Shown: in pieces, positions 1 to 64,000 of the stretch
Position numbering within the stretch: the stretch's first letter is position 1
Layout of the letters: every line of letters starts with the position of its first letter
Assembly (NCBI GenBank): GCA_021736575.1
Contig: JAIPFP010000001.1
Coordinates: 1-64,000, forward strand
Origin: Pirellula sp.
GTDB lineage: Bacteria; Planctomycetota; Planctomycetia; Pirellulales; Pirellulaceae
Direction: 5' to 3'
DNA: 64,000 nt
Program-made: the position numbers and the translations under genes
Notes under the pieces: model-generated
Seen by the model: only the letters and a program-made list of their open reading frames with translations
The model's database searches: none
Told to the model about the DNA's origin: nothing

Positions 1-1
1 G

Positions 2-895
2 CCCGTCGTCTCCAACAGCGTGGCCATCGATGCGACCTCAAACGGATCCATCGACAGATCGACCAAGGTCAAGCGTCCGATCCATGATTTGGAAGTGATT
101 CAAACCATCGACACACGCCCCGCCAAGTCCGCCAAAGACAAAGGCGTCACGTTGGAAATTACGGCGACCGGCCGAGGCGTGCTTCCGGAACTCGAGCAAT
201 TGCTCAAAGGATTCGGAAGTGCCGTCGACGGTTACACATGGAATCGGGACAAGACCGTCTCCGAGCCGATTCAAGTCCTCGGAGTTGCCGCAGGTGGCCG
301 TGGCGGAATATTCGGTCCTCAAGCGACGGAGTCGTCCGACACCTACGTCGAGGCTGATTCCGATGGGTTGTTTCGATTGCCAACGACTCGCAAATGGATT
401 GCCAAATTCGAGCCAAGTTCTGTCACCAACAACAACAAGATTCTCGTTCCTACGCTAAACGACGGGCTAGAGGGTTCCCTCAAATCCGAACAGTTCGTCG
501 ACATGGATCTCGTAGCAATCGACTCAAACACAATCCCAATCCAAGCGGTGGCAGAGTCTCCCGCCGCTCTCATCTGGGGTTTGATTTTCGGCTGTCTCGC
601 TTTGATTGCGGTAGCCTGGTTAATCATCCGAAACAAGAGCAAGAAAACCCATCAAGAAGACGATGGATTGCGGCTGCCGAAGGAGATCACACCTTTCTCG
701 GCGGTGATTACCTTGCAACGCTTTGCCAAGAACTACTCGGCCAAGCTGACGCAAGAAGATCGAGGCCGATTGTTGGCAGAGATATCCGATCTTGAGAAGA
801 GTTACTTTGCAGCGGACACCAAAGCCGACCCTCAGACAGCCAAGGATACACTGCATCGCTGGCACACGAGGCTCGGAGGTGTGAACCCGCTATAG
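2..895 (+). CDS. Membrane-anchored hypothetical protein, C-terminal part (5' end outside window)
   Basis: The reading frame is open from the first bases of the window, so only the C-terminal ~297 residues are visible; the GTG at 20 is not necessarily the start. One clear transmembrane helix lies about 180 residues past that GTG (AALIWGLIFGCLALIAV), followed by a basic stop-transfer sequence and a ~90-residue charged, presumably cytoplasmic tail. The ~180 residues before the helix look like a beta-rich extracytoplasmic domain. The topology recalls BatD-like proteins of aerotolerance operons, but I see no diagnostic motif, so I assign no function. The next gene starts 50 bp downstream on the same strand. 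Confidence 0.75.
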   Translation, partial: PVVSNSVAIDATSNGSIDRSTKVKRPIHDLEVIQTIDTRPAKSAKDKGVTLEITATGRGVLPELEQLLKGFGSAVDGYTWNRDKTVSEPIQVLGVAAGGRGGIFGPQATESSDTYVEADSDGLFRLPTTRKWIAKFEPSSVTNNNKILVPTLNDGLEGSLKSEQFVDMDLVAIDSNTIPIQAVAESPAALIWGLIFGCLALIAVAWLIIRNKSKKTHQEDDGLRLPKEITPFSAVITLQRFAKNYSAKLTQEDRGRLLAEISDLEKSYFAADTKADPQTAKDTLHRWHTRLGGVNPL

Positions 896-945
896 GTTTC
901 TTAGTTTGAACGAAGAACACGCCCGAATCGCCAAAGGACCAGCAC

Positions 946-1503
946 TTGGACACTCAACAAGCAAGAGACTTAATGCACGAGTATGTTGCGAGCGAATCAC
1001 TTCGCAAGCATATGTACGCAGTGGAAAATGCGATGCGATGGTACGCGAGAGAGTTCGGCGAAGATGAGAACAAGTGGGGGATTGTCGGGTTACTGCATGA
1101 CTTTGACTACGAAAGATGGCCCGACGCACCCGCACATCCCGTCGAAGGGAGCAAGATTCTTCGAACGTTAGGCTACCCAGAAGACGTCGTGTACGCCATC
1201 CTATCGCATGCCGACTACATGCTGGAATGCCCTCGAGTATCACGGTTGGACAAGGCTCTTTATGCATGCGACGAGCTGTGTGGTTTTCTTGTGGCATGCG
1301 CGCATGTTCGCCCGACGAGACTAGCGGGTCTTGAGCCAAAAAGTGTTCGAAAGAAATTGAAGAACCCAAGCTTTGCAGCCGCGGTAAGTCGAGATGACAT
1401 CGACAGAGGCGCGCGAGAGTTAGGCGTCGAAATGGACACTCATATCGGCTTTTGCATTCAAGCATTGCGAGAGATAGGCGAAACTCTTTTCCCGCCAACT
1501 TAG
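946..1503 (+). CDS. HD-domain hydrolase-like protein
   Basis: A 185-residue protein read from a TTG start at 946. It carries the metal-ligand pattern of the HD phosphohydrolase superfamily: His22, the His51-Asp52 doublet in GLLHDFDYE, His64, His88 (LSHAD) and Asp102/Asp109. Members hydrolyse phosphomonoesters or nucleotides using a metal centre. This compact single-domain form with an HAD..ALYACDEL segment matches the 'HDIG domain-containing protein' group, whose substrate is generally unknown. No signal peptide or membrane segment is seen, so it should be cytoplasmic. It stands alone between the partial membrane-protein gene and the convergent amidohydrolase gene, whose stop is only 23 bp away. 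The start is inferred because no ATG lies near the domain's beginning. Confidence 0.85.
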   Translation: MDTQQARDLMHEYVASESLRKHMYAVENAMRWYAREFGEDENKWGIVGLLHDFDYERWPDAPAHPVEGSKILRTLGYPEDVVYAILSHADYMLECPRVSRLDKALYACDELCGFLVACAHVRPTRLAGLEPKSVRKKLKNPSFAAAVSRDDIDRGARELGVEMDTHIGFCIQALREIGETLFPPT

Positions 1504-1526
1504 CGGTACCGACCTTGATCGCCGGT

Positions 1527-2510
1527 TTACCCTAGTCCATAGAGGGCTCTTGCATTATCGTGGAACAGTTTCTTTTGATCAGCCATGGGTCGGCCATCGA
1601 CGATTTCTTTGAGCGCATTGACCCATTGAGCGAAGCTGGCACCGAGTTTGCAAACAGGCCAGTCACCTCCGAACATGACGCGGTTAGGTCCAAATTGATC
1701 CAGGCAAAAATTGATAGCCGGTGCAAGATCCGACGAGTTCCAACCCGCAGGCGCGCGCGCCACAATGCCCGATATCTTGCAAACTACGTTGGGACGCTTG
1801 GCCATCGTTTCAAGGTCTTTCTTCCATTGATCTACCGAATGAATCGGCTCGGACGATTGCTTGGTTTTAGATTGCCAAGCTTTTGGGTCCGCATTTCCAC
1901 AGTGATCCAAAATGAAGCGAGTATCTGGGCACTTCTCAGCCAGAGTGGCACCATCGGCTAACTCAGTTGGCCGCATGCATAGATCGAAACTCTTACCCAT
2001 CTCGCCGAGAAACTGTACCGACTTGACGAATTGGGGCTCCAAACATAGTCCTTTCTCCGCCGTTGGAGCGTGCAAGACTTGCCGAACTCCTTTGATCAAA
2101 GGATTGTTCCGATACCGACTCATGACTTCCGGAAAATTAGCAGAATTGGGGCGTCCCGAGATTACCGCTGCCACGGTCGGTGTTTTGCCACTTTGAATCA
2201 AACCTAGCACATAGTCGGCCTCCAAAATCTGGTGCTCGGGTGCAACGTCTACTTCCATGTAGACGGCCTTGACCAAATTCAACCCTGCCGTCTCCGCGAG
2301 GTAGTCCGCCATGTCATGTTTGGCTGCAATGCGAGGATCGGCATCACTCAACCAGGGTGGCTTGAATTCAATTAAATCCCAAAGATGCTGATGCGTATCG
2401 ATGATCGGAATCGGTGCCATCTCGGCACCGATCGATTTCAAAGACGCCACCGGTAATGCCAAGCAAGCGCCAATCGAAGCACTTACAAATTCGCGTCGGT
2501 TTGTAAACAT
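1527..2510 (-). CDS. Exported amidohydrolase family protein (Amidohydro_2)
   Basis: I place the start at 2510, giving 327 residues. This opens on a Tat-type signal (NRREFVSAS, then a short hydrophobic stretch), whereas the upstream in-frame ATG at 2603 would bury that signal behind 31 odd residues. The mature part is a metal-dependent TIM-barrel amidohydrolase: the first-strand motif IIDTHQHLWD (His40/His42), a mid-barrel LDHCGNADP, and the C-terminal MFGGDWPV with the catalytic Asp. The HQHLWD motif is typical of the L-fuconolactonase / 2-pyrone-4,6-dicarboxylate lactonase branch, so lactone hydrolysis is plausible but unproven. A GGAAA-type ribosome site lies ~10 bases upstream. Export by Tat implies folding with metal before secretion. 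Confidence 0.88.
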   Translation of the reverse strand: MFTNRREFVSASIGACLALPVASLKSIGAEMAPIPIIDTHQHLWDLIEFKPPWLSDADPRIAAKHDMADYLAETAGLNLVKAVYMEVDVAPEHQILEADYVLGLIQSGKTPTVAAVISGRPNSANFPEVMSRYRNNPLIKGVRQVLHAPTAEKGLCLEPQFVKSVQFLGEMGKSFDLCMRPTELADGATLAEKCPDTRFILDHCGNADPKAWQSKTKQSSEPIHSVDQWKKDLETMAKRPNVVCKISGIVARAPAGWNSSDLAPAINFCLDQFGPNRVMFGGDWPVCKLGASFAQWVNALKEIVDGRPMADQKKLFHDNARALYGLG

Positions 2511-2575
2511 CTTCTCGCGTTTCCTATTGATGGAAGAAATATGGACGGGAAAGCCAAATGCAAGCGTCCATTGTA

Positions 2576-2597
2576 GAACAGTTGTCCTCAACTGTTC
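2576..2597. repeat. Palindromic repeat family 1, copy 1
   Basis: Perfect 9-bp inverted repeat GAACAGTTG / CAACTGTTC around a TCCT loop. It is the reverse-orientation, slightly diverged version of the two copies at 2735 and 2871, and shares the TGTAG flank on the outer side. Confidence 0.85.
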
Positions 2598-2734
2598 CCA
2601 CACTGAGTCGCCAACTCAATCCACGGCCGCATCGTTCAAAAAAAGTCGAATCGCACCAAATACGGCAGCGAATCTGTCTTATTTTAGCAGACATAGATCA
2701 ATTTCAAACAAGGCAACGATTTTTTATAGTTCCA

Positions 2735-2754
2735 AGCAGTTGAGGACAACTGCT
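2735..2754. repeat. Palindromic repeat family 1, copy 2
   Basis: Perfect 8-bp inverted repeat AGCAGTTG / CAACTGCT around an AGGA loop. The identical flanks GTTCCA upstream and CTACA downstream are shared with copy 3, making about 30 bp of near identity. Confidence 0.85.
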
Positions 2755-2870
2755 CTACATAGTTAACGCTCGGGGGGCAGATCACGTTAGATTCAGAATT
2801 TTAAAATGGGATGGACGCATTGTATTCTAGTTTTCCGTCGTCGCGGTGGAGCGAATGGTTGGCAGTTCCA

Positions 2871-2890
2871 AGCAGTTGAGGACAACTGCT
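2871..2890. repeat. Palindromic repeat family 1, copy 3
   Basis: Same palindrome and flanks as copy 2, 136 bp further on in the same orientation. With copy 1 it forms a REP-like cluster within about 315 bp. Confidence 0.85.
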
Positions 2891-3091
2891 CTACAATTGA
2901 ATGCTGACTGAGCCCCGCTGCCATGGAACAGAACTTGCAATTGTCAGTAGAATTCGAATGCCAATCGCAAATTTCTCTTTTTCGACTTCTCGTTTGGACG
3001 TTTCAAGGGACGGATGTGCGAAAGGTGCGCGACTGGGACGGCACGTGTAACAATTTGACACATCACATTAACCAAGGGGAAACGATTCGCG

Positions 3092-4693
3092 ATGGCTATC
3101 TGCAAGATTCTAGTTCCGTATGATTTCAGCGAATACAGCGATAGGGCTCTTCAAACCGCATACAAGCTCGGACGTCCCTCCGAAATAGAACTGCATTTGG
3201 TTCATGTTTTGGATGACATGGATTCCGATTCCGATCGCAATACATTGCAGAGACTGCAGGCGGTCGTGCTCCCCTCCATCGAGTTGCAATCGGTTGTTCA
3301 TCGGCACGTACTTCGCGGGATCGTCCATGAAGAGATCCTCGACTGCGCTACTAAAAACGATATTGAGTTTATTGTGATCGGCACGCGTGGCAGATCGGGA
3401 ATCCTGCGGTTTGCGATTGGAAGCGTTGCCCAAGCCGTAATGAAAAGCGCAACTTGCCCGGTGGTCGTCGTGAACCGCGACGAGACAGAGAAAAAAGTGG
3501 ACGTGGATCCATCGGACGCTAGCTACCTTAAAAAAAGAACCGGAGACTCGGCCGCGCTCGACATGATCACACGAGCGATGAGCTTGCGAGCCACCGATAT
3601 TCACATCGATCCAGCGGACGATCAGGAATATCAAGTTCGATTGAGAATTGACGGCGTGGTCAAGCCTTATTGCAAACTAGATTCGCGAGTCGCCGAGCAA
3701 CTCTTGCATCAATTCATGACGTTGGCCCGAGTCGACCAGGCGGATCCCTTTCACCCAAAAGAAGGACGAATTGAACTACCCGCCGTGCTGAACGATGTTG
3801 AGGTCCGTCTCACCACAGCTCCAGTCGCAGGTGGGCAAGCGATGGCGATGAGGTTGTTCGCAAAACAGAACGTCTATTTCCCCATGGAGCAACTGGGATT
3901 TCCATCGCAGGGCCTATCCACGGTGAAGCAAATCCTACAAGGACAGGAAGGGCTGGTTTTGGTCACTGGCCCGACGGGATCGGGCAAGTCGACGACCGTC
4001 TATTCAATGCTTGAGTCGTTTGGCAAGCAAAACCGCAATATCGTTTCGATCGAAGATCCGGTTGAATTCGCGGTGCCGTTCGTGAGGCAAATGAGCGTCG
4101 ACGAGAAACACGGCATTACCATGACAAGTGGTCTTCGAACATTGCTGCGAATGGATCCCGACGTTATTTTCATCGGAGAGATTCGCGATACGGAAGCAGC
4201 GGCCATCGCCCTGAGAGCGGCGAATTCCGGCGCCTTTGTGTTTAGCTCGTTGCATGCTCGGGATGTGGCTAGTAGTATCGCACTTCTTCGCGATTTCGGT
4301 GCAACACCAAAAGCAGTTTCCAATGGATTGGCAGGCATCATCAATCAACGACTCGTACGAAGATTGTGTCTAAACTGCCGAAGGGTGATTGGACCTGATG
4401 AGAAACAACGTCACGCGTTCGCCGAATATGGCTTACCCGAGCCAAGTCAAATCTATGAACCCGTTGGTTGCAGTGAGTGCAGAGGTACGGGCTTTTATGG
4501 GCGATGCGGAATCTTTGAGATCGTCGCGTGCAACGGAGCCTTGTCCGAGGCCATCGCATCCGGGGCAAACGAATCCGCCATCCGGCTTTTGGTTCGCCAG
4601 CAGGGTGTCATGAGCTTGACCGGAGATGCACTGACCAAGGTAATCGACGGCACCACCAGCATGGAGGAAGCTCTTTCGGCAAGATGGAACTAA
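3092..4693 (+). CDS. Universal stress protein domain fused to GspE/PilB-type secretion ATPase
   Basis: A 533-residue two-domain protein. Residues 1 to ~130 are a UspA-type nucleotide-binding fold: an N-terminal ILVPYDFSEYS and the GTRGRSG...GS loop that binds ATP in that family. From ~150 a type II secretion / type IV pilus assembly ATPase follows: the start of the second N-terminal domain (MITRAMSLRATDIHI), Walker A GPTGSGKST at ~293-301, an Asp box (SIEDPVEF), Walker B around DVIFIGEIRD, a His box (SLHARD), and a zinc knuckle with Cys426/Cys429 and Cys460/Cys463. Canonical GspE N1 is absent and the Usp domain occupies its place. A strong ribosome site lies 12 bases upstream. No other secretion or pilus gene is in the window, so its machine is elsewhere or absent. 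Confidence 0.92.
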   Translation: MAICKILVPYDFSEYSDRALQTAYKLGRPSEIELHLVHVLDDMDSDSDRNTLQRLQAVVLPSIELQSVVHRHVLRGIVHEEILDCATKNDIEFIVIGTRGRSGILRFAIGSVAQAVMKSATCPVVVVNRDETEKKVDVDPSDASYLKKRTGDSAALDMITRAMSLRATDIHIDPADDQEYQVRLRIDGVVKPYCKLDSRVAEQLLHQFMTLARVDQADPFHPKEGRIELPAVLNDVEVRLTTAPVAGGQAMAMRLFAKQNVYFPMEQLGFPSQGLSTVKQILQGQEGLVLVTGPTGSGKSTTVYSMLESFGKQNRNIVSIEDPVEFAVPFVRQMSVDEKHGITMTSGLRTLLRMDPDVIFIGEIRDTEAAAIALRAANSGAFVFSSLHARDVASSIALLRDFGATPKAVSNGLAGIINQRLVRRLCLNCRRVIGPDEKQRHAFAEYGLPEPSQIYEPVGCSECRGTGFYGRCGIFEIVACNGALSEAIASGANESAIRLLVRQQGVMSLTGDALTKVIDGTTSMEEALSARWN

Positions 4694-4762
4694 CCACTGT
4701 TCACAGCTAAGGCGAGCGGCAGTTTGAACTATTGGAGTGCAAAGTCCCATGAACTCTGTCCC

Positions 4763-4788
4763 CCCCTTCTCCTCGCGAGGAGAAGGGG
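4763..4788. repeat. 26-bp perfect palindrome downstream of the Usp-GspE gene
   Basis: CCCCTTCTCCTCG pairs perfectly with CGAGGAGAAGGGG with no loop. It sits 70 bp after the stop at 4693 and could act as a transcript end, but there is no T-run, so an intrinsic terminator is not clearly supported. Similar C/G-rich CCCCT...AGGGG sequences recur around 56,930 and 57,080. Confidence 0.6.
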
Positions 4789-4995
4789 CAGGGGGATGAG
4801 GAGCCGGAAGATTCTCATCTAGTACATCCCTCGCCTTGCCAAACATAGACGAAAATACGGACGCAAAAAACACTCGCACCTCCAAGTCAAAAGCGCCTGC
4901 TAGCCAGGACTCCGCCTGTAATAAGTGGGTACGACTTGTCAGAGATTATTAGTTATCACTGAAACCGATCCACTGCGACTGCCAAAACTGAAACC

Positions 4996-5085
4996 GGGAT
5001 AATTGGCCTGAATCAGGGATAATTAAGTTGACAAATCAGGGATAACTCCGATAGCTTCAGGGATAACTACCCCAAACCGGGATAA
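4996..5085 (+). repeat. Phased GGGATAA direct-repeat array
   Basis: Five direct copies of GGGATAA begin at 4996, 5016, 5039, 5060 and 5079, spaced 19-23 bp, i.e. about two DNA turns. The three inner copies share a longer consensus, TCAGGGATAAYT; the outer two read ACCGGGATAA. The array ends about 20 bp before the ATG of the next gene, so it may be an operator or iteron-like site. The region from 4789 to 4995 holds nothing else I can identify. Confidence 0.65.
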
Positions 5086-5106
5086 AAACAAGTTCGCCCA
5101 TAAAAC

Positions 5107-5604
5107 ATGCGATTCCTAGTCAAACGCAAGATTCAACAAGCATTTCCCATCTGCGGTATTCCCGCAGCATCTACGGCCATTCAACTGACTCACAGCGTTG
5201 AACGTCTGTACGAGATACTTGGCGACCGCTGCTGGAAGGATCTCACACCAACTCAATACCGACATTGCGCTGATGGGTTTTCACTTCTCACTGTGGTCGG
5301 TCTGCACTACTACCTGCCAGGTTACATGACTGCCGAACTTGACGATCACGTAGAAGCTGATGTGGTTGCCGAATACTGGACGTATAGTCTCGGCGGAACC
5401 TCGGAGTTTGACAGGCTGCGAATGACTTCGCTGGGCGAACTGATTACGCTCGACCAGATTGATGCCATAGCCCTGTGGATCGGTTACTACGTAAACAGGT
5501 ATGACAAGAACGAGTATACTGAGCGATCATACGCAACGCTTGAGCATTGGGCGAACCAAGCGATGCACGCCAAACCCTCAATCAGCGATTTTGATTCGCG
5601 TTGA
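5107..5604 (+). CDS. Hypothetical protein resembling DUF6714 family
   Basis: A 165-residue soluble protein with no signal peptide. It shows the pattern I associate with DUF6714: an N-terminal helix region, a W-x-DL segment (CWKDLTP), then LHYYLPGYM in the middle and a C-terminal helical half rich in aromatic residues. That family has no established function; members occur scattered in accessory DNA, sometimes beside toxin genes. No clear ribosome site precedes the ATG at 5107. It lies directly behind the GGGATAA array, and its last codons overlap the 5' arm of an attC-like hairpin, suggesting it forms part of a cassette-like unit. The family call is from recognition only. Confidence 0.6.
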   Translation: MRFLVKRKIQQAFPICGIPAASTAIQLTHSVERLYEILGDRCWKDLTPTQYRHCADGFSLLTVVGLHYYLPGYMTAELDDHVEADVVAEYWTYSLGGTSEFDRLRMTSLGELITLDQIDAIALWIGYYVNRYDKNEYTERSYATLEHWANQAMHAKPSISDFDSR

Positions 5605-5637
5605 GTCTACTCCTCGGCCTCGCTGATCGCGGCCGTT
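5573..5637. repeat. attC-like inverted repeat 1
   Basis: ATCAGCGA (5581-5588) pairs exactly with TCGCTGAT (5620-5627) around a 31-nt loop, with AAC on the outer left (5573) and GTT on the outer right (5635). The 3' side (CGCTGATCGCGGCCGTT) resembles the 3' side of element 2 at 6359-6380. The outer boxes do not match the canonical GTTRRRY consensus, so this is only attC-like. Confidence 0.45.
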
Positions 5638-5657
5638 CGTCGCGATAGAATGGTCAC

Positions 5658-6140
5658 ATGGAAACGATTTACATCGAGACGACGATTGTTGGGCACTTGA
5701 CTGGCAGCCTGATGTCAGACCCGATAGTGTCCGCACGCCAGCAACTTACCCGAGAATGGTGGCAGAATCACTCGCCACTTTACCAACTGTTCATCTCGCA
5801 GCTTGTGCTCGATGAATGTGGCGCCGGGAACGCAAAACTCGCAATGGAGCGATTAGATGCCGTAAAAACCCTGGATTTGCTTGATGGAACGGATGAGGCG
5901 GATGCGCTCGCCGCTGCGTTGATCGCTGAAAATGCCGTTCCCGCAACAGAACCACGCGACGCCTATCACATTGCAATTGCGGCCACGAACGGAGTAAAAT
6001 ACTTGTTGACATGGAACTTCAAGCATATTGCCAACGCTTCACGCAGAACGAGAATCGAGACGGTTTGTCGTGATTCGGGATTCGAGCCTCCAATCATCTG
6101 TACGCCGGACGAACTTTTAGGAAATGCAAATGACACCTAA
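5658..6140 (+). CDS. PIN-domain toxin of the VapC type
   Basis: A 160-residue PIN-domain protein, predicted to be an Mg-dependent RNase toxin. The N-terminal strand MxTIYIETTIV is the form used by this VapC subgroup (Glu7 instead of the usual Asp). The other expected positions are visible: Glu53 (VLDECG), Asp101 (EPRDAYHIAIA) and Asn120 in the LLTWNFKHIAN motif typical of the subgroup. The C-terminus IICTPDEL is also typical. The gene overlaps the following antitoxin gene by 11 bp, a toxin-first arrangement. Both genes sit between two attC-like hairpins, consistent with a mobile cassette. Confidence 0.85.
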   Translation: METIYIETTIVGHLTGSLMSDPIVSARQQLTREWWQNHSPLYQLFISQLVLDECGAGNAKLAMERLDAVKTLDLLDGTDEADALAAALIAENAVPATEPRDAYHIAIAATNGVKYLLTWNFKHIANASRRTRIETVCRDSGFEPPIICTPDELLGNANDT

Positions 6141-6369
6141 TCCAATCACTGAAGAGATCCGCTCGATACGCCACCAACTTGCGGCCGAGCAGGGAAACGA
6201 TGTCTCTCGGATCGGTGCTGAGTTGCGACGTCGGCAGGCTATTTCGGGGCGTAGAGTCGTAAGACTAGCACCACGCACCCCAGACCGAAGAGCGACGAAC
6301 AATCCGATGCACCCAAGCAGCGGATCGGCCGTCTCTGGGATGGATACATCTACCCCCGCCGCTGGGTGA
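6130..6369 (+). CDS. Putative antitoxin partner of the PIN toxin
   Basis: A short 79-residue protein starting MTPNPITEEIRSIR, a sequence type regularly found immediately downstream of this VapC subgroup. It is helical and basic, with RRRQAISGR and VVRLAPR. I choose the ATG at 6130 because AGGA at 6119-6122 is spaced correctly for it; the ATG at 6124 is too close. The natural domain probably ends around residue 57; the last ~22 residues are read-through into the attC-like hairpin, where the stop lies. It overlaps the toxin by 11 bp, so the two are likely translationally coupled. The antitoxin role is inferred from position and recognition. Confidence 0.65.
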   Translation: MTPNPITEEIRSIRHQLAAEQGNDVSRIGAELRRRQAISGRRVVRLAPRTPDRRATNNPMHPSSGSAVSGMDTSTPAAG

Positions 6370-6380
6370 TCGGTGCCGTT
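6298..6380. repeat. attC-like inverted repeat 2
   Basis: CCGATGCACCCAAGCAGCGG (6304-6323) pairs with CCGCTGGGTGATCGG (6359-6373) once extrahelical bases are allowed, a feature of integron attC sites. AAC at 6298 and GTT at 6378 bound the structure. It covers the 3' end of the antitoxin reading frame. The R-box consensus is not matched and no integrase gene is in the window. Confidence 0.5.
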
Positions 6381-6692
6381 CCCTCACTCCCGCAGCGCGT
6401 CGGATGTGACTGATGCGTCGAGTGCGTGCAAAGGGAGATAACAACAGGACGTTGGGTTGGCACTTCAATTGCTGTGACTCACGACTCACAGCGCTCATGA
6501 CTTTGCGACTTGGCGTCTTTGCGTGATACGATTGACACTCATGTTCGAGAACAAAAACCATGGGGCCGAGTACTCCATGATCCGAGATGGTCCAGCTACC
6601 CCAAAATTTGACCTGGACAGAGCAATCACCCGGATCTGGTGCGTTTCGATCTGCTGCTCACTCAAGAATCACGACGCGGAGCGTCGTGCAAC
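6381..6692. other. Gene-free stretch between TA module and atpC
   Basis: No supported gene. It contains a small hairpin (GCTGTGA/TCACAGC near 6470-6491), a stretch reading TTGCGACTTGGCGTCTTTGCG, and the family 2 palindrome at 6670-6688, which abuts the stop codon of atpC. Confidence 0.6.
6670..6688. repeat. Palindromic repeat family 2, copy 1
   Basis: CACGACGC-GGA-GCGTCGTG, a perfect 8-bp inverted repeat with a GGA loop. It lies 5 bp beyond the atpC stop and may stabilise or end the atp transcript. Two more copies are at 39,577 and 39,646. Confidence 0.75.
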
Positions 6693-7091
6693 TTACTTGG
6701 CCAACCGGATTTTCGCTTGGGCTTGCGTTACGGAGCGTTCTTTCAATGCAAGGGATTCCGGCGAACTGGCCTTGATCAACATCGCTCGGTTGAGATCCTC
6801 TTCCGCTTCCTTGCGGTCGATCTGCTCGGCCTTAAGCAAACGATCTGTCAAAACATTGACGCCCTGCCGCGTAACTTGAACAAAACCGCCGTCGACAAAC
6901 CACTCCGTCACGGTACTCCCGTCCCGCACCCGCATCATACCGAACCCAAGCCGACCCACCATTGGGGCGCGACCTGGTTGAATAGCCAACTCGCCGTCAA
7001 ACAACGGCAACACCAGCATATCGCAAGTTGTATCTAGCTCCGTTTTTTCCGGAGTGACTACTACACAGTGAACTTTGTCGTTGGTGCTCAT
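6693..7091 (-). CDS. atpC: F1F0 ATP synthase epsilon subunit
   Basis: A 132-residue protein with the epsilon N-terminal beta-sandwich (VVTPEKTELDTTCDMLVLPLFDG, GRAPMVGRLGFG, VDGGFVQV) followed by the two-helix C-terminal hairpin rich in Ala, Glu and Arg. Epsilon sits on the F1 central stalk, couples gamma to the c ring and in bacteria can inhibit ATP hydrolysis. It is the last gene of the atpBEFHAGDC operon, 39 bp after atpD. The palindrome just beyond its stop may mark the operon end. Confidence 0.95.
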   Translation of the reverse strand: MSTNDKVHCVVVTPEKTELDTTCDMLVLPLFDGELAIQPGRAPMVGRLGFGMMRVRDGSTVTEWFVDGGFVQVTRQGVNVLTDRLLKAEQIDRKEAEEDLNRAMLIKASSPESLALKERSVTQAQAKIRLAK

Positions 7092-7130
7092 GTTAACTAC
7101 TTGCTAAATGCTTCTGGCTCTTGCTCTTAA

Positions 7131-8588
<1,458 letters not shown>

Positions 8589-8626
8589 TCACTCGTTCGA
8601 AAAAACAGGTTAGATTGTGGTTAACA

Positions 8627-8648
8627 GGATAAGCATGGGTGCTTATCC
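8627..8648 (-). promoter_or_regulatory. Intercistronic hairpin between atpG and atpD
   Basis: Perfect 9-bp inverted repeat GGATAAGCA / TGCTTATCC with a 4-base loop, in the 133-bp gap between atpG and atpD. It has no T-run, so it is more likely an RNA-stability or processing element, or an attenuator, than a terminator. Confidence 0.5.
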
Positions 8649-8718
8649 AGGATGGGAATTTGCAAATTTCAATTGGAAGCGATTTCTGTGCTTCATCTTT
8701 GCGACCTTTAAGGCAAAA

Positions 8719-9642
8719 CTAGCCGAGAGCCTCGACTCCGCCGATGATTTCCATGATCTCTTGTGTAATCTTGCTTTGTCGCGCCCGGTTGTAGCGTCGC
8801 GATAGCGATTTGATGATATCGCCGGCGTTCTCGGTGGCACTCTTCATCGCCACCATCCGTGCAATCTGCTCGCTGACGGCCGCGTCCAGGAAGCACTTGA
8901 ACAACCTAGCCCGGAAGCTCGCAGGCACAACTTCTTCAAGGATTGCACTTGCCGAAGGCAGGAACTCGTAATCCTCTTTGTTTCCAGAAGCTCCATCGGA
9001 CGAGGCCTCAACGGATCCCGGCGTCGAGGCTGTTGGCGTCGAGGCTGTTGGCAGCTCGAGACTTGAGAACGGAAGAAGTGTTTCGACAATCGCAACTTGT
9101 TTGGAGCTGCTCACGAATCGCGTGTAAGCCACATCGACCCGATCCACTTTGCCTGTGATATACCGCTCGATAAGATCATCTGCGATTCGAGCAACAGCGC
9201 TAAACGAAGGCTTGTCATCAAACTCGGTGTAGGACTTCTCGATCGGGATGCCCGCGTAACGCATGGCCGAGATTCCTCGCTTGCCGCTGACGCTGATTTC
9301 GCCCGACTCAATCTGTTGCTTGATCTCTGCGCGGCGAGCGATTGCAGCCCGAACAACAGACCCGTTGTAACCACCGCACAGGCCGCGGTTTGCGGTCAAC
9401 ACCAGCATGTCGATGGAGTCGATTTTGTCGTGCTGCACCAACAATGGATGCGAAACCTCGGTGCCACTCTTGGCCAAGTCTTGAACGATCGCCGTGATTC
9501 GCTTGGTGTAATCCGTCGCAGCCGATGCTCGATCCATCGCCTTCTTAAAACGACCGGTCGAGATCAACTCCATGGTTCGAGTGATCTTGCGAATGTTTTT
9601 GACAGACTTGCGTCTTTTGTCGAGCTGACGAATATTTGCCAT
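8719..9642 (-). CDS. atpG: F1F0 ATP synthase gamma subunit
   Basis: A 307-residue central-stalk subunit. The N-terminal helix (DKRRKSVKNIRKITRTMELIS) and C-terminal helix (MKSATENAGDII, RRYNRARQSKITQEI) that form the rotating coiled coil are intact. LTANRGLCGGYN matches the conserved core. The central Rossmann part carries a low-complexity insertion near residues 195-225, rich in Thr, Ala, Ser and Pro and encoded partly by a tandem 15-bp repeat, which makes the protein somewhat longer than typical gamma subunits (~285-290). It sits 26 bp after atpA. Confidence 0.96.
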   Translation of the reverse strand: MANIRQLDKRRKSVKNIRKITRTMELISTGRFKKAMDRASAATDYTKRITAIVQDLAKSGTEVSHPLLVQHDKIDSIDMLVLTANRGLCGGYNGSVVRAAIARRAEIKQQIESGEISVSGKRGISAMRYAGIPIEKSYTEFDDKPSFSAVARIADDLIERYITGKVDRVDVAYTRFVSSSKQVAIVETLLPFSSLELPTASTPTASTPGSVEASSDGASGNKEDYEFLPSASAILEEVVPASFRARLFKCFLDAAVSEQIARMVAMKSATENAGDIIKSLSRRYNRARQSKITQEIMEIIGGVEALG

Positions 9643-9668
9643 AGCTTGACGAACCCTTGATCAATCGC

Positions 9669-11174
9669 TTAGCGGAACGAAGCCTTGTAAGTTGTGATAG
9701 CCGACTTAATCGATTCCTCGATGTCGCTCGTCAAATCCGCCACTTCGCGAATCTTGGTAAGCAATTCTGGCTTTCGATCCCGAACGAAATTCAGCAGTCC
9801 AACTTCGAATTCGCGAACGCGATCCACCGGCACTTCATCCAAGTGGCCTCGTGTACCAGCATAAATACTGATGATTTGCTCGGCGACTTCCATCGGTTGG
9901 TACTGTGCTTGCTTCAGCAGCTCGACCATTCGATAACCCCGATCCAATTTGGATTGTGTTGCTGGATCCAGTTCCGTACCGAGTTGAGCGAACGCTTCCA
10001 ATTCTCGAAAGGATGCCAAGTCCAATCGCAAACCGCCAGCCACTTTCTTCATGGCTTTGATTTGAGCGTTTCCACCCACGCGAGAAACCGAAATACCGAC
10101 GTTCATGGCAGGACGAATACCGGCGAAGAACAAGTCCGGTTGCAAATAAATCTGCCCGTCCGTGATCGAGATCACGTTGGTAGGAATATATGCCGAAACT
10201 TCGCCTTCGAGCGTTTCGATAATTGGAAGACTTGTGATCGATCCTCCCCCTAGTTCTTTCGAAAGCTTGGAAGATCGTTCAAGCAACCGACTGTGGCAAT
10301 AGAACACGTCACCTGGGAAAGCTTCACGTCCTGGCGGTCGCCGCATCAACAAGCTCAATTGTCGGTAAGCAACTGCTTGTTTGCTCAAGTCATCGTAGAC
10401 GATCAAAGCGTGACCACCGTTGAACATAAAGTGCTCTGCCATCGCGGTACCAGCGTACGGAGCAACGTATTGCAACGGTGCCGGAGAACTAGCACCCGAA
10501 ACGATAACCGTCGTGTAGTCCATTGCACCACTCTTTTCGAGGGCATCGATCACCAAAGCAACCGACGAGTCCTTCTGGCCGATCGCTACGTAGAAGCATT
10601 TTACGTTCTTGCCTTTTTGATTGACGATCGCATCCACTGCAATTGCGGTTTTTCCCGTCTTGCGGTCACCGATGATGAGCTCTCGCTGACCTCGCCCGAT
10701 TGGGGTCATCGCATCGATGGCTTTGATTCCGGTCTGCATTGGCTCGTGCACAGGCTGCCGTTCGGCAACGCCCGTCGCGATGAACTCAACCGGTCGCGTA
10801 ACGGTCGCGTTGACGGGTCCCTTGCCGTCGAGTGGATTTCCGAGCGGATCAAGAACGCGTCCGATGACTGCATCACCGGCAGGTACCGAGAGCAACTTGC
10901 CGAGAGCTCGGACCTCGTCACCTTCTTTGATGCTCAAGTAATCACCGAGAATGATGATCCCGACGCTTTTCTCTTCGAGATTGAAAGCCAAGCCAGTCAC
11001 GCCGCTTGGGAATTCCACCATTTCACCCGACATCACGTTCGAGAGACCGTACACGCGAGCGATACCGTCCCCAACTTCGAGAACCGTACCAACTTCACGT
11101 ACGTCGACGGAGCTGCCGAACTGTTGAATTTCGGCCTGAATGACCGACGCGATTTCGTCCGAATTGAATTTCAT
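9669..11174 (-). CDS. atpA: F1F0 ATP synthase alpha subunit
   Basis: A 501-residue nucleotide-binding but non-catalytic F1 subunit. Motifs: P-loop [34 protein letters not shown], and the alpha signature [14 protein letters not shown], which includes the arginine finger. The N-terminal helix for delta binding is present ([12 protein letters not shown]). Length is normal. The gene lies between atpH (63-bp gap) and atpG on the minus strand. Confidence 0.98.
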
Positions 11175-11237
11175 GGTTTACTAATCAACAACTAACAATG
11201 GATCTAAGGATTTAGTGTAATACAGCCGAATAATCGA

Positions 11238-11858
11238 TTAACTAGCCAAGCTGTTCAGTTTGTCTCGAATGACTTGCTCCGCTTTGGCGAGCGTTGCTTT
11301 TCGAAGTTGTTTCAGTTGCCCGTCGACGCTGCCGTCGAAAACAACGTCCCCAACGCGTATCAGCAAACCACCCAAAACAGAAGCATCAACCTTGGTCGTA
11401 ATCACGACCTCAGCTTTGAAGATGTCCTGAAGTTTCACTTTCAACGATTCGACTGCCGTCGCGTCAAGCGGTTGGGCCGTCGTGACTATGATTCGCAATC
11501 TACCAACCGCTTCGTCGCGAAGACGAACGACGGCCTGATATATGCTCCGAATAGCTCCAAAACGTCGCCTTGTAGCGAGCACTTTGAGAAACGTCAAAAA
11601 CGTTCCGTCCATCTGCTTGCCGAACACTTTGTCGAGCATCCGAAGCTTTTCCTCAGCGGAAATCTTTGGGTTCGCCAAAGCGGATTCAAAGGCAGGTTGC
11701 TTGTCCAACACGTCAACAATAAGGGACTGGAATTCATCAACCATTCCATCCACTTTGAGGGACGACTCCGCAGCACCAAGCAGCGCCTTCGCGTAAACTT
11801 GACCTACGTGCATCGACTCGTCATCGAAGACTGTATCGCTCTTAGTTGATTCCGACAT
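11238..11858 (-). CDS. atpH: F1F0 ATP synthase delta subunit
   Basis: A 206-residue OSCP/delta subunit that links F1 alpha to the b-subunit stator. The pattern QVYAKALLGAAE, the central helical bundle with FLKVLATRRR, and the C-terminal VDASVLGGLLIRVGDVVFDGS motif are diagnostic. It has a ~20-residue N-terminal extension before the first conserved helix. Position between atpF (21 bp upstream) and atpA is canonical. Confidence 0.95.
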   Translation of the reverse strand: MSESTKSDTVFDDESMHVGQVYAKALLGAAESSLKVDGMVDEFQSLIVDVLDKQPAFESALANPKISAEEKLRMLDKVFGKQMDGTFLTFLKVLATRRRFGAIRSIYQAVVRLRDEAVGRLRIIVTTAQPLDATAVESLKVKLQDIFKAEVVITTKVDASVLGGLLIRVGDVVFDGSVDGQLKQLRKATLAKAEQVIRDKLNSLAS

Positions 11859-11879
11859 CTTAGTACTTCGAGTAGTGGA

Positions 11880-12841
<962 letters not shown>

Positions 12842-12926
12842 CTAGCAAACCTAACACTGAAAAATACGCCGGAAAGCGAAACACTGAGCAAGGAAGCCAA
12901 TATTGGCTCTCCGCCCGACAAAACTC

Positions 12927-14249
12927 CTAGTGATGATGCATCGAACTACCGATAAACATCGCAGCCAGGAAGGTGAATAAATATGCCTGCAGGCAGGCAA
13001 CAAAAAGTTCAAGAAAGCTAAGTAAAGTCGTGCCAAGCACGGATATGACAGCAACACTGCCCCACATTGGCAAACTCATCGCAGCCGCAGAAACACTGAT
13101 TCCGATCCCCATGATACCTAGCAGCACCAGGTGACCTGCACCCATATTCATCACCAACCGAACCGACAACACGATATGCTTGACGATGAGGGAAAACGCT
13201 TCGATGAGCCAAAGAAGTGGAACAATCCAAAACGCCAAGTACCAGGGCAAACCCAGGTCAGGACATATGTTCTTCAAAAATCCTACCGGACCAAAGGTTC
13301 GTAAACCCATCGTCAAACCGATCACAAAAACGATCGCCGCCAAGGCAAGGGTCGTCCCCCAAGCCGCCGTTGGCGAACCAAGCCAAGGGATCATACCCGT
13401 CAAGTTGCATCCGAGAAGAAAGAAGAACAGTGTCCAAAGAAATGGCATGAACTTCTTAGCGTCTTCCTCACCCATGGTCGGTACAACCACGCCATCTCTA
13501 ACCCACTGAACCAACCCTTCGAGCATGTTCCAACGCTTGCCTTTGGGTGCGGACCCTGACGCGATTCGCTTGGCTAACCAGCCGAAAATTGCGATCGCTA
13601 ACAATGCGACCACCAATTCGATAATCATGTATCTTGAAATGCAGAATCCGGACTCCGGCTCGTAGGCATTACGAGGTGTTCCGAACGGCTGCGGAATAAG
13701 CATTTTGCCATGAAGGGTGCTATTGTACTGGGCGATCTTGGCCTCACTCCAGTTCGCGGAGTCGGTAAGATGGGCCTGCAGAAACTCCTCACCGTTTATT
13801 TTCGCCGTCAGCTTGTTCCAGCCAGCCCGTTTTTCCGGCGACTTCAGAACTTGAACGAACCAGTCGTAGGTTGGGGCTGGATTTTCTGCGAGATATGCCT
13901 GGTAGGCATCCGTCGCGGCGGGTTCGTTTTCGCCAGACCATTTGGATGCAACCGCCTTTAAATCGGCCCCTTGCTTTTCGAGGTAGGCATCCAGAGGCCA
14001 ACCAGTATTTCTGTGGTCGGCACGCTGCCACTCTTGCCAACGTTCCTTAAGCCCAGTCAGTTCGGCGGGGTTCACCCCAAGTTCAGTTAGCCCGGTGATA
14101 ATCGTATCCGCTTCGGCCGATTGAAACTCAGGATCGAGCCGCACAAACCAAGACGGAAAATCAGAAGCTGTTTTGCGAGTACTTCTCCAGAGCATCCGTG
14201 GGACCTCGAAGAAATATCCGTCTTTAATATGGAGAATGTCTGACGCCAT
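12927..14249 (-). CDS. atpB: F1F0 ATP synthase a subunit with ~200-residue N-terminal extension
   Basis: A 440-residue subunit; typical a subunits are ~240-290. Residues 1 to ~200 are a soluble, Trp-rich charged region starting MASDILHIKDGYFFEVPR; the membrane part begins near 205. The channel residues are recognisable: Arg364 (LSVRLVMNMG, equivalent to E. coli Arg210), Asn368, and Gln421. The E. coli Glu219/His245 pair is reversed here as His373/Glu414, the arrangement known from mitochondria. It is the first gene of the operon. A 24-codon open frame (14224-14298) overlaps its start. No atpI/atpZ gene is visible upstream. Confidence 0.95.
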   Translation of the reverse strand: MASDILHIKDGYFFEVPRMLWRSTRKTASDFPSWFVRLDPEFQSAEADTIITGLTELGVNPAELTGLKERWQEWQRADHRNTGWPLDAYLEKQGADLKAVASKWSGENEPAATDAYQAYLAENPAPTYDWFVQVLKSPEKRAGWNKLTAKINGEEFLQAHLTDSANWSEAKIAQYNSTLHGKMLIPQPFGTPRNAYEPESGFCISRYMIIELVVALLAIAIFGWLAKRIASGSAPKGKRWNMLEGLVQWVRDGVVVPTMGEEDAKKFMPFLWTLFFFLLGCNLTGMIPWLGSPTAAWGTTLALAAIVFVIGLTMGLRTFGPVGFLKNICPDLGLPWYLAFWIVPLLWLIEAFSLIVKHIVLSVRLVMNMGAGHLVLLGIMGIGISVSAAAMSLPMWGSVAVISVLGTTLLSFLELFVACLQAYLFTFLAAMFIGSSMHHH

Positions 14250-14424
14250 TGCTCAGGCTATCGTTGGGAGAGGTGTCAAATGGATTGATTTCAGCCATGA
14301 ATGTGCGAATTGTAATTGGAAGAAGAGAATTGGATAGCCCACCAAGCGTCCGACAAAAGAAATGTGGGAGAGCCATTTTGTCGCACCCGGGGTTTGGCAC
14401 GAGCGGGACGCTGGTACCACGCGA

Positions 14425-14486
14425 TGGTAACCCGACGCTTAAGCGAGGCTTTGACTGCAATTCCTCGCTAACGCTTCGGGTTACCA
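14425..14486. repeat. Hairpin repeat family 3, copy 1 (upstream of atp operon)
   Basis: TGGTAACCCGA...GCGAGG pairs with CCTCGC...TCGGGTTACCA to give a long imperfect hairpin. A second copy (core AACCC..CGTTAGCGAGG / CCTCGCTAACGCG..GGGTT) is at 57,132-57,182. The 282-bp region from 14250 to 14531, between the divergently placed atpB start and the next gene's stop, contains this element and otherwise only the presumed atp promoter. Confidence 0.75.
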
Positions 14487-14531
14487 TTAAATCAACAAGC
14501 CCTAAACCCAGGGGTTCGTCGCCTAATCGGC

Positions 14532-16568
14532 CTAATTGCCGGCTTCCACCAACCCTTGTTCTTCGGCCCAGCGAAGGATCGAGCTCAGTGCCGTCGGCGA
14601 AATATCTTCCTCAATCTGATCGTACTCGCTGGGCAGACCTGTCTCGCTCGTCTGCAACAAATGATTCAATCCAGGCAAGACTTCCAGTGTTGCTGTCAGG
14701 TCAACATTTCGAGCTGCCGAGCGGAAAATTTCGGCTCGATTGATTTCTGGGAGCACTTGCACATCATTGCTTCCCCAAATGGCGAGTGTTGGGCATCGGA
14801 TCAACATCCAATTCGTTGACGGGTCGTAATTCAAATAAAATCGATACCAAGGCATTTGCAGTTGTTGAAACTGCTGCTCGATAGTGCTATTGAGTTGTTG
14901 TTTTACTTGACTTAGATCCGCCAGGGGATCTTGCGACAGGGCAAGATTCTTGAGGCCTTCCCAATTTTTGTTGACAGCCGCCCGTATTGCATTTCGCGTT
15001 GCGGTCTCGCTCACAAAGTATCCGCCCGCGATATCTTGAAGCTCTTGCTGCAGACTCATCGTGGCGATGCGATCTTCTTCGCTCATACCTTGCAATTCCG
15101 ACATGCGATCGATTTGCGTGCTCAGAACATCTGCACCCGTCAGGCCCGGCGGGGCCAACAATATCAGGAACGCGACGCCAGGCTCCCAGGCCGCCGCCAT
15201 CGGGCCGATCAATCCACCTTCGCTATGACCCAGTATCCCGATCCTCTCCGGGTCGATCTCGGAAAGTGTGGCCGCATGTTTCCAGACTGCCAGTGCATCC
15301 CGAGCGAAGTCTTCGGATGTTGCCGTTAGGTGCTCACCTGTGCTTGCTCCAACCCCTCGATCATCGTAGCGCAGCGATGCTATTCCGTTCTTTGCCAAAA
15401 AGTGCGCAATGGTTTCGAAGGGTTTGTGCCTGCCGATCGTTTCGTTTCGGTCCTGAGGTCCACTCCCAGTAACCATGATGACGGCTGGGTAACGCTTGGG
15501 CTCGCTCCCCGCCCTGGCTCGCGGAACCGTCAAAGTGCCTGCCAAAGTGATTCCCGATTTTTGTGCTGACTCCCCTGTCGCTTTGTCCTTGGGTTTGGAC
15601 TTCTGCTTTACGATGCTGTGAGTGACCTGGAATTCGGTCTCAACGAAAAATGGCGAACTCGCAATCTTCGGCTTTTTCGGAGTGTCCGACTCATTTCCCT
15701 TTCTCGTTTTCGCAGATCTTTGTTCCTGGCTAATCGGATCTGCCGTTTTGATCTGAGGATTGGCATTTGCTGATTTCTCGATGGTCTCTTCCGCCTGCAA
15801 CTTCATCGTTAAAGGGATTGGAACTGGCCCTTGCACAAAGCGTCCTGTCATTTCATCGCCCGCTTCGTTTAACTTGGCAGTGTATTTTGCCTTGATCAGT
15901 TCTATTTCGAACAAAACGTTAGGGCCATCTTCCTTTTTGCCGACCGCCGGTATCCCAACAATTTTTTCGCTCAATGAATCAAAGAGTATTCTAGGTTCCT
16001 CCGGAGTTGCGAACGGGGCCTGATTGTAAACGCGGAACCTCACATCCATTTTCTTCACGACGAGATTGAGCGTTCCCAACCAAACCGAATCCGCACCGAG
16101 AGAAGTGCGGGTTTCAACTGGAATCGCTTCGATTTTGTCCAGCTTTAAAGGCAGTTTTTCCCCCGATTGCGTCAAGTCCCCAACGACTTGATCGTTCGAA
16201 GTCTGTTTCCCCTCAAAGGTTGCAGAGAGGTCCGGATTGATTGGATTATTTAGCTTGAACTGCCAAGTTCCAGTCGAATTGATGACGAAGTCCACCAGCG
16301 GCAGTTCGTCAGGTGATTGGTCAGGGCTGACAATCGTGGCGGACATGGGTTGGCGGTCGCTGCCTCGCTTGAGATGGATAATCGTTCGAAGTTGCTGCTT
16401 GGGAGTTATCAGCCATCCGAACCAGTGCTCGGCTTCGGATGAGTTTGCAAGTGCCGTAGTTGGCTCCGAGGATTGCGAATACCCTTTTTCAGAAGAAAAC
16501 GCCGATAGGAACCCATTTAAAGAAACAACAATCAACAACACTCGAAACCGAAAAGAAACCGTAGTCAT
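14532..16568 (-). CDS. Exported alpha/beta hydrolase (esterase/peptidase-like)
   Basis: I start at 16568 (678 residues) because this places a signal peptide at the N-terminus (FRFRVLLIVVSLNGFLSAFS); the longer frame adds 44 unlikely residues. Residues ~35-280 form a beta-rich domain without a family I recognise; residues ~300-330 are a Lys/Ser-rich linker; the alpha/beta hydrolase core starts near 335. Catalytic triad candidates: nucleophile Ser449 in GHSEGG, Asp602 in WGSNDVQV, His636 in PGLNH. YDDRGVGAS and TGSGPQDRNE are typical of bacterial exported hydrolases annotated as 'alpha/beta hydrolase family / dienelactone-hydrolase-like'. The substrate is unknown. It is monocistronic. Confidence 0.85.
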   Translation of the reverse strand: MTTVSFRFRVLLIVVSLNGFLSAFSSEKGYSQSSEPTTALANSSEAEHWFGWLITPKQQLRTIIHLKRGSDRQPMSATIVSPDQSPDELPLVDFVINSTGTWQFKLNNPINPDLSATFEGKQTSNDQVVGDLTQSGEKLPLKLDKIEAIPVETRTSLGADSVWLGTLNLVVKKMDVRFRVYNQAPFATPEEPRILFDSLSEKIVGIPAVGKKEDGPNVLFEIELIKAKYTAKLNEAGDEMTGRFVQGPVPIPLTMKLQAEETIEKSANANPQIKTADPISQEQRSAKTRKGNESDTPKKPKIASSPFFVETEFQVTHSIVKQKSKPKDKATGESAQKSGITLAGTLTVPRARAGSEPKRYPAVIMVTGSGPQDRNETIGRHKPFETIAHFLAKNGIASLRYDDRGVGASTGEHLTATSEDFARDALAVWKHAATLSEIDPERIGILGHSEGGLIGPMAAAWEPGVAFLILLAPPGLTGADVLSTQIDRMSELQGMSEEDRIATMSLQQELQDIAGGYFVSETATRNAIRAAVNKNWEGLKNLALSQDPLADLSQVKQQLNSTIEQQFQQLQMPWYRFYLNYDPSTNWMLIRCPTLAIWGSNDVQVLPEINRAEIFRSAARNVDLTATLEVLPGLNHLLQTSETGLPSEYDQIEEDISPTALSSILRWAEEQGLVEAGN

Positions 16569-16823
16569 TGTTTGGACACGCAATTGAAGTTTACAGGACA
16601 CGAAAGAGCGACTTGTTAAGTATAACTCCTCCGATTGCTCACTCGTCATTTCGTCAAACAAATGGACTCTTTTTGGACACCTCTCGCTGATCTCTAACAA
16701 AACGAGTCCATTTTTCCAATTCGCAAGTCTGCCGAAAAGAACGAAAAGCGTTCAACATGGGCAAGAAAAGTCTCCTGTTGGCGATGATCTCCGTCCGGAA
16801 GTACCATGCCTGGTCGCATTGGA

Positions 16824-17735
16824 TTATGCTTTGGCCGCATCGTTTGCCAGCTCGGATAGTTCTTTCCAAAAGGTCACGTACTTATCCCTATCCTTGACGT
16901 AGCTCTCATCGAAAACGGCTTTGCGAAGTTCATCGCGTTGTTTCACGAATTTCGAAAAGTCGCGAGGATCTTCCGGTGAAAAGACGGGACACGGTCGATC
17001 GTACACAATGGCAGCCCCCCGATCGCCCTCACTGTAGAATCGCGAAAGGCCAATAACTCTGTCCGCGACGTAAATCGCTTCATTCAATTCGTGCGTAACC
17101 ATGAGAATTGTGTACTCTGGACGTCGGCCTTCTTTTTTGGCGATTAAGTTCTCTTGGTAGAAGCGCAGGAGCATCATTTGCAGTTCCTCTCGCATGGCTT
17201 CATCCAACGCTCCAAAGGGCTCGTCGAGCAGCACAATTTTCGGCCGCATGATGAAGGCTTGCGCGACAGCCACTCGCTGTTTCATGCCACCGGACATTTC
17301 GCGAGGAAATTTCCCGCATGCGTTGCCTAACCCAACGCGATGAAGAAACTCTTGAGCCTTGGCATTTTGTTCTCTGCGTTTGGCAAAGTACTTTCGCGTC
17401 ATGAGAAACCGCATCCATATCGTGGTTTCGTCGAGCTTGAGTCCAAAACTGACGTTTTGTTCCGCCGTCAAAAAATCGTAGAGGGAATAGTGTTGGTATA
17501 CGATGCCAACGTGTCGGTTTGGTCCACGAACAGGCACGCCATCGGTGAGTATTTCGCCGGAGGTGGGTGCATCGGTCCCCAAAATCGCCTTGAGCAAGGT
17601 GCTTTTGCCGCACCCGCTAGGCCCGACCATGGCAACTATCTGGCCCGGCAACACTTGCAGATTAATGTTGTTAAGCACACGATAGGAACCGAAAACATGA
17701 CTGAGCGATTTAATTTCTAATGCGTATTGGCTCAC
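16824..17735 (-). CDS. ABC transporter ATP-binding protein, nitrate/sulfonate/taurine type
   Basis: I use the GTG at 17735 (303 residues; VSQYALEIKSL), preceded by AAGG and lying 23 bp after the permease stop; an ATG at 17810 would overlap the permease by 50 bp. Motifs: Walker A GPSGCGKST at 38-46, Q-loop YQHYSLYDFLT, signature MSGGMKQR at ~147-153, Walker B VLLDEPFGALDE, switch His in MVTHELNEA. This matches SsuB/TauB/NrtD-type ATPases. It has an insertion of ~20 basic residues between the Q-loop and the signature, and a ~50-residue C-terminal extension. No substrate-binding protein gene is adjacent, so the imported compound cannot be named. Confidence 0.9.
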   Translation of the reverse strand: MSQYALEIKSLSHVFGSYRVLNNINLQVLPGQIVAMVGPSGCGKSTLLKAILGTDAPTSGEILTDGVPVRGPNRHVGIVYQHYSLYDFLTAEQNVSFGLKLDETTIWMRFLMTRKYFAKRREQNAKAQEFLHRVGLGNACGKFPREMSGGMKQRVAVAQAFIMRPKIVLLDEPFGALDEAMREELQMMLLRFYQENLIAKKEGRRPEYTILMVTHELNEAIYVADRVIGLSRFYSEGDRGAAIVYDRPCPVFSPEDPRDFSKFVKQRDELRKAVFDESYVKDRDKYVTFWKELSELANDAAKA

Positions 17736-17758
17736 AGATTGGACCTTGAAGGGGATGG

Positions 17759-18568
17759 TTACTCGACAAACCAAGGGCAAAGCGTGCGTCTCAGCGTTGC
17801 AAGACTCCATTCGGCCGCCAATCCGATGATCGCAAGAATCGCCAAGTACACGTAGACGACACTCATATTCAAAATGCGAGATTGCATGCGAATTTGATAG
17901 CCCAAGCCCGCATTGCCGACCACCATCTCGGCAGCTAGCAAGAAGACCATGGCAGGCCCAATCTGCAAGCGGATACTATCGATGACTTTTGGCAAGATCT
18001 GTTTCCAGATCACGTCGTAAATTATTTCAAACTCCGAGGCGCCAAGCGTATACGCCTTGTTGATCCCTTCGTCCGTCACGTCTTGCCGAACTGCTTGGTA
18101 GATCGACTGCGTCATGGAAAAGAAGATACCTAACGCAACCATGGAAGCAAACATTTTTTGATCGGTCCCGACAACCGCAAAGTAAATCGGCATCATGGCG
18201 GTAGGCGGAATCTTCGACAGAAACATAAAGACGGGTCTTAACGGAGCTTCGATCCAACGGTAGGCACCCATCAAGACTCCCACGACGATAGAGAGCCCGA
18301 CCCCCGCACCCATACCAAGCACCAGTCGCCAAAGCGTGGCACGTATATCGACCCAAAACATGGGGGGCTTTGGATTCTCAGGCAAGCCCTGAGGACGAAA
18401 GATCTGCCTGAGCCCCTCACTTAGTTTCTCGAAGGACGGGATCGTTGTTTGCAACGGATTGATGCGAGTCTGGCGAGCCGAAACAAGTTCGTAACATGTC
18501 AACAGCACGGCTATCCCGCCGATGGAGAGCAGCCAAAAAAGCCAATTAGGTATACTCCGTCTTATCAT
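17759..18568 (-). CDS. ABC transporter permease, nitrate/sulfonate/taurine type
   Basis: A 269-residue inner-membrane permease of the BPD_transp_1 family with about six membrane helices. The cytoplasmic EAA loop, which docks on the ATPase, is clear (AYTLGASEFEIIYDVIWKQ). The first helix (FWLLSIGGIAVLLTC) follows a short positively charged N-terminus. It resembles SsuC/TauC in length and motif. Its start overlaps the DinB-family gene's stop by 4 bases (ATGA), so the three genes probably form one operon. Confidence 0.9.
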   Translation of the reverse strand: MIRRSIPNWLFWLLSIGGIAVLLTCYELVSARQTRINPLQTTIPSFEKLSEGLRQIFRPQGLPENPKPPMFWVDIRATLWRLVLGMGAGVGLSIVVGVLMGAYRWIEAPLRPVFMFLSKIPPTAMMPIYFAVVGTDQKMFASMVALGIFFSMTQSIYQAVRQDVTDEGINKAYTLGASEFEIIYDVIWKQILPKVIDSIRLQIGPAMVFLLAAEMVVGNAGLGYQIRMQSRILNMSVVYVYLAILAIIGLAAEWSLATLRRTLCPWFVE

Positions 18569-19068
18569 GCGTGGTCGCTCGTTGGCACAGGGGCAGAACT
18601 GCTGGCGGTTTCAAGTTGCCGGCGTTTCTTGCCGATGAAAACCAAGTGATGCCGCAAGTGTTCAATGTATTTTTCCAACATATGCTCAAGCGTCGTCTTC
18701 CCGCTTTCGGTATGAATGCCGGTTCGCAGGAAAGCAGAATCGGGCAAGGCTCGCAGTATCGTAGCAGTCATCATCCGGTTTTTTTGAAACATTTCGCAGG
18801 CAACAAAGGCGTTGAGTTGATCGGTACCCGGCAACAAGCAAAATGCAGTTTCGTCGTAGCCGCACAGGAGCGGGTTTTCCATACAAGCGATTCGCTTTAG
18901 TCTATCGGATCCAATCAAGTCGCTGTCCATCATGTGGATGGCAATTTGATGCAGCGTCCACGAACCATCTGCTGGCCTGGCATGCAGGTGCGCATGGCTC
19001 AAACCCGAGTAGGCGTTGACCAACTCGCTACCGCCAGTTGTGTAAGACTCAATTTTGCTACGATCCAT
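18565..19068 (-). CDS. DinB-family protein
   Basis: A 167-residue four-helix-bundle protein of the DinB/YfiT superfamily: GSWTLHQIAIHMMDSD with the metal-ligand candidate His45, and EHLRHHLVFIG near residues 136-145 providing further His ligands. DinB-like proteins are metal-dependent; many are thiol-dependent S-transferases (e.g. bacillithiol-linked), others have unknown roles. The C-terminus ends in a Ser/Pro-rich tail. It is the first gene of a three-gene minus-strand unit with the ABC permease and ATPase, an unusual partnership that does not itself reveal function. Confidence 0.8.
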   Translation of the reverse strand: MDRSKIESYTTGGSELVNAYSGLSHAHLHARPADGSWTLHQIAIHMMDSDLIGSDRLKRIACMENPLLCGYDETAFCLLPGTDQLNAFVACEMFQKNRMMTATILRALPDSAFLRTGIHTESGKTTLEHMLEKYIEHLRHHLVFIGKKRRQLETASSSAPVPTSDHA

Positions 19069-19334
19069 ATCCTGGTTCCTAAGGTTTTTTGAAATGTCGA
19101 GACTATCTTAGCACATCATCGATACCCGAATTGCGGAGACTGAGTCCGTTTCCCATCTGTTGCAGGTTTAAGTACGCGATGGGAGCAATTTTGGTAGCAT
19201 ATGTATCCATATTTGCCTAAGAACTTTCCGATTTGCAAAGACTCAGAATGGCTAAGATCCCATGGTTTTCGAGCCGTACAAGGCTAGCGTCCTGGTTTAA
19301 ATCACTCCGACAGATTCGCACTCAGGAACACCCC

Positions 19335-20582
19335 ATGAAACGAGCCAGTGCACTCTGCCCTGCCAATGCAAAACGATTCGGATCGCTCGCAGGCACTCTC
19401 CTTTATTTTTGTCTCGTCGCAGGATGCGAACAAGCCCTTCATGTCGAATCAGACTCATCCCAATTTCCATCGATCGAGCAACAAACGGACACAGTACCGA
19501 ACGAAGGAGCGGTCCACTCGCAACTGGTCGTCCAATCAACGAGCGTCTTGCGCGCATCGTCTCCCGTCGTTGACGTCCATACCCATTTTTTCGTCAAGGG
19601 TAAGCACGATCCCGAGTTGCTCAAGCGATACGTGGAAATGATGGATCGAAACAACATAGCCGTTTCTGTTTCGCTGGATGGAACACTTTTCGCTCGACTC
19701 GACGAGCATTGCAAATTTTTGTGGAGCGAATATCGCGACCGATTTGTGGTTTTTGCCAACATTGACTTCCGAGAAACGGGAGATGTTGAAAAGCCTGAAA
19801 CCTGGGCTTGCAATCAACCGGGATTCGTTCGCCGAATCGTAGAAAAACTCAAGGAATCCGCAGGCCAGGAACAGATATCCGGCGTAAAGTTCTTCAAGGA
19901 TTTTGGACTTCGATATCGCAACGCGGATGGCACTCTCATCGCAATTGACGATCCAAGATGGGACCCAATTTGGGAAGCCTGTGGCGAACTAGGTTTGCCG
20001 GTCATCATGCACAGTGCAGACCCTGGCGCGTTCTTCGAAGCCGTTACGCCAAAAAATGAACGGTTCGGAGAACTAAACGTCCACCCCGATTGGTCGTTTG
20101 CGGGTTCGCAATTCCCGTCTCGAAAAGAACTTCATGATGCCAGGAATCGGGTCATTTCGAAACATGCGACGACGACGTTTATCGCGGCTCACTTTGGCAA
20201 CGATGCTGAGAATCTGGTTGAACTTGCAGAATGGTTAGAGCTTTATCCAAATTTGGTCGTCGAATTTGCCTCGCGGATCAATGAATTGGGAAGACAACCC
20301 TATACTTCCAAGCGATTCTTCCAAAAATACCAAGATCGAATCTTGTTTGGCACGGACGGGCCATGGCCAGAAGCACGACTGCGGCTTTATTGGCGATTCC
20401 TTGAGACTTTCGACGAATACTTCCCGTATTCGGAAAAGACGCCTCCCCCTCAAGGAGATTGGCGCATTTATGGGATCGCATTGGACGAGGCCATTTTGGA
20501 AAAGATTTATCACACCAACGCGGCCCGAATTATCCCCGGTATTCGAGAACGTTTGGCAAGATATAAAAGCGTTTCGCACTAG
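19335..20582 (+). CDS. Amidohydrolase family lipoprotein
   Basis: I start at the ATG at 19335 (415 residues), which has AGGA 8 bases upstream and yields a lipoprotein signal (FCLVAGC lipobox, Cys ~31); the frame extends back to 19233 without such features. The mature protein is an Amidohydro_2 TIM-barrel hydrolase: VVDVHTHFFV, SGVKFFKDFG, LPVIMHSADPG, FIAAHFGN and the C-terminal catalytic Asp in ILFGTDGPWPE. The family covers metal-dependent decarboxylases and lactonases; the substrate is unknown. It would be membrane-tethered. It is unrelated in close sequence to the amidohydrolase at 1527, sharing only superfamily motifs. Confidence 0.87.
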   Translation: MKRASALCPANAKRFGSLAGTLLYFCLVAGCEQALHVESDSSQFPSIEQQTDTVPNEGAVHSQLVVQSTSVLRASSPVVDVHTHFFVKGKHDPELLKRYVEMMDRNNIAVSVSLDGTLFARLDEHCKFLWSEYRDRFVVFANIDFRETGDVEKPETWACNQPGFVRRIVEKLKESAGQEQISGVKFFKDFGLRYRNADGTLIAIDDPRWDPIWEACGELGLPVIMHSADPGAFFEAVTPKNERFGELNVHPDWSFAGSQFPSRKELHDARNRVISKHATTTFIAAHFGNDAENLVELAEWLELYPNLVVEFASRINELGRQPYTSKRFFQKYQDRILFGTDGPWPEARLRLYWRFLETFDEYFPYSEKTPPPQGDWRIYGIALDEAILEKIYHTNAARIIPGIRERLARYKSVSH

Positions 20583-20675
20583 ATCGTTTTCACGTAGCCC
20601 TCAGGCGATCGGTGGTATGATGTATCGAGTCAATTGCGTCCGGCCGCGGATTGAAGACGAAACAGAGGATTTACC

Positions 20676-21335
20676 GTGTCATCCATTCCAAAACACTTTC
20701 TAAACGCCGAAGAATACTTGGCATTCGAACGCCGTTCGCAATTTCGAAGTGAATTCTACCAAGGTGAAATGTTTGCGATGACCGGCGCTAGCCGGAAACA
20801 CAATTTGATCACACTCAACATTGCTCGCCGAATCAGTGAGGCTCTCGACAATCGTCCTTGCGAAACATACTCGAACGACATGCGGGTCAAGGTTAGCTTA
20901 AGCGGCCTGCATACTTATCCAGATGTTGTTGCAACTTGCGAATCGCCACAGTTTGAAGACGACTTCGTAGATACTTTGCTAAACCCACAAGCGATCGTCG
21001 AAGTCCTAAGCGAATCGTCCGAAAGCTACGACCGAGGGAAGAAATTCGCGCACTATCGTCGAATCCCGTCGTTGAAGGACTATCTGTTAGTGTCGCAAGA
21101 CCGTGTGATGGTTGAACATTACATACGAGAACCAAACAATCGCTGGCTGCTCACCGAGATATCACAACTCGAGGAAAGCGTCAACTTGCTGTCGATTGAC
21201 TGCCGGCTGCGACTCGCGGATATCTATGCCAAAGTCGATTTGTCGTTACCCAAAACAGAGGACACAAAGGAATTGAATCAGGGTGTGTCCAAATCGGACC
21301 CCGGTGCGTTGGATTCGCCTCATAGAGAAGCGTGA
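20676..21335 (+). CDS. Uma2-family (DUF820) endonuclease-like protein
   Basis: A 219-residue protein from a GTG start. It shows the Uma2/DUF820 fold, a PD-(D/E)XK nuclease relative: YLAFERRSQFRSEFYQGE, HNLITLNIARR, the catalytic stretch TYPDVVA (Asp83) and AIVEVLSESSESYDRGKKFAHYRRIPSLKDYLLV with Glu109. Such genes are abundant in cyanobacteria and planctomycetes; their DNA target and role are not established. It is single-gene, located between the lipoprotein amidohydrolase and the ABC export cluster. Confidence 0.88.
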   Translation: MSSIPKHFLNAEEYLAFERRSQFRSEFYQGEMFAMTGASRKHNLITLNIARRISEALDNRPCETYSNDMRVKVSLSGLHTYPDVVATCESPQFEDDFVDTLLNPQAIVEVLSESSESYDRGKKFAHYRRIPSLKDYLLVSQDRVMVEHYIREPNNRWLLTEISQLEESVNLLSIDCRLRLADIYAKVDLSLPKTEDTKELNQGVSKSDPGALDSPHREA

Positions 21336-21449
21336 ACAATTCGCGGTTTTGATTGAACCTCCCATCACAATGGGTTGGTCTCTGCTTATACTGGGTTGGA
21401 GGTAATGAACGGTACTTGTTTCCCTCGGTTCCCTCGAAATGATCTTGGA

Positions 21450-22232
21450 ATGATTTCGGCTACGAATTTGACAAAGCAATTTAACGTGCGGGGTACGCCG
21501 CTGATTGCTGTCAATAACCTTTCCTTCCAGGTTTCGGACGGGGAAGTCTATGGACTTCTTGGGCCCAACGGAGCTGGCAAAACAACCACGTTGCGGATGG
21601 TGATGGGTTTGCTTGAGCCCGACAGCGGACACGTCGAAATCTGCGGCATGCGATCGGATGGGCAAACCACGGAGATGCGCAAGCACATCGGATTGATTTC
21701 GACCAACGACGGAGTCTACCCGTGGCTCACTGTCCGCGAAATGTTATTGTACTTCGCCGATCTCTACGCAGTCGACCTCCAGGTGGCCCGAGAGCGACTT
21801 GAGGAATTGGCGAGACTGCTCGATATCGGTCGATTTCTCGATCAACGTTGCAGTACGCTCAGCACGGGTCAAAAGCAGCGAGTTACGCTAGCTCGGGGCC
21901 TGATGCATGATCCGCCCGTAATGTTGCTTGACGAACCTACCCGAGGTCTAGATGTTGTCGGTAGTCAAACCGTTTTTCGATTTATCGATCTGCTCAAGGA
22001 ACGCGGCAAGTCGGTATTGCTATCAACACACAGACTTGATGAAGCCGAACGCGTTTGCGATCGATTTGGCTTACTGCACCGAGGTAACTTGCAGTTCGAA
22101 GGAACACTGGAAGAGTTGCAAAAGCTGACAGGCAAACAACATTTGGTTGACATCTTCATTGGGCTCATCAGCGGACCAGTCGATGGTGAACCAGTCGACC
22201 CGGCACGGATGCTCATTACTACTAACGAATAG
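21450..22232 (+). CDS. ABC-2 type transporter ATP-binding protein (NatA-like)
   Basis: A 260-residue ATPase if started at 21450 (MISATNLTKQF), the usual N-terminus of the family. An in-frame ATG at 21405 has GGAGGT directly in front but too close, so the start is uncertain. Motifs: Walker A GPNGAGKTT, Q-loop STNDGVYPWLTV, signature LSTGQKQR, Walker B VMLLDEPTRGLD, His switch LLSTHRLDEAERV. It powers the permease encoded 11 bp downstream. NatA relatives drive sodium, drug or lipid export; the cargo here is unknown. Confidence 0.9.
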   Translation: MISATNLTKQFNVRGTPLIAVNNLSFQVSDGEVYGLLGPNGAGKTTTLRMVMGLLEPDSGHVEICGMRSDGQTTEMRKHIGLISTNDGVYPWLTVREMLLYFADLYAVDLQVARERLEELARLLDIGRFLDQRCSTLSTGQKQRVTLARGLMHDPPVMLLDEPTRGLDVVGSQTVFRFIDLLKERGKSVLLSTHRLDEAERVCDRFGLLHRGNLQFEGTLEELQKLTGKQHLVDIFIGLISGPVDGEPVDPARMLITTNE

Positions 22233-22243
22233 TCGCAAGCTGC

Positions 22244-24472
22244 ATGAAAGAATATTTGAACAACGGTCGATTATGGCGCCTCTGTCTGAAGGAATTGAGA
22301 GAAAGTCTTCGCGATCGACGTACGATTATCACGTTGGTGTTGATGCCGATTCTCGTTTATCCACTCTTGAGCATGGCGCTGCAACGTTTGATCGTAGGTG
22401 GCATCTCAAAAGCGGAGCCGGAATACGCTTTTCTCCTGGGAACGCAAGACGAAGAGACAGCGCAAAAAATTCAAAACCTGCTGATGGAAGCAAGACGCGT
22501 CAACAAGATTGGAATCAGTTCACCCATTAAGATCACTCGGAGCGATGAATCGACTAATAAATCAACGGTTCCTTCCGAAGACAACAAAAATGCGATTGCA
22601 GTTTCAGCCGACCACGTTGGATTCAGCATCGTAATCGTCGAAAAAGTAAGCCTAGCTTCTGCGTTGGGGGACGCTCAAATTGACTTAGCCATCTCGAAAT
22701 TAGACGTAGAGTCGGTGGCATTCGAGCGGGAAACGTTTCCATCCTATCAGGTCCAGGTGGAGTTTCGACAAGGGGACCTGAGAAGCGAATCGGCTATGTC
22801 CGAGTTGCGACGAGCCTTGCAACTGTTAAACGATAATCAGTTTGAGTCCGTCCGCCAACGGATCAACGCTCGCTTGCCCGCAGTCGTTCAAATGAAAGCG
22901 AATGGGATTGGTCAACGACTTGACCCAGCCGCATCGATCGCAGGCGTTATCCCGTTGGTCTTGATTCTCATGACAATCACGGGTGCTGTTTATCCCGCCA
23001 TCGACCTGACCGCAGGTGAACGCGAACGCGGAACAATGGAGGCACTCATTGCGACACCTGCGCCGCGCTTTGCATTGCTTTTAAGCAAGTATGTTGCGGT
23101 CGTAGTCGTTGCAATTTTGACAGCCCTTGCGAATCTCTTTGCTACCTGGATAACGCTTTCGTTTGGTGGGCTCGGGCAAGCCATATTCGGCAAGCAAGGA
23201 TTCTCGCTTTGGATCCTGATTCAGATATTGCCGCTCTTGGTTATCTTTGCGGCATTTTTTAGCGCAATTCTGTTGGCATTGTGCTCCTTTGCGCGCAGCT
23301 TCAAAGAAGCGCAAGCGTATCTGATTCCCGTGATGCTCTTGTCTTTGGGCCCGGGATTGGTGACTTTGATGCCAAATGTGCAGTTTACCACCTTGCTTGG
23401 GATCGTTCCCTTGGTAAACATATTATTGCTCTCCCGCGATATCATGACGGGGCAATCCGAATTGGCTCCTGCCTTTGCGGCTGTCTTTTCCACCATTATT
23501 TATGCTGGTGCAACCTTGGTGGTTGCGTCGCGATTGTTTGGAGCTGAGGCAGCCACATCTGGATCGCAAGAGACATGGGCAGAATTACTTGGTCGTCCAA
23601 AGAAGACTCGATTGCTACCAACCATCGGTGAGCTGGCGATCTTTTTGGCGATTCTATTTCCAGTGTTCTTTATTGCCTCCAACCTAGGTGGGATGCTGGA
23701 TTTGCGAGCCGACTCAGCCATGTCCTTCCAAGCCGTTCTTTTAGTCATCCTGTTTATGTTGCTACCATTGGCGTTTGCTTGGTATCGTCGACTAGACTTG
23801 GCAACGACCTTTCGATTAAAGCCATTTGCAGATCCACTCGATTCAACAGGAATGCAGGTTGCGCGATCGCTCGGTTTTTTTGTTTCGGTCCTCTTATTGA
23901 GCTCAGGATTATGGATGGTCGCCTTTGAATCGTATTTGTTGTTTGAAAACTGGAGTTTAGCTTCGCATTTGAGCGAAGAAGAGCGGACAAAGCTCAAGGA
24001 TACATTTCTATTGATTCCGTTTTGGCTGGTGCTGCTAACCGGGGCAGTGGCACCCGCAGTTGCGGAAGAGTTTTTTTTCCGAGGATTCGCGCTTTCAGCC
24101 TTTCGATCTAAAGAGGCACCCTTTCGGAGTGTCCTGTACACCTCCATTCTTTTCGGCCTATTCCATGTGATCGCGGGAAACATTCTTTCCGTAGAGAAAC
24201 TTCTGCCAACGCTTATCCTAGGGTTTGCGCTCGGATGGGTTGCCATCAAAACGAATTCTCTCTGGCCTTGCATTTTGTTGCACGCTCTTCACAACGGGCT
24301 TGTTTTCGGGATGTCTAGAATCGGAGAAACAGAGCTGACGAAGTGGTTTGGGGCGGATACAAAGCATTTGCCCATGCTGTGGCTCGTTGGCGGGGGGCTT
24401 TCCATCATGGCCGGTATCACTTTATTACTTGTCGCAAGTCGACAAACAAGAACTTATGAAAACATTGCTTAA
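22244..24472 (+). CDS. ABC-2 permease fused to CPBP-family intramembrane protease
   Basis: A 742-residue membrane protein. The N-terminal ~420 residues are a NatB-like ABC-2 permease: one helix after a cytoplasmic start (TIITLVLMPILVYPLLSM), a ~200-residue extracytoplasmic domain, then five or six helices with the ERERGTMEALIATP motif. The C-terminal ~300 residues form a CPBP (CAAX-like) protease bundle with EEFFFRGF near residue 608, LFGLFHV and LHALHNG, the three motifs holding the catalytic Glu-Glu, His and His/Asn. This fusion is known as a recurring architecture. The 3' end overlaps the adaptor gene by 17 bp. Confidence 0.9.
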   Translation: MKEYLNNGRLWRLCLKELRESLRDRRTIITLVLMPILVYPLLSMALQRLIVGGISKAEPEYAFLLGTQDEETAQKIQNLLMEARRVNKIGISSPIKITRSDESTNKSTVPSEDNKNAIAVSADHVGFSIVIVEKVSLASALGDAQIDLAISKLDVESVAFERETFPSYQVQVEFRQGDLRSESAMSELRRALQLLNDNQFESVRQRINARLPAVVQMKANGIGQRLDPAASIAGVIPLVLILMTITGAVYPAIDLTAGERERGTMEALIATPAPRFALLLSKYVAVVVVAILTALANLFATWITLSFGGLGQAIFGKQGFSLWILIQILPLLVIFAAFFSAILLALCSFARSFKEAQAYLIPVMLLSLGPGLVTLMPNVQFTTLLGIVPLVNILLLSRDIMTGQSELAPAFAAVFSTIIYAGATLVVASRLFGAEAATSGSQETWAELLGRPKKTRLLPTIGELAIFLAILFPVFFIASNLGGMLDLRADSAMSFQAVLLVILFMLLPLAFAWYRRLDLATTFRLKPFADPLDSTGMQVARSLGFFVSVLLLSSGLWMVAFESYLLFENWSLASHLSEEERTKLKDTFLLIPFWLVLLTGAVAPAVAEEFFFRGFALSAFRSKEAPFRSVLYTSILFGLFHVIAGNILSVEKLLPTLILGFALGWVAIKTNSLWPCILLHALHNGLVFGMSRIGETELTKWFGADTKHLPMLWLVGGGLSIMAGITLLLVASRQTRTYENIA

Positions 24473-25715
24473 GGTGTTAGCGGTAGTGGGAGTCTTGGGG
24501 GCGATTGGCTTCGCATCGTATGGACCCGCAAAAGCGTATTTGGATGAACGCAACAAAATTAAATGGCGAACCCAAAGTGTCGTCAAAGGGAGCATCGTTC
24601 AATCGGTCAACTCCACTGGAAAAGTAGAACCCGTCCGACGAGTAAGTGTTGGCGCTTCGGTTAGCGGGCCGATTCTAGAATTGAACGTAGACTACAATAG
24701 CCCTGTCAAGGAAGGGCAATTGATGGCTCGCATTGACGCTCGAGTTTACAACTCAACTGTGGCACGAGACCAAGCCGTGTTCAAAACGCGTGAGGCCGAA
24801 GTGGCAAGAGCCGACGCCATGTTGCAGCAGGCACTGAATGACGAACGGCGAGGCGGGGAACTCAAGAAGGTTACACGTGAGTTTATTTCGGACGCTGAAA
24901 TGGATCAGTTCCGATTTATGCGAATGACCCGCGATGCGGAATTGTCGGTTACCAATGCCAACGTGGAGCAAGCCAAAGCCCAACTGGAAAACTCCCTAGC
25001 CAACCTGGCATACACCGAAATTCTAGCGCCATGCGATGGGATCGTTATCGAGAAAAAGATCGATATTGGGCAAACGCTTGCTTCGCAATTTCAAACACCT
25101 GAGATGTTTGTCATCGCCCCAGAGATGGAAAAGCGGATGCACATCTACGCCTCGGTCGACGAAGCGGACATCGGAATGATTCAAAAAGCCAAAGCCGAGA
25201 ACGAAGTCGTGCGATTCACCGTCGACGCCTATCCGGACGAACTCTTTGACCAAGGCAAGATCGTTCAAGTTCGAATGAGCAGTACCGAACAGCAAAATGT
25301 CATTACGTATCCTGTGATTGTCGAAACACCGAACGCCGATATGAAACTGATGCCGGGCATGACAGCCAACCTGTCGTTTCAAATCAACAAACGCGAAGAC
25401 ATCCTCAAAATCCCGAATTCGGCACTGCGCTTTTATCCACCCCGATTGCAAGTCCATCCGGACGACCGCAAGATTCTCGATGGTGTCGAGGATCAGAAAC
25501 AAGCGGTTACCGACACGGCCAAACAGATGTCGGCCGACGAAAAGGCGGACGCGAGCAAGGCCAAGAACACACGTTATGTCTGGATCGCCGAAGGAAATTT
25601 TTTGCGAGCCAAACAAGTCCGAACAGGCATTTCGGACAATCGCTACACGGAACTTGTCGAGGGCGAACTTGCCGAAGGGGAAGAACTCATCATCGGAGAG
25701 AAACCCAAACAATAG
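24456..25715 (+). CDS. HlyD/MacA-type efflux periplasmic adaptor
   Basis: A 419-residue adaptor starting at the ATG at 24456, overlapping the previous gene by 17 bp. It has an N-terminal membrane anchor (LLKVLAVVGVLGAIGF), the biotinyl-lipoyl half motifs (GKVEPVRRVSVGASVSG; LAYTEILAPCDGIVIEK), an alpha-hairpin between them and a beta-barrel. The C-terminal part has a charged helical insertion of ~35 residues (around VEDQKQAVTDTAKQM). Relatives normally pair with MacB ABC exporters, but no macB gene follows; the upstream NatAB-type transporter is the likely partner, by position only. Confidence 0.88.
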   Translation: MKTLLKVLAVVGVLGAIGFASYGPAKAYLDERNKIKWRTQSVVKGSIVQSVNSTGKVEPVRRVSVGASVSGPILELNVDYNSPVKEGQLMARIDARVYNSTVARDQAVFKTREAEVARADAMLQQALNDERRGGELKKVTREFISDAEMDQFRFMRMTRDAELSVTNANVEQAKAQLENSLANLAYTEILAPCDGIVIEKKIDIGQTLASQFQTPEMFVIAPEMEKRMHIYASVDEADIGMIQKAKAENEVVRFTVDAYPDELFDQGKIVQVRMSSTEQQNVITYPVIVETPNADMKLMPGMTANLSFQINKREDILKIPNSALRFYPPRLQVHPDDRKILDGVEDQKQAVTDTAKQMSADEKADASKAKNTRYVWIAEGNFLRAKQVRTGISDNRYTELVEGELAEGEELIIGEKPKQ

Positions 25716-25752
25716 CAGGGCCCAAGGTAGCCCCTCATCCCCAGCCCTATTT

Positions 25753-26196
25753 CTATGCACTCTTTTCAATGATCAGCGTTACAGGTCCGTCATTGACGAG
25801 CGAGACTCGCATGTCCGCTTGAAATACACCCTGTTGAGTCGGCACCCCTTTTGACCGGATAGACGCACAAAAAAACTCATAGAGATCCTTGGCGATTTCG
25901 GAAGACGCAGCTCCATCAAAACTTGGGCGTCTCCCCCGTATGCAATCGCCGTAGAGTGTGAATTGGCTAACGACCAGCATCGATCCACCAACGTCGCCGA
26001 CACTCAAATTCATCTTGCCCATCGAGTCCGAGAATGCGCGTACTTTCACACACCGATCGGCGACGTACTCGGCGATCTCGCGAGTATCGCCCCGTCCAAC
26101 ACCGAGTAGTACCAACCATCCTTGTTTGATCTCGCCGACGATTTGGCCATCCACTTCGACGTTACTTGACAGGACTCTTTGCAAAACGGCTCTCAA
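25753..26196 (-). CDS. dtd: D-aminoacyl-tRNA deacylase
   Basis: A 147-residue DTD protein that removes D-amino acids (and glycine mischarged on tRNA-Ala) from tRNAs. Both active-site motifs are intact: SQFTLYGD at 77-84 and NDGPVT at 135-140. MRAVLQRV at the N-terminus and GVFQADMRVSL before the second motif match the family; length is typical. It lies downstream of rpsL-rpsG in the same direction but behind an intrinsic terminator, so it is probably transcribed separately. Confidence 0.96.
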   Translation of the reverse strand: MRAVLQRVLSSNVEVDGQIVGEIKQGWLVLLGVGRGDTREIAEYVADRCVKVRAFSDSMGKMNLSVGDVGGSMLVVSQFTLYGDCIRGRRPSFDGAASSEIAKDLYEFFCASIRSKGVPTQQGVFQADMRVSLVNDGPVTLIIEKSA

Positions 26197-26217
26197 GAAA
26201 AGCTCTCCTCATACGAA

Positions 26218-26247
26218 AAAAGTCCTCTCGTTACCAAGAGGACTTTT
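26218..26247 (-). terminator. Intrinsic terminator of rpsL-rpsG (possibly bidirectional)
   Basis: An 11-bp stem, AAAAGTCCTCT / AGAGGACTTTT, with an 8-base loop. Read on the minus strand it ends in six T residues, a classic rho-independent terminator 31 bp after rpsG. The plus strand also ends in TTTT. Confidence 0.85.
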
Positions 26248-26278
26248 CTGAGTTTTCGAATTCAAGAAACTTGAAAAA

Positions 26279-26749
26279 CTACCAAGCAAAGTGTGCGAAG
26301 GCTTTATTCGCATCCGCCATTCGGTGAGTATTTTCTCGCTTGGTGATCGCGGTACCTTCTTTGCGGTAAGCTGCCATTAGTTCGTCTGCAAGCTTCTGGT
26401 GTGTCGCGCGGCCTTTTTTGTCCCGAACGGCGGTCAATACCCATCGGAATGCCAAACTTTGTTGACGATTCTTATTAACTTGCATTGGCACTTGGTACGA
26501 AGCACCGCCCACTCGTTTCGATCGCACTTCGATGTATGGTTTTACGTTCTCGATGGCTTGCTCGAAAACTTCAATAGCGGGTCTATCTTTGATCTTTTCG
26601 GAGATCTCTTCGAGCGCACCGTAGAAGACGCCTTGAGCGGTGGTCTTCTTGCCATCGTACATTAGGCAATTGATGAACTTGGATGCCAGCAATGAGTTGT
26701 GGCGTGGGTCAGGTCGCAGGCTAGTGCGGGATGCAGTGATTTTGCCCAT
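26279..26749 (-). CDS. rpsG: 30S ribosomal protein S7
   Basis: A 156-residue S7, normal length. The N-terminal [22 protein letters not shown], the beta-hairpin [12 protein letters not shown] and [10 protein letters not shown], and the C-terminal helix region [16 protein letters not shown] are all diagnostic. S7 nucleates assembly of the 3' domain of 16S rRNA. It follows rpsL by 49 bp. The usual str-operon partners fusA and tuf are not next; the unit ends at the terminator immediately downstream. Confidence 0.98.
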
Positions 26750-26798
26750 AGTTTAGAAACGGTCGTTGAAATCGGTTGGAATGAGGAAAGAAACTAAA

Positions 26799-27167
26799 CT
26801 AAGCCTTCTTCGCGCCATACCGGCTGCGTGACTGCTTACGGCCAACGACACCCAGTGTGTCGCGACTACCGCGAACCACTTGGTAGCGAACACCTGGCAG
26901 ATCGCGAACTCGGCCACCGCGGACCAGAACGATCGAGTGCTCCTGCAGGTTGTGACCTTCACCTGGGATATAGACCGTCACTTCCTTGCCATTGCTCAAG
27001 CGAACACGCGTAATCTTACGCAACGCTGAATTGGGCTTCTTAGGCGTCATGGTTCGAACTAACAAACAAACACCCTGCTTTTGTGGGCACTGTTCGAGAA
27101 CAGGACTTTTTGTCCCCTTACGCTGAACAACGCGATTCTTTCGAACCAATTGATTGATGGTTGGCAT
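26799..27167 (-). CDS. rpsL: 30S ribosomal protein S12
   Basis: 122 residues from [12 protein letters not shown], the universal S12 start; the frame extends further upstream to 27215 but that part is not S12. The decoding-centre loop [10 protein letters not shown] and the [28 protein letters not shown] motif are intact. The lysines corresponding to E. coli K42/K87, where streptomycin-resistance changes occur, appear wild type. The gene lies ~65 bp downstream of tRNA-Leu on the same strand. Confidence 0.98.
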
Positions 27168-27233
27168 ACGTGATAAATATCTAGCGATCAAAGATAGAAG
27201 CAAAAACCCCCGCATTTATCGACAAGCTGGCAA

Positions 27234-27318
27234 TACCAAAGGTGGGAATCGAACCCACACGTCTGTTAAGGACACTGGATTTTGAGTCCAGCGCGTCTGC
27301 CGATTCCGCCACTTTGGC
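27234..27318 (-). tRNA. tRNA-Leu(CAA)
   Basis: On the minus strand the 85-nt sequence has acceptor arm GCCAAAG / CTTTGGT (G1-U72 wobble), D arm, anticodon stem CTGGA / TCCAG with loop CTCAAAA (anticodon CAA, reading UUG), a long variable arm typical of a class II tRNA, and T arm GTGGGTTCGATTCCCAC. The 3' CCA is not encoded. Confidence 0.95.
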
Positions 27319-27620
27319 GAGTGGGATCAGCCGTCGATAAATTTCGGAACGTAAGTTTACCGGTGTGAACGCCAATTGGACAAGTCCAATGAATGTTTTT
27401 AAGTCAAATTCCTTCAACATCCCCATCATTTTTTCGACACATTGCCTGATCTTTTGTGAGAATTTGTTCCAAATTGGGGGTGATGGACGCATCCACAAAT
27501 TATTTGCTACCGTGAGCAAGCTGAGCCTCGCGGGCTCAAACAACGGTATTTTGGAATCCCGCCGGCTTGACCGGCGGATCGTTCAGGTTTCTCGGCTAAA
27601 CAATGAAGTAGATTCAATGC
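27319..27620. other. Gene-free stretch between tRNA-Leu and yidC
   Basis: About 300 bp with no reading frame, repeat or hairpin I can support. It contains the promoter for tRNA-Leu and the 3' untranslated end of yidC. Confidence 0.6.
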
Positions 27621-30227
27621 TTACTTCTTTTTCGTTCGCTTGGCTTTTCGTTGTGTCGCACTGGCTTGTGAACGCTTGCTGTTTTCGCTTGGCTGAGTCA
27701 CCGCTTCAGGCTTCTTGCCAAACAAGTTTTCCCATAATTCGGTCAGCGATTCGGGTGGCTTCGGCGCCTTTGGTTTTGGCCTGTCTTCTGTCGAACCGGC
27801 GTTGTTCGTCCGCAGTTGTTGCGGCGCAGTACCCTTGGCAAGCGCATTAAGGATGTCATTCGCGGTGTTTTCCGGCAAATCCACCATCGATGTCTTGGGC
27901 GTAAAGCGTTTGATCAAGAAACGCTCAACCAAGGACCATGTCGACGAGGTGATGAAGTAGATACAAAGGCCAGCCGGCACCTTAAAGAACAAGACTCCCA
28001 TCATGACAGTCATGACCATCATCATCTGCTGTGCCATCCGCGTTTGCTCATCCGTTGCCTTGGGCATAAGGACTTTTTGCTGAATGATGAACAACGTAAT
28101 GGTTACGATCGGAAGTATGTTCAAATACGGACCGAACCAACCTGAACCTCGACCCGCAATAAACTCAGGCATCCACGACTGCCAATCCATGAACATGTCT
28201 GGTCCAGCGAGATTGGAGCACCAATCCCAACCAGGTATCAACGGTTGCTGCCGAAGCCCAACGTCAACCGACACGCACCGATAAAGCCCAATCACGATGG
28301 GAAGCTGAATGAACGCTGGCAGGCAGCCTGCAAATTGATTGATGCCCGCTTTCTTCATCAACATCTGTTGAGCGGCCATCATCTTGCGAGGATCTTCTTT
28401 TAAGCCCTCTTTGAGTTTTGCCAAGTGAGGCTGAACCGATTGCATCTTTTGCGCATTGAGAGCCATTTTGCGACTCACAGGAAACATGCATGATCTCACC
28501 AGTACCGTCAGCATGATGATCGCGATACCGAAGTTTCCTGTTAGCCAATAGAAAGCATGCAATATCCAACCAAGTCGCTTTGCAAAGAAACCGAAAATAT
28601 GCCAACCATACTCAATGGCTTCGTCCAAATTGTATGCAGATAGAAGTTCTGGATGCTTTGGACCTGCAAAGATCTGATAATCGAGCTTCCATTCCCCTTT
28701 CGCTGGAATGGTGTTGACATCGGTTTCAAACCAGAAGCCCACGTTGGTCGCTTGTTGCTTGGACGATGGCAATTTGATTGGATCGGTAAACACAGAGTTG
28801 TGCACCGTCGCTTTGCCTCGCATCAGGTTGCTCATCGAACTCGCTTCACGCGTTCCGGGCAGCATGGCCGCCGTGAAGGATTGCGTATCCAATCCCATGT
28901 AGTTCACACTGCGTTTTGCCAGATTGTCCGCACGACCGAACAAAGGCATCTCCGGATCCGACGGAAAACTGATAGCATGCGACACAATGCTTCGGGTTGT
29001 AAAGAGCGAATGGCTTTTGAATCCATCGCCAACAATGATATCTCGGGCCCCCGCAGCATTGAAGAAAAACGGCGAGATCTTGGTAGGGTACCACCAGCCC
29101 TCCAGCGAAATGCCGTTCAATCCCTCTTGCCGAATCGAAATGCTGTGCGGTTGGTCGTCCAGGTTTCGGACAATCGTTGTGAGCTCGATGTGATGTTCGC
29201 GAACTTTGGGATCCCTGCTGTTACCCGAGGATGTCGTCGGTAGAAGTCGATATTGTTTCACTAACTCCAGGTTGGCTTTCACCCCTGAGAGTTTCAAATA
29301 CTCTTGCAAAGCGATGGTGTACTCCACGCCCATCCCTTGCTCCATGTCAAGTCGCTTTACGTTCCAATTTCCTTTAAGAGTCTTTTCGAGTCCAGTTATC
29401 GAGCGTTCCCCCTCCTCTATCGATACTTTGTCGACAGAGGCCAGCGTCGTAGCGCACGACGCGACCGGATCGTTTCCATTGACCTGCTCCCATTTAAAAT
29501 CGTCTTCGGCTCGGAGCACATCGAGCGGTCGTTCCGTCAGCGTACAGACAAAGGTGAGCAGTTTCCCGGGTGCATTGGTTTGCTCGGAATCCGCTTCCGC
29601 AGCGGATGAATCTCGCTGAATCTTGAGCTCAATAGTGCGACCCGGACCTTGGCTTCGCAAATGTCTTTCGAGCTTGAATAGCAATGGTGCACCCGACAAA
29701 TCATCCCAGCCGACAATTTTGTCCCCCACTTGGAGTCCAACCAAGGTGGCATCCTCAGTGCAAACGGCATTTGCGGCCGCCGACCCCTTGGGAACCGATT
29801 TGACATTCAACGAAACCGCAGTTTCCTCTAACGCCAAAAAACCAAGGTATCCCTCACGCTCTCGGGTTCGAAGCGATCGGTAGTCGAATCTATCTGGAAC
29901 TCTTTGCGCAACGAGTTCCATGCGTTCGATGGCCGCACCGCGATTGTCCAGCGTTACCAAAAACGGATACTTGTCGATTGCGTCCATGCTGCCCAAGGTA
30001 GACCGCTCGCGAGGCGGCTCCAACGGCAAGACGAAATTTGGATCCTCTTTGACCAGTCGTTCGGCTGTCTCTTTGGTCTCTTTGAGCTTCTTTGACTTGA
30101 CTTCTTCCGCAAGCTGGGTTTGCTTTTCTTGTTCCAAGCGTGCAAGTTCTTTGTTTCGTTGCATACTGTTGAACAGCAGAAACATCGAAACGCAGATAAG
30201 TAACCACGCAATTAATTTTCTGTCCAC
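27621..30227 (-). CDS. yidC: Membrane protein insertase YidC, long form with PDZ-like insertion
   Basis: An 868-residue insertase; typical Gram-negative YidC is 540-600. An N-terminal anchor helix (LIAWLLICVSMFLLFNSM) is followed by a coiled, charged stretch and a large periplasmic domain. Within that, residues ~135-205 look like a PDZ domain (VKSVPKGSAAA, then LVGLQVGDKIVGWDD). The C-terminal 60-kDa insertase core is intact: IIMLTVLVRSCMFPVSRKM with the groove arginine, NQFAGCLPAFIQLPIVIGLY, and the last helices. A basic, Lys/Arg-rich tail ends the protein, as in YidC forms that bind ribosomes. It is a single-gene unit. Confidence 0.95.
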   Translation of the reverse strand: MDRKLIAWLLICVSMFLLFNSMQRNKELARLEQEKQTQLAEEVKSKKLKETKETAERLVKEDPNFVLPLEPPRERSTLGSMDAIDKYPFLVTLDNRGAAIERMELVAQRVPDRFDYRSLRTREREGYLGFLALEETAVSLNVKSVPKGSAAANAVCTEDATLVGLQVGDKIVGWDDLSGAPLLFKLERHLRSQGPGRTIELKIQRDSSAAEADSEQTNAPGKLLTFVCTLTERPLDVLRAEDDFKWEQVNGNDPVASCATTLASVDKVSIEEGERSITGLEKTLKGNWNVKRLDMEQGMGVEYTIALQEYLKLSGVKANLELVKQYRLLPTTSSGNSRDPKVREHHIELTTIVRNLDDQPHSISIRQEGLNGISLEGWWYPTKISPFFFNAAGARDIIVGDGFKSHSLFTTRSIVSHAISFPSDPEMPLFGRADNLAKRSVNYMGLDTQSFTAAMLPGTREASSMSNLMRGKATVHNSVFTDPIKLPSSKQQATNVGFWFETDVNTIPAKGEWKLDYQIFAGPKHPELLSAYNLDEAIEYGWHIFGFFAKRLGWILHAFYWLTGNFGIAIIMLTVLVRSCMFPVSRKMALNAQKMQSVQPHLAKLKEGLKEDPRKMMAAQQMLMKKAGINQFAGCLPAFIQLPIVIGLYRCVSVDVGLRQQPLIPGWDWCSNLAGPDMFMDWQSWMPEFIAGRGSGWFGPYLNILPIVTITLFIIQQKVLMPKATDEQTRMAQQMMMVMTVMMGVLFFKVPAGLCIYFITSSTWSLVERFLIKRFTPKTSMVDLPENTANDILNALAKGTAPQQLRTNNAGSTEDRPKPKAPKPPESLTELWENLFGKKPEAVTQPSENSKRSQASATQRKAKRTKKK

Positions 30228-30369
30228 TAATCGGTCGCTCGCCTAAGAGGGCATCAGTTCCGGAATTAACATTAAGTCCAGAATTGTCAGCAACTTAGGG
30301 CGTTTTGGCTAGTGCAATTGACAGGCCAAGAATTCGGATGAAATTCGTATCATCATGCTGCGAATAGAC

Positions 30370-31746
30370 TTAGAACAGTTCTTTGATCTCGCGGTATCCG
30401 AAGTCCACCAGCGGAAATGGCCTGCCAGCAGGGCCTGGTAAGTGGCTTTCTAGATTCAGACCCAAGGAATGAAAGATGGTTGCGACTACCTCGGGCGGCT
30501 CAGTCGGTCGATCTACCGGTACAGCCCCGATTGGATCGCTAGCGCCTACAATGCGTCCTCCCTGCACACCGCCGCCTGCAAAATACACGGAAAAACACTG
30601 TGGCCAATGATCTCGGCCACCCGCTGGGTTGACCTTGGGTGTGCGTCCAAACTCTGCCAAATTGCAAACCATGGTATCGTCCAGCATTCCTCGCTGGTGC
30701 AAATCCTCGATCAATGCCGAATAGCCTTGGTCATACATCGGAGCCACCACATTCTTCATGCCTTCGATCGAGGTGAAGGGTTTGCTGCCGTGAATATCCC
30801 AACTGATCTCATCGAAAACGGTCAGAAACGTGTTGATCGTTACGAACCGCACGCCCGCTTCCACCAGTCGTCGCGCAAGCAAACAACATTGGCCGAATCG
30901 GTGCATTCCATATCGTTCGCGGACCGACTGGGGCTCTTTGCTCAAGTCAAAAGCGTTCCGAGCTTCAGGACTGGTCATGAGACGATAGGCCGATTGGAAG
31001 TTATCGTCCATCATCTTTGCGGATTCGCTCGCTTCGAAATTTTTAACCGTGGAGTCGACCACATCACGCATGCGGCGTCGACGATCGATACGGGCCGTGC
31101 CTATGGAGTCTGGAGGCAAAAGGTCCGGTACCTTAAAGTCCTTTTTGGATGGGTCCGCCATGAGCGCAAACGGATCCTGCGCCTTGCCCAAAAAGCCTCC
31201 AGCTTGACCGTTCGGTAAGTTGCCACCACCACGCCCCATTGTCTCCGGCAACACCACATGCGGAGGCAGATCCGATCGGCGCCCAAGCATATAGCTGGCA
31301 ACCGATCCAACGTGCGGCGTATTGACACCACCAGCAAATTGCCTACCCGTTTGCATAATCTGCCAGCCAGCGTCGTGAACCGCTGCACCTCGATGGAAAC
31401 ACGAACGCACAATCGAAAACTTGTCCGCAACTTTCGCATGCAGAGGAAGTATCTCGGAAATCTGAACCCCGCTCGCATTAGTCGGAATTGGCTGAAACGG
31501 GCCGCGAATTTCCGATGGTGCATCCGGCTTCATGTCGAACGTGTCGAGCTGGCTCGGTGCGCCAAGATTGAAGATCATAATGGCGGACCGTTTGCTCTTG
31601 CTTGGGTCGACCTTGCCTGCCTCCATCGCAGCAAGATACTGTGGCAATCCAAGTCCAATTGCCCCAAGCGTACCGGCTTGAAGGAAATCGCGACGGTGGA
31701 TTCCATTACAAGTTTGAGCCGACCCTTTTCCAACAAACGTTAACAT
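30370..31746 (-). CDS. DUF1501 domain-containing exported protein
   Basis: 458 residues from the ATG at 31746 (an ATG 57 bases upstream is also in frame). A Tat signal is evident: HRRDFLQAGTLGAIGLGLPQ. The body is the DUF1501 domain, an alkaline-phosphatase-like fold: SAIMIFNLGAPSQLDTFDMKP, RGAAVHDAGW, GRTPKVNPAGGRDHWP and the end VVATIFHSLGLNL. DUF1501 proteins are strongly expanded in planctomycetes and usually co-occur with DUF1549/DUF1553 cytochrome-like partners; no such partner is adjacent here. Enzyme activity is unknown. Confidence 0.93.
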   Translation of the reverse strand: MLTFVGKGSAQTCNGIHRRDFLQAGTLGAIGLGLPQYLAAMEAGKVDPSKSKRSAIMIFNLGAPSQLDTFDMKPDAPSEIRGPFQPIPTNASGVQISEILPLHAKVADKFSIVRSCFHRGAAVHDAGWQIMQTGRQFAGGVNTPHVGSVASYMLGRRSDLPPHVVLPETMGRGGGNLPNGQAGGFLGKAQDPFALMADPSKKDFKVPDLLPPDSIGTARIDRRRRMRDVVDSTVKNFEASESAKMMDDNFQSAYRLMTSPEARNAFDLSKEPQSVRERYGMHRFGQCCLLARRLVEAGVRFVTINTFLTVFDEISWDIHGSKPFTSIEGMKNVVAPMYDQGYSALIEDLHQRGMLDDTMVCNLAEFGRTPKVNPAGGRDHWPQCFSVYFAGGGVQGGRIVGASDPIGAVPVDRPTEPPEVVATIFHSLGLNLESHLPGPAGRPFPLVDFGYREIKELF

Positions 31747-31844
31747 GGCGACAACCGCTCCATTGATCCATTGATCCAGTTTAAAAAATTTATGCAGGCA
31801 CAAACGATTATAACACAGAACAGACCTTAGGCGTAAAGTCGCAA

Positions 31845-31973
31845 GACACAGCCGACAAACGGTACAACAGGCACGCTCTGCCGTGCCGTTCGCAGTCCAG
31901 CTTTTGCCAGGATTCTAGGTGGACGGCACATGCAATGTGCCGACCTACTACTTTGACTTTTGCCGGCTGTGTC
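31845..31973. mobile_element. MITE-like element, copy A (129 bp)
   Basis: Bounded by inverted terminal repeats GACACAGCCGACAAA (left) and TTTTGCCGGCTGTGTC (right), matching at 14-15 positions. The inner sequence includes smaller palindromes (GGCACG..CGTGCC; CGGCACATGCAATGTGCCG). A second copy lies inverted at 50,686-50,807 with strong identity across its length. No transposase is encoded and I see no clear target duplication. It ends 3 bp from the stop codon of the TIGR03790 gene. Confidence 0.75.
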
Positions 31974-31976
31974 TAG

Positions 31977-34121
31977 CTAGGGTTCGATCAGGACCTCCAA
32001 CGGAAGGCTTTGGATCTCTCTCCCGTCGGCCCCAGTTCGCATCGCTTGTAGACGCACTGGGCCCAAACCCAGTTGGTACGTCGACAACTCCAACGTCGAA
32101 CTCCCGGGTGCAATCGTCCCAACAACCTCTGCATCATGCAAAATGCGAACTTCACTGGTGGATTCGTTGTTTTCAACGGCTAGCGATAATGACTTTCTCT
32201 CGGTAAACCGCCATTTCGCCGGTCCCTTGAGCACCAACTGGTCTTTCGCCTCTCCGCAAGAAACCCAAAATGATTTTTCGAATCGATTCTCAAGAGGTTT
32301 GCCAGCCAAGGCTACCAACCTGACTTCGTGAGCACCGGCCTCCGATGGATTAAATAGGATTTGAAGCTGTGAGTCGAATGGTGTTTGTCTCCTGAGCACG
32401 CCATCCATGATCCATTGTAACAACTCGGGCTCCGTGGATTGCTCGGATGTATCGACGTCCAGTGACACTCGCAGGGGTTGCTTATCCGATACGAAAGGGC
32501 TGGATGCCGTAGCCGCAAATCGAGGCGGCTTGCAGTACGGTTGGCACAACGGGTCGCCAACGATGAGCAATTGATACGGACAAGTTACCGAGCTATAGAA
32601 CGCTTCCGCGGCCGTAAGCCCATCGACGTAATGGACATGTATCATTGGGTGCGGAAACTTGTTTTGAATGGAGTATGGCTCGGTGACCGCTCCACTGCTG
32701 GCTGCGGCTCCGAATCGCAAAAATTCGGTCGCTTTGGTCTGGGAGTTGGTCGTCATGGCACCTCCCAAGCTGGTGAGGTTGTCTGCAATGGCACCAGGAA
32801 GGAATGCGCAGCCACTTTTGGACCAAGAAAAATCCGGTGTACCGATCATCAGCCCTGAACACTTCTCGCCTTTTGGGGGCAATACTCCGTCGACAACGCG
32901 AGCCTTCATGCCGCGAGCGTTTAGATTGCGTATCGCCAGTTCAAAGTTACCTTGACGCGACGTAGTCCGTACGTCAGCCGTCTTGGTGTAAATGAAGGAA
33001 CCCTGCGGGTAAGTATAGTCTGCACCAATAGACGTCTGAAGATTTCGAAGCGATTCGGGCCTCGTGTTTCCCAGATCGCGAGTGACGGCAAGTACCATGG
33101 ACATTAAATACGAAACACCATATTTGGGATCTTTAACTCCTAGCGTATTGGCCGTGTAGTAAGTTCGTGAGTCGAATCCACGGCTTGGAAGATATTCGAA
33201 CGGTTGGTCTATGCAACGTTTGATGATCCGCTGAAAGTCTTTGTTCTCCTTGAGAGACGCGAAGGAAGGATCGTTCATGATTTGATCGCGGTAGGACCAG
33301 CCAGCTCGAATCGCTTGCTCGATCCGTTTGATCGCGACCGCTTCATTGCCTGCGAGTGCCCACTGCTGAGCGGACAAAACCAGCATCGGATAAGTCAGCT
33401 CTTTGTCGATGGGCAGCATGAGAGATTCGATGAATTTGGCCGCCTCCTCGTGTTGTGACGCTTTGATAAGTTCTGCCAGTTCTTTTGCTTGTTCCTCCGA
33501 ACCGATGAGCGGTGACAGGAGTCTCGCAGCGGGTCGGGCAGCGAAAAGATTGCTTTCGAATCCTATGTACCCTGGGTTTTTGGCCAGCACCATTCGAAAG
33601 AGATAGGTAAGGCCGTTGATGGAGCCAACGGGAGTCAAGTAAGGGGACTTGTTTTCAACGGCTGCGATATCGGACTGGATATCGATTGCGGTCGGAAAGT
33701 CGGCCGAGTAGGCGATTCCTTGAATATGCTTGGCAAGGCCTCTCGATTCGATTTCTTTGAGAATCGGTATCAATATCAGTTCGCGAAACTGGTCGACGGT
33801 GATTTGATCCGAGTTTGGGACATTCGACAAAACGATGACATTGCGGCTTGGGATGTTTCGCTCGACAGAATAATGATTGGCGACCGTACGGGAATTAAGG
33901 GAATCCGCGTTTACGACGACTACCCAGTTGCTGGCGGACGCCCCTGCCCAACATTTTTCTGAGGGGATGCAGGCGAGAGCCACAAGAATTGGCAAAAAAA
34001 GAAAGTGGACGAAACGGGGGCTATTAACCGAACAATGGAGCAATCCCTTATGGTTTGGGAGTTTGTTTAGGCCGAAAAGCGAATCGCGAGAAAAAAGAAC
34101 CATTCGACCGAACCCCTTCAA
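31977..34121 (-). CDS. TIGR03790-type exported protein with TPR-like segment
   Basis: A 714-residue protein. A signal peptide lies at about residues 38-60 (FVHFLFLPILVALACIPS), so the true start may be a later ATG/GTG. Residues ~65-150 show the TIGR03790 signature: WVVVVNADSLNSRTVANHYSVERNIPSRNVIVL, GIAYSADFP, and later CSGLMIGTPDF, PHPMIHVHYVDGLTAAEAFY and LLIVGDPLCQPYC. A TPR-like block (AQQWALAGNEAVAIKRIEQAIRAGW) is inserted near 255-320. The C-terminal ~170 residues look like Ig/beta-sandwich domains. Function is unestablished; the family is frequent in planctomycetes and other environmental bacteria. The 3' end abuts the MITE-like element. Confidence 0.8.
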   Translation of the reverse strand: MKGFGRMVLFSRDSLFGLNKLPNHKGLLHCSVNSPRFVHFLFLPILVALACIPSEKCWAGASASNWVVVVNADSLNSRTVANHYSVERNIPSRNVIVLSNVPNSDQITVDQFRELILIPILKEIESRGLAKHIQGIAYSADFPTAIDIQSDIAAVENKSPYLTPVGSINGLTYLFRMVLAKNPGYIGFESNLFAARPAARLLSPLIGSEEQAKELAELIKASQHEEAAKFIESLMLPIDKELTYPMLVLSAQQWALAGNEAVAIKRIEQAIRAGWSYRDQIMNDPSFASLKENKDFQRIIKRCIDQPFEYLPSRGFDSRTYYTANTLGVKDPKYGVSYLMSMVLAVTRDLGNTRPESLRNLQTSIGADYTYPQGSFIYTKTADVRTTSRQGNFELAIRNLNARGMKARVVDGVLPPKGEKCSGLMIGTPDFSWSKSGCAFLPGAIADNLTSLGGAMTTNSQTKATEFLRFGAAASSGAVTEPYSIQNKFPHPMIHVHYVDGLTAAEAFYSSVTCPYQLLIVGDPLCQPYCKPPRFAATASSPFVSDKQPLRVSLDVDTSEQSTEPELLQWIMDGVLRRQTPFDSQLQILFNPSEAGAHEVRLVALAGKPLENRFEKSFWVSCGEAKDQLVLKGPAKWRFTERKSLSLAVENNESTSEVRILHDAEVVGTIAPGSSTLELSTYQLGLGPVRLQAMRTGADGREIQSLPLEVLIEP

Positions 34122-34213
34122 AAATTTGGTGACCTTGATACCATCATGTTAAGCACAGCAGTGGAATTTCGGTATCGCCCAAGGGTGAGTCGTTTGGAAA
34201 CTTGTGAAAAATT

Positions 34214-34286
34214 GAGAGCGTAGCTCAGTCGGTAGAGCAAAGGACTTTTAATCCTTGGGTCGAGAGTTCAAGTCTCTCCGCTCTCA
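34214..34286 (+). tRNA. tRNA-Lys(UUU)
   Basis: A 73-nt cloverleaf: acceptor GAGAGCG / CGCTCTC with discriminator A, D arm GCTCAGTCGGTAGAGC, anticodon stem AAGGA / TCCTT with loop CTTTTAA (anticodon TTT), and T arm with GTTCAAGTC. CCA is not encoded. Confidence 0.95.
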
Positions 34287-34293
34287 TTTCGCC

Positions 34294-34341
34294 AAAACCC
34301 TGGTTTTTCAAGGTTTTTCCTTGAGAATCCAGGGTTTTTTT
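34294..34341 (+). terminator. Intrinsic terminator after tRNA-Lys
   Basis: AAAACCCTGG (34294-34303) pairs with CCAGGGTTTT (34329-34338), with an inner CAAGG/CCTTG stem, and is followed by a T-run. It lies 8 bp after the tRNA. Confidence 0.85.
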
Positions 34342-34542
34342 ATGCCCAAATCGAGCGATTCGAATTGTCTCACTATAGCGTCCTCTCGCACCTTGTTGCG
34401 TGCCTTCGTTCAAACCAACGTCGATACGCAGTACTTCATTGAATAATCCAATCCTGTTGCGTAATTCTCTTCCAGACACATCCGAGCTTGATTTCCGAAG
34501 TCGACTGTTGCCAGTACAACGTGGAAATCCGAAGCTGGATGT

Positions 34543-34790
34543 TTATCGCTGTTCGCGCAGCGACTCATATGGATTCACGAATGGGACTGCAAACTGTTTG
34601 CAAACATCAGGAAGCTTGATGTTGTTTTTTGACTCTGGAGACGATACTTCGTAACTGCAAACTGAATAGCCGTTCACCTTTGCGTAGGCGACCAACCATC
34701 CATCTGCGCTTGAAGCGAAATGGGATTGTGCTGCCGATGAGCACGAATAAAAGTATCTGCATCCAAGAGGTACTTGAGCTTATCAGTCAT
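34543..34790 (-). pseudogene. DUF4411 PIN-domain gene, internally deleted and frameshifted
   Basis: The gene starts at 34790 with an ATGA overlap to the upstream metallopeptidase gene. It reads MTDKLKYLLDADTFIRAHRQH, the exact N-terminus typical of DUF4411, but after ~27 residues the middle of the protein (roughly half) is missing. The C-terminal part continues in another frame as DGWLVAYAKVNGYSV, then KLPDVCKQFAVPFVNPYESL, to a stop at 34543. Intact members are ~160-170 residues and pair with ImmA/IrrE-type genes like the one here. The toxin is therefore dead. The region 34342-34542 shows no gene. Confidence 0.85.
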
Positions 34791-35935
34791 TGGCTATCCT
34801 GAGTCTTCAGGAATGCGACGTACTTGTCGAATGTACTACCGTACAATCTCGTTAGGTCATAGGCTTGCTGATAGGACATTCGCCCCATTTCCGCTGCAGC
34901 AATGACAGCCTTTCCGAATCGACGACCAAGCCTTGCATTTTGAGTCAAGTAGAAATTCCCACCCGATTTTTTGTGTTTGCCAATTCGATTTAGTTCGTCC
35001 ATGTAGGATTGGTAGAACCGGAAGAATGCGTCGGCATTGATAAGTCTCAAATCTTTGGCGCGCCGAGCAACAACGATTGGACTCACTTTAAATCGGCTGG
35101 CAAGCGACTGAAATGGCTTTGGTTTACTTTCAACGGTCGTCCAAATGGCTCGCAACTTAGCTTCTGGCACAAGAAATTCAGCGGCAACGCGATTGCAAAA
35201 CTTTTCGACAACTTCTGGACCTGGTTGAAGCAAAGGTAGATTGACCAGTGCATCTTCGCCGATCCAAATGTGAGCTAGTTCATGAACTAGCGTGAACATT
35301 TGGGCTGCTTTGCTATCGGCACCGTTTACAAAAATCAAGGGAACGATCGGGTCGCTCAAAACAAAACCACGAAATTCTTCGGGATTCAGTGCACAATTAG
35401 TGCTGTTTCCAACGACTCCATTGACAAAAACCAGTATGCCGGCAGCTTCGATTTTCTTGATCAGAAACCGCAACGCCTCTTCCCAGGTTGTAGTTCTGGA
35501 TGCCCAGTCAGATTCGAGGTTTAGCCATCGGGAAATACTTTCAACCGTCTCCTCTAAGGAACTGTTTATGCTCTCCGAATTCACAAACGGTAATGCGACA
35601 TGTCCTTCGTCAATCAAAAATTCTCGCATCCAAGATTGCCGGCGCATCATGTCTTGAACTGTTTCAATCAGGTTCGGACTTGGTCGTCTGACGCCCTTGT
35701 CTTGCATCGTGCGATAGTCATGGATTGGTAGCTTCTCAACGGGAGGTGCGTCGAGGAATAGGTAACCAAAGGGAACCATGGCTTTCTTCGCAAATGCTTC
35801 AAGCTTAACGAAGGTTGGCTGTTTCTCATCCTTTATCCATTCGGAGACTGCGGCTGGAAAATCCGACAACGACATTCCAGACCGGTCAACAGCCCAGCGT
35901 ATCATTTCGGGTTTTATTGGAACAACGTTTGCCAT
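34787..35935 (-). CDS. ImmA/IrrE family metallo-endopeptidase (antitoxin-type partner of DUF4411)
   Basis: A 382-residue COG2856-type protein. The N-terminal ~60 residues (MIRWAVDRSGMSLSDF, KQPTFVKLEAFAKKAMVPFGYLFLD) form a degenerate XRE-like helix-turn-helix. The peptidase domain carries the zinc motif HELAH (His218-Glu219-...-His222) followed by the family motif CNRVAAEFLVP. Such proteins cleave repressors (ImmA) or act as the antitoxin of COG2856/DUF4411 toxin pairs. Here its toxin partner, overlapping by 4 bases downstream, is deleted, so this gene survives as an orphan. It appears full length. Confidence 0.88.
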   Translation of the reverse strand: MANVVPIKPEMIRWAVDRSGMSLSDFPAAVSEWIKDEKQPTFVKLEAFAKKAMVPFGYLFLDAPPVEKLPIHDYRTMQDKGVRRPSPNLIETVQDMMRRQSWMREFLIDEGHVALPFVNSESINSSLEETVESISRWLNLESDWASRTTTWEEALRFLIKKIEAAGILVFVNGVVGNSTNCALNPEEFRGFVLSDPIVPLIFVNGADSKAAQMFTLVHELAHIWIGEDALVNLPLLQPGPEVVEKFCNRVAAEFLVPEAKLRAIWTTVESKPKPFQSLASRFKVSPIVVARRAKDLRLINADAFFRFYQSYMDELNRIGKHKKSGGNFYLTQNARLGRRFGKAVIAAAEMGRMSYQQAYDLTRLYGSTFDKYVAFLKTQDSQ

Positions 35936-36045
35936 GGATCTGGAAATCGATTTTTCGGCGCAAAAAGACTATAGCCTTATGATCAGGAATCTATTCTAAC
36001 ATCCGTCTTTCGCTGGGCCGACCTCAGTTTTTCCTGGTTTCTGAG

Positions 36046-36264
36046 TTACGTCTGAAATTGATTTGGAAAGTCGGGGAGCGAGCCAAAGAATTCGACTGCC
36101 GTTCGGTTGTTGTTGTCTATTGGACTTTCGGATTCCGCCGGCGCGGACGTCAGTGGCACACTGTCCATTGCCAAGAAGATAACTTCGGTTTTTCGATTGC
36201 GCAATTCTGGCGGGACTTCAATCACGTCGGCAAGATGCTCATGAATTTGTCGAATAGCGATCAT
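36046..36264 (-). CDS. Orphan antitoxin-like small protein
   Basis: 72 residues beginning MIAIRQIHEHLADVIEVPPELRNRKTEVIFL, a pattern typical of small antitoxins (DUF2281-like) that precede PIN toxins: an N-terminal beta strand, then VPPELR and a short strand. The C-terminus, which normally grips the toxin, is variable. A GGAGAG ribosome site lies 7 bases upstream of the ATG at 36264. No toxin gene follows: the ~110 bp down to the metallopeptidase gene contain nothing coding. It is therefore an orphan or a fragment of a decayed pair. Confidence 0.55.
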   Translation of the reverse strand: MIAIRQIHEHLADVIEVPPELRNRKTEVIFLAMDSVPLTSAPAESESPIDNNNRTAVEFFGSLPDFPNQFQT

Positions 36265-36316
36265 AGGAAATCTCTCCGTGGACTCGTTATTGTTGCGTTA
36301 GAACGTTTGTGGAGTG

Positions 36317-36766
36317 TCATTCCTCATCATCTTCTTCATCTTCGTCTTCCGCGTCAAAGGATGGATACTGGTCAGGCTTTATTCCCGATTCGCTTTCCAC
36401 CCGGGGATAGGTAACTCCGGGCGAGGCTTGCTGGAGGCTTTTTCGCGTCTTCGATATTTTGAAAACCCACTCGTCTCCCCAATCAAACAGGTAGTACAAT
36501 GATTGTTTGTCAGGCAGTGGAAAGATGTTCTTCAAGGTTTTCGAATCGATGGACTCGTCGTCATCGTGAAAATACTGACGAGTCCGGCTTCGGTCGGTAC
36601 GTGACAAGAAGAAGCTGAAATAATGATCGTTCTCGAAGCCAACAGCCATTTGAATTGCATCGTGAAGCTGTGCTAGCGTCGAAGCTTCGTCCAACTCGAT
36701 GTTGGCGGTCCAGTCATCTTCGCAATACAAGCCACGCACGAGAGTTACTTTCACTGTCGCAATCAT
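36317..36766 (-). CDS. pRiA4b ORF-3-like protein
   Basis: A 149-residue protein of the plasmid pRiA4b ORF-3 family: WTANIELDEASTLAQLHDAIQMAVGFENDHYFSFFL, then LYYLFDWGDEWVFKI and a very acidic tail (DAEDEDEEDDEE). The family is small, soluble and of unknown function, often found on plasmids and mobile elements. Its ATG overlaps the stop of the hsdR fragment upstream by 4 bases (ATGA), so it appears to have been joined to the restriction operon where hsdR was cut. Confidence 0.8.
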   Translation of the reverse strand: MIATVKVTLVRGLYCEDDWTANIELDEASTLAQLHDAIQMAVGFENDHYFSFFLSRTDRSRTRQYFHDDDESIDSKTLKNIFPLPDKQSLYYLFDWGDEWVFKISKTRKSLQQASPGVTYPRVESESGIKPDQYPSFDAEDEDEEDDEE

Positions 36767-37026
36767 AGTAGGTCAAGTGTCCCCAGTTGTTTGATCGAGT
36801 CCCGCAATCGACTAACAATCACTTCACCAGCGTTCACGCCATGGCTTTTGGTTGCAGCCTCCCAAGCGTCCGGTTGCGATTCCTGGAGCCAGTCAATTAC
36901 TTCGTCAGGAAACAGCGCCCGAGCTCGATCGTATCGGCTAGCATCGCCATCGGCATAGAGCCAACCGTGGTTCACAAGGTGCTCGCAGATGGCGTTTTCG
37001 AAGTTGATTTCGGTGTGGATGGTCAT
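36763..37026 (-). pseudogene. hsdR: Type I restriction endonuclease subunit R, N-terminal fragment only
   Basis: 87 residues (MTIHTEINFENAICEHLVNHGW, YDRARALFPDEVIDWLQ, DAWEAATKSHG, SRLRDSIKQLGTLDLL) match the very start of type I R subunits, which run to ~1,000 residues with nuclease and helicase domains. Here a stop follows at the point where family members continue RHGIELLG. The catalytic PD-(D/E)XK site and helicase are absent, so no restriction activity is possible. The start overlaps the AlbA_2 gene remnant, keeping the operon coupling. Confidence 0.8.
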
Positions 37027-37915
37027 TGAGATTTGGAAGGCTTTTTGTATCGATATTTTTGGTTAGGGTCTGTTGGTTTATCTGGGATAGTAAGCTGGAC
37101 TAAGTCTCCTCGAAGTAGGTCTGCCATGTAGTTTGACCGAACATACTCTTGGTTCCGACCAACAAACCCCGCAACCTCACTAATGCTTAAATCCTTCCAT
37201 TTCAGCGGGGCGACAATTGCATCTAAGATAGCCCCCGGTTTAGATTTTCCACCCAAAGCATTGAGAATTTTCGATAACTCTGGAGGAACCAGGTCCCCAG
37301 GTTTGCCCCCAAGCTCCCCTGATTGACGCTCGTCGAGCTCCCTAGGTTTGCCGTCGAGCTCCCTAGGTTTGCTGTCGAGCTCCCTAGGTTTGCTGTCGAG
37401 CTCCCTAGGTTTGCTGTCGAGCTCCCTAGGTTTGGAAGTGGAAACGTCTGCCGTGGGGGCGATCGGCCAGTTCTCTAGGGCTTGAGAAGTAATGACATAG
37501 TAGGTAGCAGAACCTCTCCCCTTTTTGTCAAGAAGCCCACAATCGCATAGTTTTTTAAGTTGCTTACTTGCCGTGAGCGTATCCACATGTCGGTTGATAT
37601 CGCGATAAGTTGAATTGTTTATCGCGCCCACTTCCCGAGCCGAGATCATCGCTTTCATTTCTTCTTCATTGAGATTGTGGGACTCGAATGATTTGAGCCA
37701 TGTAAGATCTTCGGGACTGAGAAAATGGTGGAAAAGCAATCATCGGTTGGTTCGACACCGAGGATAAGATATCCGCCGCCAAGGCATGGCTCGTTTGCAA
37801 ATGCAAAAACCGTTTCCAGTGCGGAAGTACCGAATGAGCTTCCGGCCTTAGCCTCGATGGATACATTTTCGTCGAGTGCGTTTAGCTCCTCGATCAATTG
37901 ATCCGCAGTTTTCAT
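37023..37915 (-). pseudogene. AlbA_2 (Schlafen-type) DNA-binding protein, disrupted by deletion/frameshift
   Basis: Two frames together represent one gene. The first (37915-37655) reads [25 protein letters not shown], then FAFANEPCLGGGYLILGVEP, the N-terminus of AlbA_2/Schlafen-domain proteins found in type I restriction operons. It runs out of frame near 37,740, after which a second frame ending at 37023 gives the C-terminal helix-turn-helix part (LSPEDLTWLKSFE, DINRHVDTLTASKQLKKL, GSATYYV). The central several hundred residues are missing. The second half also holds a five-copy KPRELD repeat. The second frame could still be translated alone as ~238 residues from TTG 37739. Confidence 0.75.
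37332..37436 (-). repeat. 21-bp tandem repeat, five units, encoding KPRELD
   Basis: Five consecutive 21-bp units (GTCGAGCTCCCTAGGTTTGCT on the plus strand; first and last differ by one or two bases). Read on the minus strand they encode SKPRELD repeated, in frame, in the AlbA_2 remnant. Near-identity of the units indicates recent slippage expansion. Confidence 0.92.
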
Positions 37916-39144
37916 GCTGACTCCTTTTCAACAAATTCACGAACGTCGATCTTGCCGGTGACGGCTGCGGAGATCAGGGCGGTCCGGCGTTCTTGCAGCA
38001 GCTCGATCCCACGCTCAGCTTCAGAAGTTAGGGCGTCCAACGCGGCGGTAGCTTCGTCGAGATAGTTAGTGCCTGCTACTTTCTTTGAACTCAGTGTGCC
38101 ATTGAGGACGATGCCGAAGCGGCTGCCGCCGTCTTTTGCGGGACGCATCTTCGATATGAGATGCATGAGGAACAATAGCGAACCGTCGCTGACTCGGGGC
38201 AGACCGGGACCAAAGCGACCGTTGAAACCTTGCTGCTCGTACTCCTTGCGAATGAAGGCTTCGATCTTCTTCCATTCCACGCCGAACGGTGGATTGGACA
38301 GCATGTAGTCGAAGAATTTTCCGATGAACCCATCGTTCGACAAGGTGTTGCCCAGAATAATGTTGCCGATGTCATGCCCTTTGATCAGCATGTCCGCTTT
38401 ACAGATCGCGTACGATTCCGGGTTGAGCTCCTGTCCGAACATCACGAGCCGAGCACCCGGGTTCATTTCTCCAAGATGCTCTTCCGCGACGGACAACATG
38501 CCGGCGGTCGCGACGGTTGGATCGTAAAGGGATCGGACAACTCCCGGCTTGCTCAGAATGTCGCTATCCTCCACGAACAGCAAATCCACCATGAGGCGGA
38601 TGACTTCGCGCGGCGACATGTGCTCGCCGGCTGTTTCGTTGGATAGTTCAGCAAACTTGCGAATGAGTTCCTCGAAGACGGTACCCATCTGAGTATTGCT
38701 GACGACTTTGGGTTGCAGGTCGATATTGGCGAACTTTTCCGATACCAAGTACAGCAAACCCGCCTTGGAAAGTCGGTCGACTTGAGTGTAGAAGTCGAAG
38801 CATTCAAAAATATCTTTTACGGATGGGGAAAAGCCTTGGACATAGGCGAACAGGTTTTCCTTGATGTGATCTTGGTCCCCCATTAGTTTCTTCATGTCTA
38901 GGGGCGAGGTGTTATAGAACAGAAGCCCGGATTTCCTGAGCAGGAACGGTTCTGGGGTAACGCCGGCAGCGGACCGCTTCTCGAGTTCCTTCAATACCGC
39001 TTCTTTGGTCCCATCGAGCACGCAATCCAAACGCCTTAGGACCGTGAATGGCAGAATGACCTTGCCGTACTCGGATTGCTTGTAGTCACCACGCAGGAGA
39101 TCGGCAACGGACCAAATGAAGGACGAAAGGTTGGGTTGATTCAT
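37912..39144 (-). pseudogene. hsdM: Type I methyltransferase HsdM truncated and fused to HsdS C-terminus
   Basis: A 410-residue frame starting at [11 protein letters not shown] (39144). Residues 1-349 are the HsdM subunit: N-terminal helical domain, then [17 protein letters not shown], the AdoMet site region, the catalytic NPPFG at 284-288, and [17 protein letters not shown]. At residue ~349 (GIVLNG, near position 38,097) it switches to the last ~60 residues of an HsdS specificity subunit ([37 protein letters not shown]). The target-recognition domains are gone. Motif I reads [10 protein letters not shown] where functional relatives have DPTAGTGGML, so both key glycines are lost. Modification activity is very unlikely. 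Confidence 0.85.
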
Positions 39145-39576
39145 CGAGATTCCAGGCAAGTGGCAAGTGAAGAATGCGTAGTATACTTGATTCCTGAAAC
39201 TTGCAGACGTGTCTGGCAAATCAATCGTGGGAGTCGTGTTCAGCGCAACGAAGAGGTTTGCGAGGGAAGCGTCCCTACTGCCATCCAGAACTGCTGCCGG
39301 GGCTTCTCGAACAAGGGATTAATTCCGGCTAACTTCTTAAGCCCCAAAACAGAGATCGGGCAAGCGCTCAAAGGCGAGCCCACGTACGGCCCAAGTACGA
39401 GGCTTTTCGATTGCCGGCCGGCTCTTGCGAACGGAATCAATCGCGACCTTTAAAAACGTGGTTTTTCATGCCCAGACGGCCCGCCTCCGCACCTGGGAAC
39501 GAATGCCCGTGTCTGCCGAGAGTCAGCTTGATGTCAAAATGCCGCATAACAGATTGAACCGACTTCGTTCTTCGTT

Positions 39577-39597
39577 GGACGACGCTCCGCGTCGTCC
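39577..39597. repeat. Palindromic repeat family 2, copy 2
   Basis: GGACGACGC-TCC-GCGTCGTCC, perfect 9-bp arms; the loop is the complement of that in copies 1 and 3, i.e. opposite orientation. Confidence 0.75.
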
Positions 39598-39645
39598 TCA
39601 TCCAGTTATCGATTCATCATCATTCGGTTTACAGTGATTATCTCC

Positions 39646-39666
39646 GTACGACGCGGAGCGTCGTAC
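39646..39666. repeat. Palindromic repeat family 2, copy 3
   Basis: GTACGACGC-GGA-GCGTCGTAC, perfect 9-bp arms, 49 bp after copy 2 and in opposite orientation. It lies 18 bp beyond the stop of the Fur-family gene and might serve as the end of that long operon's transcript. Confidence 0.75.
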
Positions 39667-39683
39667 AACGAAAGTGCGCGTTG

Positions 39684-40124
39684 TTACAACGGTTCGCAAG
39701 TCATGCAATGTCCCTTGACTAATATCTCGCTAATGCGAGCGATGTTAAGAGTCTTTTTCTGATTCGCGTCCGGCAGTTCAAGTCCCTCCATGCACGAGAC
39801 CACTCCGCAATCGACACAAACGAAATGCGGGTGACTGCTCCGGTCGTGCGATGGGTCTCTAATTTCAAACCGCCACACGTGATCGCCTAACTCCGTACGG
39901 CTTACCAATTCGGCGTCGGTTAAGTCCGTTAAATTCCGAAACACGGTCGCCTTATCAAAACCTAGCGGAACCAGTCGATCCGAAAGCTCTGCGTGCGTCT
40001 GCGGCTTGCTCCCTTTTTGAAGAGCGATCAAAACAGATATACGGGCTGGCGTGCTTCGCAGTCCAGCACCACGCAGAATTTCGCGTGCTTTTTCGATCTC
40101 ACCCGTGTCCGATTTCTTACTCAT
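39684..40124 (-). CDS. Fur-family transcriptional regulator
   Basis: 146 residues from ATG 40124. The winged-helix DNA-binding part is STPARISVLIALQ...FDKATVFRNLTDLTDAELV; the dimer/metal part contains HPHFVCVDCG with His98, His100, Cys103, Cys106 and a second pair HCMTC with Cys140, Cys143, giving a complete structural Zn site. Fur proteins repress metal-uptake or peroxide genes with a metal corepressor; subtype (Fur, Zur, PerR) is not decided here. It overlaps the receiver-domain gene by 8 bp and is the last gene of an eight-gene operon with ExbB/ExbD, suggesting metal control of that system. Confidence 0.9.
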   Translation of the reverse strand: MSKKSDTGEIEKAREILRGAGLRSTPARISVLIALQKGSKPQTHAELSDRLVPLGFDKATVFRNLTDLTDAELVSRTELGDHVWRFEIRDPSHDRSSHPHFVCVDCGVVSCMEGLELPDANQKKTLNIARISEILVKGHCMTCEPL

Positions 40125-40506
40125 TTGAAGATCTCTTCTCCAGAAAACGCGACAGTCGCTCATCCGTTAACGGTTTCGAATACTCTAACTTCCCGAATCC
40201 GTATTCGGCTCCCTCGGCCATCGCCGCCTGCTGTTGCTCTGGATAGTTCGTGATAATCATTACCGGTATCTGCTTGTACTCGTCGCTGCGCTTTAGGTGC
40301 CTAAGGATTTCCACACCATCCGTGTAGTCGATGTCGAGCTTGCGGTTGATTAGGATCAAATCAACCGGCTCTTGACCGAGTAATTCCATTGTATCCTTTA
40401 ATTCGTGCGCTCTTAAGACAGACACGTCATAACCACGAGTCAGCATCCTTTTGAGAGCGCTGTGGTCTGGATCACAATTTCCTACGTCCAATACTGTTTT
40501 TGTCAT
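40117..40506 (-). CDS. Receiver-domain protein lacking the phosphoacceptor Asp
   Basis: A 129-residue single-domain response-regulator fold. Acidic pocket residues are present (Asp12/Asp14), as are Thr86 (VMIITNYPE) and the conserved Lys before Pro (SKPL, Lys111). The position of the phosphorylated Asp is Asn54 (LILINRKLD instead of LILxD). It is therefore predicted to be a non-phosphorylatable pseudo-receiver that may act constitutively or bind another ligand. No histidine kinase or output domain is linked. It overlaps both neighbours by 4-8 bases. Confidence 0.8.
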   Translation of the reverse strand: MTKTVLDVGNCDPDHSALKRMLTRGYDVSVLRAHELKDTMELLGQEPVDLILINRKLDIDYTDGVEILRHLKRSDEYKQIPVMIITNYPEQQQAAMAEGAEYGFGKLEYSKPLTDERLSRFLEKRSSNE

Positions 40507-42737
40507 TTTGCTTGGTTGAGTTGGATTTCTAAGTCACGTACCAACGTGTCTTGTAGATACTTCTGCATCATCTGACGTGTGGTATCGACCATCTTGTCGA
40601 TGCGTTTTACCACTCCTGACGGGACCACTCCCTGGTCCGTCGAAAGTGCTCGTCGTTGAATGCCTTCGATTTGCTCCGACATCTTGTCATACGATTTTAC
40701 CCGTTTCAATTCGTCGAGCAAACGTTCCGCCACGTCCAGTTGATTGGCCTTGATTTTCTGTTTGATCCGAGACTCAAGGATTCTACGGCGAACAACTAAG
40801 TCGAGCACTTCTCCTTGCAGTCCCTTCAAAAACGCTTCCGTCTCCAACCTGCGTCGATCGTCCGGAAGATCGGCTTGGTCAACCGACTTGAGACCAGTCA
40901 CGATCGGCAACCTGGCTAAGAGCGTGTCGCCGTTCTTGATGTAATAAAGATACAGCGGAACATTCAACTGGATCGATCCTCGTAGCTTGGGTGGAGTCAC
41001 ATCCGGCTTTGGTTCGGCGGGCACTGCGTCTGGAGCAGCATTTTCACCCTCCTCAGATTTTTTCTTTTCCTCCGTTGCGGTTGGGGTGCTTGCAGAACTT
41101 TGCGGTTTTACTAAGTCCGCTTTTTCAATCCGTTTATACGCGGGCGGGTCAACCGGTGACGCTGCAAACTTACGCGCATTCGCGATTGCGATCGTCTTAC
41201 TGTCGCTGGGTGGGTCGTAAAGAATGGTCGGCAGATCTTGCGTCAAGAGCGGCAACACACCGCGCCAATCGGTCCGCCCCTCCATCTTGAGATCTTCCGT
41301 TCCCGGCGTTCGAAGATAAATCTCGGCACCTGGAACAGCGCTACCAGGGCTTCGCTGAATACCCAGCTTCAAATCGGACGACACATGGCTTGGTTTGACT
41401 TTCAGGCCGATTCGTTGAGTGCGACGGTTTTTCGCCGCCGCGAGCGCACCCCGACTGGCTGTGAAAATGGCGCCATACAATCGCGAGATATCGTCAATTT
41501 TTTCGGTGACCGCGATAAAAGTGTAGGGAATGGTCTGGAGCAATGTTGGATTCCCATTCGAATCGTCACGTCGCACAACAGGTAAAATAACGTCTCCCAG
41601 GCCGATGCGAATGGGATGATCCTCTTTGGTCAAAAGTCCCGCAGCTCTTACTCGCAACACCGCAGTTTTGAAATCGGTCTCTTCGATTCGAACGACCGGC
41701 GAAAACGTGTCGCGAGCAAGCTGAGCGATCGCACGCGGGATCTCACTGGAATAGATGACGTCCATTGAGGCAATCTCCCCCATTCGTCTCACAAAGGAAT
41801 CAAGCTCTTTCACTTGGATGCGAATCGACTCCCCCACCTTTTCCACCGAAGCCATAAATATTTTGTCATTGTTTCGCAGCAACGATTCCGGTTGCCACGG
41901 AAGTCGCGTTGGAATTTGCCTCGCAACCTTTTTGAATTTATCCAGATCCATTTTTTGGACGATAGCGGCAACGGTTTCGCCTGAGTCCAGTTCCGCTTGC
42001 AATTTTTCGTTGCTACCGTCAAAAATGTTGACAATGGATTTGAAATCCGACCACTGCTTCTTGTCCAGGTAAGGGACGATGTCGCGTTGCAATGCCGAGT
42101 ACTGCAATGGCTGAATCGCAATACTCTTCATCCGCTGAATCGCCGACTCCAACGTTCGGACGCTTTGCAGGCTTGCCGCCCGAGCTTCCAAATCGGCGAT
42201 TTCTTCCAGCTCTTGTTTGCTTGGCTTTTTCTTTGGGTCCTTTGCAACTTCCTCGCGTTTTGGCGGTGGCGGATTCATCTTGAGAAAGGCCTGTTTGGCT
42301 TCTTCCGATTTGCCTACAACCAGAATCAACTCGCGGGATAGAAGTTGTTCGACAGTCAACTCATCAAGACGATACAGCACCGAACCAAACAAGGCGTCCG
42401 GCGTCGACTCAACGTTGATCGTCCAAGTGGCTCCAAAATGAATCTCGGCAAGCTCCTCAATTTTTCGGTGCATTTCATTTTGCGACTCTTCACTGAGCGA
42501 CAAACTGGGTGAAATGCTGAGCCAGACTTTGACTTTGTAAGGCGAGTACTCCCAAATCTCTTGCCCGACCGACATCGAGCAGAATGGAGCAAACAGAACT
42601 GCGACAACGAGTAACACAACGATGCAACATGAACGCAAAGCAATTTTTCCACCGATTGCAATCGCATGTAGAGCTTGGAAACGAGGGGACGCAACGGTAT
42701 TGTCATTTCGCGATAATGAGTGAAGGAATGAAATCAT
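40503..42737 (-). CDS. Exported 744-residue protein of unknown function
   Basis: The N-terminus has a long positively charged start then a hydrophobic segment (CCIVVLLVVAVLFAPFCSMS), a signal peptide or anchor. The mature protein has a mixed alpha/beta domain (YKVKVWLSISPSL, LILVVGKSEEAKQAF), a helical Pro/Lys-rich stretch near 160-185, a beta-rich middle, a low-complexity linker (SASTPTATEEKKKSEEGEN) near 545, and a C-terminal coiled coil ending in LEIQLNQAK. I recognise no family. It is coupled by ATGA overlaps to the SBP gene before and the receiver gene after, so it most likely acts with the ExbBD/PQQ system. Confidence 0.85.
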   Translation of the reverse strand: MISFLHSLSRNDNTVASPRFQALHAIAIGGKIALRSCCIVVLLVVAVLFAPFCSMSVGQEIWEYSPYKVKVWLSISPSLSLSEESQNEMHRKIEELAEIHFGATWTINVESTPDALFGSVLYRLDELTVEQLLSRELILVVGKSEEAKQAFLKMNPPPPKREEVAKDPKKKPSKQELEEIADLEARAASLQSVRTLESAIQRMKSIAIQPLQYSALQRDIVPYLDKKQWSDFKSIVNIFDGSNEKLQAELDSGETVAAIVQKMDLDKFKKVARQIPTRLPWQPESLLRNNDKIFMASVEKVGESIRIQVKELDSFVRRMGEIASMDVIYSSEIPRAIAQLARDTFSPVVRIEETDFKTAVLRVRAAGLLTKEDHPIRIGLGDVILPVVRRDDSNGNPTLLQTIPYTFIAVTEKIDDISRLYGAIFTASRGALAAAKNRRTQRIGLKVKPSHVSSDLKLGIQRSPGSAVPGAEIYLRTPGTEDLKMEGRTDWRGVLPLLTQDLPTILYDPPSDSKTIAIANARKFAASPVDPPAYKRIEKADLVKPQSSASTPTATEEKKKSEEGENAAPDAVPAEPKPDVTPPKLRGSIQLNVPLYLYYIKNGDTLLARLPIVTGLKSVDQADLPDDRRRLETEAFLKGLQGEVLDLVVRRRILESRIKQKIKANQLDVAERLLDELKRVKSYDKMSEQIEGIQRRALSTDQGVVPSGVVKRIDKMVDTTRQMMQKYLQDTLVRDLEIQLNQAK

Positions 42738-45100
42738 TTAAATTGATACCTCCACTTTTGAACATCCTGGTACAAGCCGTTTGGTTTCTTCGAGACACCG
42801 GACACGTCGGTTCGATATGCGAACGTTTCGCCGACTTGCCAAAGGGGCAGGATCGGAAGATGAGCCGCCACCAGAGCGTGCAGGTCTTGGCATCCTTGAC
42901 GAACTTCACGCCAGTTTCTGGCGACGCTAAGTTTCCCAAGTTCTTGAACGATAAACTGACTGTTGGACTCGGCAGGCCCGCCTTTTCCAAAAAGCCGTTC
43001 CGCATCGGTTGCAGGCTCCCACATGGCGGCTGAGATGTAGATGAGATCAGCGGGCGATTCGTCTTTAGGTCCAGGCATTTTTTCGAGAACGACTAGCTCC
43101 GCCGGAACGTTGACCAGCTTCCACGCTTGCACGATCGCTTCACCCGCTACGCGAGCTGATTCGTAATCGGGCACACCCAATTTGAGAGTAGGAATCGGAG
43201 CTAGCTTCTCACCTTTTTTTTCCGCAATGGCCCTGAGCTTGGCTTGGGTCAGCAAGATCAGTATCTGAGCGGAACGCGGATCGTAAGCCACATTCTCGAT
43301 GCTATTATTGTAAGCATACGCGATGGGGTCAGAATCATTGGCGCCGGATGGAAACGGGCCACTGACAACTTTGCTCAGGCTCGTTGGTTTCCCTCCTAAT
43401 ATTTCACCGTTCAAGATGCCATCTCGGTTGATGGCGTAGAGCAGTGCCCGCCGAAACTCAGGCGCATCCAAATAAATGTTCGGTCGTTTTGGAACAAGCA
43501 TGTGGACCATTGGCAACGCGTACTCTTCGGTTGCAACCGTGCGAACGTTGCGAAGCTTTCTCACGTCAGCCGGAAACAACCGATCGATCATCTCGATTTC
43601 ACCTCGCACCAAATCCGCCATCGCTTTCTGCGGATCAGAATACAAGATTTCTTGTATTTCTCTTGGTTGATAGTCTACAGGTGGCTTGGTGTCAGCCCAC
43701 TCGAATCGCACAAGATTGGGTTCCATGCTTTTTATTTTGTAATATGCCGCAGCGGGTTGGGTGCTGGCTACCGAAGGAAGTTGCCATTGCAAGAAGGCCT
43801 GTGGCAACACGTGTGGTCTTCTCATCTTGAGCTTCAAACGCTCAGGACCGAATACCGAAACGGAATCGACGATCGCGGCCCAACCTGGCACATAACTGCT
43901 GTGTCCAACATAGGCTCGATTCAAGATGGCTTGCGAAATCGCGAGACTGTCGGGAACACCATCCTTGCCCGGATTTTGCACCATCAAATCCAACTCCGTT
44001 CGGTCGTCGCTGTGCTGAAACGATCCGAAACTGAATCGATACAATCCACCTTCGGGCCCTGTACTTCTAAGTTCGAACATCGGCCGCGATACCAATTGAC
44101 CCGTTCGAAACGAGGGCCAATCCGCTAGCGATGACGGGTCAGGCGTTTTGGATTGCTGAAAAACACCGACTCGAATCATGGGATAAGCACGAATGAGGTC
44201 GTTCAGGAACTGCTTGCCACCTTCAATCTCCGGTTCGATGTCGAGCATCTTGACCGCGAATTGCCTTGCTTTTGAAAAATCACCTTCCTCTTTGGCTTCC
44301 TCCGCCTTGGCTCGCAAGCCCGTGGCCATTTCAAGAAATTTACCCTTCCACTTTTCGACGACAGGCAAGGGATCCTTTTTGTAGTCTTTTTCCAACCGCA
44401 AAATCATGGCTTTGGCGGTCGATAAATCATTGGCGGTGAAGTACGATTCGACCAATTGACTTGAGACGTTGGATATCGCGTTGCGAATCTTGTCCTTGTC
44501 CTTGTCTTCCGGAAAAGACCTTTGGAATTCTTCGAGTACTGCCAACGCATGCGGCAATCGACGTTGGCCAGCCATGTCGATCGCACTCTGATACAAGAAG
44601 TCGCGACGCAGTTTTTGCAATCCGGGGGTCGATGGATAGTTGACCAACAAAAAGTTCAAATGCTCAAACGCTTCACCGAATTGCTTCTTTTCCAGCAGTT
44701 TGTTGGCTTGCTGAGCAATCAGTTGCTCATAAAGATAGATTGTTTCGATGTCCCTCCAGGCGATTTCGTAGATCCGATCCGGAAATACCGGAAAGGTGAC
44801 TTTGAATCGATCCGTTTCTTTGGGGGCGACAGGAATTTTTCGATCTGGGAAATCGATGGTATTGACTCGTACGCTTCGTCCCCCTGCCGCTTGTTTCAGC
44901 GTGATAATGTCGAACGGAATCTGTTCGTCGAGGATGGATCCAACAATACCAGCTTCCGCTAAAAGCTTGTCTTGTTGTGCACTGGCCGTTCGGCTGACCA
45001 ACAGCAAAATGAGGTTGCACAGAAGCCAAAACTGCATGCCTCGAATCTTGGAAATTCGAGCGGCCTGCGGAAATTTGAAATGATCACAACCCATCATCAT
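42734..45100 (-). CDS. TPR-containing extracellular solute-binding protein, family 5 like
   Basis: 788 residues with a signal peptide (FWLLCNLILLLVSRTASA). Residues ~120-290 are TPR-like helical repeats (FEHLNFLLVNYPS, LPHALAVLEEFQRSFPE). From ~300 the protein follows the SBP_bac_5 (OppA/NikA) fold: EFRRALLYAINRDGILNGEILGG is the best motif, with IASGxxAP replaced by TSLSKVVSGPFPSG, and LPILPLWQVGETFAYR near the end. Family 5 proteins bind peptides, nickel or sugars for ABC import, but no ABC permease is here and the TPR fusion is unusual, so a structural or signalling role is possible. Confidence 0.85.
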   Translation of the reverse strand: MMMGCDHFKFPQAARISKIRGMQFWLLCNLILLLVSRTASAQQDKLLAEAGIVGSILDEQIPFDIITLKQAAGGRSVRVNTIDFPDRKIPVAPKETDRFKVTFPVFPDRIYEIAWRDIETIYLYEQLIAQQANKLLEKKQFGEAFEHLNFLLVNYPSTPGLQKLRRDFLYQSAIDMAGQRRLPHALAVLEEFQRSFPEDKDKDKIRNAISNVSSQLVESYFTANDLSTAKAMILRLEKDYKKDPLPVVEKWKGKFLEMATGLRAKAEEAKEEGDFSKARQFAVKMLDIEPEIEGGKQFLNDLIRAYPMIRVGVFQQSKTPDPSSLADWPSFRTGQLVSRPMFELRSTGPEGGLYRFSFGSFQHSDDRTELDLMVQNPGKDGVPDSLAISQAILNRAYVGHSSYVPGWAAIVDSVSVFGPERLKLKMRRPHVLPQAFLQWQLPSVASTQPAAAYYKIKSMEPNLVRFEWADTKPPVDYQPREIQEILYSDPQKAMADLVRGEIEMIDRLFPADVRKLRNVRTVATEEYALPMVHMLVPKRPNIYLDAPEFRRALLYAINRDGILNGEILGGKPTSLSKVVSGPFPSGANDSDPIAYAYNNSIENVAYDPRSAQILILLTQAKLRAIAEKKGEKLAPIPTLKLGVPDYESARVAGEAIVQAWKLVNVPAELVVLEKMPGPKDESPADLIYISAAMWEPATDAERLFGKGGPAESNSQFIVQELGKLSVARNWREVRQGCQDLHALVAAHLPILPLWQVGETFAYRTDVSGVSKKPNGLYQDVQKWRYQFK

Positions 45101-48100
45101 TGGCTTGCACCTGGCTTGTCGGATTGCGTAGACAGTGCGGTTGGGACTGGCACTGTGAGAATCAGGCCCTCGTCACATGGAACCAAAAGCCCTTTGGGAA
45201 GGATCAACGGTGGCCCACTGATGGGTTCGCCGACTTGGACACGAGCAACGATGGAACCATCGGTCATCGATAGGCGGATCAATTCCCCGTTGGTCGTTGC
45301 TAGAAGACAATCGTTTTCGACAAGGCTAGGGTTGCCAACCAACACCACTTTCTCTAAAGGTAGTGTCCAGAGTTTTTTGCCGGCGTCATTGCACCCGATT
45401 AAGCCGTCGATATCGCTCAAGGCCAACACAACGTTTCCATTGGGACTTTCCAAAACATAAGGCCCCCACGAAAACCGACCTTCGACAGGGACATTCGCGA
45501 TTCGCTTGAGTTCATTCGAATCATAGAAATCGAGTTGGTCACCCGATGCATTTGCTGACACTCCGACGACGACATCGTTGATGATAGACAAGCGTCCCTT
45601 GAGTGGCTTTTCCAACGATTGCGAAGTGATAATACGCAGTTGTTTTCCCGTTGAAAGCTTGTACATGTAGCGTTGTTGATCCGCCACGATGACCGTTTGC
45701 TTGTCCGCCATCAAAACCGGATTCAGCCATTTGGGGCGTTCCCCCGCCTGAATCGACGGTTGAAATGGAGTACCGATCATCTTGCCCTTTTCCGGATCGA
45801 TCATCGCAATTTGTGCGCTGTCGAGCGGTACGAGAATAGCACCCGAGCTGACAGCAACTGCTTCACCACTGGGAAAAGCCTCACCCAAATCCATTGCCAA
45901 AATCTTCGATGGAGAAGTCGTTCGTTTCGACGGATCGATGATCAGCAACTGATTCCCCTTCGCTTGATTCAGCAGTCCAATCCTGGAATCTTTCAACGCA
46001 AAAGGTGTCAGAAACATCGTGGATCGTTGATTTCGGCCTAGGTTTTCAACCGGGTCAAGAGGTTGTTTGTCCGAAAACGACTTGTCGTCTACCAAATAAA
46101 CGGCCCCCTGGGCGGTCACGGCAACGAAGCCCTTTTCGTCCGTCGAAAGGGAAGTAACCGGTACACCGACGTCTGATTCCCAGACAGGATCTCCGGTGCC
46201 GGGCTTCATGGCTGTCACACGTACTCCGAGATTGCCGCGAACAACTCGAGAATGAATCACATAATCATCGGCTTTGATTGGTCTATTGGTGAACTGGTCT
46301 CCGTCCTCTCGCAACCATTGCCGATTCAGCTTCTGCGAAGTAACTTGAACTTGGTAGTAAATCAATCGAGTCGAAGCAAGCCAAAGATCGTTCCCGACCA
46401 TCAGTGGCCAAGTTGTTTTCGGGCTCGTTTCGTTTTCAATCAAGCTGACAAGCTTAAAGACTTTGTTTTTTGGGTTTGTAGGTTCGACATCGAGGATCGC
46501 TATTTCACCCAGATTCGTTGCGACCGCCAATCTACGGCCATCCATTTGCGGCTCAGTCACAACATGCCCGCGAAGTGTGATCGGGTTTTGAGCTGGCTTG
46601 ATGTCGAGTCCATCATCATTCGTGCCGAAGACTCGCATCGTGCAATAGTCGGAACCATCATTCTCAAAAATGATAAGCTGGTTGAGGATCCATATAGGCG
46701 GAACAGCGATCGTCGATGGTGCGTGTCCGACATACACGACTTCTTCACATTGTCCGCTTGCGCGTGAGATCGCGTAGAGGTTGGAGTGATTGCCCAGTAC
46801 ATAACGTTTCTGTTTCGAAGTCGAACCGCCGATTCCCACATCGATCGCTTGTGGGAATTTCTTTCCCCATCTGGATTGGCCAGTGGCCGCGTCAAGGCAG
46901 AACACTTCGCCGCTGACAGTCGGAACAAAGATGACGTCCGAGTCGATCGTTGGCGAAATGAGTCGCCCGTTCATCTTCGCTTCCCAAACCAAGGAACCGT
47001 CTGCGGCTGCCAATCGTCGTAAAACACCTTGTTCGGGAACGGAGACGAGTACATCGCTATCTCCGACCGCTAACAATCGCTTGGGTTCGCCTGTCCAGTC
47101 CGTGCCGATATGTTTTCGCCAAATCACTTTTCCATTGCCGGCGTTCATCGCAACCACTGAGCCTTCGACTCTCAGATAAATCGTCGAGCCGTTTTCGCCA
47201 TCTAGCCCCGGGGCTTTTCGACCGACAAGCAGAACGCTATTGGCAGAGTCCGATGTCGCCGTCTCGTTGTTCATTTGAGGAGACTTTGGAGCCGCAACGA
47301 CTAAACTCTGTTGCAAACCTGTGGCTTGCGCAAGCAGTTCGTTGAGTTTGGCATCCGATTGAAGTTGCGGATACTTCCTAAGCAATGCTCGGCGTGATTC
47401 GTAGGTCTTTGAAACATCTTTCGCTTCGACAGCGGTCGTCATAGCCACGAGAGTCGACGCCAGATCTTCGCCGCGCAATATGTCCCGGAGCAGACGGCTC
47501 TGGTCCTCTTCGATCTTTTTGATGCGAAGTTCATTTTGGGTTCTTTCCTGCGTTCCGACGTATCGCGGGTCGCGAACCAATTCCAACTGTTGATTCATTT
47601 TTTCGATCAACGTTTTTCGATCTGCGATAGACGATGTGCTTTCGATCTTCATCACAAATTTTTCGGAAATTCGTAATAAGGTATCGGTTACATCGCCGCG
47701 TAGCTCATTCAAAGCGGATTCGCTCGCGATCGTCGGAAGTATTTCTTGGCATGCCTTGAGCGCGACCATCGGGTCGGCTGCTTTTTCGGCGTCTTGCCGG
47801 ATCTTAGCTAACCCGACCATCACTTTGGATTGGCTTACACGCGAGTCGGATGCATTGTTCTTTCCAAAATCGCCGAACGACTTCGCGGCCTTCTCATAAT
47901 CTCGTGCTTTGTAGGCATCTTCCGCTTTCGTCCAGGCTTCATCAGCGGATCCTTTGAAAAGCCATCCTAGCAGAGGAATTAAAAGGATCAGCAAAAGCGC
48001 AACGACGAACCCGTAACCAAGGATTCGATACGATTCCCATGCGCTCTTTTTCTTAACATTCGTATCGCGTACCACGCGTCGTGGCAATTCCTCCAACTCG

Positions 48101-48522
48101 CTGAACGCTTCGACTTTTCGTTTGCGACGCGATTTGCGTTTGCTTCCCACGTCGATTGCCTCGATGACCTCGACCGGCTCATCGATCACTTCTACCTCGG
48201 CAACCTCGTCCACTTGAACCATGTCATTAGGCAGTAGATCCTCAACAGAATCGTGATCGTCGGGTATTGGCTCAATCGGTCTGCCGCCGCGCAACGCAAG
48301 CGATGGGTCGGGTCTAGTCCCGGCAGTAGCCTCATTGAGTTCCGTCACAAGCTTGGTTGCTTGAAAGCGAGTCAGCTGTCCATTTTCGACCAAGAGCTTG
48401 GCAATGGCTTCAGGTGTGACACGGCCCTTCGACTGCTCCACCTGGCGATGAAGCTCTTCAATGATTTCTGGGTCGAGTAATCCTCGGCTCTCCAGAAGAG
48501 CTATAAACTGCGACGCTGCCAT
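45097..48522 (-). CDS. Membrane-anchored PQQ-like beta-propeller protein
   Basis: 1,141 residues. Residues 1-65 form a helical domain (IALLESRGLLDPEIIEEL, LLVENGQLTRFQATKLV) seen in many planctomycete kinases and membrane proteins. An acidic then a Lys/Arg-rich stretch follows, with a single membrane helix at 169-189 (YGFVVALLLILLIPLLGWL). Residues ~190-420 are helical (TPR-like). The rest is a PQQ-type beta-propeller: GSVVAMNAGNGKVIWRKHIG, LAAADGSLVWEAK, VFCLDAATGQSRWG and so on; there is no sign of the PQQ-binding dehydrogenase residues, so it is probably a scaffold like BamB. The N-terminus would be cytoplasmic. It starts 3 bp after the ExbD gene. Confidence 0.9.
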   Translation of the reverse strand: MAASQFIALLESRGLLDPEIIEELHRQVEQSKGRVTPEAIAKLLVENGQLTRFQATKLVTELNEATAGTRPDPSLALRGGRPIEPIPDDHDSVEDLLPNDMVQVDEVAEVEVIDEPVEVIEAIDVGSKRKSRRKRKVEAFSELEELPRRVVRDTNVKKKSAWESYRILGYGFVVALLLILLIPLLGWLFKGSADEAWTKAEDAYKARDYEKAAKSFGDFGKNNASDSRVSQSKVMVGLAKIRQDAEKAADPMVALKACQEILPTIASESALNELRGDVTDTLLRISEKFVMKIESTSSIADRKTLIEKMNQQLELVRDPRYVGTQERTQNELRIKKIEEDQSRLLRDILRGEDLASTLVAMTTAVEAKDVSKTYESRRALLRKYPQLQSDAKLNELLAQATGLQQSLVVAAPKSPQMNNETATSDSANSVLLVGRKAPGLDGENGSTIYLRVEGSVVAMNAGNGKVIWRKHIGTDWTGEPKRLLAVGDSDVLVSVPEQGVLRRLAAADGSLVWEAKMNGRLISPTIDSDVIFVPTVSGEVFCLDAATGQSRWGKKFPQAIDVGIGGSTSKQKRYVLGNHSNLYAISRASGQCEEVVYVGHAPSTIAVPPIWILNQLIIFENDGSDYCTMRVFGTNDDGLDIKPAQNPITLRGHVVTEPQMDGRRLAVATNLGEIAILDVEPTNPKNKVFKLVSLIENETSPKTTWPLMVGNDLWLASTRLIYYQVQVTSQKLNRQWLREDGDQFTNRPIKADDYVIHSRVVRGNLGVRVTAMKPGTGDPVWESDVGVPVTSLSTDEKGFVAVTAQGAVYLVDDKSFSDKQPLDPVENLGRNQRSTMFLTPFALKDSRIGLLNQAKGNQLLIIDPSKRTTSPSKILAMDLGEAFPSGEAVAVSSGAILVPLDSAQIAMIDPEKGKMIGTPFQPSIQAGERPKWLNPVLMADKQTVIVADQQRYMYKLSTGKQLRIITSQSLEKPLKGRLSIINDVVVGVSANASGDQLDFYDSNELKRIANVPVEGRFSWGPYVLESPNGNVVLALSDIDGLIGCNDAGKKLWTLPLEKVVLVGNPSLVENDCLLATTNGELIRLSMTDGSIVARVQVGEPISGPPLILPKGLLVPCDEGLILTVPVPTALSTQSDKPGASQ

Positions 48523-48525
48523 CGT

Positions 48526-49317
48526 TTAATCAAACTCCTCAACCACGGTCACTTGAAAACTACTAAAACCTTTGTCTCGGCCTGCATCCAATGCAGCCAC
48601 AACGGCAGCATGGATTGAATCGACGTGCGCTTCCACCGCCATCTTAAGAGCATTGTCATTTGCACCAGTGACCATCTCCTTGCGAGCGTCGTCGAGCGCG
48701 ATCAACAAATCCTGCTTGCTGCTCGCTTGCCGATCTTCGCCACCAGGCAGAATGATCGTATAAGCATTGAACTCATCGACTTGGACTCGAACGGTATCGA
48801 GAAGTTTCTCCGGTTCTTCTCGCTGAAGGGAAGATGGCTTGTCGGACAATGCAGGTGGCTCTTCAAGCACTTTTTCTTTTGAAAACGAAGCCGTAATCAT
48901 AAAAAAGATCAACAACAGAAACGTGACGTCCACCATCGGCGTCATATCCATGTCGTCCTTGGGAAGCTCCCGTTTCTGGAACGAGATCTCTTCGACGTCG
49001 TCTTCGTCCTCCTCATCCTTTTCGCCGTCATTTTCGTCTTCATTGACATTCTTGCCAACGCCGCCACGATTCAGACTATCGAGCGCGACATCCTCATTAC
49101 GCATCGGCTCATAAATTGGATCAATTATTTCGACAACCTCGACCATTTCATCCGATACGATTTCGTTTGGATCGAGCTTGGATTCTGAATCCACCGTGTT
49201 GCGAAGAGGTACTTGAATCGCTCCATCGCACGAAGGGCAGCGAATCTCACGCCCCAGCAATCTTTCGTTGACGGAATGAGTCGCAGAGCATTTCGAGCAA
49301 TGAACACGAACGGACAT
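48526..49317 (-). CDS. ExbD/TolR-type protein with N-terminal zinc ribbon
   Basis: 263 residues, twice the usual ExbD length. Residues 1-31 form a CxxC-x16-CxxC zinc ribbon (Cys7, Cys10, Cys27, Cys30), like MJ0042-type fingers. A highly acidic linker follows (GEKDEEDEDDVEE), then the ExbD membrane segment DMTPMVDVTFLLLIFFMITASF, in which Asp130 corresponds to the proton-carrying Asp of ExbD/TolR, and a periplasmic domain. Its ATG overlaps the stop of the first exbD by one base. With ExbB it should form the proton-driven motor of the operon; the cytoplasmic zinc ribbon is unusual. Confidence 0.9.
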   Translation of the reverse strand: MSVRVHCSKCSATHSVNERLLGREIRCPSCDGAIQVPLRNTVDSESKLDPNEIVSDEMVEVVEIIDPIYEPMRNEDVALDSLNRGGVGKNVNEDENDGEKDEEDEDDVEEISFQKRELPKDDMDMTPMVDVTFLLLIFFMITASFSKEKVLEEPPALSDKPSSLQREEPEKLLDTVRVQVDEFNAYTIILPGGEDRQASSKQDLLIALDDARKEMVTGANDNALKMAVEAHVDSIHAAVVAALDAGRDKGFSSFQVTVVEEFD

Positions 49318-49823
49318 CAGTTGGACTCCGAAACGGCAATATTGATCATCTTGCCCTCTTCTAGAATCTCGGAAATCGCGATTTTCACTTTCTGCATTTG
49401 GCCGGAAGTTACATTCCCCTCGGCTCGAACAAGCACTTCCGTCTTGCGCCCCGATTCCAGTTCAAGCTGCAGATACTCAGCAATTTCCGCAGCTTGCTGT
49501 TCAGGGTCATCGGAGAAAAGGGCACCATCCCCTTTGGCAACAATCGGCGTATCTCCCGAGCCTCTCATCACCAAAATGGAAACACAGTTTTTGGTCGCAA
49601 CCGAACTGCCGTTCTTGGCAGGAGGAATATCGTAGGATTTTTCGCCGGTCATCTTCGAGGTGAGGATAAAGAAGATCAACAACAAAAAAGTCATATCGAT
49701 CATTGGCGTGATGTCCATTTCGTCGTCCATAGGGGGACGATCGGGCATCTTGAGGATCTCCGGTTCACTTTCTTCGACACTACCAGTCATCGCGCTCGCA
49801 TCTCCCGAAGTCGCATTGCTCAT
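49317..49823 (-). CDS. ExbD/TolR biopolymer transport protein
   Basis: 168 residues. A ~35-residue cytoplasmic leader is followed by the membrane segment MDITPMIDMTFLLLIFFILTSKM with the essential Asp43, then a periplasmic domain (VSILVMRGSGDTPIV, LVRAEGNVTSGQMQKV) of normal ExbD size. It lies 30 bp after exbB and directly before a second, longer exbD. A pair of different ExbD proteins suggests a heteromeric motor. Confidence 0.93.
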   Translation of the reverse strand: MSNATSGDASAMTGSVEESEPEILKMPDRPPMDDEMDITPMIDMTFLLLIFFILTSKMTGEKSYDIPPAKNGSSVATKNCVSILVMRGSGDTPIVAKGDGALFSDDPEQQAAEIAEYLQLELESGRKTEVLVRAEGNVTSGQMQKVKIAISEILEEGKMINIAVSESN

Positions 49824-49853
49824 TACGAACCTGCTTGCATGTGAGGAGGAAGC

Positions 49854-50519
49854 TTAAGCGCTCTGACGCTTGTTTCGTTGTTCAATGAGAGCAAGGCCGA
49901 TTTTGTAGGACTCCAAGAATCTGGCTAATCCAGAACCGACCAGATCTTGCATATGACGAATTCGATTGTGGATGCTCGCCATCGCCATAACCAAGGGGAT
50001 CGCGATCATCAGTCCAATCGCGGTGGTTTCCAGGGCCAATCGAATGTCGCCTGCTAGCTCCGCAGGCGCCACGTTGGCAGCCGAACTGAGCTTTCCGAAC
50101 GCGGCCATCATCCCGACCACTGTTCCGAACAACCCAAGCATCGGAGCTGTCTTAATAACCGTCACAATCCAGGCGATACTGTAGTCAAGATCCGCAATGA
50201 CATCCCGCTGAAAGCGATCGAGTGTCATCTGTCGCACCTTGTTAAATCCGAAAATTTTATTCTTGCATGCGAAACTTACCATCATGGGTAATGCCCGCGT
50301 TTCGCCCTCGCAAACCTGCAAAACGGCTTCGAAATCGCCCCGTTTTAAGTCCGCTTCGATCGATTCGACAAACGCATCTTGGGCTTCTTCCGTCTTGAAG
50401 CGTTTGCGATTCACCCGCGTCATCACCAAAACAACGAAGTAAGCCCCCCAAAGGGCCACTGCCGCAAGTGCCACATACGAGCCTTTTCCAACAATATCGA
50501 ATATAGCGGTAGGGTCCAT
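49854..50519 (-). CDS. MotA/TolQ/ExbB proton channel family protein
   Basis: 221 residues with three membrane helices: YVALAAVALWGAYFVVLVM, IAWIVTVIKTAPMLGLFGTVVGMMAAF, and LALETTAIGLMIAIPLVMAMA. The GLFGTVxGMMAAF and TAIGLxIAIP motifs are those of ExbB/TolQ, including the Thr/Ser of the proton path. It forms the pentameric channel around ExbD and uses the proton gradient to move a periplasmic partner. It is the first gene of the operon; a MITE-like element lies ~170 bp upstream. No tonB or tolA gene is nearby. Confidence 0.93.
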   Translation of the reverse strand: MDPTAIFDIVGKGSYVALAAVALWGAYFVVLVMTRVNRKRFKTEEAQDAFVESIEADLKRGDFEAVLQVCEGETRALPMMVSFACKNKIFGFNKVRQMTLDRFQRDVIADLDYSIAWIVTVIKTAPMLGLFGTVVGMMAAFGKLSSAANVAPAELAGDIRLALETTAIGLMIAIPLVMAMASIHNRIRHMQDLVGSGLARFLESYKIGLALIEQRNKRQSA

Positions 50520-50685
50520 AGTCGAACGAATCCGGTGATGAGAATTTAGTTTTAGAAGTAGCTACGAGCGCCGCCACTTGCGGCCATTCATGCAGAAGAG
50601 GCGGTATCCTTAAGCATAGCTGCGACTCATCACTTTGAGGATTGGCCATCCTGAGATTTCCAACAGATTTGAACCTTTTGCCCTC

Positions 50686-50807
50686 CAATCAGTCGACAAA
50701 AGTCAAAGTAGTAGGCACATTCCATGTGCCGTCCACCTAGAATCATGGCAAAAACTTGACTGCGAACGGCACGGCGGAGCGTGCCTGCACCTTTTGTCGG
50801 CTGTGTC
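50686..50807. mobile_element. MITE-like element, copy B
   Basis: About 122 bp, in inverted orientation and with extended identity to copy A (31,845-31,973). Its right end keeps the intact terminal repeat (TTTTGTCGGCTGTGTC); its left end is degraded (CAGTCGACAAAAG). It sits in the 349-bp gap (50,520-50,868) upstream of exbB; the rest of that gap contains a two-unit 15-bp tandem repeat AGTGCCCCGATAAAA at 50,837-50,866 and no gene. Confidence 0.75.
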
Positions 50808-50868
50808 GTACTTCAATGCGACAAAATGTCGTACGTAGTGCCCCGATAAAAAGTGCCCCGATAAAAAA

Positions 50869-53316
50869 CTAGTCGATGAGCGAGGTTGCAATCCCTTGAG
50901 CGTCGATCTGCCAAGGGACCCATACAAGTGCGAGGAGCTTAATCTTGGTATCCCCCTTTCGAATCGGGATATCGATTGCTTCTAATGTCAAGTTCTCGAC
51001 CGAGAATTGGCCGGTGACCGCATCGATCTCCTCTTGACACTGACGCTCGATTTCATCTTTTGCGGCTTGTAGTTCCCCGAGCGTTTCTTGAGCCCTCATG
51101 ACGTCCCCTTGCTGAGCGGTCGCTCGGCCAAAACCGCGAACGGCCGTCGCAGCTTTGGTTACGTTTCCTTTTGTTGCGAGCTTGTTTCCGAGCAACGCGC
51201 CGAGAATACTTGTGCCAATGTTGAATATCCCTTCCATTTGCTTGGATTTCGCAGCCTCTGTTTGTTTGTCGAGCCTCTGCTGGGCGGCCAACAATCGCGT
51301 TTGAAACGTTCTTATTTTTTCGGCGTATTTTGCCTTGAGCTTGTCGATTGCGGCATCTCGAGCCTCTTTGGCGGAATGCGACAAATCGATGCGAGCATCC
51401 GTTTCGCTCATTCCCGGTGGGGTTGTCTTTTTGATCGCTTTGCAAGAATAAACGGTGCATTGGATATGTCGAAAAAAATAGTCCTTGAGCGATTTTTCCC
51501 AATTACTAAAATTCTTGGAGGAGGACAACTCCACTGGCATGTCGGCATACGTATAAGCGTCTTCAGGCTGATTGCTCAACTGCAAAACATCGGGCTCAAT
51601 GCGAGCGGATTCATCCCAAAGTGGATCGGGTACATCACCTTGGATGTTGACCATCAGTCGCACATCCTCCCAATAGTCGACGTTGGCTGGCGCTTTCACG
51701 AAATGGATACTCGCTTGCCCTAGTATCGCTGGCCGATAGATCACACGGTTCTTGGAACCGGGAATCTTGGTTGGAATCAAGAATCTCTCGGTCACATCTG
51801 CAGGCACAATCGGACGCGAACCGGACTCGGCTGATGAAGCACTACCAGACGATGTTGCAGGCAAATTCGGCGAACCCTTGTTCGATGCCAGATTCTTTTT
51901 TTCTGCCATCAACGTCGATATCTGTTCGCGGGACAATGGCCCTCGCAAAAACGACAAGGCCCATCTCGTTTGGAAAATGGTTGGCCCGTCATCATGCACG
52001 TTGTTCATTAGAAAAACGCGATTGCCGAGCGACGAAAGGGATCGCTCCATCTCCGCCCGATCGAACGCGCTTCCCTGTTGCAACGATGCCCCCTCGAGTC
52101 CGTCGAGCACCCGATCCTTGTCCCGCTGCGTTTGCAGGCGACCAAGAAACCAAGTTCCCATGTTGGACAATCCTTTGTAGTCCAAGTCGACCGGATTTTG
52201 TGTCGCAAGCACAATACCAAGACCGAAGGCTCTTGCTTGCTTGAGCAACGTCAGCATCGGCGGCTTGGATGGCGGTTTGGCGGACGGCGGGAAGTACCCG
52301 TACACTTCGTCCATGTAAAACAAAGCTCGAAGCGATCCCGTCCCCGGCTGGGCTCGCATCCACGCTAATAACTCGCCTAAAAAGATGGTCACAAAAAACA
52401 TGCGTTCCGAATCGTTTAAGTGAGCGATCGAAATGATCGACAATCGCGGCTTGCCATCGGCCGTGTACAGAAGGCTCTTGATGTCGAGCGTTTGGCCATC
52501 AAGCCAACCGGCAAAGGCGGGCGATGCGAGCAAGTTGTTTAAGCTCATCGCCAACTTGACTCGCTCCGCCGCTGGATAAAACGAGTCGAGATCAAGAATC
52601 CCAATCTTCTTCAGAGGCGGCGATTGAATCTGCCGAATGAGCTCTTCCAAACTAAGGTTGCTGCCGTTGCGCCACGCTTGGTCGAAAATATTCGAGAGCA
52701 AGATATGTTCGCGGCTTGTGAGTGGATCGGCGTCGATACCCAGTAACGTCAGCAAACCCGATGAGGCTGCTGATACTTTTTCTCGCATCGTTTCCGCGTC
52801 TTGTTGCACCGTTGGAGGTGGAGCATCGAAGCTTTTGAGAACCGTCATCGGTACGCCGATTCTACTCCCTGGCGTGAAGATGGTCATATCGACTGAATCG
52901 CGATACCGTTGGATGCGATCAGCGTTTTGATGCCAATCGTTCAGCCCTTTGCGCCAACGGTTAGCCGTTTCTTCTGCAAGCTCGTCAATCGATTTACCTT
53001 GCCGAGGCGCTTCCGAAGGCTCAATCCATTCTTTAAAGTCCGATGGTGCCAAATTTGGGAAGGCAAGCAAAAGGTTGCCTAAGTCACCTTTTGGGTCGAT
53101 GCAGATCGCAGGGATGCCGTCGATAGCCGCTTCTTCCAGCAAGCTTAAGCACAATCCAGTCTTTCCGCTTCCCGTCATCCCCACGCACAGCGCGTGCGTC
53201 ACGAGATCCTTGGAGTCGTAATTGACCAGTTCGTCGAGAAGTTTTCGGGCACCAAGATCATACTTCTTTCCGAGATAGAAACTGCCAAGCTTTTCATAGT
53301 CTTGTACGGATATCAT
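50869..53316 (-). CDS. HerA/FtsK-like ATPase (DUF87-type)
   Basis: 815 residues from ATG 53316 (MISVQDYEKLG); an in-frame ATG at 53373 would add 19. P-loop GMTGSGKTGL (around residue 47) and downstream CIDPKGDLGNLL and Walker B-like LFYMDEVYGYFPPS are typical of the HerA/VirB4/FtsK group. A mid-protein LATQNPVDLDYKGLSNMGTWFLGRLQT matches HerA-like 'ATP-binding protein' members in environmental bacteria. The C-terminal ~250 residues include a coiled coil (AAIDKLKAKYAEKIRTFQTRL) and a Gly/Ala-rich segment that may contact a membrane. It could pump or remodel DNA or act in a defence-like or envelope role; no NurA or methyltransferase is adjacent. Confidence 0.85.
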   Translation of the reverse strand: MISVQDYEKLGSFYLGKKYDLGARKLLDELVNYDSKDLVTHALCVGMTGSGKTGLCLSLLEEAAIDGIPAICIDPKGDLGNLLLAFPNLAPSDFKEWIEPSEAPRQGKSIDELAEETANRWRKGLNDWHQNADRIQRYRDSVDMTIFTPGSRIGVPMTVLKSFDAPPPTVQQDAETMREKVSAASSGLLTLLGIDADPLTSREHILLSNIFDQAWRNGSNLSLEELIRQIQSPPLKKIGILDLDSFYPAAERVKLAMSLNNLLASPAFAGWLDGQTLDIKSLLYTADGKPRLSIISIAHLNDSERMFFVTIFLGELLAWMRAQPGTGSLRALFYMDEVYGYFPPSAKPPSKPPMLTLLKQARAFGLGIVLATQNPVDLDYKGLSNMGTWFLGRLQTQRDKDRVLDGLEGASLQQGSAFDRAEMERSLSSLGNRVFLMNNVHDDGPTIFQTRWALSFLRGPLSREQISTLMAEKKNLASNKGSPNLPATSSGSASSAESGSRPIVPADVTERFLIPTKIPGSKNRVIYRPAILGQASIHFVKAPANVDYWEDVRLMVNIQGDVPDPLWDESARIEPDVLQLSNQPEDAYTYADMPVELSSSKNFSNWEKSLKDYFFRHIQCTVYSCKAIKKTTPPGMSETDARIDLSHSAKEARDAAIDKLKAKYAEKIRTFQTRLLAAQQRLDKQTEAAKSKQMEGIFNIGTSILGALLGNKLATKGNVTKAATAVRGFGRATAQQGDVMRAQETLGELQAAKDEIERQCQEEIDAVTGQFSVENLTLEAIDIPIRKGDTKIKLLALVWVPWQIDAQGIATSLID

Positions 53317-53422
53317 CAACGAGCGTCTTTCGAAATCAAGGTTAGTCTGAAACTTCTCGGCGAACGCCACCATGATCTGATGGCAACGAGCACCATTTCA
53401 TTGAGCACAAGGAACTGAAGAT

Positions 53423-54526
53423 CTATTCGTTGGCTACGTTTACGTAAACTTTCAATGCGGAGTTGTCTTCAACCAATAGCCGCATCATTTCTTTGTAACC
53501 CCCCAAACCGTCCACCGGGCTGGTCAAAATTTTTGACAAGACGTTTGGAAACATCACTTCACCCAACGCCAAATCTCGAATGCCAGATTCAAAGTGCTCT
53601 CGGTTTGCATTGACGCTACCAACCAGTAGCTTGTTGCCGAGCACCCATTCGATATTGATCTTATCCGAAGGAACGGTTGTGGTGACTTTGCCACCCGTGA
53701 TGCTTGTCCAAACCAACACTCCGTTGTGACCCAAGGATTCCATCGCGCTGAATGCAATCGCCGAAGAACCGGTTGCATCGACAATCAAATCAGCCTTGCC
53801 GACTCGCTTGGCAAGTTCCGACAGGGAGGTTTGCGATGTTGGAATATAGGTTGCTTCCATTCCCTCGACGATCGAACTCTTGAGGTGTGGGCCTGCAGCT
53901 CTCGCGAGCGTAAACACTTCGATTCCCCGAAGTCGCAGGATGAGCGTTGACAACAAACCAATTTGTCCAGCACCGAGCACAAACGCTCGTTTTGGACTCC
54001 AAACCTTCATGCGACGTTGTGCCTCGAATGCTTGTTGGATCGCTTTGGCCGCACAGCTCATCGGCTCCATGAGCACGTGTAGATTTTTGAGCCCTTTGGG
54101 GACTCTCACAACGTAGTCTTCGTGATCCACAAAGTACTCCGTCAAATAGCCGTGCAGCAAATTGATGCCGCGTTCGTAGTAAGTCTCCTCACTGGTCATG
54201 TCGTAGGTGCCGATCTTATCGTAGATCGAACCACCAGGGCGACGTACGGTTGCCGTCACGTAATCGCCCACTTTGATATTCCGAACGTTGGCCCCAACCT
54301 CTTTGACGATTCCAAACGACTCATGCCCCAAAATGAGATAGTCATCGCCCGGGGGTGGATTGCCGTAAAGTGCATCGTTGATCTCGCGGTCCGTTGCATC
54401 GACGCCGACCTTGAGAACCTTGACCAGAATTCCTTTTCCGTCCGGGATCTTACCGATCGAAGGCATAGGAATATCGCGTTCATGTACGCTGTTGGGTGTG
54501 CCAGGCCGGACTGCAATCGCTTTCAT
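53423..54526 (-). CDS. Glucose 1-dehydrogenase-like zinc-dependent dehydrogenase
   Basis: 367 residues of the medium-chain alcohol dehydrogenase family, closest in pattern to archaeal/bacterial glucose dehydrogenases: [15 protein letters not shown] at the catalytic Zn site has Asp43 where most members have Cys, as in the haloarchaeal enzyme, with His68-Glu69 in ILGHESFG. The NAD(P) Rossmann motif is [10 protein letters not shown]. The C-terminus (GDH_C) ends VYVNVANE. It would oxidise glucose or galactose to the lactone with NAD(P)+. It is a single gene between the HerA-like gene and the zinc-ribbon gene. Confidence 0.9.
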
Positions 54527-54639
54527 AACGTTCTGCTATCGGTTTATTGAGAATGGGGTGGGTGGAGGAAAAGACGGCTAATGGCCGAAAATTATAACGA
54601 CCCGACGACGCTTGGCCACAGACGATTGCTCAGTGCAAC

Positions 54640-54707
54640 AGTTTATTCAGGGCAGCAGTTTATTCAGGGCAGCAGTTTATTCAGGGCAGCACTTCATTCA
54701 GGGCGAT
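54640..54707 (-). repeat. 17-bp tandem repeat running into a stop codon
   Basis: Three identical units AGTTTATTCAGGGCAGC (54,640-54,690) followed by a diverged fourth (ACTTCATTCAGGGCGAT, 54,691-54,707). The fourth unit contains the stop codon and last codons of the zinc-ribbon gene, so the repeats arose by duplication of that gene's 3' end. Confidence 0.9.
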
Positions 54708-55395
54708 AGAGCAGTCGACTGCAACTAGGGCAAATGAAAGGATTTCCCATTCTGAGTTTGTCGAGAATGCGTGGCGTAAGGCCGGTATTGCAACCACCAC
54801 ACGAAACGTCTTCGAGTTGCGCCATAGCATCTGCGCCTCGACTCGATACCAACCGCTTGTAGTCGACCTTGAATTCTGGCGTTAATTGCGTTTCCACTGT
54901 GGCAAGGTTTCCCTCGACGCGGATCAGCTCTTGTTGGAGTGTGACAATCCGAGCGGCAACGTTGCTATCGGTTTTCACTTTTTCCGCTTCGGTGAGTTTT
55001 AGCTTTTCCTCGTATTCCTTGGACGAGGCTTGAAAGCTATCAATTTCCTCGAGGGTTTCCAGAATTTCGTCTGACAGTACGTTATTGGCTTGGGTGTCCG
55101 CCGCGATTTGCTCTTTGATGGCCTGGAATTCGCGATTATTGGTGGCGGAGTTCATTTTCCCTTCCCAATCGTGGATTTTGGCTTCGCGTTCACGAAGTTG
55201 CAGTTGCTTTCGGTCGGTCTCCATCTTTTTCTGTTTGATGGTGTCCTTGCATTTTTGCAACGCGTCTTTTGCCGTGTCAACCTGGGTCTGAGCAGCTTTG
55301 ATTTGCTTGGGGCCACGCTCAATTTGCGACTTTATTTCGGCAATTTGAACCAAGAGTTGATGCAGATTTCGGACTATGGAGTCGCTAACGTTCAT
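54694..55395 (-). CDS. Coiled-coil protein with C4-type zinc ribbon
   Basis: 233 residues from ATG 55395 (MNVSDSIVRNL), where the family usually begins. Residues ~10-170 are one long coiled coil (QIERGPKQIKAAQTQVDTAKDAL..., KLKLTEAEKVKTDS). The C-terminal zinc ribbon has two pairs, CGGCNTGL and CPSCSRLLY. This is the CT398/'C4-type zinc ribbon' family, widespread and co-occurring with flagellar or export genes in chlamydiae, function poorly known. It is likely cytoplasmic. Its 3' end is duplicated into a 17-bp tandem repeat. Confidence 0.88.
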   Translation of the reverse strand: MNVSDSIVRNLHQLLVQIAEIKSQIERGPKQIKAAQTQVDTAKDALQKCKDTIKQKKMETDRKQLQLREREAKIHDWEGKMNSATNNREFQAIKEQIAADTQANNVLSDEILETLEEIDSFQASSKEYEEKLKLTEAEKVKTDSNVAARIVTLQQELIRVEGNLATVETQLTPEFKVDYKRLVSSRGADAMAQLEDVSCGGCNTGLTPRILDKLRMGNPFICPSCSRLLYRPE

Positions 55396-55558
55396 TCGAT
55401 TTCCACTGATAGATAGTTCGGCGAAGCGGTTTCCCAAGATTAAACCACAAATGACGACAGAAACTAGCCTGATATCTCTATTGCGATCTGAATTGCAAGT
55501 AACGACAATTGCTAACGCGGATTGGACGGACAGTACCTATTAATTTAATGGAAATGCA

Positions 55559-56689
55559 ATGATATCCTCTGCCTTTAAGCGCTGCCTCTGGAGCGGTTCT
55601 GCAGTCGTTTTTCTTTTTTGCGAAATGTCTCCGCGACTCGTTTTTTCACAAGAAGCCGCGAATTCCAATCGCAATAGCGACCGAATGGCAGTTTCCGCCG
55701 ATCTGGAAACGATCTACCTCAAAACCGAAAGTGCGTCTACGGTTGCCGACTACACGTCCATTCTTGATTTTTGCCGAAACGTAGCTGGAGACAGGACCCG
55801 TTCACGTGAGGACCGCGAATACGCTCGCATTTTGATGAGTTGGGCGGCGAACCGCCGAGGCGAAGCTCGCAGCGATCAAGCGGGAATCATGGTTCGAACT
55901 CAGCAGTTGACCGAAGCCGAGCAACTCGACGCTTTGGCCCGCAAGGATTTTGAAAATGCAATCCAACTGGACAACACACGCTGGCGAGCTCATCACAATC
56001 TCGCGATCACCCAAGCCGTGCAGGGGGAAACGCAGGCTGCACTGGATAGTTTTGCCCAAGTGATCCGGCTCAACCCCGAATATCCAAACGCCTACTTCAA
56101 TCGGGGCGAAATTCTCTTTCGTGCCAATCAATATGAAGCCGCGTTGCTGGACTACGAAAAAGGAATCCAACTGGCGCCGGACGATTCATCCGCTTTCAGC
56201 GGCAGAGCCCATACGCTCTACGCTTTGGGGAAAACAAAAGAAGCGCTTGCCGATTATGCCAAAGCGATGGAGCTCGCACCGCAATCGGTGGATGCAGCCA
56301 CGGAGTACGCAGATACTTGCCAAGCACTCGGCAATTGGAAAGACGCGGCCACCGCGTATCAAAAAGCGATGCAACTCGACGGCAAAAATGCGAGACTGCT
56401 ACAAAATGCAGCTTGGATGATGGCGACTTGCCCTGATGATTTTTATCGAAATGGTTCGTCCGCCTTGGAGACCGCTCAACTGGCCGTGCGAGTAGCCTCC
56501 GCACCTGCATCCGCACAAGTGCTCGACGTCTTGGCTGCGGCACAAGCAACCGCTGGAGATTTCGCCTCTGCTCAGAGCACGGTGGCAGAAGCACTTCGTT
56601 CGACCACGGATCCAGTGCTTCGAAGCGAACTGCAAATGCGAGGAAAGCTCTATCAACGAAAAAAAGTTTACGTGCAACCAAAACGCTGA
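55559..56689 (+). CDS. Exported TPR-repeat protein
   Basis: 376 residues. A signal peptide (CLWSGSAVVFLFCEMSPRLVFS) precedes six or more TPR units, the clearest being ITQAVQGETQAALDSFAQVIRLNPEYPNAYFNRGEIL, YEAALLDYEKGIQLAPDDSSAF, KEALADYAKAMELAPQ and WKDAATAYQKAMQLDGKNARLL. TPRs form protein-binding superhelices; no catalytic domain is present. The gene is divergent from the zinc-ribbon gene and monocistronic. Its partners are not indicated by the context. Confidence 0.88.
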   Translation: MISSAFKRCLWSGSAVVFLFCEMSPRLVFSQEAANSNRNSDRMAVSADLETIYLKTESASTVADYTSILDFCRNVAGDRTRSREDREYARILMSWAANRRGEARSDQAGIMVRTQQLTEAEQLDALARKDFENAIQLDNTRWRAHHNLAITQAVQGETQAALDSFAQVIRLNPEYPNAYFNRGEILFRANQYEAALLDYEKGIQLAPDDSSAFSGRAHTLYALGKTKEALADYAKAMELAPQSVDAATEYADTCQALGNWKDAATAYQKAMQLDGKNARLLQNAAWMMATCPDDFYRNGSSALETAQLAVRVASAPASAQVLDVLAAAQATAGDFASAQSTVAEALRSTTDPVLRSELQMRGKLYQRKKVYVQPKR

Positions 56690-56742
56690 AATAGTGGTTG
56701 TGGTGAAATTTGGAACGATCAAACCTCTGTAGGATCGAAGAT

Positions 56743-57012
56743 ATGGCTACGACTGCGATCTCACAACCAGTTCATGAGCGGTTTCAGAAACTCAGAGACA
56801 ACTGGAAGGCCAAAACACGTCATTTGTCGAACGTCGGCCAAATTTCTCTCGCTTTTTCTTATCAAAACATCATTGGCATGGGGCCTGAAGCTCATCTTTA
56901 CCCTCATCTTTTGATCTTGCTCCCCTCGCCTCGTACTCGGGGAGAGGGGCAGGGGGTGAGGGGTTTTGCACTGTGTTTTGATTGGTTTTTTGATCGTGAA
57001 TTCAACGTCTAG
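56743..57012 (+). pseudogene. Small conserved hypothetical gene, truncated by repeat sequence
   Basis: AGGA 9 bases upstream and the ATG at 56743 give a plausible start. The first ~48 residues (VHERFQKLRDNWKAKTRHL ... SYQNIIGMG) match the N-terminus of a small conserved protein common in environmental genomes, where the sequence normally continues into a helical domain. Here, right after IIGMGPEA, the frame runs into C-rich repeat DNA (LPSPRTRGEGQGVRG) and stops. The 10-mer GGGCCTGAAG occurs at the break (56,881) and again at 57,326, as if repeat DNA had been inserted between copies. Confidence 0.6.
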
Positions 57013-57085
57013 CTGCGTTTCAGAGGCGTAAACAAATAACTGAACCGGAGGCTACCATGTCAGGGCTCTACCCCTCACCCCCCGA

Positions 57086-57246
57086 CCCCCTCTCCCCGAA
57101 GGAGACTGCTGATTTAATCCGCATTAATCCCAACCCAACGCGTTAGCGAGGGACGGTCTGCCCCTCGCTAACGCGTCGGGTTGTGATAGAACCTTTCCCT
57201 GCAGCAAATCCACTAAATCAGCAGTCTCCGAAGCGGGGCGAGGGGG
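57086..57246. repeat. Nested inverted repeats, with hairpin repeat family 3 copy 2 inside
   Basis: An outer pair of arms, CCCCCTCTCCCCGAAGGAGACTGC...(57,086-57,116) and its complement GCAGTCTCCGAAGCGGGGCGAGGGGG (to 57,246), encloses a family 3 hairpin at 57,132-57,182 (AACCCAACGCGTTAGCGAGG / CCTCGCTAACGCGTCGGGTT). The region from 57,013 to 57,391 contains only such repeats and no gene. Confidence 0.75.
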
Positions 57247-57391
57247 AGAAAACGCACGGAGATCACGCAAATCTAGTAGGATTTCGAGTCTAGCGTGTTT
57301 TGAAATGTGGGGGTAAAGATGAGGGCCTGAAGTCGTGTACTCCCGGATGGACCCAAAGCTATCGTTCCAGGTAAGTGTCCGCCGCCATTGA

Positions 57392-58237
57392 TCAATTGTT
57401 GCGCATTCGCTCCTGTCGCTCCTGCTCTTCTTCGTAAGCAACGTCGATCAAATGCAGTACCGCATCGACATCAGCAGCCTCCGTCGGGAACTCGAAATTA
57501 CCCGTTAGCTTCAAGTCAGGACGGAGCTCACGCTTTTCATACAATTCCCAGATTTCTTCCGCGTAGTGAGTATCCGCCAACTCAGGCGCAAATCTAGAGT
57601 AATATTGAGTTATGTTTTCAACATCGCGTATGAGCATGCTCTTGGCGCTATTGTTGGCTGCTGCATTAACGACTTGCGGTAAGTCAATGATAACGGGTCC
57701 TTCCGAGTCTTGAAGAACATTGAATTCCGACAGATCACCGTGCACCAGCCCGATACACATCATACGCAATACATAATTCATCACGGTCGCGTGATCCCTG
57801 ACTGCTTGCTCCGCAGACAACGCGATGTCGTTGAGTCGAGGCGCTACGTCACCATCCGCTCCGGTTATCAGCTCCATCAACAACACTCCTCCGAACAAAC
57901 CATAAGCTTTGGGGACTCGCACTCCCGCTGCCGCGAGACTCAACAATGCATCCACTTCGGCCCGTTGCCAGACAACCTCCTGTTGATCTCTTCCGAATTT
58001 GGATCGTTTTTCCATTGCTCTCTGCCGGCGGCTGTTTCGAATTTTTCGTCCTTCCTGATACTGAACCGCTTTCTTGAAACTGCGGTCGGCAACATCCTTG
58101 TAAACCTTAGCGCAGCAGATCTCCTGGCCACACCGCACAAGAAAAACTTGGGCTTCTTTCCCGCTCATCAACGAACGAATCACTTCGTCAACTAAGCCGT
58201 CGTCGATCAGCGGTTGAATACTCTTGGGTACTTTCAA
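57392..58237 (-). CDS. RIO-family protein kinase
   Basis: 281 residues of the bacterial RIO1-like atypical Ser/Thr kinase group. Motifs: ATP-binding loop SGKEAQVFLV, Lys44 in CCAKVYK, the catalytic loop HGDLSEFNVL with Asp168 and Asn173, and the metal site IIDLPQ with Asp185 (DFPQ in most family members). RIO kinases in archaea/eukaryotes act in ribosome maturation; bacterial substrates are unknown. The C-terminus is an acidic/basic helix (AYEEEQERQERMRNN). No signal peptide. It is a single gene flanked by repeat-rich gaps. Confidence 0.92.
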   Translation of the reverse strand: MKVPKSIQPLIDDGLVDEVIRSLMSGKEAQVFLVRCGQEICCAKVYKDVADRSFKKAVQYQEGRKIRNSRRQRAMEKRSKFGRDQQEVVWQRAEVDALLSLAAAGVRVPKAYGLFGGVLLMELITGADGDVAPRLNDIALSAEQAVRDHATVMNYVLRMMCIGLVHGDLSEFNVLQDSEGPVIIDLPQVVNAAANNSAKSMLIRDVENITQYYSRFAPELADTHYAEEIWELYEKRELRPDLKLTGNFEFPTEAADVDAVLHLIDVAYEEEQERQERMRNN

Positions 58238-58646
58238 AACGTTACTTCTTCTGGAAGATGGAAAATTTGACCGAAGTGAACCAAACTATTCTCGAGTCAA
58301 AGTTGAACCAGCATACCTGTCCGGTGCCAATGTTGCAGTATTGGCGTTTGCCAAACCTTGTAGGAATCAATAGAAATCGTAACGAAAATGGGTTGGGATT
58401 CTCGGTATGGGCTCCATTTTGGGGGCTTCTCGGACCTATCTCTACCCACATTTCACGGCACCCAAGTACCGCTGGCGCGAGAGTTAGCCAGCTTTTGCTG
58501 ACCAGCTTTAAGGCGAGCGGCAGCATGAGATATAGCCTTAGCACAGGCTGCTAGCCTGTGCTTTTTGGACATTACAGCCCTGGCAGCGTTGGCAGCCTGT
58601 GCCACAATGCGTTGGTCCGCTCTGTTCGGGATGAGATCCAGTGGAA
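58238..58646. other. Gene-free stretch with terminator-like hairpin
   Basis: Around 400 bp. No gene is supported. It holds the strong hairpin at 58,540-58,565 and nearby GGCAGC..GGCAGCCTGTGCC imperfect repeats; AAGGCGAGCGGCAG here also occurs at 4,711, so this is another dispersed fragment. Confidence 0.6.
58540..58565 (+). terminator. Hairpin with T-run, terminator-like
   Basis: AGCACAGGC / GCCTGTGCT with a 5-base loop, followed on the plus strand by a T-run. No plus-strand gene precedes it, so it may be a repeat rather than a functional terminator; on the minus strand it is downstream of the sulfatase gene but has no T-run in that sense. Confidence 0.4.
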
Positions 58647-61055
58647 CTATTCCGGTTGACCAAGTTCAACGACTACTTTTTCGATCTTGCCGGTAAACGC
58701 GAATGGCAGCTTGTAAGAGAAGTCGACGGCTGAGCCAGAGTCCATGCCCACGTCGACCCCTTCACCGAGCGAAAACTGAAGCGGTACCGTTTTGGGAATT
58801 TTCCCCTCGCCTACTTTCTTGCCGTTGGCCGTGATCACCACCGACGCAGGTTTACCTCGCTCTCCTGGTTTGCCTTGGTATGCAAAGTTAATCGACAACC
58901 TGACTTTCCCCTTGGAAAGAGGCTCGCTGGTGATCGTATTGCGGTCAATCGCCAAGTAGTTGTAGACGAAGTTCGCTTTGCCATCGCGAAGATAGATCCC
59001 TAATCCGCCAGTCAGTCCGCCATGGGTATAGATCATCCCTTCTGCACCGGAATCAGGAATCTCGATATCGGCAGTGATTGAAAACGATTTGTTCAGCACT
59101 GGTGGCGAAGCGCCATCTGGCAGCGCAATTTGACCTGGATAGTACGTGAATTTGTTCCGCTTACCCGCAAGACTTGGCCGCCCCTGTAGTTCGGCGTTGA
59201 GTCGCTCGACCGCCCGCCAGTCCAACGGTAGCACATGATACTTCTCTGCTTCTTTCCAGAACAACGCTTCGAGCTCTTTGACCTTTTCCGGATTTTGGCT
59301 GGCGACGTTATCCGCTTGCGTGAAGTCTTTGTTGATATTGTAGAGTTCCCATTTGGCATTGATCGGATCGAAGTCACCGCGGACGGGCGCCCACGGAACA
59401 AAACTGCGGCTCGAAGCCATCCAGCCCTCATGATAGATGCCTCGATTGACAAGCAATTCGAAGTATTGAGTTGGTCGCGTTTCCTTGGCATTGGCCTCGG
59501 TGAAGCTCTTTAGAAAGCTCACTCCCTCGATTGGTTTTTGCACGATTCCGTTCAGTGTTTCTGGGGGCGAAACGCCAATCGCTTCGTACAGAGTCGGTAC
59601 AAGATCGATCACATGGAGGAACTGACTGCGAACGCCTCCCTTGTCCTTGATCTTGGCAGGCCACGAGACAACCATCGGATTGCGAGTCCCCCCGAAATGG
59701 CTCGCGACCTGCTTGGTCCATTGAAATGGCGTATTCATGGCGTGAGCCCACGCGCTCGGGAAGTGATTAAACCATTTTGGACCACCGATTTCATCGATAT
59801 GTTTCAGGTTGTCTTCCCAGTCTTCGGGAAATCCATTGAAGAAGAGATTCTCGTTGAGGCTACCTTCCAACCCACCTTCGGCGCTCGATCCGTTATCACC
59901 GACGATGTAAATAAAGATCGTGTTTTCCGCATTCGGCATCGCTTTGACAGCATCGACGACACGTCCCATGTGATGGTCAACGTGGGCGGAGAATCCCGCA
60001 AATGTTTCCATCATGCGAGCGTAGACTTTCTTTTGCCCCGCATTGAGCGAATTCCAAGCTGGCAGACCTTCGCTGCGGGCGGTCAATTTAGCATCCTTTG
60101 GCACGACGCCGATTGCTTGCTGTCGCTTGAAAGTCTCTTCGCGATACACGTCCCATCCAGAATCGAACTTGCCCGTGAATTTGTCAATCCATTCCTTGGG
60201 TGCGTGATGCGGGGAATGGTTGGCGCCGGGCGCCACATACAAGAAGAATGGTTTGTCGGGAGCGATGCTCGTCACTTGTCTCGTCCAGGCTATCGCCTTG
60301 TCGGCAAGGTCCTCGGTTACGTGGTAGTTTGGATTTTCGCTCTTGGGAACAAGATTGCGGTTTTCAAAAAGAATGGGGTCCCACTGATTCATGTCCCCGG
60401 CATTGAAACCATAGAAGTAGTCGAAACCAAGTCCATTGGCCCAACGATCAAATGGACCCGCCGCGCTCGTCTCCCAAGCTGGAGTGTTATGATTCTTGCC
60501 GATCCAGGCCGTTCCATAACCGTTCTGACGTAAAACTTCTCCAATCGTACCGCAACTCTTAGGCAAAACACAGGTATAGCCCTCATACCCGGTGGCCGCT
60601 TCCGTAATCACGCCTGTTGCCGCGGAATGATGATTGCGGCCAGTGATTAGGGCCGCCCGAGTAGGACTGCACAGTGCCGTCGTATGAAAGCGGTTGTACT
60701 TCAGGCCTTCGGCAGCGAGTTTATCAAGAGTCGGTGAGGGAATGCCGCCTCCAAACGCTGAGTATTGACCAAACCCCGAATCGTCCAACAAAATCAATAC
60801 GACATTCGGAGCATTTGCAGGTGCTTTTATCGGTTGTGGAAATTGCGGCGGGTCGGAGTCCTTGTAGGTTTTTCCGACTTTGCCCTTGAACTCAAAATCG
60901 GCTCTGGGCAAGCTCTTCGATGTGGCTTTCTCGCGAGCCGGATCGGCCGTCGGCTGCTGGGCAGTGACCCCAGACATTGAAACAAACAGTGCGATGCCAA
61001 TGAACAGCCCACAACAGACCGTTCTTGCGAATGCACATGCCATCGAATTCATCAT
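58647..61055 (-). CDS. Exported arylsulfatase with C-terminal beta domain
   Basis: 802 residues. Signal peptide (CCGLFIGIALFVSMSGVTAQ). Catalytic N-terminal domain of the type I sulfatase family: metal-binding LILLDDSGFG, the formylglycine signature CSPTRAALITGR with Cys129 to be modified, GKNHNTPAWE, YVVGDNG-type DNG(SSAEGG). The final ~150 residues are an added beta domain ending in a lectin-like strand set. Sulfatases remove sulfate from polysaccharides; substrate is not evident. Activity would need a formylglycine-generating enzyme not present here. A second copy follows upstream. Confidence 0.93.
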   Translation of the reverse strand: MMNSMACAFARTVCCGLFIGIALFVSMSGVTAQQPTADPAREKATSKSLPRADFEFKGKVGKTYKDSDPPQFPQPIKAPANAPNVVLILLDDSGFGQYSAFGGGIPSPTLDKLAAEGLKYNRFHTTALCSPTRAALITGRNHHSAATGVITEAATGYEGYTCVLPKSCGTIGEVLRQNGYGTAWIGKNHNTPAWETSAAGPFDRWANGLGFDYFYGFNAGDMNQWDPILFENRNLVPKSENPNYHVTEDLADKAIAWTRQVTSIAPDKPFFLYVAPGANHSPHHAPKEWIDKFTGKFDSGWDVYREETFKRQQAIGVVPKDAKLTARSEGLPAWNSLNAGQKKVYARMMETFAGFSAHVDHHMGRVVDAVKAMPNAENTIFIYIVGDNGSSAEGGLEGSLNENLFFNGFPEDWEDNLKHIDEIGGPKWFNHFPSAWAHAMNTPFQWTKQVASHFGGTRNPMVVSWPAKIKDKGGVRSQFLHVIDLVPTLYEAIGVSPPETLNGIVQKPIEGVSFLKSFTEANAKETRPTQYFELLVNRGIYHEGWMASSRSFVPWAPVRGDFDPINAKWELYNINKDFTQADNVASQNPEKVKELEALFWKEAEKYHVLPLDWRAVERLNAELQGRPSLAGKRNKFTYYPGQIALPDGASPPVLNKSFSITADIEIPDSGAEGMIYTHGGLTGGLGIYLRDGKANFVYNYLAIDRNTITSEPLSKGKVRLSINFAYQGKPGERGKPASVVITANGKKVGEGKIPKTVPLQFSLGEGVDVGMDSGSAVDFSYKLPFAFTGKIEKVVVELGQPE

Positions 61056-61119
61056 TTCGGTTTCTCTACTTTAGAGTGAATCTTGCCGTCATTGCTGGTT
61101 GATTGCGCGTTTGAAAAAG

Positions 61120-63510
61120 CTATTTGATCTGAAACACAACTTTCTCGATATTCCCGGTAAACGGGAAGGATCCCTTGCCCTTGTAGGCTGGATCGATTGG
61201 CGTAATGGAATCACGACCAACCTCAAAGGGTTCAAGACCATGCCGGAAGGCTGAGCGTTCTACCTTGCCTTCACCCGCTGGCTGACCGTTAACAAACAAC
61301 TTCAATGTACCCGAGCCTTGTGGTGATCCATCCGGTGTAAAGTCGGTACTCAACGTTACCTTTCCCTCAGGCAACGTCTTGGTCCCTTGAATGGTCACAT
61401 CCGCAACATCAAAAAAGGTATAGCGAAAGACCGGCTTGTTCTCGGTGACATACAATGACCAACCTGCGGAAAAGGCTCCAGCACAGGTGACAACTCCCTC
61501 GGCTCCACCTTTTGGGACGACAAGCTCCGCCGTCATCGTCAGTGGACGTGGAAAGAGTTTTGGTCCAATCGGTTCGGGAAGCGAAACACTATTGCCATAG
61601 TAGGTCCAACTTGTCTTCGGCTTTCCAGCGATTCGCAAACTAGGATCCATCCGCTCGGAGAACCGTGGATCAAGAGGTAGGACATCGTATTTCCTCGCCT
61701 CAGCAATGAACTTCGCTTTGAGCTCCTCGAGCTTGGCAGGCATCTTCGCCGCTAAGTCATCTGCCTCGCTAAAATCCTGATCGACGTTGTACAATTCCCA
61801 GGGAGCGGTCAGGAACCCATCGCCACGTCCCAGCGTCTCCCATGGCAAACCATACTTGCTGCAAGCGACCCAACCGTCATGATAGATGGCTCGATTCGTT
61901 GCTAGTTCAAAGTACTGTGTCGTTCGTCGATCTTTTGCTTTCGCGTCGTCGAATGAATAGACCATCGAAACACCTTCGATTGGTTTCTGAGCGATTCCGT
62001 TAACAACCTTCGGTTCCGCAATCTTGGCCGCTTCCAAAATGGTCGGGACCACATCGATCACGTGATGAAACTGATTGCGCAGCTCACCTTTGGCTTTGAT
62101 TCCCTTGGGCCAATGAACCACCATCGGATTGCGTGTTCCACCGAAGTGGCTAGCAACTTGTTTGGTCCATTGTAAGGGAGCATTCATGGCCCAGGCCCAT
62201 CCCACAGGCACGTGTGGCTCGCTGGTCGGCCCACCGATTTCGTCGATCCTCTTGATGGAGCTTTCCAGTCCCAATTGCACACCCAGCAAACTGGCTATCT
62301 CACTGAACGTGCCTTCCAGGCCACCTTCGGCGCTCGCACCATTGTCACCCACAACATACATGACGAGGGTGTTGTCGAGCTCACCGGAGGCTTGCAAACT
62401 GTCGATCAATCGACCGACTTCGAAATCTGTGTAAGCCATGTACGCAGCGTAGTTTTCCATGAGTCGCAAGTAGACCTTTTTCGCATCAGCCGACTGAGTG
62501 TCCCACGCTGGCACCTCCTTGGGTCGTGGAGTGAGTTTGGTTCCTTTGGGGATGATTCCTAGCTCGATCTGCTTGGCATGAGTCAGTTCGCGTTGCTTGT
62601 CCCAACCATGGTCAAACTTGCCAATGAATTTTTGGAGCCAATCTTTTGGGGCATGGTGCGGTGCATGAACGCCCGATGTGCTGAAGTAGTTGAACCAAGG
62701 CTTATCCGGCGATGCAGCACGAATGTTGCGAGTCCAAGCGATCGCTTCGTCGGTCATGTCAGCGGTGAAGTGATAGCCTTGTTCAGGCAACTTGGGCTGT
62801 GGCACTGCGGACGTGTTTCGGTAAAGAACGGGATAGTATTGGTGCGTCTCGCCTTGGTTGAATCCGTAAAAGTAATCGAAGCCAAGTCCTGTCGGCCAGC
62901 GGTCGAACGGACCAGCAGGGCTAATATCTGGCTCAGGGGTATTGTGCCATTTGCCGAACATTGCGGTGGCGTAACCATTGTCACGCAAAACTTGCGAAAC
63001 CAAGGCCGTGCTCTTCGGAATAACACCGGTGTAGCCAGGATACCCGGTTCCCATTTCGATGATGACGCCGGTAGCGATCGAGTGATGGTTCCTGCCTGCT
63101 AGCAGCGCACCGCGCGTCGGACTGCACAAAGCCGTGGTGTGGAAGCGATTGTACTTGAGCCCATTGTTCGCCAGCTTGTCCATTTGCGGTGTCGGCACCG
63201 GACCGCCAAACGTCGAACACATTCCAAAGCCGACGTCGTCAAGCAAAATCAACAAAACATTAGGACTTCCTTTTGACGCCTGAACAGACTCCGGAAAATC
63301 CGGCTTCGAATCTTTGTAGGATTCTCCGATCTTCCCCTTAAAAACCGGATCCGGTTTTGGCAACTGCAAACCACCATCTTGTGTTGCAGTGAGTTTGCTA
63401 TCTTGAGCCATCAATGTGTTTGGACCGTCCATCGTTGTTACGACAAACACAAACAGCATGACCTGAAAACAACACAACCAATTCAAACCACTTCGGCTAA
63501 ACATCTTCAC
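61120..63510 (-). CDS. Exported arylsulfatase, paralogue of the next gene
   Basis: 796 residues with a signal peptide (FQVMLFVFVVTTMDG...LMAQ). The sulfatase core matches its neighbour closely: LILLDDVGFGM, HTTALCSPTRGALLAGRNHHS with Cys129 at the same position, MYVVGDNGASAEGGLEG and the same C-terminal beta domain. The two genes are 64 bp apart in the same direction and clearly arose by tandem duplication, with divergence mainly in surface loops and the C-terminal region. Specificity probably differs between them. It is the first gene of the pair. Confidence 0.93.
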   Translation of the reverse strand: MKMFSRSGLNWLCCFQVMLFVFVVTTMDGPNTLMAQDSKLTATQDGGLQLPKPDPVFKGKIGESYKDSKPDFPESVQASKGSPNVLLILLDDVGFGMCSTFGGPVPTPQMDKLANNGLKYNRFHTTALCSPTRGALLAGRNHHSIATGVIIEMGTGYPGYTGVIPKSTALVSQVLRDNGYATAMFGKWHNTPEPDISPAGPFDRWPTGLGFDYFYGFNQGETHQYYPVLYRNTSAVPQPKLPEQGYHFTADMTDEAIAWTRNIRAASPDKPWFNYFSTSGVHAPHHAPKDWLQKFIGKFDHGWDKQRELTHAKQIELGIIPKGTKLTPRPKEVPAWDTQSADAKKVYLRLMENYAAYMAYTDFEVGRLIDSLQASGELDNTLVMYVVGDNGASAEGGLEGTFSEIASLLGVQLGLESSIKRIDEIGGPTSEPHVPVGWAWAMNAPLQWTKQVASHFGGTRNPMVVHWPKGIKAKGELRNQFHHVIDVVPTILEAAKIAEPKVVNGIAQKPIEGVSMVYSFDDAKAKDRRTTQYFELATNRAIYHDGWVACSKYGLPWETLGRGDGFLTAPWELYNVDQDFSEADDLAAKMPAKLEELKAKFIAEARKYDVLPLDPRFSERMDPSLRIAGKPKTSWTYYGNSVSLPEPIGPKLFPRPLTMTAELVVPKGGAEGVVTCAGAFSAGWSLYVTENKPVFRYTFFDVADVTIQGTKTLPEGKVTLSTDFTPDGSPQGSGTLKLFVNGQPAGEGKVERSAFRHGLEPFEVGRDSITPIDPAYKGKGSFPFTGNIEKVVFQIK

Positions 63511-63675
63511 AAAAACTTTCAGCGGAGAGTCGCGGACAATTTTTTGACACAGTGCGGTTTCATCCTGATCCTCTCAGGTTTTCGTCCCGCACTATAGGTT
63601 TAGCACAGCCCCAATGATGTTTCAACTAGTACTAGTGGCTCGGATTGGAATTAACGTCGCACAGGAGACTACTCG

Positions 63676-63817
63676 TTCCCAGGCTCTGCGGTTCTGCCTG
63701 GGAAAGCATTGGTGTGGAGGCTCCCGCCGCCTAAGTTCACAAACTAAGGATGCATTTCGGCGAGGCGGAGCCTCGCTTGCCTTGAGTTACCAGGCAGAGC
63801 CGCAGAGCCTGGTAACT
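63676..63817. repeat. Composite inverted-repeat element (~140 bp)
   Basis: Its ends are two related palindromes, TTCCCAGGCTCTGCGG... (left) and ...CCGCAGAGCCTGGTAACT (right), which are inverted versions of the same 23-mer with one difference. Between them, GAGGCTCCCGCCGCC and GGCGAGGCGGAGCCTC form a further inverted pair. The overall shape is a MITE-like or REP composite. No gene is supported from 63,511 to 63,934 apart from this. Confidence 0.75.
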
Positions 63818-63934
63818 AGACTAGATTGCACAGGCGACAAAACTTGCAATCAGTGGCAATAGGATCGCAAGGGGTGCGATTTGGAATCACACCTTCGGGT
63901 GCATTTGTATTGGTAACAAAAGCTACTTAAGCTA

Positions 63935-64000
63935 CTACTTAAACACGGACAGGATTTCGATTGCTTTGTCTAAGCCACCGGCTGCATCGACAAAATTTTT
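63935..64000 (-). CDS. C-terminal end of an unidentified protein (continues beyond window)
   Basis: Read on the minus strand from the window edge, 21 codons (KNFVDAAGGLDKAIEILSVFK) lead to a TAG at 63,935. The helical, Gly-Gly-containing pattern is protein-like, and the frame is open at the edge. Nothing more can be said about its function from these residues. Confidence 0.6.
   Translation of the reverse strand, partial: KNFVDAAGGLDKAIEILSVFK

Follow-up and report, generated by a model that had tools for sequence, protein, structure and literature searches.

The ExbB and ExbD proteins use proton flow to move a periplasmic partner, TonB or TolA. The operon at positions 39,684–50,519 of contig JAIPFP010000001.1 of Pirellula sp. 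encodes such a motor together with several other proteins, and raises the question of what this motor moves and to what end. The whole stretch of DNA analysed, hereafter the window, comprises 64,000 nt. All eight minus-strand open reading frames of the original prediction were verified at their exact coordinates, with Pfam backing seven of them and a 744-aa protein remaining without a family. The successive junctions, from exbB onwards, are of +30, −1, +3, −4, −4, −4 and −47 bp, the final overlap being probably nearer to −8 because homologues of the last protein start at Fur codon 14.

The first gene encodes a 221-aa proton-channel subunit of the ExbB/TolQ/MotA family (49,854–50,519, minus strand; Pfam MotA_ExbB, 1e-21). 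It is followed by those for ExbD1, of 168 aa (49,317–49,823, minus; Pfam ExbD, 4e-14), with its pore-helix Asp in PMIDMTFLLLIFF, and ExbD2, of 263 aa (48,526–49,317, minus; Pfam ExbD, 2e-15), in which an N-terminal CxxC-CxxC zinc ribbon accompanies the pore-helix Asp. Membership of the MotA/TolQ/ExbB and ExbD/TolR families was established from domains above the Pfam cut-off and from the presence of the proton-path residues. The pore-lining Thr residues of both ExbB segments were invariant among 16 homologues, and Asp was present in all 73 ExbD pore helices found in relatives with a regular expression that left the Asp position free. The motor residues are intact, and the retention of the proton-path Asp everywhere suggests an energised motor. 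The zinc ribbon of ExbD2 matched Zn_ribbon_4 below the cut-off, its CxxC pairs being retained in relatives.

The next gene (45,097–48,522, minus) encodes a membrane-anchored protein of 1141 aa (PQQ_2/BamB, 9e-23), with a cytosolic N-terminus, a transmembrane helix at about residues 166–190 that was predicted by reading the sequence and not by computed topology, a TPR region and a propeller. In profile comparisons it matched BamB structures (1e-22) and BamD (1e-6), the TPRs ahead of the propeller being BamD/YfiO-like. Of the earlier description as a PQQ-like propeller, the propeller stands, as a BamB-like one, and the PQQ enzyme falls, as no mark of one was seen. The exported 788-aa protein encoded downstream (42,734–45,100, minus) combines TPRs with an SBP_bac_5 domain of the NikA/OppA type (2e-11), and its profile matched NikA at 1e-19. 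No ABC permease or ATPase gene was found among the open reading frames that make up or flank the cluster in the window, and distant unlinked permeases may exist. The 744-aa exported protein of a new family (40,503–42,737, minus), here named UNK, had no match in Pfam, NCBIfam or PDB sequences, and its homologues are shorter, of about 500–600 aa. Its AF2 model (mean pLDDT 75) contains a mixed alpha/beta and beta-rich body, a disordered insert of about 90 residues and a C-terminal helical bundle. Weak fold matches to hydroxymethylbilane synthase (2e-4) and to TolB, LpoB, GNA1162 or binding proteins (about 0.01) were discarded as unusable, with a global TM-score of about 0.1 and an rmsd near 20 Å.

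When the gene order was compared with other planctomycete genomes, as the original prediction had proposed, it was found to be kept outside the Pirellula genome. The six-gene order ExbB-ExbD1-ExbD2-TPR/propeller-TPR-SBP-UNK recurred in essentially all of the 20 neighbourhoods fetched from other genera, and the six proteins share 20–50% identity with their counterparts in other genera and families. Such order at such identity in other families rules out a chance or genome-specific operon; the cluster is a conserved planctomycete system, present through most of the class. No published mention of it was found in the literature searched; Exb, Tol and TonB go unmentioned in the main text of a P. 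limnophila essentiality paper. Salt stress raises expression of R. baltica exbB RB12053 and exbD RB12055, which may or may not correspond to this cluster (PMC2754498).

In most relatives the cluster is headed by two further genes that are missing from the window, one for an alpha/alpha-toroid and one for a protein of about 300 aa, here named TRANSD. TRANSD has one transmembrane helix (24–55 in the model), a disordered acidic and Gly-rich linker (about 21% Asp plus Glu, 9% Pro and 13% Gly) and a confidently predicted domain of about 150 aa (148–298, mostly with pLDDT above 90). No match was found in Pfam, NCBIfam or PDB sequences, and the role of TRANSD is deduced from layout and neighbourhood because its head matches no solved fold. 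A hidden TonB or TolA was ruled out by the lack of any Pfam, NCBIfam, PDB-sequence, hhalign or fold match. TonB_C gave no match to it, and hhalign against a planctomycete TonB gave a probability of 0.4%; a vWA domain was found neither by family search in 53 homologues nor among the best 50 fold matches. His was never among the commonest residues at transmembrane positions 26–55 of the 53 homologues, and a transmembrane His is present in two genuine TonBs from the same family.

TRANSD is encoded directly upstream of ExbB in most relatives. Among the matches listed, 125 genomes had both TRANSD and UNK; in 93 of them the two genes shared a strand and TRANSD lay no more than 13.5 kb upstream of UNK (median 8.6 kb), in 28 they were on different contigs and in four they were far apart on one contig. 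TRANSD was detected in 260 and UNK in 232 of 298 genomes of the class, both occurring in 227, TRANSD only in 33, UNK only in five and neither in 33 (Fisher p 2e-20, uncorrected for phylogeny). The toroid and TRANSD genes of the present genome are on another contig than the window, and TRANSD was found in 10/10 congeners tested, unlinked to the cluster. In a complete, single-contig congener (G650) its locus is about 1.17 Mb from the cluster, and the two are likewise separated within one contig in G283, G373 and G557. An assembly artefact is therefore excluded and the split is genuine. Several lineages have TRANSD away from the motor genes, and lone paralogues were found at five loci (L108, L110, L112, L113 and L117).

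Known partners of ExbB/ExbD motors were sought in eight genomes with E. coli as a positive control, in which the domains were detected. TonB_C was undetected in 6/8, Plug was undetected in 5/8 and present in 3/8, and TolB_N was found in 0/8; all three were undetected in G650 and in the window genome, which is 94.8% complete. The original prediction of a distinct ExbB/ExbD envelope system is thus supported, as a system without TonB, TolB or TonB-dependent receptors, and both the conserved order and the failure to detect TonB_C, Plug and TolB_N speak in its favour.

We infer that TRANSD is the moved part. The reading that we favour, and hold to be fairly probable, is a force system across the envelope, driven by the proton-motive force (PMF), with TRANSD as its own transducer in place of TonB or Tol-Pal. 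The two unlike ExbD subunits would sit inside a ring of ExbB, and protons flowing through this ring would set TRANSD in motion. TRANSD, encoded elsewhere in the genome, would be anchored in the inner membrane and would reach into the periplasm with a disordered linker that ends in a globular head of novel type. It would then pull or reposition a periplasmic assembly in which the toroid, UNK and the TPR-SBP protein join the anchored TPR/BamB-like propeller, and this assembly would act on the outer membrane. The transducer would work as TonB or TolA does, but with another head and without any TonB-dependent receptor. Several observations count against such a machine. The cluster encodes no protein of the outer membrane, TRANSD has no transmembrane His of the TonB/TolA kind and its head resembles no solved fold, 33 genomes of the class have TRANSD but no detected UNK, and several lineages have TRANSD apart from the genes of the motor, lone paralogues occurring as well. 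The periplasmic proteins would form one complex, and the job of the system would be envelope upkeep or import of macromolecular cargo. A housekeeping envelope role, itself a tentative assignment, is favoured over import of large molecules because of the near-universal occurrence in the class.

Import is nevertheless possible, though rather unlikely: the motor might energise uptake of large substrates (polysaccharide, protein or peptide) across the outer membrane, with the TPR-SBP protein, whose family-5 domain is of the NikA/OppA type, as periplasmic acceptor. This would account for the PMF-dependent uptake of dextran and GFP reported in planctomycetes, which import intact polymers by a PMF-dependent route without known machinery; CCCP abolished dextran uptake into the periplasm, by a route left unexplained (PMC5394234). 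However, the cluster encodes neither a barrel of the outer membrane nor a TonB-dependent receptor nor an ABC permease, its near-universal occurrence without linked degradation genes looks more like housekeeping, and the dextran work was done in Gemmata and Planctopirus, strains that may or may not carry the cluster.

It is improbable that ExbB/ExbD drive the anchored TPR/propeller protein directly, with no separate transducer. This protein, always in the cluster, combines one transmembrane anchor with a large periplasmic part, but its large cytosolic N-terminus varies by family (an FHA domain in relatives of another family, another domain here), unlike in TonB or TolA. TRANSD, linked to ExbB in most relatives, relocated in this genus and found in every congener tested, is a better candidate than the propeller, SBP or 744-aa protein proposed originally.

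Still less probable is a signalling or mechanosensing module, in which the motor proteins would sense the state of the envelope and report inward via FHA, zinc ribbon, pseudo-receiver and Fur. The cytosolic zinc ribbon of ExbD2 and the FHA domain of propeller homologues would fit such a module, as would the last two genes of the operon, for a pseudo-receiver of 129 aa (40,117–40,506, minus; Response_reg, 4e-9) and a Fur-family regulator of 159 aa as listed, probably starting at codon 14 (39,684–40,163, minus; FUR, 2e-11). The receiver was rightly called a pseudo-receiver, since Asn replaces the expected phospho-Asp in the window and in 13/13 congeners (LINRKLD/LVNRKLD). Yet both genes, present in 13/13 congeners and with no matches beside the cluster in other genera, are a genus-level addition, and the proton-path Asp is retained throughout.

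A short genus-conserved motif, TCCTCAAA, lies upstream of exbB (50,634–50,641, minus; exploratory); the half-site TCCTCAA was seen there in 8/8 loci, also as an exploratory result, and was not found upstream of the toroid gene in the loci examined. No palindrome common to the loci was found, and a Fur box was rejected. A Fur-controlled metal acquisition operon, which the original prediction had raised as a possibility, is very improbable: in its favour are the overlap of the Fur gene with the end of the operon and the resemblance of the SBP to nickel/peptide-binding proteins, but Fur is missing from the cluster outside the genus, no Fur-type palindrome is conserved upstream of exbB, no metal transporter lies alongside and nothing points to metal, so that iron or metal uptake is unsupported.

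The planctomycete envelope is unusual. The cluster, undescribed in the literature searched, occurs in several genomes in which neither TonB nor a TonB-dependent receptor nor TolB could be detected, and offers a concrete eight-gene set for deletion in a tractable planctomycete. As a new transducer family, TRANSD allows one to ask how freely ExbBD motors swap the moved part.

The trans-envelope system favoured here shares with Ton the ExbB and ExbD motor and, beside its genes, an inner-membrane protein in which a transmembrane helix is followed by an unstructured linker and a globular head in the periplasm, but this protein has neither TonB_C nor the transmembrane His and its head has no solved relative; moreover, there are two different ExbDs, and TonB_C and Plug are undetected in the window genome. 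With Tol-Pal (TolQ-TolR-TolA-TolB-Pal-CpoB) it shares a cluster that holds motor, transducer-like protein, propeller and TPR proteins together, and also a wide conservation that suggests housekeeping. In contrast to Tol-Pal, the propeller is BamB-like, membrane-anchored and TPR-fused, TolB_N is missing from all eight genomes, and no Pal-like gene lies in the cluster, although the OmpA-domain proteins encoded elsewhere in 8/8 genomes might include a Pal that binds the system. The vWA force-transducer systems have a vWA head and a transmembrane helix with an SHLS His (PMC12204202, Mol Biol Evol 2025); the present head is of another fold without the His, and four more conserved proteins are added. 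A second ExbB locus of the same genome (contig C174, L074) also encodes a TPR protein, ExbB, ExbD and a protein with a transmembrane helix and Pro-rich linker that ends in an alpha/alpha-toroid (weak SQHop_cyclase_C), but there toroid and transducer-like protein are fused into one, whose transmembrane helix has a His, whereas here toroid and TRANSD are separate. We tentatively suggest that, next to Ton and Tol-Pal, the cluster might represent a third type of trans-envelope system driven by protons. Such a system would be class-wide, would comprise a new-fold transducer, two ExbDs as a heterodimer, the anchored TPR/BamB-like propeller and periplasmic proteins of its own, and would carry out in these bacteria the tasks in envelope maintenance or uptake that fall to Ton and Tol-Pal in others, possibly including PMF-dependent macromolecule uptake.

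All eight ORFs of the original prediction are minus-strand genes at exactly the positions assigned to them (39684-50519); in gene order, their junctions measure +30, -1, +3, -4, -4, -4 and -47 bp. Their products belong successively to the MotA_ExbB, ExbD, ExbD, PQQ_2/BamB propeller and SBP_bac_5 families, to no family in the case of the exported 744-aa protein (UNK), and to Response_reg and FUR. A gene ~350 bp upstream of exbB, not related to the cluster, encodes an 834-aa ATPase that looks HerA-like from its sequence; it is also present in the two closest congeners and was not detected in the remaining congener loci fetched. Upstream of exbB, TCCTCAAA is found at 50634-50641 (-) and TCCTCAA in 8/8 loci compared from the genus, and locus L194 carries the perfect palindrome TTTGAGGA-N6-TCCTCAAA. 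Judged from its sequence, an ORF at 37912-39219 (-), possibly a deletion remnant, appears to join the beginning of an HsdM (type I restriction) to an HsdS-like tail, and a 238-aa ORF at 37023-37739 (-) repeats a short SKPRELD-type segment.

A single-sequence search detected relatives of UNK in 21 of 294 genomes of the phylum, every one in the window's class, and 20 of their neighbourhoods were fetched to compare gene order. The conservation in other planctomycetes on which the original prediction depended was confirmed, as the order ExbB-ExbD1-ExbD2-propeller-SBP-UNK was present in essentially all 20 (six-gene core identity of 20-50%), the exceptions being one contig beginning within the cluster and a few loci with one weak member under the cut-off. 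The receiver and Fur had no match in these 20 neighbourhoods and come after UNK in 13 loci of the window's genus alone. Therefore, the six-gene core is class-wide and the receiver/Fur regulatory tail is genus-level.

Directly upstream of ExbB, 12 of the 20 first-fetched loci encode a ~300-aa candidate transducer (TRANSD), and extended fetching gave further such loci. A ~600-aa alpha/alpha-toroid protein precedes TRANSD in several loci, and the series toroid-TRANSD-ExbB-ExbD1-ExbD2-propeller-SBP-UNK was unbroken in most of the 80 named GTDB loci (including Blastopirellula marina DSM 3645, L104) with a long enough contig. In the window genome, a profile search placed TRANSD on contig C64 (E 8e-68), where the ORF before it encodes a toroid and extends to the contig end; the closest TRANSD matches are Pirellula MAGs. 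TRANSD lies apart from the ExbB cluster in all ten congeners tested, including the single-contig G650 (TRANSD at 5.07 Mb, UNK at 6.24 Mb), and thus the split is a real rearrangement in this genus. Tandem duplicate TRANSD genes occur in L086, L109, L125, L151, L153 and G673:C49:766-2618, and lone paralogues (L108, L110, L112, L113, L117; ~9.9-10.8 kb) in Rhodopirellula, Stieleria and Aporhodopirellula, that of L117 adjoining unrelated enzymes.

Profile searches of 298 class genomes detected UNK in 232 and TRANSD in 260 (both in 227, UNK only in 5, TRANSD only in 33, neither in 33; Fisher p = 2e-20, phylogeny ignored). Among the matches listed, a subset of 125 genomes had positions for both, and in 93 of these TRANSD came first, on the same strand and ≤13.5 kb from UNK. 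Outside the class, one weak TRANSD match was obtained in 392 phylum genomes.

The ExbD pore helices of relatives, detected with a pattern allowing any residue at the key position, carry Asp there in 73/73, and the ExbB pore Thr was invariant among homologues. The TRANSD model comprises a helix (24-55), a low-confidence, acidic and Gly-rich linker with a helix at 99-119, and an ordered head (148-298), with no PDB fold match reaching E 0.001. All 53 sequences carry Asp or Glu at helix position 26, and His is not among their common helix residues. UNK was modelled with a mean pLDDT of 75 and a disordered insert (~501-589), its fold matches being too weak for use. The propeller protein matched BamB and BamD, and the SBP protein NikA; TM and signal-peptide assignments of UNK, propeller and SBP were read from sequence. 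At its cytosolic N-terminus, the propeller protein has a domain that varies by family, being helical-looking and non-FHA in the window (45097-48522, -) and FHA in homologues of another family (e.g. L047).

By Pfam profiles, TonB_C was absent from 6/8 genomes and Plug from 5/8, in both cases including the window genome and G650, and TolB_N from 8/8; OmpA-domain proteins were present in all eight, and 14 control genomes gave the expected results. At 94.8% completeness, the window genome is weaker evidence for these absences than G650.

We read the cluster, with its motor and conserved layout, as a PMF-driven trans-envelope force system in which TRANSD would couple to the motor as transducer. Its task may be housekeeping, which fits the near-universal spread in the class, or import, in line with the SBP domain and with reports of CCCP-sensitive dextran uptake in planctomycetes (PMC5394234).

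The closest published description concerns PVC bacteria, in which vWA transducers accompany tolQ and two tolR genes (PMC12204202); the TRANSD system differs from these in head and TM motif. A second motor locus of the window genome (contig C174, L074:3262-8614) combines genes for a TPR protein, ExbB and ExbD with one for a 666-aa TM/Pro-rich/toroid protein; the latter carries a His in the second of its hydrophobic segments and looks like another unusual transducer. This locus is in the general style of the vWA systems, with a toroid head.
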